From positions 1-35,979 of the forward strand of contig JAJCYI010000214.1 in assembly GCA_029263015.1 (NCBI GenBank): DNA of 35,979 bases. The letters run 5' to 3'. Each line of letters begins with the position of its first letter. The first letter of the stretch is position 1. This stretch comes from Saprospiraceae bacterium. GTDB taxonomy: Bacteria; Bacteroidota; Bacteroidia; Chitinophagales; Saprospiraceae. The notes under the pieces were generated by a model. It did no database searches and was not told where the DNA came from. It saw only the letters and a program-made list of their open reading frames with translations. This document shows positions 1-35,979 of this stretch, piece after piece. Both the position numbers and the translations under genes were made by a program.

Positions 1-9
1 GGTATTTTT

Positions 10-107
10 CGTGCCGTAGGTAGGTAACATTTTCCACGTTGCGTACCTACGGCACGGTGAAAACCCCTGCAAATGCTTGGCTACCCATGTTCCGTCCCTA
101 ACGGGAC
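10..107. repeat. REP-like palindromic element
   Basis: Two inverted repeats lie side by side upstream of the end of the pseudouridine synthase gene. The first has 13-bp perfect arms, CGTGCCGTAGGTA at 10-22 and its complement at 44-56, around a 21-nt loop. The second is GTCCC-TAAC-GGGAC at 94-107. No reading frame fits. Such paired palindromes in gaps are common as dispersed repeats in Bacteroidota. Only one copy is visible here, so dispersal is an inference. Confidence 0.55.
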
Positions 108-138
108 AATAAGATTGCTATCCAGAACTCACGTTATT

Positions 139-840
139 TTAAAATTTGTCTTCTCCCACAACGCCCTCAAAAAGTCCCCAGATCTGCTCATCAGGCGGAT
201 CGGCAATTATTTTCACAGGTTCTTTTTTTACAGGATGGATGAATGACAGCTCCCGGCTGTGCAAATGAATCGAACCATCTTGATTGAGTTTTGGATAACC
301 ATATTTTACATCGCCCTTTATTGGGCAACCAATTTTGCCTAATTGTGCCCTGATCTGATGTGGCCTTCCTGAATGAAGGTTCACTTTGAGTAAATAATTA
401 GTACCGATTTCACCAATTAACTCATAATCAAGCGTAGCCAATTTTGCGTTTTTGGCTCGGCTGCTCATAGTGTCGAAGGCTTTGACCACATTTTTATCCT
501 TATCTTTTAAGATGTAATGTTTCAAACTTCCTTCAATGGGGTTGGGTCTTACGGATGAGATCGCCCAATACGTTTTCTCAATTTTCCGCTCCGCAAATAA
601 CCTGTTCATTCTTTCCAGGGCCTTACTGGTTCTTGCAAAAACAGTAACCCCACTCGCAGGCCTGTCCAATCTATGGACGATGCCCAGAAACACATCACCT
701 TGTTTATTATATCGGTCTTTAATGTAAATTTTCACCCAATCCGCCATAGTCCTGTCACCAGTCCGATCGGCCTGAACAAGAATGCCTGATGGCTTGTTTA
801 CGGCAATTAGATGATTATCTTCGTGAAGTATTTCTAGCAT
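139..840 (-). CDS. RluA-family RNA pseudouridine synthase
   Basis: A 233-residue protein that should isomerise uridine to pseudouridine in rRNA or tRNA in the cytoplasm. The family signature HRLDRPASGV is present at about residues 56-65, and its Asp is the catalytic nucleophile of the RluA group. A later SGRPHQIRAQ block is also typical. There is no N-terminal S4 RNA-binding domain, so it belongs to the short RluA/RluC-like subgroup (TruC/RluA-like), and the exact target base cannot be read from sequence. It starts at ATG, diverges from mqnD with 71 bp between the starts, and a possible -7 box (905-912, minus strand) lies upstream. Family assignment is firm; substrate is unknown. Confidence 0.9.
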   Translation of the reverse strand: MLEILHEDNHLIAVNKPSGILVQADRTGDRTMADWVKIYIKDRYNKQGDVFLGIVHRLDRPASGVTVFARTSKALERMNRLFAERKIEKTYWAISSVRPNPIEGSLKHYILKDKDKNVVKAFDTMSSRAKNAKLATLDYELIGEIGTNYLLKVNLHSGRPHQIRAQLGKIGCPIKGDVKYGYPKLNQDGSIHLHSRELSFIHPVKKEPVKIIADPPDEQIWGLFEGVVGEDKF

Positions 841-904
841 ATCTATAAAAATGACAAGTCAAAAGGGTTGGACAATGGTTGGCTGACCCCTAATAAAACG
901 AGCG

Positions 905-912
905 CAAAAGTA
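905..912 (-). promoter_or_regulatory. Possible -7 box for the pseudouridine synthase gene
   Basis: Read on the minus strand this is TACTTTTG, matching the Bacteroidota primary-sigma -7 element TAnnTTTG. It would give a leader of roughly 60 nt. It overlaps the mqnD start codon and no clear -33 TTTG was seen, so support is weak. Confidence 0.3.
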
Positions 913-1742
913 TGAAATTAAGCCTTGGATTTTCGCCGTGCCCAAACGACACATTTATTTTTGATGCCATGGTTCATGGGAAGGTAGATACGGAGGGCTT
1001 GGAGTTTGATGTGGTCATGGAAGATGTCGAACAACTGAACCAGAAAGCATTTGCTGGAGAGCTTGATATTACAAAATTGAGTTATCACGCCTTTACCTAC
1101 CTTATTGACAAATACGTGCTCTTGACAGCAGGTAGTGCATTGGGGAATAACTGCGGCCCATTGTTGATTGCCAAAAAACAATTGTCAAAAAGCGAAGTGG
1201 AGAATGGGCGGATTGCCATTCCAGGTAAGCTCACGACGGCAAATTTTCTTTTTGGACTGGCATACCCCAACGCAGCCAACAAGATTGCAATGCTATTTTC
1301 TGATATTGAGTCGGCAGTTTTGGCGGGCAAGGTTGATGCAGGATTGATAATTCATGAAAACAGGTTTACCTATCAACAAAAAGGATTGAAAAAAATAATT
1401 GATTTAGGAGAGTATTGGGAAAATGCCACTCAGCTTCCGATTCCATTGGGAGGAATCGTAGTTAAAAGAGGTTTGCCAAAAGAGATTCAGCTGAAAATCA
1501 ATCGGATTATGGAGCGAAGCGTGCGTTTTGCACTTGATAACCCGAGGGCCTCAGAACCCTTTGTGATAAAATACTCACAAGAAATGGATACTGCAATAAT
1601 GTATGAACATATTAATTTATATGTAAATGATTTTACTGTAAACCTTGGAAAGTCAGGTAGATCAGCTATTTATAGGCTTTTTGAGGAGGCTAAGTCAGCA
1701 AAATTTATTTCCAGTTACACAAAAGAAATTTTAATAAATTAA
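912..1742 (+). CDS. mqnD: 1,4-dihydroxy-6-naphthoate synthase (futalosine menaquinone pathway)
   Basis: A 276-residue MqnD-family protein. MqnD converts cyclic dehypoxanthinyl futalosine to 1,4-dihydroxy-6-naphthoate, so the organism probably makes menaquinone by the futalosine route. The N-terminus LGFSPCPNDTFIFDA and the following DVEQLN and KLSYHA segments are characteristic, as are the NNCGPLL region and the C-terminal tail. The fold is a two-lobed periplasmic-binding-protein type without a signal peptide, fitting a cytoplasmic enzyme. Length is normal for the family. No other mqn gene is in the window, which is common because these genes are often scattered in Bacteroidota. The divergent neighbour is an RNA pseudouridine synthase with no evident link. 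Confidence 0.9.
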   Translation: MKLSLGFSPCPNDTFIFDAMVHGKVDTEGLEFDVVMEDVEQLNQKAFAGELDITKLSYHAFTYLIDKYVLLTAGSALGNNCGPLLIAKKQLSKSEVENGRIAIPGKLTTANFLFGLAYPNAANKIAMLFSDIESAVLAGKVDAGLIIHENRFTYQQKGLKKIIDLGEYWENATQLPIPLGGIVVKRGLPKEIQLKINRIMERSVRFALDNPRASEPFVIKYSQEMDTAIMYEHINLYVNDFTVNLGKSGRSAIYRLFEEAKSAKFISSYTKEILIN

Positions 1743-1758
1743 ATATAATTTTAATTTC

Positions 1759-1774
1759 TGGCACAGACATTGCA
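1759..1774 (+). promoter_or_regulatory. Sigma-54 (-24/-12) promoter, near-consensus
   Basis: TGGCAC, five bases, then TTGCA, preceded by C. This matches the RpoN consensus YTGGCAC-N5-TTGCW with correct GG-to-GC spacing, and predicts a start near 1784. A Bacteroidota -7-like TATATTTG overlaps at 1775-1782, so a primary-sigma promoter is an alternative reading. No enhancer-binding site was identified. Confidence 0.6.
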
Positions 1775-1783
1775 TATATTTGT

Positions 1784-1855
1784 CATGTGTAAGTTTTGGT
1801 TAAAGAATTGTAAGATTCGTTTTTTTCGCCCGAGTATCCCTCGGGCTTTTTTTTT
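1784..1855 (+). ncRNA. Candidate small RNA between a sigma-54 promoter and a terminator
   Basis: A transcript from the promoter at 1759-1774 would run about 70 nt and end at the strong hairpin at 1828-1855. The interval has no convincing gene. The alternative is that the hairpin is only the 3' terminator of mqnD. Because the terminator lies about 190 bp before the ald start, the transcript is unlikely to be a simple ald leader unless there is read-through. The rest of the 302-bp gap (1856-2044) holds only a possible ald promoter. No known RNA family was recognised. Confidence 0.4.
1828..1855 (+). terminator. Intrinsic terminator
   Basis: GCCCGAG at 1828-1834 pairs with CTCGGGC at 1840-1846 across a 5-nt loop and is followed by nine T. 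It would end mqnD transcripts and the candidate small RNA. Confidence 0.9.
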
Positions 1856-1927
1856 GTACCTACCTGTCATTTTCCATGTCTATGCAAAATTATTCTCTCA
1901 TAGATATGGCAAAATAAACCGAGCTGC

Positions 1928-1935
1928 TATCTTTG
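1928..1935 (+). promoter_or_regulatory. Possible -7 box for ald
   Basis: TATCTTTG matches TAnnTTTG exactly. It lies 110 bp before the ald start, giving a leader of about 100 nt. No good -33 TTTG was found at the expected distance. Confidence 0.4.
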
Positions 1936-2044
1936 CCCGGCTTTAGCAATATTTATTCTGTCGTGATTTAAGCCTTGTCCAAATAGGTATTGATTTTTTC
2001 TGCAATCAGGGCAAAACTTAAATCCAACCTAACCCAAGTTCAAA

Positions 2045-3157
2045 ATGATTATAGCAGTACCAAAAGAGATTAAATCCAGCGAAAACAGGGTAGCACTTAC
2101 CCCAGCTGGCGCACTTGAATTGACCAAAAGGGGACATAAAGTATTCGTCCAAAAAACTGCCGGTGAAAACAGTGGCTTTACTGATTCGGAATACCAATCT
2201 GCCGGTGCCAAAATCTTGCCTTCCATTGAAGCCTGTTATAAAAAAGGTGAGATGATAATGAAGGTAAAAGAACCCATCAAGCCCGAATATAAACTGATCA
2301 GGGAAAATCAATTGGTATTCACCTATTTTCATTTTGCCTCCTATGGCCCACTGACGAAAGCGATGATAAGGAGCAAGTCCGTTTGTTTGGCGTATGAAAC
2401 AGTTGAAATGCCAGACCGGACGCTGCCACTTCTAGTACCCATGTCTGAAGTAGCTGGTAGAATGGCCGTCCAAGAAGGCGCGAAATACTTGGAGAAACCG
2501 ATGGGGGGACGAGGAATATTATTGGGAGGTGTGCCAGGTGTTCGTCCTGCCAAAGTGCTTGTTTTGGGTGGAGGGATTGTTGGTATGCAAGCTGCTAAGA
2601 TGGCTGCTGGCCTCGGTGCGCAGGTAACCATTTTGGATATAGACCTGAACCGTTTACGTTACCTTGCTGATGTGATGCCCGCAAATGTAATTACGATGTA
2701 TTCCAACGAACTGAATATCAGGAATTTGATTACGAAAAGCGACCTGGTTGTTGGAGCAGTTTTGATTGCCGGCGCAAAAGCGCCCATGCTTATTACAAGG
2801 GATATGCTAAAAACAATGAACCCTGGGACTGTACTTGTTGATGTTGCTGTTGACCAAGGAGGTTGTTTTGAAACCACTAAACCTACCACTCACAATAAAC
2901 CTATTTATACAATTGATGACGTAGTCCACTACTCAGTTGCCAATATGCCAGGCGCAGTACCTTATACTTCTACCCTTGCATTGACCAATGCCACATTGCC
3001 TTATGCCATTAAATTGGCAGACAAGGGCTGGAAGCAGGCCTGCCGTGAAAGTGAGCCTCTAAAACTTGGCCTGAATGTCATCAACGGAAAAGTCGTTTAC
3101 AAAGCTGTCGCCGAAGCATTCAAGCTGAAATACACAGAAGTTGGAGAATTTTTATAG
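2045..3157 (+). CDS. ald: Alanine dehydrogenase
   Basis: A 370-residue NAD-dependent alanine dehydrogenase, which interconverts L-alanine with pyruvate and ammonia. The residues known from the family fall at the expected numbers: R15, K75 (in MKVKEP) and H96 (in YFHFAS). The Rossmann nucleotide-binding stretch VLGGGIVGMQAA is near residues 172-183 and a VDQGGCFE block follows. Length equals the usual 370-375. It stands alone between a terminator and a repeat-rich gap before tex, so it is probably transcribed by itself. The 3' side has two direct copies of GAGGAGTCAGG. Confidence 0.95.
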   Translation: MIIAVPKEIKSSENRVALTPAGALELTKRGHKVFVQKTAGENSGFTDSEYQSAGAKILPSIEACYKKGEMIMKVKEPIKPEYKLIRENQLVFTYFHFASYGPLTKAMIRSKSVCLAYETVEMPDRTLPLLVPMSEVAGRMAVQEGAKYLEKPMGGRGILLGGVPGVRPAKVLVLGGGIVGMQAAKMAAGLGAQVTILDIDLNRLRYLADVMPANVITMYSNELNIRNLITKSDLVVGAVLIAGAKAPMLITRDMLKTMNPGTVLVDVAVDQGGCFETTKPTTHNKPIYTIDDVVHYSVANMPGAVPYTSTLALTNATLPYAIKLADKGWKQACRESEPLKLGLNVINGKVVYKAVAEAFKLKYTEVGEFL

Positions 3158-3161
3158 AAAA

Positions 3162-3273
3162 GAGGAGTCAGGTTTGAGGAGTCAGGAATTTTGAGATATA
3201 GGGTCAATCGAAACATTGATTATTTATGCCCATTTTTTTCCTGAGCCCTGACCCCTTATTTCTGACCCCTAAT
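3162..3273. repeat. Direct and inverted short repeats after ald
   Basis: GAGGAGTCAGG occurs at 3162-3172 and 3176-3186, a 14-bp unit with TTT between. Near-complementary CCTGA/CTGACCCCT stretches follow at about 3240-3272. The CTGACCCCTAAT string also occurs at 883-894. The gap between ald and tex holds nothing else. Confidence 0.5.
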
Positions 3274-3283
3274 TAACCCAACT

Positions 3284-5401
3284 ATGAACTACGCACAACA
3301 CATATCCCATTCTATAAATCTTCCATTTCAAAAGGTTGAAAACACTATAGCGCTGTTAAACGATGGCGCTACCATACCTTTTATTTCTCGGTACAGGAAA
3401 GAAGCAACTGGTTCTTTGGACGAGGTGCAAATAAGTGATATTTCAACAGAATTAAAAAAAATCCAAGAGCTGGAGAAAAGAAAAGAAACCATCCTTAAAA
3501 CAATCGGAGAGCAGGGTTTACTGACCGATGAATTGCGGAAGAGGATTGCAGGTTGTTGGGATGCAGTGAAATTGGAAGATATTTATTTGCCCTTCAAGCC
3601 AAAACGTACCACACGGGCCTCGAAAGCAAGGGGACGGGGACTTGAGCCGTTGGCTCTTTTTATTTTTGAGCAAAACAATAATGATGTTGAATTAAAAGCC
3701 AAAGGATTCATAAACGAGGAGGTGGCAAGTGTTGAGGATGCACTGCAAGGCGCTCGGGACATTATTGCCGAAATGATAAATGAAGATGAGCAGGCTCGGC
3801 AAAAAGTACGGTATGCATTTAAAAAAGGTGCTGAAATTTCAGCAAAGGTGGCTCGTGGAAAGCAAGAAGAAGGGGTCAAATACAAAGACTATTTCCAATT
3901 TTCCGAGCCACTAAAAAAATGCCCTTCCCATCGTTTGATGGCCATGTTCAGAGGGGAGGATGAAGGATTTCTCAGAATTTCAGTTGCCCCTGATGAAGAG
4001 GAAGTTACGTATCATCTTGAAAATTTTTACTTGAAGGGTAGGGGAGCGGCAACCCATCAAGTTAAAGAAGCACTGCACGATGGGTATGAACGGTTGTTGC
4101 AGCCTAGTATCGAAACAGAATTTCGGAAGGCTGCCAAAGAAAAAGCAGATGAAGAAGCGATCAATGTTTTTGGTGAAAATTTGCGACAATTATTATTGGC
4201 AGCGCCGTTGGGTCAAAAACGGATTTTGGGAATCGATCCTGGTTTCCGTTCAGGATGTAAAGTTGTGGCTTTAAATGAAAATGGCGATCTATTGCATAAC
4301 ACAACCATTTATCCCCATCCTCCCCAATCCAAATCATACGAAGCCGAAATCAAAATCCAAGACCTGGTAGCAAAATATAAAATCGATGCAATTGCAATTG
4401 GGAATGGCACCGCAGGACGAGAAACCATTGACCTCTGCCGCAAAATTAAATTTGAACCACAGGTAGAGGTTTTTCAAGTGAATGAAGCGGGTGCTTCTAT
4501 TTATTCAGCCTCCCAAACGGCAAGGGAAGAGTTTCCAGATTATGACTTGACGGTTCGGGGATCGGTATCCATTGGTCGCCGATTAATGGACCCACTTGCA
4601 GAATTGGTGAAAATTGATGCAAAAAGCATTGGTGTGGGACAATACCAGCACGATGTGAACCAGACCAAATTAAAAGAGAACCTCGACCGAACGGTAGAAA
4701 GTTGTGTCAATGCAGTCGGCATCAATTTGAATACGGCAAGCAAACATTTACTGAACTATGTCTCAGGACTGGGGCCAACTTTAGCAAAAAACATTGTCGA
4801 ATACCGAAGTGAAATTGGAGAGTACAAATCAAGAAACCAATTAAAAAAAGTCCCTCGGATGGGCGAAAAGGCTTTTGAACAATGTGCCGGATTCCTCCGG
4901 ATTCGTTCAGCTAAACATCCACTTGACAATACAGCCGTTCACCCAGAAAGTTATTATATCGTTGAAAAAATGGCGGGCGACCTTGGCGTTGCCATGAGCG
5001 AATTGATTGATGAGCGAAATTTGCGAGAGCAAGTTGACTTGAGAAAATATGTGGATGATAAAATTGGCTTACCAACTTTAAATGACATAATGGCTGAGTT
5101 GGCGAAACCAGGCCTTGACCCACGAGGAGAAGCCAAAGCTTTTGAGTATGGGAATGTCAGGTCGATGGAAGATATAAGCATCGGAATGATCCTGCCTGGC
5201 ATTGTTACGAATATCACCAATTTTGGTGCTTTCGTGGACATTGGCGTAAAGCAGGACGGGCTTGTCCATATTTCTCAATTGGCCAATAAATTTGTAAAAA
5301 ATCCTACGGACGTGGTTGCATTGAACCAGCAAGTCCAGGTGAAAGTCGTGGATGTTGACCATGATCGGAAGCGGGTTCAGCTTTCAATGAAAGAGGTTTG
5401 A
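3284..5401 (+). CDS. tex: Tex-family RNA-binding transcription accessory protein
   Basis: A 705-residue Tex/YhgF-like protein, a bacterial relative of eukaryotic Spt6 that binds RNA and acts around transcription. The N-terminal helical part carries the FISRYRKEATGSLDE signature (about 33-48). A YqgF/RNase H-like domain starts near residue 310 (RILGIDPGFRSG). A helix-hairpin-helix region (GLGPTLAKNIVEYR) sits near 500-515 and a C-terminal S1 domain (GIVTNITNFGAFVDIG) near 640-700. Domain order is complete, with length slightly under that of E. coli YhgF. The stop codon is the first base triplet of a TGAGTGA heptamer array. Confidence 0.95.
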   Translation: MNYAQHISHSINLPFQKVENTIALLNDGATIPFISRYRKEATGSLDEVQISDISTELKKIQELEKRKETILKTIGEQGLLTDELRKRIAGCWDAVKLEDIYLPFKPKRTTRASKARGRGLEPLALFIFEQNNNDVELKAKGFINEEVASVEDALQGARDIIAEMINEDEQARQKVRYAFKKGAEISAKVARGKQEEGVKYKDYFQFSEPLKKCPSHRLMAMFRGEDEGFLRISVAPDEEEVTYHLENFYLKGRGAATHQVKEALHDGYERLLQPSIETEFRKAAKEKADEEAINVFGENLRQLLLAAPLGQKRILGIDPGFRSGCKVVALNENGDLLHNTTIYPHPPQSKSYEAEIKIQDLVAKYKIDAIAIGNGTAGRETIDLCRKIKFEPQVEVFQVNEAGASIYSASQTAREEFPDYDLTVRGSVSIGRRLMDPLAELVKIDAKSIGVGQYQHDVNQTKLKENLDRTVESCVNAVGINLNTASKHLLNYVSGLGPTLAKNIVEYRSEIGEYKSRNQLKKVPRMGEKAFEQCAGFLRIRSAKHPLDNTAVHPESYYIVEKMAGDLGVAMSELIDERNLREQVDLRKYVDDKIGLPTLNDIMAELAKPGLDPRGEAKAFEYGNVRSMEDISIGMILPGIVTNITNFGAFVDIGVKQDGLVHISQLANKFVKNPTDVVALNQQVQVKVVDVDHDRKRVQLSMKEV

Positions 5402-5419
5402 GTGATGAGTGATGAGTGG
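5399..5419. repeat. TGAGTGA heptamer array starting in the tex stop codon
   Basis: Two exact TGAGTGA units and a third with one change (TGAGTGG). The first three bases are the tex stop. An AT-rich stretch with ATTTCT repeats follows up to the next gene. Confidence 0.6.
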
Positions 5420-5463
5420 GTCGTAATTTCTAATTTCTTAATTTCTCAATTTCAATATTTTTT

Positions 5464-5802
5464 ATGCAAGAACTACCCACAAGACTTGAACAATTACTCG
5501 GCTACTTGGAAGAAAGTCCGAATGATACCTTCATTCTATTTGCGTTGGCCAAGGAGTACGAAATGAGTGGCAAACTTGAATTGGCATTGAAGCATTTCAT
5601 GTCATTGCTTAATGTTGACCCTGACTATGTTGGTTGTTACTATCATCTGGGCAAATTGTACGAACTGTTGGACCAGCCAAATAAAGCTTTTGCTGCGTAT
5701 AAAGAAGGGATGGAAGTTGCCAAACGCAAGAACGACAACCATGCATTGAGTGAATTGGCCGGGGCTAAACTGAATTTAGGAGATGATGAAGATTTTGAAT
5801 GA
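5464..5802 (+). CDS. Small tetratricopeptide-repeat protein
   Basis: A 112-residue protein without signal peptide or membrane segment. Two TPR-like helix pairs are visible: DTFILFALAKEYEMSGKLEL (about 19-38) and the segment around YYHLGKLYELLDQPNKAFAA (about 58-77), with the usual small residues and the Pro near the repeat junctions. TPRs are protein-docking scaffolds, so a partner is implied but not identifiable. It lies 62 bp after tex on the same strand and could be co-transcribed. Short TPR proteins of this type are frequent in Bacteroidota; no specific role is known to me. Confidence 0.8.
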   Translation: MQELPTRLEQLLGYLEESPNDTFILFALAKEYEMSGKLELALKHFMSLLNVDPDYVGCYYHLGKLYELLDQPNKAFAAYKEGMEVAKRKNDNHALSELAGAKLNLGDDEDFE

Positions 5803-5862
5803 CGGAATTTATTCTCAACCCATTTCTTGGTAAAAAGATTTTGAAATATATTTGCAAAACGT

Positions 5863-5943
5863 TTGAACCACAAAAGGTACAAAAGGTACAAAAGAGATCA
5901 TAAGTAGCACATCTTTTTACCTCATGTACTTTTTGTGGTTCAA
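5863..5943. repeat. Inverted repeat enclosing a short direct repeat
   Basis: The arms at 5863-5881 and 5925-5943 (19 bp) pair with one G-T wobble, starting TTGAACCACAAAA. Inside the left side AAAAGGTAC is repeated at 5872-5880 and 5881-5889. It sits between the TPR gene and hpd and might also end transcription. Confidence 0.55.
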
Positions 5944-5984
5944 CTTAGAAAGCCTTATTTCACTAGTACAAATAAAAATTTCCA

Positions 5985-7121
5985 ATGAATACTGTTACTA
6001 CACCAATGCCTAAGCTGTATGAAAAAGCAGCTGATTTTATGCCCATCAATGGCACTGATTACCTTGAACTTTATGTGAGCAACTCCAAACAAGCTGCGCA
6101 TTATTACAAATCGGCTTTTGGCTTTAGGTCGTTGGCTTATGCTGGACTCGAAACTGGAAGAAAAGATACTGAATCTTATGTTGTTGCACAGGATAAAATC
6201 CGACTGATCTTAACTTCTCCTTTGCGCAGTGGCACTGAAGTTGGCCGCCACATCGACCAGCATGGTGATGGCGTAAAAGTTACTGCGCTTTGGGTAGATG
6301 ATGCCACGTATGCATACAACGAGGCTGTGAAACGCGGCGGAAAATCATATATGGAACCAAAGGTAGAAGAGGATGCTGATGGAAGGGTCGTCCGTTCGGG
6401 CATTTATACCTACGGTGAAACGGTCCATATTTTTGTGGAGCGTAAAGATTATGCTGGCATTTTTCTCCCTGGTTTTAGAAAATGGGAAACGCCCCATTTT
6501 AACCCTGAGCCGATTGGGTTGAAATTTGTTGACCATATGGTTGGAAATGTTCAGCTTGGAAGGATGAACCACTGGGTTGATTTTTATGAAGAAGTAATGG
6601 GATTTACCCAAATCCTTTCTTTTGACGATAAGGACATTTCAACTGAATTTACCGCCCTGATGAGTAAAGTAATGAGCAATGGCAATGGGCGAATCAAATT
6701 TCCCATTAATGAGCCAGCCGCTGGATTAAAAAAATCGCAGGTGGATGAGTACCTCGATTTTTATGAAGGAGAAGGTGTTCAGCACATAGCGGTTGCCACA
6801 GATAATGTTATTGACACAGTCATTGCACTGAGGAGCAGGGGGGTTGAATTTTTGCAAGTACCGACCACTTATTACGACGTACTGGAAGAGCGGGTGGGCA
6901 AAATTGACGAGGATATTGATTCGCTCCGTAGCTTGGGAATTCTGGTTGACCGCGATGATGAAGGTTATTTGTTACAAATATTTACCAAGCCCGTCCAAGC
7001 CCGCCCAACTATGTTTTTCGAAATAATTCAACGGAAAGGTGCTACCTCATTTGGCAAAGGGAATTTTAAGGCTTTATTCGAGGCGATTGAGAGGGAGCAG
7101 GAATTGAGGGGGACGTTATAA
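5985..7121 (+). CDS. hpd: 4-hydroxyphenylpyruvate dioxygenase
   Basis: A 378-residue Fe(II) dioxygenase that turns 4-hydroxyphenylpyruvate and O2 into homogentisate in tyrosine catabolism. Two vicinal-oxygen-chelate halves are visible: residues 20-150 and about 180-350. The iron ligands fall in the expected places: H184 (VDHMVGNV), H267 (VQHIAVAT) and E346 (FFEIIQRKG). The C-terminal helix region (SFGKGNFKALFEAIE) that closes the active site is present. Requirement for O2 supports an aerobic organism. No homogentisate dioxygenase lies next to it, so the rest of the pathway is elsewhere. Confidence 0.95.
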   Translation: MNTVTTPMPKLYEKAADFMPINGTDYLELYVSNSKQAAHYYKSAFGFRSLAYAGLETGRKDTESYVVAQDKIRLILTSPLRSGTEVGRHIDQHGDGVKVTALWVDDATYAYNEAVKRGGKSYMEPKVEEDADGRVVRSGIYTYGETVHIFVERKDYAGIFLPGFRKWETPHFNPEPIGLKFVDHMVGNVQLGRMNHWVDFYEEVMGFTQILSFDDKDISTEFTALMSKVMSNGNGRIKFPINEPAAGLKKSQVDEYLDFYEGEGVQHIAVATDNVIDTVIALRSRGVEFLQVPTTYYDVLEERVGKIDEDIDSLRSLGILVDRDDEGYLLQIFTKPVQARPTMFFEIIQRKGATSFGKGNFKALFEAIEREQELRGTL

Positions 7122-7149
7122 TGTTTTATTGATTGAAAATCAGGTAATT

Positions 7150-7182
7150 AGAGTTGTCAACTTTTAAAAAGTTGACAACTCT
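7150..7182. repeat. 33-bp near-perfect palindrome
   Basis: The arms AGAGTTGTCAACTTTT and the complement meet around a single central A. It lies 29 bp after hpd and could act as a two-way terminator, though the T run is inside the stem. The same kind of GTTGACAACT palindrome recurs in other Bacteroidota genomes, from memory. Confidence 0.7.
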
Positions 7183-7288
7183 GTGCTCACACCCCTTAGA
7201 CAATCAAGGAGAAATTTCAATTCGATATCCACCTTGGTTATTGGACATCGAATATTTTTAGAGACCTGGAATCAAATAATTTTTCAAA

Positions 7289-7750
7289 ATGAATAAACTA
7301 ACCGTCCTTCTTTCTTTTGCAATCTTGTTATTAATCAGTTGCGGTGGAGGCGAGTGTCCGATGACGCAGGCTTTGACTGAAACAACGGCAGAATTGAAAA
7401 AGGCAAACGATGAAATTGCCGAGTTGAAGGCTGGGCATAGCAATCTTTTGGTTCACACAGTTTATTTCAAGGTAAATGACGGGATTTCAGAAGAAGATAA
7501 AAATAGCTTCAAAAGTAAATTGAAGGCTCTTTCTGCTATTGATGAAGTAAAAGAATTAACAGTTGGGGAGCCAGCTGCCACTGGCGACCCCCGGCTTGTA
7601 TCAAATTATACTTTTGTTTTACAAATGGGGTTTTCGTCTGAAGAAGACCTTGCTGGCTATCAGGAAAACCCGGTCCATTTGAAAACAAAGGAAGAAGTCA
7701 AACCTTTATTGTCAGCACCTCCGGTTGTATATGATTATTGGCTCAGATAA
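7289..7750 (+). CDS. Lipoprotein with a Dabb (stress-responsive alpha/beta barrel) domain
   Basis: A 153-residue protein. A type II signal peptide with lipobox LISC puts the acylated cysteine at residue 18, so it should be membrane anchored. A short coiled-coil-like linker (ALTETTAELKKANDEIAELK, about 27-46) precedes a Dabb-type domain at about 53-153. The domain starts HTVYFKVNDGISEED, with FVLQMGFSSEEDLAGY and VYDYWLR near the end. Dabb domains are usually small cytoplasmic dimers; here one is tethered outside the cytoplasmic membrane by a helical spacer. No substrate is known. It is separated from hpd by a palindrome and probably has its own promoter. Confidence 0.75.
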   Translation: MNKLTVLLSFAILLLISCGGGECPMTQALTETTAELKKANDEIAELKAGHSNLLVHTVYFKVNDGISEEDKNSFKSKLKALSAIDEVKELTVGEPAATGDPRLVSNYTFVLQMGFSSEEDLAGYQENPVHLKTKEEVKPLLSAPPVVYDYWLR

Positions 7751-7781
7751 AGTGTTGAAAAGTAAGTTAATTTCAGGGTCA

Positions 7782-7802
7782 ACTGCCTACTGCTCACTGC
7801 TC
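7782..7802. repeat. ACTGCYY heptamer array at the end of the acyl-CoA dehydrogenase gene
   Basis: Three 7-bp units, ACTGCCT then ACTGCTC twice, abut the minus-strand stop codon (7801-7803). The same heptamer family forms a seven-unit array at 26049-26097 beside another minus-strand stop. Confidence 0.6.
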
Positions 7803-8970
7803 AACTGGCAGCAGGTCGGTATGTTTTTTTATCAATAACAATCTTGGCGATGATTTCTGTCAATATTTCTGACGTGCCGCCACCGATTGGCCCGAGCCTG
7901 CTATCTCGGAATATTCTTGCCAACGGGTATTTCTCCATATAACCATAGCCTCCTAACATTTGCAAGCATTTGTATGCAACTTCGTCTGCAACCTTTGTCG
8001 AAAGAAGTTTAGCCATACTCGCTTCCTTTACCACATATCGCCCTTTATTTAGTCTGTCGATCGTCACGTAGTTAAAAGTTTTATGAACTTCGATTTCGCT
8101 GGCCATCTCCGCTACTTTGTGGCGCAGCACTTGGAATTGGTCAAGGGTTTTGCCAAATGCAGTCCTTTCAGTCATGTATTGCATGGTGTATTCGAGGGCA
8201 AATTCAGACCTGGCGTGGGCGTTAATGGCCATAATTAAACGTTCCAGCGCAAGGTGCTGCATGAGGTAGCTGAACCCTTTTCCTTCTCCGCCCATTAGGT
8301 TGGCAGCTGGGACTTTCACATTGTCGAAGGCGATTTCGGCAGTATCAGAGGCACGCCATCCCAACTTGTCCAGTTTTGAAGAACTAATGCCAGGCGTATC
8401 CCTATCCATGATGAAAATGCTGATTCCTTTGCTGCCCATCCCAGGGTCAGTCTTTGCAGAAACAACGAGGTAATCACTGTATAAACCGTTGGTGATAAAG
8501 GTTTTAGAACCATTTACCAGGTAGCTGTCACCATCTTTTATTGCGGTAGTCCTCATGCCAGCTACATCTGATCCCCCAAAAGGTTCCGTGATGCAAAGAC
8601 ATCCAATTTTATCTCCATGAATACTCGGCGTGAGGTATTTTTCCTTGATTTCGTGGCTTCCTTCTTTGTTGACATGGGTCATGGCCAAGTAGGTATGTGC
8701 CCACATTGCGGCAGCAAATCCACCTGAATTGATTCGCTGAAGTTCTTCCAAAAAGATGACGGTGTAAAATAAATCCAACCCTAACCCACCATATTCCTCA
8801 GGATAATTGATCCCGAAATACCCCATGTCTCCAAATTTTTTCCAGATGAAGCGTTCAATTGTTCCATCCTCTTCCCATTTGTCAATGAATGGCACAACTT
8901 CCTGTTTCAAAAAATCCCTAAACCCTTGTCTGAACAATTCATGCTCCTCTGAAAAATATGCTGATGTCAT
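7801..8970 (-). CDS. Acyl-CoA dehydrogenase
   Basis: A 389-residue FAD enzyme for the first oxidation of acyl-CoA beta-oxidation. Three ACAD domains are present: N-terminal helical, the beta domain (CITEPFGGSD near 126-135; WRASDT near 205-210) and the C-terminal helical part with the RTAFGKTLDQFQ and CLQMLGGYGYMEKYP blocks. At the spot where short- and medium-chain enzymes have the catalytic Glu (YEGTSE) this one has GGGTSE. A Glu at residue 243 (LALERL) occupies the alternative position used by long-chain and isovaleryl-type enzymes, so it should be active. Chain-length preference is an inference. No electron-transfer-flavoprotein gene is nearby. Confidence 0.93.
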   Translation of the reverse strand: MTSAYFSEEHELFRQGFRDFLKQEVVPFIDKWEEDGTIERFIWKKFGDMGYFGINYPEEYGGLGLDLFYTVIFLEELQRINSGGFAAAMWAHTYLAMTHVNKEGSHEIKEKYLTPSIHGDKIGCLCITEPFGGSDVAGMRTTAIKDGDSYLVNGSKTFITNGLYSDYLVVSAKTDPGMGSKGISIFIMDRDTPGISSSKLDKLGWRASDTAEIAFDNVKVPAANLMGGEGKGFSYLMQHLALERLIMAINAHARSEFALEYTMQYMTERTAFGKTLDQFQVLRHKVAEMASEIEVHKTFNYVTIDRLNKGRYVVKEASMAKLLSTKVADEVAYKCLQMLGGYGYMEKYPLARIFRDSRLGPIGGGTSEILTEIIAKIVIDKKTYRPAAS

Positions 8971-9341
8971 ATTGTATTTAAGTTTTCAAAACAAGCAGGA
9001 ATTCTTTTCAGATGACCAACTTGATTTGACCCACGTTTTTATTATTAGGGAGTAGGAAATGAATAAGATACCCGCTAAATCGCAGTAATTTTTGAATAGG
9101 AAGAATTTTAAAACCCGCACATAGCCAAGCTACGTAAGGATTCTTTAAGTTTTTCATATTTAAAAAGAACAAGCTTGAGTGGGGTGGTTTTTTGTTTCCT
9201 ACTCTCTTAACTCAGAATTCCTGTCAATGTTCCGGCAAAAATATGGTTTTGGGCACACATTGGTTAGACATTCATTTGACATGTTGATAACATTGTTCTG
9301 AATTTAATTTGTGGGTAATCCATCAGTTTTATTGCACTGAA
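8971..9341. other. Gene-free stretch with a possible degenerate palindromic element
   Basis: No credible gene was seen. GAGTAGGAAA at 9050-9059 is answered by its exact complement at 9195-9204. The 135 bp between have partly complementary halves (AAAACCCGCAC near 9111 and GTGGGGTGGTTTT near 9179), so the whole may be a decayed hairpin or MITE-like remnant. The remainder to the tRNA promoter is unremarkable. Confidence 0.35.
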
Positions 9342-9373
9342 ATTGGAACAATCTGGAACAATATTTAACTTTG
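9342..9373 (+). promoter_or_regulatory. Promoter of the tRNA-His gene
   Basis: ATTG at 9342-9345 and TAACTTTG at 9366-9373 match the Bacteroidota -33/-7 pattern (TTTG, 19-21 bp, TAnnTTTG) with a 20-bp spacer. The predicted start lies about 45 nt before the mature tRNA. Confidence 0.55.
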
Positions 9374-9424
9374 CGCCGCTTTATAAAAAAGCAAAATGAT
9401 AAAACAACGACATCAAAATTATTT

Positions 9425-9498
9425 TCCCCTGTAGCTCAGTTGGCTAGAGCGCCGGATTGTGGTTCCGGAGGTCAGCGGTTCAAGCCCGCTCGGGGGAA
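9425..9498 (+). tRNA. tRNA-His (anticodon GTG), lacking encoded G-1 and C73
   Basis: The cloverleaf folds fully. Acceptor TCCCCTG (9425-9431) pairs with CGGGGGA (9491-9497) with one T-G wobble. The D stem is GCTC/GAGC, the anticodon stem CCGGA/TCCGG around loop TTGTGGT (anticodon 9459-9461), and the T stem AGCGG/CCGCT. The base before the acceptor is T (9424) and the discriminator is A (9498). Almost all bacterial tRNA-His genes have G-1 paired with C73. CCA is not encoded. The cognate synthetase gene follows 124 bp downstream. Confidence 0.95.
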
Positions 9499-9499
9499 C

Positions 9500-9536
9500 A
9501 AAAGCATTATCCAAGTTATTCGGATAATGCTTTTTT
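9500..9536 (+). terminator. Intrinsic terminator after tRNA-His
   Basis: AAAAGCATTATCC at 9500-9512 pairs perfectly with 9522-9534 and runs into six T. It separates the tRNA transcript from hisS. Confidence 0.92.
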
Positions 9537-9595
9537 ATTTGTAGAAAATCAAAATAAGGAGCAGTGCATAAATAATTCACCCAAGAATGGTAATT

Positions 9596-9603
9596 TATTT
9601 TTG
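9596..9603 (+). promoter_or_regulatory. Possible -7 box for hisS
   Basis: TATTTTTG matches TAnnTTTG, 19 bp before the hisS ATG. No -33 match was found, so support is limited. A separate promoter is expected because a terminator precedes it. Confidence 0.35.
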
Positions 9604-9622
9604 AACTGGTCCTAAGCCAATT

Positions 9623-11182
9623 ATGGAAAGAGGAATTATTCCAAGGAAAATCAAGGGCTTCAGGGATATAGATGCTGACCTGAATGAACTCAGACAAAAA
9701 ATCATTAGTGCAGCTTCAAAAGTTTACAGGTCATATGGTTTTGAACATTGGGACACCCCAATGCTTGAATATGCTGATGCGATAGGCAAATATATGCCAG
9801 ATGAAGAGGCGGTTGACCAGGGTGTTTACAACTTTCGAAATCCAGAAGAAGAACCAATTCTTGGCGTGGATGGAAATGAAATTAGAGACGCAGAAGCAAA
9901 AGCCATAATGGAACACCAGGCAGTCGCCATGAGATACGACCTGACGGCACCATTGGCTAGGGTATATGCCGAGCGACTTTGGATGGATGTCAAAAAGAAA
10001 CAGGTCATGGAAACGAACCCACCTCTTTTCCGCCGTTTTCAATATGGTCCTGTTTACCGGTACGAACTCAAATTAGTGCCTGGCCGTTACCGGGAATTTT
10101 GGCAGTTGGATTTTGACTCCGTTGGGACAAAAGATGTGGCGGCTGATGCAGAAGCTTGCATTGTTTTATCAGATGCCCTTTCAGCCATTGGTATGGAAAA
10201 GGACACATTCATCGTAAAAGTGAACAACCGCAAAGTCCTAAAAGGGTTTCTTGCTTCAATTGGCATTGACGACGATGAACAGGAAGGTGCAGTACTGAGG
10301 GTGATTGACAAACTTGACAAGATTGGCTGGGAAGACATTGAAAAAGAATTGGGGAAGGGGAGAACAGACTCGTCAGGTGCAGAGATTTCTGGTTTAAGTC
10401 TGTCAAACACCTTGATTGAACAAATATTAAATTTCTTAAAAATAGCCACTGGTGTCGATTCTCGCAAAGAAGTGATTGCACGTTTGCAGAAATTAACCAA
10501 AGGAAATGAACTGGCCGAGGAAGGATTAGAGGAATTAATTAAAATGGATTCAATCTGGGACAACCTTGGGTTTGATGAACAACGCATCATTTTTGACCCT
10601 ACCTTGATGCGCGGCATGGCCTACTACACCGGCCCTGTCTTTGAAGTTGAATCATTATTGACCTATAAGGATAGGAAGGGTAAAACCAGAAAGATCGGTT
10701 CAATTTGTGGTGGTGGCCGATACGATGGGTTGGTTGAAAATTTATTAGGTTTGAAAGTGCCAGCCACTGGTGCTTCTATTGGAGTTGACCGTCTCGCTGC
10801 TATTTTACAAATGGCGAATCCAGATGAAGTAAAGGCACAAGGCCCTGTCCTCATTGCCTATTTTGATGACTCATTACTGAATGAATACCACAAAATTGCG
10901 AGGAAGTTGAGGCAGGCAGGAATCGATACAGAAGTTTATTGTGGTTATTTCAAAGGCTTCCGTAAAATGAAAAAGCAAATGGCCTATGCTGATAAAAAGA
11001 ATGCTCCCGCCGTTATTTTATTAGGAGGTGATGAGGCCGCTAAAGGTGTCGCTACAGTAAAAAACCTAAAGCTCGGAAAAGAGCTTTCAACTTCAATCAG
11101 CGATAAAAAGGAATGGATTTCGAAAGTGCAAAAAGAAGTGCCGTTGGGGGAATTGGTTGAATACATGAAAGAACATTTTTGA
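9623..11182 (+). CDS. hisS: Histidyl-tRNA synthetase, long form with altered motif 2 loop
   Basis: A 519-residue class II synthetase that charges tRNA-His. Visible: RYDLTAPLAR (motif near 115-125), motif 2 with Arg146, an enlarged insertion region (about 230-310), the histidine-binding RGMAYYTGPVFE (330-341), motif 3 GASIGVDRL (about 385-393), and a C-terminal anticodon-binding domain (about 410-519). E. coli HisRS is about 424 residues. The motif 2 loop reads RYELKLVPGRYR from residue 146, against RHERPQKGRYR in E. coli. The Arg-Pro-Gln stretch near the G-1/C73 end of the tRNA is gone and one residue is added. The downstream GRYREFWQLDFDSVG resembles the eukaryotic and alphaproteobacterial forms more than E. 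coli. It sits beside its own tRNA gene, whose G-1 and C73 are missing. Confidence 0.95.
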   Translation: MERGIIPRKIKGFRDIDADLNELRQKIISAASKVYRSYGFEHWDTPMLEYADAIGKYMPDEEAVDQGVYNFRNPEEEPILGVDGNEIRDAEAKAIMEHQAVAMRYDLTAPLARVYAERLWMDVKKKQVMETNPPLFRRFQYGPVYRYELKLVPGRYREFWQLDFDSVGTKDVAADAEACIVLSDALSAIGMEKDTFIVKVNNRKVLKGFLASIGIDDDEQEGAVLRVIDKLDKIGWEDIEKELGKGRTDSSGAEISGLSLSNTLIEQILNFLKIATGVDSRKEVIARLQKLTKGNELAEEGLEELIKMDSIWDNLGFDEQRIIFDPTLMRGMAYYTGPVFEVESLLTYKDRKGKTRKIGSICGGGRYDGLVENLLGLKVPATGASIGVDRLAAILQMANPDEVKAQGPVLIAYFDDSLLNEYHKIARKLRQAGIDTEVYCGYFKGFRKMKKQMAYADKKNAPAVILLGGDEAAKGVATVKNLKLGKELSTSISDKKEWISKVQKEVPLGELVEYMKEHF

Positions 11183-11194
11183 TTCGGCACTTAG

Positions 11195-11809
11195 TCAAAA
11201 ATATTTCACAGTCCCAAACTGTGCGGGCATACCATAATTCTGACCCCAAATGATTCCAGCATGGTCTACCAAATAATAAATATTGGTGGTTGTGAAATAC
11301 AGTGTCCAAGCATAAGAAGGATTTTGAGAGGGCATTTTCATTCCTACCGGCATCGACTGGTTATTGTACGGATTGACCATATATATATGTCCGTTTTGTG
11401 TCAAATAGTAGGTCATGGTGTCCATTGTGAACATGCACTGTGCCACGTAATGATAAGGATTGGGCTGGACACTTTGGGTTGGAACCTGCTGCTTGTATGA
11501 ATTGATTTGATGTTGGTTGGGTCGCTGACTTTCAAATTCGGTAACGGAAGGTGTTCGTTCGACTTTTTGTTGCTCAATTTCTGAGGCGAGATTCAATACT
11601 GCCATTGAAATCCTTGACTTTTCTTCAGAATTATTACCAAGTCCAAGATCTCTGTTCCTCTGATATTCCTTAAGCCTTCCTTTTAAATGAATGGCTTGGT
11701 TATATAAATCCCCACCTATGGTTTTCAAGTAATTATTCAATGTATCAATGGCATCGGAGAGTTCTCCCTCTCCGACGTGAGTCCTTATCTTTTCTGAAAC
11801 ATGGCCCAT
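11195..11809 (-). CDS. Orphan effector-associated-domain (EAD11-like) protein with a C-terminal repeat module
   Basis: A 204-residue protein with no signal peptide. Residues 1-80 fit the EAD11 pattern of prokaryotic conflict systems: IRTHVGEGELSDAIDTL, NQAIHLKGRLKEYQRNRDLG, then a final helix SRISMAVLNLASEIEQQ. EADs are known as homotypic adaptors that recruit effectors. A Gln/Pro/Asn-rich linker (81-115) leads to two related beta-rich units: YYLTQNGHIYMVNP...GMKM (about 134-160) and YYLVDHAGIIWGQN...GTVKY (about 178-203). These could be a sensor or a partial propeller. No partner with a matching EAD is in the window. It is convergent with hisS (12 bp apart). Domain call is from memory of the pattern; function is inferred. 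Confidence 0.55.
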   Translation of the reverse strand: MGHVSEKIRTHVGEGELSDAIDTLNNYLKTIGGDLYNQAIHLKGRLKEYQRNRDLGLGNNSEEKSRISMAVLNLASEIEQQKVERTPSVTEFESQRPNQHQINSYKQQVPTQSVQPNPYHYVAQCMFTMDTMTYYLTQNGHIYMVNPYNNQSMPVGMKMPSQNPSYAWTLYFTTTNIYYLVDHAGIIWGQNYGMPAQFGTVKYF

Positions 11810-11910
11810 TTTGGAAAATTATTTATTGGTTTCTTTGAAATGCTATTCTTGAAGGCAAGTTAAAACGAAAAAGCGAAAGATAAAATCTTAGATCAAGGTT
11901 GATCTTCCAG

Positions 11911-13488
11911 TTATTTCGGAATACTATTAATTCCGTACAACCTCCCCACTGCCTTTGCAACATTCTGGCCATCCATTGCTGCTGAAATAATGCCACCCGC
12001 ATAACCTGCCCCTTCTCCACATGGAAAAAGTCTGGCAACCTCAACATGCATCATGGTTTCTCTGTCCCGCGGAATCCTGATTGGCGAACTCGTTCTGCTT
12101 TCCGTTGCTATAACATTTGCTTCTTCTGTAAAATACCCCCTCATCTTTTTACCAAAAAGAACCATGCCTTTTTTTAATCGATCATAAATAAATGATGGTA
12201 AAATTTGATGTAACGGGGCTTCGTATAGACCAGGAATATAGGAGGTGCTTGGAAGCGATTGCGATATTTTTCTACTGACAAAATCGGTCATCCGTTGAGA
12301 GGGGGCTTTTTGGCTACCGTCGCCATGTGCAAACACAGCTTGTTCCACTTCCTTTTGAAATTCCAATGTTTTGAGTTCATCATGGTTCATATATTTTTCG
12401 GCAAGGTCTTCCAGCTCTACTTGAACGACCGTGCCCGAATTAGCATAGGCAGAGTCCCTTTTTGATAAAGACATTCCATTTACAACAATTTCGCCTGGAG
12501 CGGTTGACGCAGGTACCACCAACCCTCCTGGACACATGCAGAATGAAAAGACACCCCTTCCATCAGCTTGGCATGTCAATTTGTAACTGGAAGCTGGCAG
12601 ATTGATGTCTCGCTTTGATTGACCATATTGTAACTTATCAATTAAAGGTTGAGGGTGTTCTACCCGGACACCTAGGGCAAAAGGCTTTGCTTCTATTTTA
12701 ATTTTCTTATTATTCAGAAGATAATAAATATCTCTTGCGGAATGCCCTGTGGCCAATATGGTAGCGGACGCCAGCTTTTCGTCCTTGCCATTTATTTGTA
12801 CCCCCAGGATTGTACCTTTTTCCATAATGAAATCGGTGACTTTCGAGTCGAAATGGATTTCACCGCCATGATGGAGGATTGTTTCACGGATATTGGCCAC
12901 GATTCCTGGCAGCTTGTTGGAGCCAATATGTGGGTGGGCATCAATTAAAATATCAGACTTGGCGCCGTGTTCCACAAAAAGCTTGAGTGCCTTATAGATG
13001 TTGCCTCTTTTATGAGAACGCGTGTACAGTTTTCCGTCAGAATAAGTGCCGGCACCTCCCTCTCCAAAGCAATAATTGGAGTTTGGGTTCACTTCGCCAA
13101 ATTGCTGAATGGCCCGCAAATCCTTTCTCCTAGTTCTGACATCTTTTCCTCGGTCGAAAATGATGGGCTTAATTCCAAGTTCAATCAATTGGAGCGCTGC
13201 AAAATACCCTGCTGGGCCGGCACCAACAATTATTGCTTCAACAGCATTTTCAACGTTCTTGAAATCTTTGAGAATAGCTGGTTCAGGTTGGAAAATTTCA
13301 CCAGCAAACACCTCGACCTTTAATCTAAATACGGGTTGACTTCCACGGGCATCAATAGATCTTTTCAAGACAATAACATCGGACACTTTTTCTTTGGGCA
13401 ATTTACTTTTTTCTATTGCCCTTCTTTTGACAAGGTGTTCGTCAGCGGCTTCTTTTGGAAGCAATTTAAGTTCTATTGTTTTTCGCAT
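11911..13488 (-). CDS. FAD-dependent oxidoreductase of the COG2509 type
   Basis: A 525-residue cytoplasmic flavoprotein. An N-terminal domain of about 80 residues, rich in Lys and Arg, precedes the dinucleotide-binding GAGPAG at 89-94. The FGEGGAGTYSDGKLYTR block (about 141-157) is the hallmark of this group, and a second nucleotide-associated GEGAGYAGGI lies near the C-terminus (about 495-504). The length is typical. These proteins are widespread and conserved but their reaction is not established. A possible -7 box (TACCTTTG on the minus strand, 13496-13503) abuts the ATG, which would give a nearly leaderless transcript. The two neighbours are unrelated by content. Confidence 0.88.
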   Translation of the reverse strand: MRKTIELKLLPKEAADEHLVKRRAIEKSKLPKEKVSDVIVLKRSIDARGSQPVFRLKVEVFAGEIFQPEPAILKDFKNVENAVEAIIVGAGPAGYFAALQLIELGIKPIIFDRGKDVRTRRKDLRAIQQFGEVNPNSNYCFGEGGAGTYSDGKLYTRSHKRGNIYKALKLFVEHGAKSDILIDAHPHIGSNKLPGIVANIRETILHHGGEIHFDSKVTDFIMEKGTILGVQINGKDEKLASATILATGHSARDIYYLLNNKKIKIEAKPFALGVRVEHPQPLIDKLQYGQSKRDINLPASSYKLTCQADGRGVFSFCMCPGGLVVPASTAPGEIVVNGMSLSKRDSAYANSGTVVQVELEDLAEKYMNHDELKTLEFQKEVEQAVFAHGDGSQKAPSQRMTDFVSRKISQSLPSTSYIPGLYEAPLHQILPSFIYDRLKKGMVLFGKKMRGYFTEEANVIATESRTSSPIRIPRDRETMMHVEVARLFPCGEGAGYAGGIISAAMDGQNVAKAVGRLYGINSIPK

Positions 13489-13495
13489 TTGACGC

Positions 13496-13503
13496 CAAAG
13501 GTA
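13496..13503 (-). promoter_or_regulatory. Possible -7 box for the COG2509 flavoprotein
   Basis: TACCTTTG on the minus strand fits TAnnTTTG and lies 8 bp before the start codon. No -33 match was seen. Confidence 0.35.
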
Positions 13504-13557
13504 GGTGCAAGAGAGGGTATTATAGGAATAAGTGAGGTAAAGTAAAAAAGCAGGAAA

Positions 13558-13980
13558 TCATTTTAAACGTACCAGTCTTTTGTCATCCTGAAGTTCAAAA
13601 TTTTCAGGAACGAATACCCTGATATGAACTATTTCAGGACACTCACCACTTCTTGTCCTGATTGGTTTTCTTTCTTTATCAACATTATACAATTTGAAAA
13701 TGCCAGCAGTGGTATCGGCTTCAATTACGTACCGGTTTTCCTTTTCCACAAAATGTTTTAGGATGGATGGAGAGGCATCATATAATTCTATTGTGGTTTC
13801 AGTTAGAATATTGTTACCGGCCCAAGGAATAATAAGGGTGCTATCGCCAACCAATTCAAAGGTCACGGCATCCGTGCTACTGATATCGAAAGTTTGGTGG
13901 ATCGTCTTTTCAAGTTGCGCATATGAAAGGTTGCAGAATAAAACGAGCGAACAAAAAGTATATAATATCTTCTGGGTCAT
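13558..13980 (-). CDS. Small secreted protein, related to the upstream gene
   Basis: A 140-residue protein not assigned to a named family. A signal peptide ends at SYAQ (cleavage after Ala21). The mature part begins QLEKTIHQTFDI, is predicted rich in beta strands, and contains RTRSGECPEIVHIRVFVPENFELQ near the end. The neighbouring protein (14061-14498) has matching landmarks in the same order: QQIEKTLVKSFNL, LRSGVELIEHLDFEIYAPANVLIQ. The two are therefore probably tandem duplicates, now strongly diverged. They resemble the adhesin-like auto-transporter beta fold (DUF4097-like) in strand pattern, which is a guess. A terminator between them (14009-14038) suggests separate transcription. Confidence 0.7.
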   Translation of the reverse strand: MTQKILYTFCSLVLFCNLSYAQLEKTIHQTFDISSTDAVTFELVGDSTLIIPWAGNNILTETTIELYDASPSILKHFVEKENRYVIEADTTAGIFKLYNVDKERKPIRTRSGECPEIVHIRVFVPENFELQDDKRLVRLK

Positions 13981-14008
13981 TTCTGGATTATTTGGTTGTT
14001 CCTAAACT

Positions 14009-14038
14009 AAAAAAGGCACGACGTTTTAACGTCATGCC
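14009..14038 (-). terminator. Intrinsic terminator after the 145-residue secreted protein gene
   Basis: On the minus strand, GGCATGACGTT pairs with AACGTCGTGCC (one mismatch) around a 2-nt loop and runs into six T. It lies 23 bp past the stop codon at 14061. Confidence 0.85.
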
Positions 14039-14060
14039 TCGTGTTTTTGTTTTTTATTGT

Positions 14061-14498
14061 TTAAAAAGTTGAATTGGTTTTCTCTGCTATTACTTCAATT
14101 TCTTTTGTTTGGATCAATACGTTAGCAGGAGCATATATTTCAAAATCAAGGTGTTCGATCAATTCAACGCCACTTCTCAACTTAACTTGTCTATTGAGCC
14201 CTGGAACATAAATCTTCAATCCATCTTCTTCTAATGCCGATTCCAAGTTATACCTTCCAACTTTCACGAGAGACTTTAGCATCATGTCTGAACCATTATC
14301 TAAAGATACCCGCATGATAATCCGCATTTGGTCTTGCGTCCATTCATTGATTGTCACATTTGCATCGACATCAATAAAGACCACATTATTACCTTTTAAA
14401 TTGAAAGATTTCACTAGTGTCTTTTCAATTTGCTGACCGTTTATTGATAAAGAGATAAAAAGGGCCGGAACTAATAGCAATATGATCCTGGATTTCAT
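14061..14498 (-). CDS. Small secreted protein, tandem relative of the 140-residue protein
   Basis: A 145-residue protein with signal peptide MKSRIILLLVPALFISLSIN ending at NGQ. The mature part starts QQIEKTLVKSFNLKG and alternates hydrophobic and polar residues (VVFIDVDANVTINEW, RIIMRVSLDN), as in beta-helix or beta-sandwich surface proteins. I do not recognise a named family. It shares landmarks with the neighbour at 13558-13980 and ends with EVIAEKTNSTF. Export to the periplasm or outer membrane is likely; there is no lipobox and no T9SS tail. The 240-bp gap to kdsA holds only a weak 9-bp inverted repeat (14576-14584 and 14636-14644). Confidence 0.72.
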   Translation of the reverse strand: MKSRIILLLVPALFISLSINGQQIEKTLVKSFNLKGNNVVFIDVDANVTINEWTQDQMRIIMRVSLDNGSDMMLKSLVKVGRYNLESALEEDGLKIYVPGLNRQVKLRSGVELIEHLDFEIYAPANVLIQTKEIEVIAEKTNSTF

Positions 14499-14738
14499 AG
14501 TAAAGGGTATTTATGATGTAATGGGAAAAGCAGAACTTTATCATGCCTAAACTCGAACGCTTAAAGTTAAAGTACCTCCGTTTTAAAGTCAAGGATTCAA
14601 GTACAAATGGTTGTAGAAATCAAGAAAAATTTGAAAAAACGGAGTGGTTAGAGCTGTTGTTATTCTCATAATAAAAATTCAAATATACTTTAACAGGCCA
14701 ACAAGATAAGATTTTGCTTTGTTCGGTTCGACTGGAAT

Positions 14739-15557
14739 TTAGGGTTTAAGTTTAATTACGGCTTGCCTAATCGTCACCAATCTCTCTAACAAAGATTTAA
14801 TTTCATTTAATGGAAGCATGTTGGCGCCATCTGATTTGGCTTTGGATGGTTCAGGGTGAGTTTCGATAAAAAGACCATCTACTCCGACAGCTATACCTGC
14901 CTTAGCAATGGTTTCGATCAATGCTGGTTGGCCACCAGTTACACCAGACGCTTGATTGGGCTGCTGCAATGAATGCGTACAATCTAGGACGACTGGGACT
15001 CCGAATGATTGCATGGCTGGAATACTTCTATAATCCACCACCAAATCGTGGTATCCGAATGTTGAGCCACGTTCGGTTAACAGTATATTCTCGTTGCCTG
15101 ATTCTTCCACTTTTTTTACTGCCCATTTCATTGCCTGGGGACTAAGGAATTGTCCTTTTTTGATATTGACTGGTTTACCAGTTTTGGCGGCAGCTACTAA
15201 TAGGCTGGTTTGGCGGCACAAGAATGCAGGTATTTGCAGCATATCAACATACTCGGCAGCAATTGTCGCTTCAGCATCGGAATGGATATCAGTCGTTACA
15301 GGGACGCAGAGTTCCTCTCCGATTTTTTTTAAGATACTTAGCGCTTTTTCATCACCGATACCGGTAAAAGAATCGAGTCGGGAACGGTTCGCCTTTTTAT
15401 AAGACCCTTTGAAAATAAAAGGTATTTGCAACTGTTCGCAAATATCTTTTAGATGGGCAGCTATTTCAAAGGCCATCTGTTTGCTTTCAATGGCACATGG
15501 GCCGGCAATCAAGAAAAAATTCTGAGAGTTGTAATGCTGTAATTTTGATATAACCAT
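14739..15557 (-). CDS. kdsA: 3-deoxy-8-phosphooctulonate (KDO-8-P) synthase
   Basis: A 272-residue enzyme joining phosphoenolpyruvate to arabinose 5-phosphate, giving KDO-8-phosphate for lipopolysaccharide core. Motifs: IAGPCAIES (about 12-20), FKGSYKKANRS, TDIHS, LQIPAFLCRQT, KKGQFLSPQAMKW, TERGSTFGYHDLVVD and VDGLFIETHPEPSKAKSDGA. The ATG at 15557 was preferred over a GTG five codons upstream because the family begins close to this point. The order of motifs and length are normal. Presence shows a Gram-negative envelope with KDO. A possible -7 box lies at 15650-15657. Confidence 0.93.
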   Translation of the reverse strand: MVISKLQHYNSQNFFLIAGPCAIESKQMAFEIAAHLKDICEQLQIPFIFKGSYKKANRSRLDSFTGIGDEKALSILKKIGEELCVPVTTDIHSDAEATIAAEYVDMLQIPAFLCRQTSLLVAAAKTGKPVNIKKGQFLSPQAMKWAVKKVEESGNENILLTERGSTFGYHDLVVDYRSIPAMQSFGVPVVLDCTHSLQQPNQASGVTGGQPALIETIAKAGIAVGVDGLFIETHPEPSKAKSDGANMLPLNEIKSLLERLVTIRQAVIKLKP

Positions 15558-15649
15558 GGTTGATTCTGTCACGAAGTAACATTTTGGGAAGTGTCAGTGA
15601 GTCAAAGGATTTTAGGTCGTAACTTAAAATTACACCCTAAATTGGTGCA

Positions 15650-15657
15650 CAAAACTA
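15650..15657 (-). promoter_or_regulatory. Possible -7 box for kdsA
   Basis: TAGTTTTG on the minus strand matches TAnnTTTG, with a TTTG at 15675-15678 at slightly short spacing. The predicted leader is about 85 nt. It sits just after the upstream gene's terminator. Confidence 0.4.
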
Positions 15658-15671
15658 CTGCTCTTTGGACT

Positions 15672-15721
15672 TTCCAAAAACAAGAAAGAGCTTTAACATT
15701 TTACATGTCAAAGCTCCTTTC
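15672..15721 (-). terminator. Probable terminator of the beta-barrel protein gene
   Basis: On the minus strand GAAAGGAGCTTTGACAT pairs imperfectly with ATGTTAAAGCTCTTTC, followed by TTGTTTTTGG. It lies about 80 bp after the stop at 15804. Confidence 0.6.
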
Positions 15722-15803
15722 CTGTTGTCACCATTCGGTGATTTTAGACAGAACTATTTAAATTAATTGGTCATGTTGTCTTTTAGAATAATAATGGAGA
15801 TGA

Positions 15804-16388
15804 TCACAGTTGAAACTTAAAGCCAAGGTTTGCCAATGAAATTCCGTAGCCCAATTCAGCAAAAAGCCCTATAGTTGGGTTGATGGAATATTTCCCACCT
15901 ACAAATCCAGAATATAGGAATTGCCCTTTTGGTGCATTTGGATTGTAAGGGGTAGGCTGGCCAGGACTTCTCACTACCACCTCTCCTGTTTTTACATTGG
16001 TTTCAGTCGTGTTGAATCTTGATACACCTATTAATAACCCTCCGTACAATTCGATTTTGTCTGTAAAATCTTTATGAAACTGACCTTTCAAACCAAACAT
16101 GGAAGTCTTGTTATTTACTTGCGACTCAAGGCCATCTGAAAATACCCTGGTTTTTGAAGTAGCTTCCGTAAACCCTGCATATGCGCTTAATGAGAATCCT
16201 TCACTAACTCGGTATCCTACTTGAAAACTCAACGCAGGTATATTAGTTGTTACAGTTTTCCCGGTATAAGTTGGTACAATCCCGATGCCAGTAGAGATAG
16301 AAAAACTTCCGACAGGTGATGATTGAGAATGAAGAACAGTGCAAGCCAATAGGATGCATAAGCTAGTGAGTGGAATAAGCTTTGTCAT
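15804..16388 (-). CDS. Outer-membrane beta-barrel protein
   Basis: A 194-residue secreted protein. The start is placed at the ATG giving MTKLIPLTSLCILLACTVLHSQ, a good signal peptide; a frame extension of 39 codons upstream is rich in His, Pro and Thr and looks non-coding. The mature part has alternating strands with aromatic ends (SFSISTGIG, LSFQVGYRVSEGFSLSAYAGF, YGGLLIGVSRF, FLYSGFVGGKYSINP) and ends in LANLGFKFQL, a C-terminal strand with a hydrophobic last residue, as in OmpA/PorT-like 8-stranded barrels. No ligand is known. The 176-bp gap upstream of it holds no gene. Confidence 0.78.
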   Translation of the reverse strand: MTKLIPLTSLCILLACTVLHSQSSPVGSFSISTGIGIVPTYTGKTVTTNIPALSFQVGYRVSEGFSLSAYAGFTEATSKTRVFSDGLESQVNNKTSMFGLKGQFHKDFTDKIELYGGLLIGVSRFNTTETNVKTGEVVVRSPGQPTPYNPNAPKGQFLYSGFVGGKYSINPTIGLFAELGYGISLANLGFKFQL

Positions 16389-16564
16389 AGTTGTTGTGTG
16401 TGTTTTAAAATGAGAATTAATGCGAGGGGAGAATACGGGAAGAGATCGGTGAGGAGTATAGTGCTGGTGTTTCCAAAATTTAGGCCAAAAATGGAGGGCA
16501 GCCATTGGAAGATAGCGGGCGATTGCTTGTATGTAAATTACTGCTAATCTGTACTCGGGCTGAA

Positions 16565-17824
16565 TTACCCGTTGGACCGAATGGCAACTACTGGGTCCAT
16601 ATGGGCAGCTCGGAAGGCAGGGATAAATCCTGAAACCACTCCAACTATGACAGAAAGGGTTACTCCAAAAATAATGTTAGTCCAATCAACGTAAATTGGA
16701 AATGGCATCGAGTCTTCCATGGCTTTAAAGAAAACAAAAACAAACCCCAATCCTATGGCCCCGCCGAGAAGGCACAAAATGACTGACTCAACAAGGAATT
16801 CCAAAAGTATCACGGACCGTTTTGCACCTATTGCTTTTTTTATTCCGATAATATTGGTGCGTTCTTTCACTGAAACAAACATGATGTTTGCAACGCTGAC
16901 CATCCCAACAATAATTGCAAATAATCCGATAAAAATGCCCATGAAGTTGAGGGCTCCAAATAATTGATCGAGGAGATTAGCAAGGATAGACTGTTTGTTA
17001 AGGGCGAAATTATCTTTTTCTTTTGGTTTCAGTTTTCTTTCAGCTCGCATCACCCAAGTCAAATCATCCTCCAGTTGGTCAATGGTGTGACCTTCGGCAG
17101 CTTTGACACTAATGCTTGCGCCCCACGAATGCACATTTTTCACATTTGCTATCCTCTTTGCCAACTCATACGACACCACGATGGCAGGGTCGAAATTCAT
17201 GATATTGATAATGTCCTTGCCCGATTTTTTGAAAACACCAATCACCTCCATATCCCTTCCAGTAAGTTTTATTTTTTTTCCAATCGGGTCAATGTTGCCA
17301 AACAACGCATCTGCAACATCATGTCCCATCAAAACTTTACTATCTCCTCTATGGTATTCACTTTGAGTGTAATACCGACCTTTCTCCAACTCCACGTTAA
17401 ATAGTTCCATGAAATCGTAAGTGTTGGCACCAATGAAAACTCGCTCAACGCTATTGGACCGCCACTTGGCAGTTCTGACGCCCACAAATTGATTGTAATT
17501 GACCAAGCCAGCAGAATGGACTTTCCTTTTTATTGCTTCGTAATCGTCATAATTTGGACTTGGCCGCCTCCTATATTTCCAAAAATTTTGACCAGGGTCC
17601 TCTTGCCAAGGCATTTTACTGATGTAAACTACATCATCGCCTAATTTGTCCAAGCTGTTCATGACATTGTCCTGGAGGGAATCTACGGCAGATTGAACGC
17701 CAATAATGCAGAAAATACCAATGGTTACACCGAGGAGGGATAGCAATGTGCGGAGTTTGTTGGATGTCAATTGCTGCGATGCTTGGGAAAGACTTTCGTA
17801 AATGATCCGTAAAATAATCTGCAT
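16565..17824 (-). CDS. MacB/FtsX-type ABC transporter permease
   Basis: A 419-residue integral membrane protein. An N-terminal segment (about 24-46, LRTLLSLLGVTIGIFCIIGV) spans the membrane. A large periplasmic MacB-type domain follows to about residue 270, and the C-terminal FtsX domain has three membrane helices (about 288-312, 340-365 and 378-405). The end AFRAAHMDPVVAIRSNG is standard. Such permeases pair with a MacB/LolD-type ATPase to export lipoproteins, peptides or antibiotics, but no ATPase or fusion protein gene lies beside it, so the partner must be elsewhere. Direction of transport cannot be told. It diverges from mnmH, with 90 bp between starts. Confidence 0.9.
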   Translation of the reverse strand: MQIILRIIYESLSQASQQLTSNKLRTLLSLLGVTIGIFCIIGVQSAVDSLQDNVMNSLDKLGDDVVYISKMPWQEDPGQNFWKYRRRPSPNYDDYEAIKRKVHSAGLVNYNQFVGVRTAKWRSNSVERVFIGANTYDFMELFNVELEKGRYYTQSEYHRGDSKVLMGHDVADALFGNIDPIGKKIKLTGRDMEVIGVFKKSGKDIINIMNFDPAIVVSYELAKRIANVKNVHSWGASISVKAAEGHTIDQLEDDLTWVMRAERKLKPKEKDNFALNKQSILANLLDQLFGALNFMGIFIGLFAIIVGMVSVANIMFVSVKERTNIIGIKKAIGAKRSVILLEFLVESVILCLLGGAIGLGFVFVFFKAMEDSMPFPIYVDWTNIIFGVTLSVIVGVVSGFIPAFRAAHMDPVVAIRSNG

Positions 17825-17839
17825 GATTGGACTTTTTAA

Positions 17840-17847
17840 TAATTTTG
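17840..17847 (+). promoter_or_regulatory. Possible -7 box for mnmH-selD
   Basis: TAATTTTG matches TAnnTTTG and would give a leader of about 62 nt. No -33 match was seen. Confidence 0.35.
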
Positions 17848-17914
17848 AGCGAAAATGAAAAATTAATCCAAGTTTCCTAAATCACTTCGATCAAAAATCT
17901 GTTTTTATCTGCCA

Positions 17915-18946
17915 ATGGATTCCATTCAAATTGAAAAGTATTTTATTGATAAAATGGCGCTCCCGATTTTGGACGTGAGGTCACCGGGTGAATTCTCAAA
18001 AGGACATTTTCCGGGTGCTTTTAATATTCCATTGTTCAGTGACGACGAACGTGCAGAAGTAGGGACCTTGTACAAGCAAGTGAGTAAGGAGGCCGCTATG
18101 GCCAAGGGGCTTGATTTTGCAGGTAAAAAATTGACTTGGTACATTGAACAAACGCAAAATTTATCAGTAGGGAAGAACGTGATTATCCATTGTTGGCGTG
18201 GCGGAAGAAGAAGTGCAAGTATTGCTACCCTGTTGGAGTTTGTTGGATTCCATGTTAATACCATAATAGGAGGGTACAAGTCGTACCGTAAATTCGTGTT
18301 AAATCAATTTGATGAACGCCAGTTTAAGTTGATTGTATTGGGCGGAAAAACTGGGAGTGGGAAAACAGATGTTTTGAAATGTTTAATAGAGAAAGGAGAA
18401 CAAGTAATTGATTTAGAGGATCTTGCGAATCACAAAGGATCTGCTTTTGGAGCTTTGGGCGAAAAGCCGCAACCTACCGTGGAACAATTTGAAAACAATC
18501 TTTTTGATGCAATAAAAAACATGGACGCTGAGCGCCGGATTTGGATTGAAAATGAGAGTAAGAGCATTGGCCGCATGTTTGTGCCTCGTGGATTGTGGGA
18601 TCAATTATGTACTTCCATTTATATCGAACTTGCTGTACCGTTCGAAAATAGGGTAGATCGGTTGATCGATTTGTATGGCCATTTCCCGAAAGCAGACTTA
18701 ATCAACGCTATCCAAAAAATTCAGAAAAGGATGGGTGGGCAGAATGTGAAAAAAGCAATTGAATCATTTGAATCCGGAGATGTAAGAATGGCAACAGCGA
18801 TAGCCTTGAAATATTATGACAAAACCTATGAACATGCTTCTCATAAAAAACCATTTTCGGCTATAAACCAGTTGGTTTCACAAAATGATGATCCTGCCAA
18901 AACAGCAGATGAATTAATAACAATGGCCAATGACCAAAAATATTGA
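17915..18946 (+). CDS. mnmH: tRNA 2-selenouridine synthase
   Basis: A 343-residue enzyme (SelU/YbbB) that replaces sulfur with selenium in 2-thiouridine at the wobble base of some tRNAs, using selenophosphate. The N-terminal rhodanese domain has [17 protein letters not shown] (19-35) and the active Cys93 in [11 protein letters not shown]-loop GGKTGSGKT (143-151) follows and then a domain with the [13 protein letters not shown] block. The gene overlaps selD by 17 bp, so the two are translated together and supply their own selenium donor. This is the whole tRNA selenation route. No selA/selB or selenocysteine tRNA is in the window. Confidence 0.94.
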
Positions 18947-19985
18947 AACTCCAAAAATAAAACTGACCCAATATAGCCACGGTGCTGGTTGTGGATGCAA
19001 AATATCCCCAGGCATTTTGGACAAAATCCTTCACCAATCAGGCGCGAAAAAACATTTTGACCAATTATTGGTAGGAAATGAAGAACGCGACGATGCAGCC
19101 GTTTACGACCTTGGAGATGGGTCGGCAGTTATTAGCACGACCGATTTTTTCATGCCAATAGTTGATGACCCAAGTGACTTTGGACGGATTGCATCTGCCA
19201 ATGCCATCAGTGACATTTATGCAATGGGGGGCACACCTTTGCTCGCAATCGCCATCCTTGGTTGGCCAGTGAACAAGTTGCCGCCAAAAGTTGCGAACGA
19301 GGTGATAAAAGGCAGCCGTGAAACTTGTGCCGAGGCTGGCATCCCCCTCGCAGGTGGGCACAGTATTGATAGCCCAGAGCCAATATTTGGGCTTGCCGTT
19401 ACCGGAAAAATTGATCTCATTAATTTGAAAAAAAATGGTGGAGCGACCACGGGGTGTAAGCTTTATCTGACCAAACCGATTGGCGTTGGTATTTTGTCAA
19501 CTGCTCAAAAAAAGAAGAAGTTGAAACTGGAGCACAGCCATTTGGCCAGGGAGAATATGCTAAAACTGAACAGTATTGGGGAAGTGTTCGGAAAGCTACC
19601 TTTCGTGAAGGCCATGACGGATGTGACAGGCTTTGGTTTGTTTGGGCATTTATGCGAAATGTGTGAAGCATCTGATACGAGTGCGGTCATCAATTTTGAT
19701 AGTATTCCATTGCTCGACAAGCCAGCACTTGATTATTACCTGTCTGAAAATTGCATTCCTGGGGGCACCATCCGAAATTGGGACAGTTATCGTCACAAAG
19801 TTGGTGAAATCACAGACTATCAAAAAAATATTTGCTGTGATCCGCAAACCAGCGGTGGGTTATTGGTTGCTGTTGAAACTGATTCTGAAGTTCAATTTCT
19901 TGAAATAGCGAAAGCAAATGGATTTCATTTGGAATGTATTGGAGCAATGAAGCCGAGGGAGGCCCAACTGATTTACTTAAAATAA
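18930..19985 (+). CDS. selD: Selenide, water dikinase (selenophosphate synthetase)
   Basis: A 351-residue ATP-dependent enzyme making selenophosphate from selenide. The N-terminus has SHGAGCGCK, placing the catalytic Cys21 and Lys24 at the equivalents of E. coli Cys17 and Lys20; it is a Cys form, with no in-frame TGA. AIRS-type motifs follow: [38 protein letters not shown] and the C-terminal [11 protein letters not shown]. The start ATG lies inside the end of mnmH (17-bp overlap), so the product is coupled to it and mainly serves selenouridine synthesis. Length and motif order are typical. Confidence 0.95.
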
Positions 19986-20041
19986 CAAAGGTGTATTGGG
20001 TGTCCTGTTGTGAATCAATGACATACCTTTGACACGCTATT

Positions 20042-20074
20042 GTTGGGCGAAGATGCCTTTCTATCGTAATTTTG
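20042..20074 (+). promoter_or_regulatory. Promoter upstream of ccmE
   Basis: GTTG at 20042-20045 and TAATTTTG at 20067-20074 match the Bacteroidota -33/-7 pattern with a 21-bp spacer. The start would be about 10 nt before the ccmE ATG. Confidence 0.5.
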
Positions 20075-20090
20075 TACAAAAATTAGGTTT

Positions 20091-20489
20091 ATGAAAAAGA
20101 TATATATAGTCGCTTTTGTCATGATTGCTGTTGCCATTGGAATGCTTATGAATGCAGCAGATGATATGAGTTCTTATTCTTCATTTGAAATGGCCCGTGA
20201 AACTGGCAATAAAGTCAAAATTGCAGGTCAGTTTTCAAAGGATAAAGAGGTTCATTACGACCCAGAAGTTGATCCAAATTATTTTACTTTTTACATCATG
20301 GACACAGAGGGTGAGCAGCGAAAAGTGGTGTTACACGGTGCCAAGCCACAGGATTTTGAAATGTCTGAACAAATAGTTGTGACAGGCCGGATGAAAGGCG
20401 AAGATTTCATAGCTTCCGATCTACTTATGAAGTGTCCCTCGAAATATAAAGATGAAGAAGTTTACATCAAATCAACAAAGGGGACGTGA
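20091..20489 (+). CDS. ccmE: Cytochrome c maturation heme chaperone CcmE, CxxxY form
   Basis: A 132-residue inner-membrane protein with one N-terminal membrane anchor (about 4-22) and an OB-fold periplasmic domain. It carries heme during cytochrome c maturation. Family landmarks: KVKIAGQF, FTFYIMD, QIVVTGRMKGEDFIASDLLMKCPSKY. In most CcmE the heme-binding residue is His in a HxxxY motif; here it is Cys115 with Tyr119 (CPSKY). Such CxxxY CcmE are known in some archaea and deltaproteobacteria, in Ccm systems that lack CcmG and CcmH. It is followed 63 bp later by ccmF, without ccmABCD in the window. Confidence 0.88.
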   Translation: MKKIYIVAFVMIAVAIGMLMNAADDMSSYSSFEMARETGNKVKIAGQFSKDKEVHYDPEVDPNYFTFYIMDTEGEQRKVVLHGAKPQDFEMSEQIVVTGRMKGEDFIASDLLMKCPSKYKDEEVYIKSTKGT

Positions 20490-20552
20490 ATGGATTAGTC
20501 CACTATAGCATACATTCCTCTAAGCCAATCAAACGCAAGTTCTAAACAAAGA

Positions 20553-23384
20553 ATGGAAGAAATTCAATACTTAGGCGAACACCTCATTTATAGAAACCTT
20601 GGGCAATTTGCCATCACATTTGGTTTTGTGATGAGCCTGCTGGCAGCAGCGGGCTATTTTTTTGCCACCCAAAACCGGAATAGCGACAGCTATAAATCCT
20701 GGCGGAAAATAGGGCGGTTTGCATATACCATGCATGGTTTGAGTGTTTTCACGATCATCATCGTGATATTCCTGGCCATGTTGAACAAATGTTTTGAATA
20801 CCAATATGTGCAACAGCACGTTTCCGAGGACTTGCCTTTCAAATATATTTTTTCAGCTTTTTGGGAAGGGCAGGAGGGGAGTTTCCTTTTATGGATGTTT
20901 TGGAATGTGGTACTTGGATTTATTTTGATGTGGCGGGCCAAGGAATGGGAAGCACCTGTTTTGTCAATATTGTCGGGAGTCCAGGCTTTTATTCTCACCA
21001 TGATTTTAGGCGTATATTTTACTGCTGAATTAAAAATAGGCAGCAATCCGCTTTTACTCCTCCGCGATACAATGGACGTTCCCTTGTTCAGTAATGCTGA
21101 CTATGTGAGTTTGCTCCAGGGGAATGGGCTGAACCCCCTACTGCAAAATTATTGGATGACCATACACCCCCCTACCTTGTTTCTTGGTTTTGCATCAACG
21201 GTTGTCCCTTTTTGTTTTGCAATAGCAGGTCTGTGGACCAAAAAATACAAAGAATGGTTGAAACCGGCCCTGCCTTGGGCTTTGTTCAGTGCCTCCATTC
21301 TCGGCATCGGAATACTAATGGGAGGCGCTTGGGCATATGAAGCCTTGAGCTTTGGCGGCTATTGGGCATGGGATCCCGTGGAAAATAGTTCCTTGGTGCC
21401 GTGGATATTATTGGTTGCGGGAATTCATGCACATATAGTTGCTCGTAATACAGGATATTCCATCAAAAGCGCCTACCTGCTGTATGTTTTTAGTTTCATC
21501 CTAATCTTGTATTCCACATACCTGACCAGGAGTGGCGTATTGGGAGAAAGTTCGGTGCATTCTTTTACGGAAATGGGGCTCGAATCTCTGTTGATCCTGT
21601 TCATGGTATTTTTCACAGGCCTTGGATTGGTTTTATATTTTTTGAGAAAAAAAGAAATCCCAGGACCAAAAGAGGAAGAAGCCCTACCAGCCAGGGAGTT
21701 TTGGATGTTTATCGGATCATTGGTTTTGCTTTTTTCTGCGGTAATTATCACTGGATCGACCTCACTTCCAGTGTTCAATAAAATAGTTCAAATATTTAAT
21801 CCGGAATTTGAGGGATACACGATTACTGAACCAATTCAGCATTATAACAAATACCAATTGTGGATCGGTGTCTTTATTTGTTTGTTGAGTGGAATGGCTC
21901 AGTTTCTCCGTTACAAAGGATCAAATTGGGATTCAATGTCCAGTTCCTTTTGGAAACGCGTTGGAATTATATCAGCCTTCTCAATTGCCCTGACAGTACT
22001 CATCAGTTTATGGATTGATTTGAAAGCTTGGCAATTTTGGATGTTGGCTTTTACCGGTTCTTTTGCCATCATTGCGAATGTGAATTACTTGATTAGTTCC
22101 ATAAAAGGCAATCTGAGGCTGGCGGGTTCTGTATTCTCACATGTCGGTTTTGGAATTATGGTCATTGGGGTTATTGCATCTGGCCTCAACCAGACCCATA
22201 TTTCTTCCAATCCTGTCATGCAACGTGGACTGTTGCCAGATGAAATGCTTCAAAACAATGTTTTGCTATTCAAAGGCATGCCTATGTTTATGAGCGGTTA
22301 TCGCGTCACTTTTGAAAGTGATACATTAATTGGCAACCTTCGTGAATTTGTTGTTAAATATGAAAAGCTGGATGGGGATGGAAAACCGGTGGAAGAATTC
22401 ACGGTTGTTCCTACCGCTACTTACGACAATAAAGTAATTAAAGTTAGCGCATTTAATCCCTCTACTAAAAGATATATTGACAAGGATATTTTTACACATA
22501 TAGCCACGCTCTCTCCGCGTGAACGGGATTTTGAATTAGCGAGGACAATAGAAGATAGCTTAGACTATATTACCTATTCGTTGGGCAAGGAAAATCCGGT
22601 CATTATTTTGGATACGGTGGAATCGGCAACCACCAATACTGTTTTGCCTACCAAAGCATATTTATTAGGAATAGAAAGTGACCCCAAACATGCTGATTAT
22701 AAACCAGAAGAGGGCGATTTTGCATTTAGTGTGAAAGTTGCTTTTGAAAAAGATGACACGGTTTTTTATGCCGAACCAGTCTTAGTGCTTCGTCAACAAT
22801 TATTGTATTCATTTCCTGCACAAATTAATGGCCTTTCATTTAAGGTTCGTTTATCTGAAAAAACGCTTGATGCTTTATATCCTCCTGAAGATGATTTGGG
22901 ATATAAAAGATTCTCTTTAAAACAGGGTGAATCTGTCAACTTAAATGGTTTGGATATTCGGTTTGACGGTTTTAATAAAAAACCAGAACATCCGGGTTAT
23001 ATAGCTCAAGATGACGACATAGCCATTGGTGCAATATTAAATATTTCAGGAGCTGAATTAAATAAGGATTATATTGCTGAACCACTTTATTTAATTCGGG
23101 GAACTTCACCTTTTAATTTAAAAGATGAAATACAAGAAATTGGCTTACATCTTCGGTTTGTCAGTATCAATCCTGAAACTGAACATATAGAAATATTGGT
23201 AGCCCAACGGGGGACACAATTGGAAAACATCCCTATTGAAATAGCAAAAAGATCGTTCCGTTCTGATTATATCGTATTGGAATCCATTGTATTTCCGGGC
23301 ATTAATTTGTTTTGGTTAGGAACGATTTTAATGATGTCAGGCTTGGGCGTCAGTATGTTCAGACGGAGAAGTGAAAAATATTAA
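20553..23384 (+). CDS. ccmF: Cytochrome c heme lyase subunit CcmF, long form
   Basis: A 943-residue polytopic membrane protein of the CcmF/CcsA heme-handling family. The WWD signature is present at about residues 266-280 (GGYWAWDPVENSSLVPW), and the conserved MTIHPPTLFLGFA lies near 202. A large number of hydrophobic helices fill residues 15-545. A periplasmic domain of about 360 residues follows and a last helix (about 913-935) ends in RRRSEK. It is some 300 residues longer than E. coli CcmF (about 650), mostly in the late periplasmic domain. It attaches heme to c-type cytochromes with CcmE. It forms a tight group with ccmE upstream and the next gene 5 bp downstream. Confidence 0.93.
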   Translation: MEEIQYLGEHLIYRNLGQFAITFGFVMSLLAAAGYFFATQNRNSDSYKSWRKIGRFAYTMHGLSVFTIIIVIFLAMLNKCFEYQYVQQHVSEDLPFKYIFSAFWEGQEGSFLLWMFWNVVLGFILMWRAKEWEAPVLSILSGVQAFILTMILGVYFTAELKIGSNPLLLLRDTMDVPLFSNADYVSLLQGNGLNPLLQNYWMTIHPPTLFLGFASTVVPFCFAIAGLWTKKYKEWLKPALPWALFSASILGIGILMGGAWAYEALSFGGYWAWDPVENSSLVPWILLVAGIHAHIVARNTGYSIKSAYLLYVFSFILILYSTYLTRSGVLGESSVHSFTEMGLESLLILFMVFFTGLGLVLYFLRKKEIPGPKEEEALPAREFWMFIGSLVLLFSAVIITGSTSLPVFNKIVQIFNPEFEGYTITEPIQHYNKYQLWIGVFICLLSGMAQFLRYKGSNWDSMSSSFWKRVGIISAFSIALTVLISLWIDLKAWQFWMLAFTGSFAIIANVNYLISSIKGNLRLAGSVFSHVGFGIMVIGVIASGLNQTHISSNPVMQRGLLPDEMLQNNVLLFKGMPMFMSGYRVTFESDTLIGNLREFVVKYEKLDGDGKPVEEFTVVPTATYDNKVIKVSAFNPSTKRYIDKDIFTHIATLSPRERDFELARTIEDSLDYITYSLGKENPVIILDTVESATTNTVLPTKAYLLGIESDPKHADYKPEEGDFAFSVKVAFEKDDTVFYAEPVLVLRQQLLYSFPAQINGLSFKVRLSEKTLDALYPPEDDLGYKRFSLKQGESVNLNGLDIRFDGFNKKPEHPGYIAQDDDIAIGAILNISGAELNKDYIAEPLYLIRGTSPFNLKDEIQEIGLHLRFVSINPETEHIEILVAQRGTQLENIPIEIAKRSFRSDYIVLESIVFPGINLFWLGTILMMSGLGVSMFRRRSEKY

Positions 23385-23389
23385 TTACG

Positions 23390-24163
23390 ATGAAAGTGGT
23401 CATCATAGGTGCTGGGAATGTTGGATATCACTTGGGCATCAAGTTGCATCAAGTGGGAGTAGAGATTGTTCAAGTATTCAGTCGTAAATATCAAAAAGCC
23501 AGTAGGTTAGCGCTTGAAGTTGGATCAAAACCTGTTTCAAACCTTGCTGATATTTCCAAAGAAGCAGACCTGTATTTGATTGCAGTCCACGATAGCGCGA
23601 TAAGGGAAGTTGCCACAAGGTTGGCGACCCTTGGGGTTTCTGGAAAATTAATTGCCCATACCTCCGGCGCAACTTCAATTCAGGTTTTTGAAAATGCCGG
23701 CTTTTCCAGGTTTGGTGTGTTTTATCCATTGCAAACATTTTCCACTTCAAGAATACCTGATTTCGATAAAATCCCATTTTGCATTGATGCAAATAATCCG
23801 GACGATTTAAGTGTGCTTATTAATCTCGCCTCCAAAGTAAGTTCGAATGTCAATAAAATAAATGACCAACAAAGGACGCTGTTGCATGTCGCTGCTGTTT
23901 TTGTGAATAATTTTCCCAACCATTTATTTCATATTGGTGACAAGCTTCTGGAACAGGGGGGAATGGACATGGATTTATTATTGCCGTTAATCCAAGAAAC
24001 GGTTGATAAAATAGAAAATAATAAACCTAATAAAATGCAAACAGGGCCTGCATTGAGAAAGGATGATTCAACCATAAACCAGCATTTGAAAATGCTTGAA
24101 AAATATCCTGATTATCAAGAATTATACAGATTGTTAACCCATTCAATTCAAAAGGTAAAATGA
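23390..24163 (+). CDS. Rossmann-fold / DUF2520 protein
   Basis: A 257-residue cytoplasmic protein. It starts MKVVIIGAGNVGYHLG, an NAD(P)-binding Rossmann motif, and the first half resembles pyrroline-5-carboxylate reductase/F420-type dehydrogenases. The second half (about 125-257) is helical and matches DUF2520, including HVAAVFVNNFPNHLFHIGDK and LQ/TGPALRKDD-type motifs (TGPALRKDDSTINQHL near 224-239). Substrate is unknown. It begins 5 bp after ccmF and its stop overlaps the next start (ATGA), so it is inside the ccm transcript, although its function need not be linked to heme. Confidence 0.88.
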   Translation: MKVVIIGAGNVGYHLGIKLHQVGVEIVQVFSRKYQKASRLALEVGSKPVSNLADISKEADLYLIAVHDSAIREVATRLATLGVSGKLIAHTSGATSIQVFENAGFSRFGVFYPLQTFSTSRIPDFDKIPFCIDANNPDDLSVLINLASKVSSNVNKINDQQRTLLHVAAVFVNNFPNHLFHIGDKLLEQGGMDMDLLLPLIQETVDKIENNKPNKMQTGPALRKDDSTINQHLKMLEKYPDYQELYRLLTHSIQKVK

Positions 24164-24441
24164 GGATAATTGGAAAAATAGAACACCCGTCAATTAATAT
24201 TACTGTTTTTAAAACGGATAATAAAATTTCAATAAAATTTGAATTGGGGCTTTATGAACAAATAATTAAATTTAGGGAAAGCAATTATATGCAAGACCTG
24301 TCGGATGCAGAAAAATTAGTTGATGCTTCATTTATTGGAGAAATGCTAAAGAATTTTAACAATATGCATAAAATAAAAAATGAGGCACTTGGTCGAATAG
24401 TAAAATTTGAGGAAGAGGGCGAATTCCCAGAGATAATATAA
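24160..24441 (+). CDS. Uncharacterised 93-residue protein, coupled to the DUF2520 gene
   Basis: A small soluble protein without signal peptide. Its start overlaps the previous stop by four bases (ATGA), which suggests translational coupling. The N-terminal half looks beta-rich (MRIIGKIEHPSINITVFKTD) and the second half alpha-helical (DLSDAEKLVDASFIGEMLKNF), ending EEEGEFPEII. I recognise no family with a known role. Convergent with the uridine-kinase-like gene, with only 2 bp between stops. Codon use and AT content resemble neighbours. The coupling and clean reading frame make it a real gene. Confidence 0.75.
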   Translation: MRIIGKIEHPSINITVFKTDNKISIKFELGLYEQIIKFRESNYMQDLSDAEKLVDASFIGEMLKNFNNMHKIKNEALGRIVKFEEEGEFPEII

Positions 24442-24443
24442 AT

Positions 24444-25064
24444 TTATTTAATTAATTTATTGGTGATGAATCCTTTTATTACTTCCAGTGCATTATCAAA
24501 GTGAGAGTTATTATTAATAATAATATCTGCATCGGTTTTATAAGGAAGAATATATTTTTCAAAAGTAGGCATTACATGTTTTTCATACCTGTATAAAACA
24601 TCTTCAATCGGGTAGTTCCTTTCTATTTGGTCCCGCTTTATGCGGCGGATTACTTTTAAATTTTCTTTCGCTTCCAGGAATATTTTTAAATCAAGTAATT
24701 TCATGATTTCACGATAGTGGAAAACAAAAATCCCCTCTACCAAAATAATAGGGGCAGGATAAAACGTCAGCAACTTGGGTGAAGCCTTTTCATTATTAAA
24801 AGTATATTCTTCGCGGATGACTGTTTCTCCCGATATTAACCTGACCAAATCAGTTGCAAAAGATTCACTGTCAATTGAATTTGGCAGGTCGAAATTGCGG
24901 ACACCTTTTTCATCCAGTTTTTGCTTTCCTCTTGAATGGTAATAGTCGTCTTGTGAAATAATGCAAAGCTCTTTACCATTAAAAGCTCCCCTCAGCTTAT
25001 TGATAAAAGTGGTCTTACCTGAACCACTGCCTCCAGTGACCCCTATTAAATATGGTTTTGACAT
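24444..25064 (-). CDS. udk: Uridine kinase-like P-loop kinase
   Basis: A 206-residue phosphoribulokinase/uridine-kinase family protein that would phosphorylate uridine or cytidine with GTP or ATP in pyrimidine salvage. The P-loop GVTGGSGSGKTT is at about 7-18. SQDDYYHSRG, FDLPNSIDSESF, LVEGIFVFHY and RRIKRDQIERNYP are as in Udk. Start: the ATG at 25064 gives MSKPYLIGV; an ATG 16 codons upstream (25112) is rejected because a -7 box on this strand at 25095-25102 would begin transcription downstream of it. Substrate is by family, not proven. Confidence 0.85.
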   Translation of the reverse strand: MSKPYLIGVTGGSGSGKTTFINKLRGAFNGKELCIISQDDYYHSRGKQKLDEKGVRNFDLPNSIDSESFATDLVRLISGETVIREEYTFNNEKASPKLLTFYPAPIILVEGIFVFHYREIMKLLDLKIFLEAKENLKVIRRIKRDQIERNYPIEDVLYRYEKHVMPTFEKYILPYKTDADIIINNNSHFDNALEVIKGFITNKLIK

Positions 25065-25094
25065 GTCAGATGTTGGATAAAATTCGATTTGTGG

Positions 25095-25102
25095 CAAATG
25101 TA
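25095..25102 (-). promoter_or_regulatory. Possible -7 box for the uridine-kinase-like gene
   Basis: TACATTTG on the minus strand fits TAnnTTTG and lies 30 bp before the ATG at 25064. It supports the shorter start. A -33 match was not seen. Confidence 0.4.
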
Positions 25103-25116
25103 CCAATTGCACTGTT

Positions 25117-25124
25117 TATCTTTG
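25117..25124 (+). promoter_or_regulatory. Possible -7 box for the PorV/PorQ-like gene
   Basis: TATCTTTG matches TAnnTTTG, 28 bp before the ATG at 25153. It stands back to back with the uridine-kinase box, a compact divergent promoter. Confidence 0.45.
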
Positions 25125-25152
25125 AACCTTAACCTTTACAACTTCAAAACCA

Positions 25153-25962
25153 ATGAAATCCCTTTTACCCTTTTTCGCCATACTCTTTTACTTATCTGGA
25201 ACAGCCCAAAGCTTGATGGGCGCAAGGTCTTCTGGCATGGGAAGCTTAACCGCAGCCACAGAAGGTATAAATGGCTTGTTTGCAAACCAAGCAGCTTTAG
25301 CAAGTTTGGAATCAATTGCTTTTATTGGAGTCTCAGAGCAAAAAGTATTAATTAAAGGCCTCAATATTTCAGGGGTTGGCGTAGCACTCCCATCAAAATC
25401 GGGGACGTTTGGCCTGACATTCAGCAATTTTGGGTTTTCAGAATTCAGGCAACAAAAAGTGGGTCTCTCATATGCCAGAAAACTTTGGCAAAATATCTCT
25501 ATCGGTGCACAAGTAGATTATTTCCAGACACGCATACCTGAATACGGTTCAAACGGCACCTTAACTTTTGAGCTAGGATTGATGGCTGAACTGGCAGAAG
25601 GCTTGTTGATTGGAACCCATATCAGTAATCCTTATCAAATCGAAATCGCTCCCGATGACAACTTCCCTACTACTGTAAGGGTCGGTCTTATGTATTCAGT
25701 TTCAAATCGGGCGTCAGCTGGTTTTGAATTTGAGAAAGATGTTGATTTTCCGCTTCGAGTAAAATTTGGAGTGGAGTATTTACCCATAGAACGGTTGGCC
25801 CTAAGGACTGGATTTAGCTCGAACCCTGCTAATTTTCATCTTGGGTTTGGCATCTTGGTCGGCGGGAAATTTTCAATAGAAATGGCCACCAGGTACAATC
25901 AAGAACTTGGGATGACCCCAGTTGCTGGGTTTGTGTATTCGCTGAAGAGTTATGATTTATGA
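25153..25962 (+). CDS. PorV/PorQ-like outer-membrane beta-barrel protein
   Basis: A 269-residue protein with signal peptide MKSLLPFFAILFYLSGTAQS. The start of the mature part, MGARSSGMGSLTAATEGING, followed by LFANQAALAS, is the pattern of the PorV/PorQ/FadL-like barrels of Bacteroidota, with the NQAAL motif at the domain entry. Alternating beta strands with aromatic girdles continue to the end (FVYSLKSYDL). PorV shuttles T9SS cargo and PorQ relates to it; this one is shorter than PorV and the role is unproven. The T9SS cargo genes downstream on the same strand make a secretion link possible. The stop codon leads straight into a GAGTTGCT array. Confidence 0.75.
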   Translation: MKSLLPFFAILFYLSGTAQSLMGARSSGMGSLTAATEGINGLFANQAALASLESIAFIGVSEQKVLIKGLNISGVGVALPSKSGTFGLTFSNFGFSEFRQQKVGLSYARKLWQNISIGAQVDYFQTRIPEYGSNGTLTFELGLMAELAEGLLIGTHISNPYQIEIAPDDNFPTTVRVGLMYSVSNRASAGFEFEKDVDFPLRVKFGVEYLPIERLALRTGFSSNPANFHLGFGILVGGKFSIEMATRYNQELGMTPVAGFVYSLKSYDL

Positions 25963-25984
25963 GTTGCTGAGTTGCTGAGTTGCT
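25961..25984. repeat. GAGTTGCT octamer array beginning in the stop codon
   Basis: Three exact 8-bp units, beginning at the second base of the preceding TGA stop, then GAGTTTTGAG. Confidence 0.65.
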
Positions 25985-26048
25985 GAGTTTTGAGTTTGTT
26001 GCAGTGTTTGGAAATTATCCATTTTGGTTTTTGGAAACTGGTTCATCA

Positions 26049-26097
26049 ACTGCCCACTGCTTACTGCTTACTGCTTACTGCCTACTGCCTACTGCAA
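26049..26097. repeat. ACTGCYY heptamer array forming the 3' end of the 490-residue gene
   Basis: Seven consecutive 7-bp units, six ACTGCYY and a last ACTGCAA. The stop codon (26075-26077) and the last residues AVGSRQ of the minus-strand gene are written in the array. A three-unit relative occurs at 7782-7802. Confidence 0.75.
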
Positions 26098-27547
26098 GAT
26101 TGTCTAGTTTCCTTTCAATCCAGCTCTGGTTAAATATTGTTTCCGCTTCAGCTACCTTGCCTTGAAGTTTTTTGAAGTCCTGTAACCATTTTTCATGTTT
26201 TGTAAAGTCCTTGTTTAACTTTAGCCGGAACGCACTCCTTGTAAATTTCAACAAATTGTAATAGCCCTTTTTTTGAAAATCAGTCAGTGACCTGTTTCGC
26301 TTGAGGTATTGCCGGAAGGCGTCAGTCAATGCCAAAAGGGCTTCTTCTTCTTCGAGGTCATAATAGGTCCTCAGGAGCAAGGATTTTGCATCGAGGTTGT
26401 ACCGAAGGTCAGTATATTCAACTTGCACGAGCAATTCCAATACATCTTCATATCGTTTCAGGTGATAATAGAAAGCAGCCAGATTGTAGCTATATGCATT
26501 TTCCCTTACCCCCGGCTGCAAGCTACTGCGATAGTCCTCAATAAAGGATTTCACCCATTTATGTTCATTCAAGCGGAGGCCAGTAGTGACAATGTTTTTG
26601 AAATGCCACTCTGGTAAATACCCGTTTGCGATCAAAAGTCCCTGTTTCAATTGTGATTTATAAATGTCCAATAATTCCTTTAAAAAATCGCTGTTTCCAA
26701 CGTTGATCTGACCAATGCAAAAGTTTTGCAGGTAATTGTAAATGATTTGCAGTTCATTTTTTTGCAAGAACCTTTCTTGTTCAGTTACTATCTTTTTCAA
26801 AGAATCATATCCTTCCACACCGTTGGAGTTCAGCAGTTTGAATATGCGATAATAGATTTCAGTAGGATGGTTGGATGAAAAATCGAACGCTCCCGATTCA
26901 ATCAGTTCAAGGGATTTTACAAATAATGCTGAAGGTGTATATTCCCGCTTGAGGACTTTACTCCGTTGGAGCAATTCGCAAGCATCCTTTAGTTTTTCAG
27001 CAATATAATAAGCGTCAATAGCCACCTGCTTCGTTTCCAAAAAATGATGTCCATCTTTGGATAATCTCGTTGCCGCAGCGTCAAGCTCGGTGAATTGGTC
27101 GAGGAGAAAGAGGTTCTTTGCCGAAACGGAATTGTGGTTATCGTTCTGATTATTTACTCCGTTAATAATTTCCTTCCATTTACTATTTAATAAATCTAAA
27201 AAACCAAACTTCAATAAATGCTTGGTCAACAAACTTTTATTAGTCAATATCCCGTCAGATTTTGCTTGTTCAACCATGAAAAAATCCTCCAACAATCGCA
27301 ATGAATAAGTAAAAACAATAGCCAATTTTTTCTGGTCGTGTGGAATGGAGGGGTATAAGACTTGATAGACGGAATTCCTTTCACATTTCTTATCTGGGAA
27401 CTTTGGGTATATCTTTGAGAGATAGGCCACAAGGTTGACAACATCTTTGTGTTTGTTGAAATATGGAGAAGTTGCAAATTCACTGAAACGCGTCACCTGC
27501 TTTCGGTCGAGCAGCTTTAGCGTTTGGATCAATAAGTTGTTCTTCAT
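26075..27547 (-). CDS. Large uncharacterised helical protein
   Basis: A 490-residue protein with no signal peptide or membrane helix. It begins MKNNLLIQTLKLLDRKQVTRFSEFATSPYFN and is built almost entirely of predicted alpha helices, with many Leu and Phe at heptad-like spacing and tetratricopeptide-like segments (for example AYSYNLAAFYYHLKRYEDVL, about 354-373). No catalytic motif was seen. Similar long helical proteins are frequent in Saprospiraceae, from memory. I do not know a function. The final residues lie in the heptamer array, so the C-terminus probably extended by repeat growth or lost its old end. Confidence 0.72.
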   Translation of the reverse strand: MKNNLLIQTLKLLDRKQVTRFSEFATSPYFNKHKDVVNLVAYLSKIYPKFPDKKCERNSVYQVLYPSIPHDQKKLAIVFTYSLRLLEDFFMVEQAKSDGILTNKSLLTKHLLKFGFLDLLNSKWKEIINGVNNQNDNHNSVSAKNLFLLDQFTELDAAATRLSKDGHHFLETKQVAIDAYYIAEKLKDACELLQRSKVLKREYTPSALFVKSLELIESGAFDFSSNHPTEIYYRIFKLLNSNGVEGYDSLKKIVTEQERFLQKNELQIIYNYLQNFCIGQINVGNSDFLKELLDIYKSQLKQGLLIANGYLPEWHFKNIVTTGLRLNEHKWVKSFIEDYRSSLQPGVRENAYSYNLAAFYYHLKRYEDVLELLVQVEYTDLRYNLDAKSLLLRTYYDLEEEEALLALTDAFRQYLKRNRSLTDFQKKGYYNLLKFTRSAFRLKLNKDFTKHEKWLQDFKKLQGKVAEAETIFNQSWIERKLDNLAVGSRQ

Positions 27548-27756
27548 AGATTAATGAATTTTTTTTAGGATAAAATAAATATAAATTGAACAAAAAATCC
27601 AATAATCATACCTTGTTTGAACATTCTAAAGTACTGAATATCAATAATATGTGATAAATTTGACATTTATTGGACATAAAATAAATCCAAATAAAGATAA
27701 AAAAAGTACTTTTAGAAAGTTAAATAATCTAAGACTTTTGTAACATCAAAATTTAT

Positions 27757-30700
27757 ATGATTATGAACCGAAGATTTATTTATCTACTCAACGCCCTTTT
27801 CCTGACCTTTTTTTTGAATTCCATTCATGCTCAATGCGTCATTGATAATGTTGTTGCAGAGGCTGGTAACTGTGATGGCGGGGTGTTTTATGTCACCATC
27901 AACTTTAATTATGACAATGTCGGAAATGAAGGATTCAAGGTGCAAGGCAACGGAGGCAATTATGGTAATTTCAATTACAATGATTTACCAATAACTGTGG
28001 GCCCACTTGATGGTGATGGGGTTACTGTATATGAGTTCGTGGTGATAGACAACCAGTTCAACGATTGTAGTGCTTTTGATGCTGTAGGCCCAATAAACTG
28101 TGGCACTTGTGAACTCTTTGATCTTTCTTTAACTCCTGGAGATTGCAATAGTAATGGCAATTATAACTTGACCATAAATTTCGGGTATGAGAATCCTACT
28201 CATACTCATTTTGATGTAATTTATGACAATGAGGTAATCGGCTTTTTTGAATTAGCGGAGCTACCTATTACGATTGAGAATTTTGAAGATAATGGAGAAA
28301 ACACGCCTTTTATTCAAGTATGTATCAACGACAATCCCGACTGCTGTGTAAGCGACGAGTTTATTGCCCCAAATTGTGGGGGCGGTTGTGAAATTTGGGA
28401 TTTGCATTCCCCAAATTTTGAGTGCGATGGCGACAACTTGTTTATTGTTCTAGATTTCAACTACGCCAATGTGGGCAATGATGGCTTCTCAGTGGTTGGC
28501 AATGGGGTCAATTATGGGACCTTTTCTTATAATGATCTTCCAATCGTGCTCGGCCCTTTACCTGCAAACGGAACATTCTATGAGTTTATAGTGCAAGACT
28601 CCAACCACCCCGATTGCTCTGACTTTATTGAATACGGTGTGGTGGATTGTGGCAGTGGCGATTGCAATATTCATGACTTGGTTGTGGAAGTCGGGGACTG
28701 CAACAACGACGGTTCTTACAATTTATGGATTAATTTTGAACATAATAATGCTTCCAACGACCTGTTCGATGTCATTTACGAAAACCAAATAATCGGCACC
28801 TTCCACCTGAACGAACTACCGATTTGGATAGAACATTTTGTGGACAATGGCGAGCCTAACCAGGGTCTGTTGATTTGTATAAATGACAACCCCAATTGCT
28901 GCGAAGATGTCGGTTTTGAAGCACCAAATTGTGATGGGGCAGGAGATTGTGAGTTTTGGGACTTTTTTGCAGAAGCCCATCCTTGCGACGATGATGGCTT
29001 GTACATGCTCGATTTTGAATTCAATGCAGAAAACGTTGGTTCTGAGGGATTTTTCGTGATTGCGAATGGCGTGGACTACGGGCCTTTCGAGTACAATGAA
29101 TTGTTTTACACCATTGGCCCATTGCATGGAGGAGTTGTTTATGAAATATTGATCCAGGATGTGGCACATCCCGATTGCCATTATTGGAATGAGTTCGGAC
29201 CTATCTTTTGCGACGACAATTGCCATATTTACAACCTGACTGCGGAACTTTCCGATTGCGATGATGAGGGGCAGTTTTTTGTTTCCCTTGATTTTGATTT
29301 TGTTAATACTGGCAACGATGGTTTTAAGGTTGCCGGGAATGGAAATGTATATGGTTTTTTCGGTTACGATGACGTGCCCCTTATTTTGGGACCATTCGAA
29401 TCTGGAGCTTTTGATGCCATGGAATTTGTGGTAACAGACACACAACATCCTGATTGTGGTGATGCAGTTGAAATAATGGTGCCTGATTGTGATGGTAATA
29501 GTAATTGTTCAATATCAGAGATCGTGGCAGACGTTACTGATTGTTTTGACGATGGGACATTTTACGTGGTACTTGAGTTTGAGTATTCGAACACCAGCAA
29601 TATTGGATTCCGGGTCGATGGCAATGGCATCAACTATGGGCTGTTCGGTTATGATGAGCTGCCAGTTAGCATAGGACCGCTTGTCGGAAATGGGACCACT
29701 CCTTATGAATTTGTTGTGTCCGACCTCAACCACCCTGATTGTGCTGGTTTTGTTGAAGTAGGACTAATTGATTGTGATATTTCTGGCGATTGCGCTATCA
29801 CTGACTTGGTTGTTGATCCTGGAAGTTGTCACAATGATGGCACGTACAATCTCTGGTTAAATTTTGAGTATCAAAATTCCAATAACATCTATTTCGATGT
29901 CATTTACAATGGCCAAATAATAGATTATTTTCCATTAGCGAGCCTACCGGTAGTGATCTCCCATTTCCAGGGCGATGGTAACCCTGTGCAGGAAATCACG
30001 GTGTGCATCAACGATAATGATGATTGCTGTGCCACCGTTGAGTTTGATGACCCACAGTGCATGGGGCCTAATATTACCTGGCCAGGTGATGTTGATTTCA
30101 ATAATATTACCAACAATTTTGATCTTTTGAACTTGGGTGTTGCTTATTTGGCAGAAGGTCCTCCGAGGCCAATGGATGGTATTGACTGGCAAGAATTTGA
30201 TTCGCCCAATTGGGATATGGAATTTGCCAATAACCTTAATTTTAAACATGCGGACTGCAACGGCGACGGTATTGTGGACAAACAGGATATTCAAGCCATT
30301 GTGTTTAATTACAATAAGACGCATGGCGATGCCGCACCTCCTATTTTATTGGGTGGCGACGAGAATGACCCACCATTTTTTGCTGACTTGCCGAGTGCAG
30401 ATGTTCTCAGTCCTGGCAACCAGTTTTTCGCCCCAATCTTGTTGGGTATTGACGGTAATCCGGTCAATAATATTTATGGTATTGCTTTCACTTTGGAATT
30501 TGACCCAGAAGTGATCGACCCTTTAAGTATTGAATTGCAACTCGACGGGGGCTGGTTGGGTGTGCCCGATTTGGACTTGTTGACGCTGGATAAATCTTTT
30601 GCAGCATCAGGTAGGATAGAAGTAGCTTTGGTACGTTCAAACCAAAATGGCGTTTCTGGTTTTGGACAAATCTTAGGGTTCATTGGTATAATCGACAATA

Positions 30701-31059
30701 TTGCAGGAAAGGAAGAATTAAAGATCGAAATAACTAATGTTAAAGCCATTGAGGCCAATGAAACTTTGATCCCGCTCTACCGACCAGTCGAGATTGTTGA
30801 CTTTTCTGTTGGAACGAAAGAGGCGAGAACTGGTATCTTCAAAGTTTTCCCAAATCCTGCCTCGGATTACATTTTCCTGCAACATCCCAATTCGCTGCAA
30901 ATTAAATCTGTAGTGGTTAAAGATATGAATGGAAGGATATTGATGGTAGAATCAGCCAACGACCAAAAGTTGAACATCGATAAATTGCCAACAGGTGTTT
31001 TTGTCCTGGAAATTGAAACCAAAGATGGAATCTTTTTCGAGCGGGTGGTGAAAATTTAG
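27757..31059 (+). CDS. Giant repetitive surface protein with dockerin-like, cohesin-like and T9SS sorting modules
   Basis: A 1100-residue secreted protein. The signal peptide ends at HAQ (about residue 25); an ATG two codons in is an alternative start. Eight cysteine-bounded repeats of about 92 residues fill residues 27-768. They form two classes, A (GFxVxGNGxNYGxFxYNDLP) and B (FDVIYxNxIIGxFxLxxLP with an ICINDNPxCC end), in the order A-B-A-B-A-A-A-B. A dockerin-like calcium-loop pair follows (DVDFNNITNNFD near 778; DCNGDGIVDKQD at 833-844) with a long insert, then a cohesin-like domain (about 885-1010). The end is a type A T9SS tail (VFPNPASDYIF to VVKI). Export is through the outer membrane by T9SS. 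Ligand is unknown. Confidence 0.88.
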   Translation: MIMNRRFIYLLNALFLTFFLNSIHAQCVIDNVVAEAGNCDGGVFYVTINFNYDNVGNEGFKVQGNGGNYGNFNYNDLPITVGPLDGDGVTVYEFVVIDNQFNDCSAFDAVGPINCGTCELFDLSLTPGDCNSNGNYNLTINFGYENPTHTHFDVIYDNEVIGFFELAELPITIENFEDNGENTPFIQVCINDNPDCCVSDEFIAPNCGGGCEIWDLHSPNFECDGDNLFIVLDFNYANVGNDGFSVVGNGVNYGTFSYNDLPIVLGPLPANGTFYEFIVQDSNHPDCSDFIEYGVVDCGSGDCNIHDLVVEVGDCNNDGSYNLWINFEHNNASNDLFDVIYENQIIGTFHLNELPIWIEHFVDNGEPNQGLLICINDNPNCCEDVGFEAPNCDGAGDCEFWDFFAEAHPCDDDGLYMLDFEFNAENVGSEGFFVIANGVDYGPFEYNELFYTIGPLHGGVVYEILIQDVAHPDCHYWNEFGPIFCDDNCHIYNLTAELSDCDDEGQFFVSLDFDFVNTGNDGFKVAGNGNVYGFFGYDDVPLILGPFESGAFDAMEFVVTDTQHPDCGDAVEIMVPDCDGNSNCSISEIVADVTDCFDDGTFYVVLEFEYSNTSNIGFRVDGNGINYGLFGYDELPVSIGPLVGNGTTPYEFVVSDLNHPDCAGFVEVGLIDCDISGDCAITDLVVDPGSCHNDGTYNLWLNFEYQNSNNIYFDVIYNGQIIDYFPLASLPVVISHFQGDGNPVQEITVCINDNDDCCATVEFDDPQCMGPNITWPGDVDFNNITNNFDLLNLGVAYLAEGPPRPMDGIDWQEFDSPNWDMEFANNLNFKHADCNGDGIVDKQDIQAIVFNYNKTHGDAAPPILLGGDENDPPFFADLPSADVLSPGNQFFAPILLGIDGNPVNNIYGIAFTLEFDPEVIDPLSIELQLDGGWLGVPDLDLLTLDKSFAASGRIEVALVRSNQNGVSGFGQILGFIGIIDNIAGKEELKIEITNVKAIEANETLIPLYRPVEIVDFSVGTKEARTGIFKVFPNPASDYIFLQHPNSLQIKSVVVKDMNGRILMVESANDQKLNIDKLPTGVFVLEIETKDGIFFERVVKI
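27835..30060 (+). repeat. Eight tandem protein repeats of about 278 bp (A-B-A-B-A-A-A-B)
   Basis: Each repeat begins with C-x-I/L-x-D/E and ends at a Cys near the next. Class A carries GNDGF-type and NYGxF-type motifs and an HPDC end; class B carries FDVIY and a ICINDN-DCC end. DNA copies have diverged, so they are old or were shuffled, not recent duplications. Confidence 0.85.
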
Positions 31060-31087
31060 AATTTAAAACAAATTATAATTTCAATTC

Positions 31088-31119
31088 AAGAGCACAGGCT
31101 ACCGCCTGTGCTCTTTTTT
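31088..31119 (+). terminator. Intrinsic terminator after the giant surface protein gene
   Basis: AAGAGCACAGGC (31088-31099) pairs with GCCTGTGCTCTT (31104-31115) across TACC, followed by a T run. It lies 28 bp after the stop. Confidence 0.92.
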
Positions 31120-31125
31120 GTTAGG

Positions 31126-31184
31126 CAAATTCAGTACGGATCTCCTGATCCGTACTGAATTTGTGCGGATCTGGAGATCCGCAC
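31126..31184. repeat. Two tandem perfect palindromes after the terminator
   Basis: The first has a 17-bp perfect stem (31126-31142 with 31147-31163) and a TCCT loop. The second has a 10-bp perfect stem (31163-31172 with 31175-31184). The second starts on the last base of the first and both share a CGGATCT core, so they look like related REP-type units. The rest of the 257-bp gap to the next gene is unremarkable. Confidence 0.8.
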
Positions 31185-31316
31185 TACTATTTTTTTGCAA
31201 TAGAAATGACCAATGCCAGCTGAGATTGACAGATTTCGGCATCTGAGAAGCAGTCCATTCCGTTATTCATTATTATGGTTTAAATTACCGGATTGACAAC
31301 TTTTAACAGACAAGTT

Positions 31317-33788
31317 ATGGCAACTAAATTTACTATTCTACTCCTTTCGTTTTTTACTTATTTTCAAATCCAAGCAAATATTGTTGTTCCGTTTTGGGCG
31401 GAAGATTTCAGCGGAGACCAATTGCCGGCTAACTGGATGGCCGGAGATGTTAGCATGGATCCGTTGACCTGGCAGCATTGTAAAGATTTCAACGAATGCC
31501 CTCCAGTCTTATTCAATGATTTTGGAATTTTGCCGAACAGGCGTTTCCAGTCTTCCTCCATGTCCAATGGTTTTGCATATATCGATCCGTTTTCTCATGG
31601 TAATGCGACAGAATTTCACAGTAGTTTTTTGATGTCCAATGCAATTGATTGCAGCAACAAGCCCGAAGTGTTCTTGACATTCAGTACCATGATTATTGCT
31701 ACCAACAGTACGCCAGATACAGATGCAGTGGTCGAAGTGAGGCAGGGGGCTTTTGGCGATTGGGTTGTTTTTACTGTTTTTGAAAACCTTAACCAAGATT
31801 CTGTGGAAACCGATATTGAAGAAAGGATTCGTTCCTATAATGGTCAGCATATATGCTTGGATATCAGTTCAGTAGCTGCTGGACAAGAGGATGTTTTCAT
31901 CAGGTGGCGTTGGGACTGGGTCGGCACATCTGAATATTTTTGGTTGATAGATGATGTTAATTTGCTCGATGAAAACCCACTGAACGAAAGGGCAATCTGG
32001 GGAGATGTGCCCGAAGATGGTGATTTTGCTGGGGGGCTGAATGGGTGGACAGTGCCACAAACTATAAACTGTGTATGGGAGTGGGACGACAATGGCTTAG
32101 TTGATTTCCCTGACCCCAATGACCTTGCGGATGCTTATTCCTGTTCGTGTACCATTGGCGACGGATTAGCTGTCATCAATCCAACCTGTTCACAAGCCAA
32201 CACATATGGTGAATTAATTTCCCCCACTATTGACCTATCAAATTATACAGGGGACCACCGGCTTGGAATAACGTTCAGTCAATCTGGAGCGATCGGAAAT
32301 GGTTTTTCAAACGTATTACCAGTTACATCAGTGATGGTGAGCATTGATGGTGGCAATACATATCTCGATACCAGTTTTTTAAATCTCAACGAGCCGTTTG
32401 CTAAACCTTTTTGCAATAAAAAGTTGATCGTGTTGCCTGAAGATGCAATCGGTTCAGATCAGGTGCGAATAAAATTTGTCTTTGCAGGCAATACTTTCTT
32501 TTGGGCAATTGACGATGTCAGGATTGTAGAATTGTATGATTATGACCTAAAAATCAGCACTGATTATTATGCTGTTACACCAAGTTATTCTACTCCAATT
32601 GAATTGATAGAACCAATTGGATTTGCAGCGGAGGTACAGAATGTTGGAAACCTCGCCCATCAATTTGCAAAATTGAAACTTCAGGTGGAAAGGGACGACA
32701 CACATGAAATAGTTTATGCAGATACTGCCTTCTTAGATGAAATCCTTCCTGGCGAAACGACGGCTGAAGTTTATTTCCCAAATAAGTTTACACCACCTTC
32801 CGAACAAATGGCGTACACTTGTTATTACGAAGTAGAAGGGGATTTCATTGATGAAAACATGGCCAACAATGTAGTTGGTTATCAATTTAAAATAGGGGGC
32901 CAAGTCTGCTCAAAACAAATGGACAACGATGCGATTAACGGAGGATTCACCCCGATGGAAAATAACGTGAAATATGAAATCGGAAATTGTTTTTTCATTC
33001 CTACTGGCAGCAATGTCAATGCAGTCTCCATGAAGTTTGCGATGGCCAACGCTTTTCAACTTGCTCCAAGTGCCATCACATTAAGGGCAAATTTGTACAA
33101 ATGGGAAAAAGGTGGGTCATATGCTGATCAAAATGGTGACTTATTGGCCAATGAGTCGGAGTATGAGAAGGTTGGAGAAGGATTTTATGTGGTCGATGAT
33201 GAAACAGTTAGGCTGCGCGATGTGATTAGTGTCTCGTTTAACGAAGAAGTCAGCTTGGAGGACAGCACTTATTATTTTGTGACGATAGAATATTTTGCTC
33301 CAGCTGTTTGGCCAAACAACCAAGAAATCCCATTTTTCATATCAGCGAGCGAGGAGATCAATTACGCTGCCATGTTCGACCAAACTACGATGGAAGGGAA
33401 ACCGCAGTACATTTCCATGTTGAGGGTTGGAACAAGCTCTAATTTCCGAGTAAATGCATGGGGGATACTGCGGATTCCATTTGTTCAACTTGTTTTGGGC
33501 GAAAGCACATCTGCAAAAGAACTTCAATCAAACAATTTGCAATTCAAATTGTATCCAAATCCAACATCTGGAAATTTGACTATTCAGCTTCCAATTACCG
33601 CAATAAACCATAGTGTTGTTTTAGAAATTTATGATATTTGTGGCCGATTAGTAGAATACAGGCAAATTGCAGGCTCATTTGTCAGCCAATTACCAATAGA
33701 TGTCTCCCAGTTTAGCAACGGTCTATATACCTTGCGGGTCGTTTCGGAAGGTGGAATTGGCAACCAGTTTTTTATCAAAGTTGAATAA
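31317..33788 (+). CDS. T9SS-exported protein with two jelly-roll (choice-of-anchor J-like) domains
   Basis: An 823-residue protein. The ATG at 31317 was chosen over one eight codons upstream because it gives MATKFTILLLSFFTYFQIQA, a clean signal peptide. Domain 1 (about 22-195) starts VVPFWAEDFSGDQLPANWMA and ends FWLIDDVNLLDE. Domain 2 (about 205-385) ends FFWAIDDVRIVELYD; both match the MAM-like, choice-of-anchor J fold. A CARDB-like Ig domain (about 386-505) and an unassigned beta-rich region (about 510-735) follow. The tail YPNPTSGNLTIQLP... to FFIKVE is a type A T9SS sorting domain. Binding or adhesion is plausible; no catalytic motif was seen. Confidence 0.85.
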   Translation: MATKFTILLLSFFTYFQIQANIVVPFWAEDFSGDQLPANWMAGDVSMDPLTWQHCKDFNECPPVLFNDFGILPNRRFQSSSMSNGFAYIDPFSHGNATEFHSSFLMSNAIDCSNKPEVFLTFSTMIIATNSTPDTDAVVEVRQGAFGDWVVFTVFENLNQDSVETDIEERIRSYNGQHICLDISSVAAGQEDVFIRWRWDWVGTSEYFWLIDDVNLLDENPLNERAIWGDVPEDGDFAGGLNGWTVPQTINCVWEWDDNGLVDFPDPNDLADAYSCSCTIGDGLAVINPTCSQANTYGELISPTIDLSNYTGDHRLGITFSQSGAIGNGFSNVLPVTSVMVSIDGGNTYLDTSFLNLNEPFAKPFCNKKLIVLPEDAIGSDQVRIKFVFAGNTFFWAIDDVRIVELYDYDLKISTDYYAVTPSYSTPIELIEPIGFAAEVQNVGNLAHQFAKLKLQVERDDTHEIVYADTAFLDEILPGETTAEVYFPNKFTPPSEQMAYTCYYEVEGDFIDENMANNVVGYQFKIGGQVCSKQMDNDAINGGFTPMENNVKYEIGNCFFIPTGSNVNAVSMKFAMANAFQLAPSAITLRANLYKWEKGGSYADQNGDLLANESEYEKVGEGFYVVDDETVRLRDVISVSFNEEVSLEDSTYYFVTIEYFAPAVWPNNQEIPFFISASEEINYAAMFDQTTMEGKPQYISMLRVGTSSNFRVNAWGILRIPFVQLVLGESTSAKELQSNNLQFKLYPNPTSGNLTIQLPITAINHSVVLEIYDICGRLVEYRQIAGSFVSQLPIDVSQFSNGLYTLRVVSEGGIGNQFFIKVE

Positions 33789-33947
33789 AAATAGAATTTT
33801 GAAATTTTGTAACAACATTTATTTTTCGTCTCACCTCCTCAGCGTTTTTACCATTGGTTGGAGATCAAATAAGTTGTCAATAAATTTTCCATTCTGCACT
33901 TCATAATACTATTTAATAACCGTTTATTATTTTAACAAAATTTGAAT

Positions 33948-35801
33948 ATGAACAATTTTACTCAAAAGATTTTTGGATTTTTGGCCTGCCTGTTAATTGC
34001 AGGAAGCCTATCGGCCCAAGCCCCGTTTTGGACCGAAGATTTTGATTCGGGCCTGCCTGCCGATTGGACGGCCATTGAAATACAAGGCGACATGACCGCT
34101 ACTTCCAATTGGTTTTGGACAGACCTTGGGCCAACTGGCTCTTTTGCTGTTGATTCGATCATGTCCACAACCCATGATAACGGATGGATGCTATTTGATT
34201 CCGACCTTAACTGCAGTGGCGACCAAAACGCTTGGTTGGTCTCCCCCCAGCTGGACTTGTCCGACAAAGATATTGTTGTGTTGCAGTTTGAGCAGTACTA
34301 TCGCAAATTTGGTGATTTGATCAATGTCCAAGTTAGTACGGACAGCACCGTCTGGACTCAATTTCCGCTATTTGCTGGTTTAACCAACAACAATTATGGA
34401 GACGGAACAGGAACAGGTGAAGAAAATTCACAATTGGTAACAGTGAACATCAGTTCATCAGCAGCAAATCAAACTGCCGTTTGGATTGCATTTCAATTTA
34501 TCGCTGATGCCACAACAGCTAATGGAGTTGATCCTGGTTGTGCTTATAGCTGGCAGATCGATGATGTTCGACTGATTGATTTTGATCCAACTCCTTCAAC
34601 AGATTTGAGCATGGGCGACTTCTTTTTCCCACCCTTGAGTTTTGCAACACCTGCTTCTCAAATTGCTACTGACACAATGGGATTCTCTGCAGATGTTTCC
34701 AACCTTGGGAATGTTGATGTGCCAAATGTTGTATTGAAAGTAGAAGTAACCAATGGCGCTGGTGACTTAATGTTTACAGATAGCGTAGTTGCTGATGTCA
34801 TTCCAGTCGGAACAATTGATTCTACCCTGGTCATTGCAACCCAATATCCTCCATCAAATGTGATCGATAGTTATACCATTGATTACAGTCTTTATAGTCT
34901 CGATTCGATTGATGCTGACATGAGCAACAACAGTGCATCAGAAGTATATATCGTTTCAGATAATACTTGGGCCAAAGAAGCTGGTGAAACAATAGCATTC
35001 CGCCCAGGTGGCGGCCCAGTTGACTATGACATCGGAAACATGTACACGACAAGTACTGACTGGGTTGACAACTACATGGCCACAGAGGTTTCGTTTAATG
35101 CTGCAACTAATGCAGCCGATGGCAATCTTTCGGATTTCATCACCAACATCGTTTTGTTAGAAATAGATGAATCAGCAGTTTTGCCTGATTTTAGTGATTT
35201 TGATGATCAAACGAACTTTATTGCGCACGACGCTATGTCCATTCGGTCATTTAATATTCATCAATACGCTGGAGCAAATTTTGATTTGCAGACTATTTCA
35301 CTGGAAGATTTTGATCTTGAAACGCCAGGTGTTGAATTGAAGCCGGGCAACCGTTATTTCTTGATTGCATCTTATGAAGGAGCAAATAATGTGGTGTTCC
35401 ACGGATTTTCTGAAGACATCAATTATTTCCAAATTTCCACTATCATATTTAACGGCCAATGGTTTTTGGGAGGCTTTGGACCCGAACCAGCTGCTGTTTT
35501 GAGAATGACAATTGACTTGGTCAGTGCAACTGATGAGAATCTGTTGCCTGAAGAAACAATGACTTTCTTCCCAAATCCAGCATCTGATGTATTGAATGTC
35601 GAAGTAACATTTGAGAAGCCTGAATTGGCTAATGTTACGATTGCAGATATCAATGGCAGGGTTATTCAGATTGACATTTTGAAGAATGTTGTCAATGAGA
35701 AGAAGCAATATGATGTTTCCAGTCTTGCTCCTGGTACTTATCTCGTGCGGGTAGCTACCGAAGAAGGAACATTGACCAAAAAATTTGTTGTGGTGCGTTA
35801 A
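33948..35801 (+). CDS. T9SS-exported protein, choice-of-anchor J plus CARDB-like
   Basis: A 617-residue protein. The ATG at 33948 is preferred; a TTG two codons earlier is less likely. Signal peptide MNNFTQKIFGFLACLLIAGS, cleavage after about residue 23. The mature N-terminus APFWTEDFDSGLPADW opens a choice-of-anchor J jelly roll (to IDDVRLIDFD, about 205), followed by a CARDB-like domain (about 215-330). A beta-rich region (about 335-520) and a type A T9SS tail (FFPNPASDVLNVEV to KKFVVVR) complete it. The architecture repeats that of the preceding gene (31317-33788), a diverged duplicate with one jelly roll fewer. The upstream 159-bp gap is AT-rich without a clear promoter. Confidence 0.85.
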   Translation: MNNFTQKIFGFLACLLIAGSLSAQAPFWTEDFDSGLPADWTAIEIQGDMTATSNWFWTDLGPTGSFAVDSIMSTTHDNGWMLFDSDLNCSGDQNAWLVSPQLDLSDKDIVVLQFEQYYRKFGDLINVQVSTDSTVWTQFPLFAGLTNNNYGDGTGTGEENSQLVTVNISSSAANQTAVWIAFQFIADATTANGVDPGCAYSWQIDDVRLIDFDPTPSTDLSMGDFFFPPLSFATPASQIATDTMGFSADVSNLGNVDVPNVVLKVEVTNGAGDLMFTDSVVADVIPVGTIDSTLVIATQYPPSNVIDSYTIDYSLYSLDSIDADMSNNSASEVYIVSDNTWAKEAGETIAFRPGGGPVDYDIGNMYTTSTDWVDNYMATEVSFNAATNAADGNLSDFITNIVLLEIDESAVLPDFSDFDDQTNFIAHDAMSIRSFNIHQYAGANFDLQTISLEDFDLETPGVELKPGNRYFLIASYEGANNVVFHGFSEDINYFQISTIIFNGQWFLGGFGPEPAAVLRMTIDLVSATDENLLPEETMTFFPNPASDVLNVEVTFEKPELANVTIADINGRVIQIDILKNVVNEKKQYDVSSLAPGTYLVRVATEEGTLTKKFVVVR

Positions 35802-35824
35802 TTTTTGATATAGCTACAGTTTTA

Positions 35825-35862
35825 AAAGAAGCCGTCTGGAATATTTTCCAGGCGGCTTCTTT
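35825..35862 (+). terminator. Intrinsic terminator after the last T9SS cargo gene
   Basis: AAAGAAGCCGTCTGGAA pairs with TTCCAGGCGGCTTCTTT (one G-T wobble) across TATT. It lies 23 bp after the stop. The T run is only three bases inside the stem end. Confidence 0.82.
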
Positions 35863-35878
35863 AGTTAGATCTCATGCA

Positions 35879-35966
35879 AGACCTGTCAGGTTGTATTTTT
35901 TCTATGTGTTGGTGTGGGTAATATTTCCCACAGCAACACAGAGTAAAAATACGACCGGACAGGTCT
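35879..35966. repeat. 88-bp imperfect palindrome at the window end
   Basis: The ends AGACCTGTC (35879-35887) and GACAGGTCT (35958-35966) are exact complements. Inside, TTGTATTTTT faces AAAAATACGA and CTATGTGTTGGTGTGGG faces CCCACAGCAACACAGAG. The whole can fold into one long hairpin with few bulges. No gene was seen in it. Confidence 0.75.
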
Positions 35967-35979
35967 GATGGATGTTGTA

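Follow-up and report, generated by a model that had tools for sequence, protein, structure and literature searches.

A tRNA-His without G-1 and C73 beside a divergent histidyl-tRNA synthetase in Saprospiraceae, and related pairs in other bacterial phyla

Textbooks treat G-1, once held to be nearly universal, as the hallmark of tRNA-His; known bacterial systems that lack it include the alphaproteobacterial tRNA-His and histidyl-tRNA synthetase (HisRS) of Caulobacter crescentus, the RRCH clade and most SAR11. A stretch of 35,979 nucleotides from a Saprospiraceae bacterium (assembly GCA_029263015.1, contig JAJCYI010000214.1; hereafter the window) carries a tRNA-His gene lacking G-1 beside a hisS gene with an altered motif 2 loop. 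This locus raises the question of whether a member of the Bacteroidota rewired the identity of tRNA-His independently, as the initial annotation proposed, or shares a G-1-less system with other bacteria.

The tRNA-His gene and hisS in the window

Positions 1 to 73 of the tRNA-His (GTG) gene span 9425..9498 on the forward strand, as determined from the sequence, ARAGORN and an Rfam tRNA search, with the anticodon GTG at 9459..9461 (position 35 of the gene in ARAGORN) and the ARAGORN end at 9499. As initially described, a U precedes the acceptor stem and the discriminator is A: position -1 (9424..9424, forward strand) is T in place of G, A73 lies at 9498, and the stem is intact with 7/7 pairs, one of them G-U, beginning with U1:A72 and C2:G71. 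Both G-1 and C73 of the canonical bacterial pair are absent, and CCA is not encoded. The hisS gene (9623..11182) lies on the same strand and starts 124 bases past the ARAGORN end, the spacing that had been annotated. Between the two genes is a terminator-like hairpin with a T-run (9500..9536, forward strand, -15.1 kcal/mol), which was not flagged by a simple terminator scan and was found in a comparison of loci. As this hairpin and T-run occurred in 12/12 same-genus loci listed, the window tRNA-His is probably transcribed separately from hisS. No such hairpin was seen in two Acidobacteria/Aminicenantes loci (L059, L072), where the distance from the tRNA to the hisS start is 42-43 bases.

The hisS product is a 519-aa HisRS of a predicted G-1-independent type, assigned from its ORF, NCBIfam match, structure model and tree position, and its NCBIfam hisS score of 324.5 bits is above the cut-off of 286.75. 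Solved HisRS structures were the best structure matches of its AlphaFold2 model (mean pLDDT 82.5), in which the motif 2 loop ELKLVPGRYR (residues 148-157; 10064..10093, forward strand) is the turn joining motif 2 strands 136-148 and 155-167. Read as E-LKLVP-GRYR against canonical PQ[KR]GR, the loop has one residue more and has lost its Gln, bearing out the annotated change, and the canonical motif RPQ[KR]G is absent from the window HisRS. Family and order relatives serving as Bacteroidota controls kept PQ[KR]GR in 16/16 enzymes examined (RPQ in 14, KPQ or NPQ in 2), in agreement with the initial annotation, which had many Bacteroidota HisRS retain the RPQKG loop. The accompanying suggestion of a special eukaryote likeness was not supported, with a profile of the clade scoring Nostoc HisRS at 271 bits and the human and Elizabethkingia enzymes at 255 bits each; eukaryote likeness was judged by these profile scores, and the HisRS trees contained no eukaryote.

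Elsewhere in the window, genes for a rhodanese-domain protein and then an AIR-synthase-like protein (17915-19985; Pfam domains) are probably those of tRNA 2-selenouridine synthase and selenide water dikinase, names based on order and size. Positions 27757-31059 encode an 1100-aa protein with repeated similar units in its translation and a C-terminal Por_Secre_tail sorting domain.

Copy number in the genome and occurrence in the genus and family

The genome containing the window is given by the tools used as 100% complete with 1.59% contamination, and carries one HisRS. A second tRNA-His, for which the initial annotation had proposed a search, was not found in this genome by Rfam tRNA matches (36 in all, namely the window tRNA-His and 35 others, none of them His), by pattern searches, which gave one true match, or by an RNA model search, which ranked the window gene first and a tRNA-Asn next. 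tRNA-Ile-GAT is missing among the 36 matches, indicating that the tRNA set is incompletely assembled and that an assembly gap is possible.

Of 13 same-genus relatives, 11 encode a full divergent HisRS (69-80% identity), one encodes a fragment and one, which is 85% complete, has none. The tRNA-His genes of 12 relatives, together with that of the window, all lie upstream of the HisRS gene, have A73 and lack G-1, so that 13 genomes of the genus, own included, hold the same linked pair. The same HisRS in 12/13 relatives together with 12 linked G-1-less tRNAs is more than chance would give. Across the 13 tRNA-His genes of the genus, A73 is invariant, position -1 is T in 11 and A in 2, and the 1:72 pair is C:G in 11 and U:A in 2, the window being one of the latter. 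Candidate second tRNA-His genes in two relatives were rejected: a pattern match in G010 was due to chance, and that in G004 (L140, G004:C18:31600-31900) was a tRNA fragment, possibly a remnant, with a D-arm and a GTG anticodon arm but no T-arm. A second copy in G003 is cut by a contig end.

Among 23 other genomes of the family, the divergent HisRS occurred only in G035 (58% identity, one further genus), whose tRNA-His reads T-1/A73; 21 encode a canonical HisRS with 31-38% identity to that of the window, and one gave no match. Other family and order relatives had G-1 and C73 in 36/36 tRNA-His genes read, including two genomes (G022, G050) with no HisRS match; the tRNA-His of 10 of the 60 genomes was left out of these readings (G011, G021, G023, G024, G038, G041, G042, G046, G047 and G058). 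The loss of G-1/C73 and the loop change therefore co-occur in a clade, as the initial annotation had anticipated, and neither a second G-1/C73 tRNA-His nor a relative combining the same loop with a canonical tRNA was found for this genome or genus.

Distribution and tRNA identity positions of the divergent type

We termed this HisRS type A, defined by HisRS score and backed by trees for the rows included. When named genomes were scanned with an alignment from the genus, the best 80 of 91 relatives yielded 79 loci. Among these best 80, divergent HisRS with 54-80% identity were found in records titled Saprospiraceae, Bacteroidales, Chlorobi, Ignavibacteria, Acidobacteria, Aminicenantes and Kapabacteria, among others, while Alphaproteobacteria and one Phycisphaerae bacterium had more distant ones (36-40%); roughly the final twelve of the 79 loci were weaker matches from other groups. 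At a threshold of at least 237 bits to the window HisRS, the type was present in 13/96 alphaproteobacteria and 9/119 Planctomycetota sampled, one of the latter matching in two pieces. Within the window's phylum the enzyme type is rare and patchy, with matches at E 1e-70 in 10/395 genomes. The type-A set comprised 82 genomes: 13 of the window genus, G035, 42 named FCB-group and related genomes, 17 alphaproteobacteria and 9 planctomycetes. A survey of openly available full-text literature, by titles and the beginnings of abstracts, returned no description of a G-1-less tRNA-His in Bacteroidota, Chlorobi, Ignavibacteria, Acidobacteria or Planctomycetota.

Nearly all of the named records are titled as MAGs, which would fit an error of assembly or binning, or a pseudo-tRNA in a genome whose functional pair lies at another place. 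This is extremely improbable, however, given that numerous distinct records have the same linked pair on a single contig, that one HisRS is present in a genome given as fully complete, and that the tRNA stem is intact. A Kapabacteria MAG (G106) that looks mixed holds both enzyme types and both tRNA types and was left out of the 82 genomes for holding both systems; the loop of its type-A HisRS fragment is EESIDPGR. Another MAG, G071, has two type-A HisRS genes (L053 and L089, the second match with a stop), each with a tRNA-His, and an additional tRNA-His (L183) read by eye as G-1/C73; it is likely a mixed bin. Six further loci of the window's phylum, known from HisRS alone (L326-L331; f39, f46), fall inside the clade near the Phycisphaerae locus L094 and have the loop ADKPDPGR.

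Motif 2 loops differed between groups. All 54 FCB-group type-A enzymes listed have E.[KD]LxPGR, type-A alphaproteobacteria have NEKPGPGR in 14/17 and close variants in the rest, and type-A planctomycetes have EKPG[PL]GR, EKPGLAR, EKPEPGR or DKPGPGR. In the alphaproteobacterial HisRS the change is one of Gln123 to Gly123, according to PMC3937112; the ELKLVPGR-like FCB loop has also lost the Gln, is one residue longer than the alphaproteobacterial loop and has no clear Gly at the Gln site. Loops without Gln were also found in canonical enzymes, PA[KR]G in L240, L243 and L247 and PGKG in L222, and the respective genomes (G308, G290, G268 and G144) encode G-1/C73, showing that a missing Gln is not by itself a predictor of the tRNA type.

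tRNA-His was readable in 71/82 type-A genomes, 70 by script and G293 by eye after a model search (none was recovered in 11/82), and was without C73 in all 71, aside from the additional G-1/C73 gene of G071, whereas G-1 and C73 were present in 58/58 controls (36 Bacteroidota, 14 alphaproteobacteria and 8 planctomycetes). In the 71 genes from the 70 script-read genomes, position 73 was A in 65, G in 4, U in 2 and C in none; position -1 was U in 56 and otherwise A, C or G; and C2:G71 was found in 71/71. The G293 gene reads U-1, G1:U72 and A73. Three type-A alphaproteobacteria have G before position 1 together with A73. G084 combines G-1 with A73, and the stretch holding this tRNA has 62% GC, compared with 48% around the G084 hisS. 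A73, no G-1 and a divergent body are also seen in further GTG tRNA genes of G060, G063 and G064 (L196, L197 and L198). Two of these three genes lie beside a tRNA-Ile, and the body is identical between G063 and G064. The three, possibly parts of mobile tRNA arrays, were left out of the 71-gene counts as additional genes with an odd body.

The 1:72 pair is G:U in 14/14 alphaproteobacteria, 8/8 parsed planctomycetes, 6/6 Ignavibacteria and 3/3 Chlorobi, and a tRNA-His with U72 and without C73 is common to Chlorobi, Ignavibacteria, Acidobacteria, planctomycetes and alphaproteobacteria. The review PMC9976931 gives A73, U72 and the anticodon as the identity of C. crescentus tRNA-His. The window tRNA has A72 in place of U72, and the A72 or G72 of the window genus, set against this identity element of C. 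crescentus, points to a further change in the window group.

The prevalence of U at position -1 bears on whether this base persists in the mature tRNA. G-1:C73 might have been swapped for U-1:A73, with RNase P cutting before U-1 to leave an 8-pair acceptor stem. U-1 was found in 25/32 of the type-A genes clustered at 88%, compared with 20/49 other tRNAs (p 0.001, clustered), and in 11/14 type-A alphaproteobacteria; -1:73 was pairable in 26/32 clusters compared with 27/49 other tRNAs (p 0.018), and the exceptional U73 and G73 occurred with A-1 (2/2) and U-1 (4/4), respectively. U-1 being commoner than in the 49 other tRNAs keeps a retained -1 base among the explanations, but as an unlikely one. 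The -1:73 positions are unpairable in 13/71 genes (A-A, C-A or G-A), the control of 49 tRNAs is small and mixed, being limited to script-parsable genes, and the clusters are non-independent. Bacterial RNase P, moreover, generally favours U-1. Alphaproteobacterial tRNA-His, for its part, is described in a review (PMC4284800) as lacking the G-1 residue and any enzyme adding it.

Eukaryotes add G-1 opposite A73 through Thg1. A comparable post-transcriptional addition by an enzyme not recognised here would suit the A73 of the window tRNA, and 3/9 type-A Planctomycetota (L290, L291 and L292; G311, G275 and G293) encode a Thg1-family protein (104-117 bits) though their tRNA-His matches the G-1-less type. 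This is nevertheless a very remote prospect for the window. The search for Thg1 that the initial annotation had called for found none in the genome itself or in 59 relatives (0/60), nor in the 42 named FCB-group and related genomes, with the archaeal control (Methanosarcina acetivorans in the first set) detected both times; the searches took in 3 of the 17 type-A alphaproteobacteria.

Linkage, phylogeny and comparison with known systems

In the window's branch, tRNA-His lay at most 400 bp upstream of hisS in 37/51 FCB-group loci and was unlinked in the other 14/51. The same arrangement was found in 3/8 planctomycetal loci with that much flank, in 0/16 alphaproteobacterial loci, and in 0/24 canonical loci with a 400-bp flank (0/27 counting shorter flanks). 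Linkage in 37/51 loci, as opposed to 0/24 canonical ones, points to probable movement of the two genes together as a cassette.

A second HisRS tree of 62 rows, which left out the four long end branches of the first tree and the E. coli-type alphaproteobacteria, placed the 49 type-A rows in one clade (support 100/99). Within it, the FCB group (100/100) is sister to the alphaproteobacteria and planctomycetes, with 100/99 for the joint 42-row clade; the alphaproteobacteria were supported at 99/97, and together with eight planctomycetes at 98/95. As in the first tree, alphaproteobacteria nest inside the planctomycetal rows, and planctomycetes formed a single group in 0% of 200 bootstrap trees. In 34/35 cases, with one tie, a type-A tRNA from Bacteroidota resembled type-A tRNAs from other phyla more than it did the canonical tRNA-His of Bacteroidota, a closeness for which shared selection is an alternative cause. 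Given a common clade with the alphaproteobacterial and planctomycetal G-1-less types, an independent invention in Bacteroidota, the parallel rewiring initially proposed, is not supported. An independent loss, with HisRS changing in parallel to that of alphaproteobacteria, would account for the difference of the window loop from NEKPGPGR in detail and length and for the missing U72 of the window genus, but is very unlikely in view of this clade and of the U72 tRNA without C73 shared across phyla.

We consider it highly probable, judging from sequence, that the window encodes a matched G-1:C73-independent pair of the same origin as the Caulobacter system, which spread between phyla as a linked cassette and replaced the resident pair. 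The direction of this putative transfer is taken from nesting only. The absence of G-1/C73, the loop change, the single HisRS and tRNA-His found, the linkage, the co-distribution and the common clade are read from the sequences. The tRNA-His and hisS genes would have been transferred together, RNase P would cut at +1 as in ordinary tRNAs to leave no -1 base, and HisRS may read the anticodon, A73 and perhaps C2:G71, its changed loop presumably no longer needing a G-1:C73 end. The window group, with C1:G72 or U1:A72, would have dropped the U72 used by the Caulobacter enzyme.

Evenly poised, in our view, is the broader proposal of a self-contained cassette, probably orthogonal to the canonical pair, that moved across at least six phyla and gave rise to the alphaproteobacterial G-1-less system through a planctomycete-like rather than a eukaryotic donor, with the Saprospiraceae identity set still changing, including the loss of U72. 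The phylum count follows record names and is lower under GTDB, which puts Ignavibacteria in the window's phylum. An enzyme and tRNA arriving together would offer a route for changing an identity rule without a lethal intermediate, and natural pairs in several phyla form a set for testing which bases replace G-1.

Compared with the canonical bacterial system of E. coli and the rest of the family, the window pair shares the class II HisRS fold and domains and the anticodon GTG, but lacks G-1/C73 and RPQKG, and its enzyme is distant from those of the 21 family relatives. As in eukaryotic tRNA-His, which receives G-1 from Thg1, A73 is present and G-1 is not encoded; unlike the eukaryotic system, no Thg1 was found in the genomes searched, and by profile score the human enzyme was no nearer than bacterial ones. 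Trypanosomes and Acanthamoeba have G-1-less cytosolic tRNA-His, according to PMC4284800 and PMC9976931, and would resemble the window in having a HisRS that works without G-1, although the Trypanosoma enzyme scores lower with the profile (176-180 bits compared with 271 for Nostoc) and is thus more distant. The window pair resembles the alphaproteobacterial pair in the absence of an encoded G-1, A73, a loop without Gln, no Thg1 and HisRS of the same clade. It differs in that U72 is found in 14/14 alphaproteobacteria whereas the tRNAs of the window genus have A72 or G72, the window loop is one residue longer (ELKLxPGR-like as opposed to EKPGPGR), and tRNA and hisS are linked in the window group but unlinked in 16/16 alphaproteobacteria. 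Orthogonality between the pairs of Caulobacter and E. coli is reported in PMC3875453, and type-A pairs may therefore be further orthogonal pairs. Known before was the alphaproteobacterial G-1-less pair; here, a predicted pair of the same kind is present in several other phyla.
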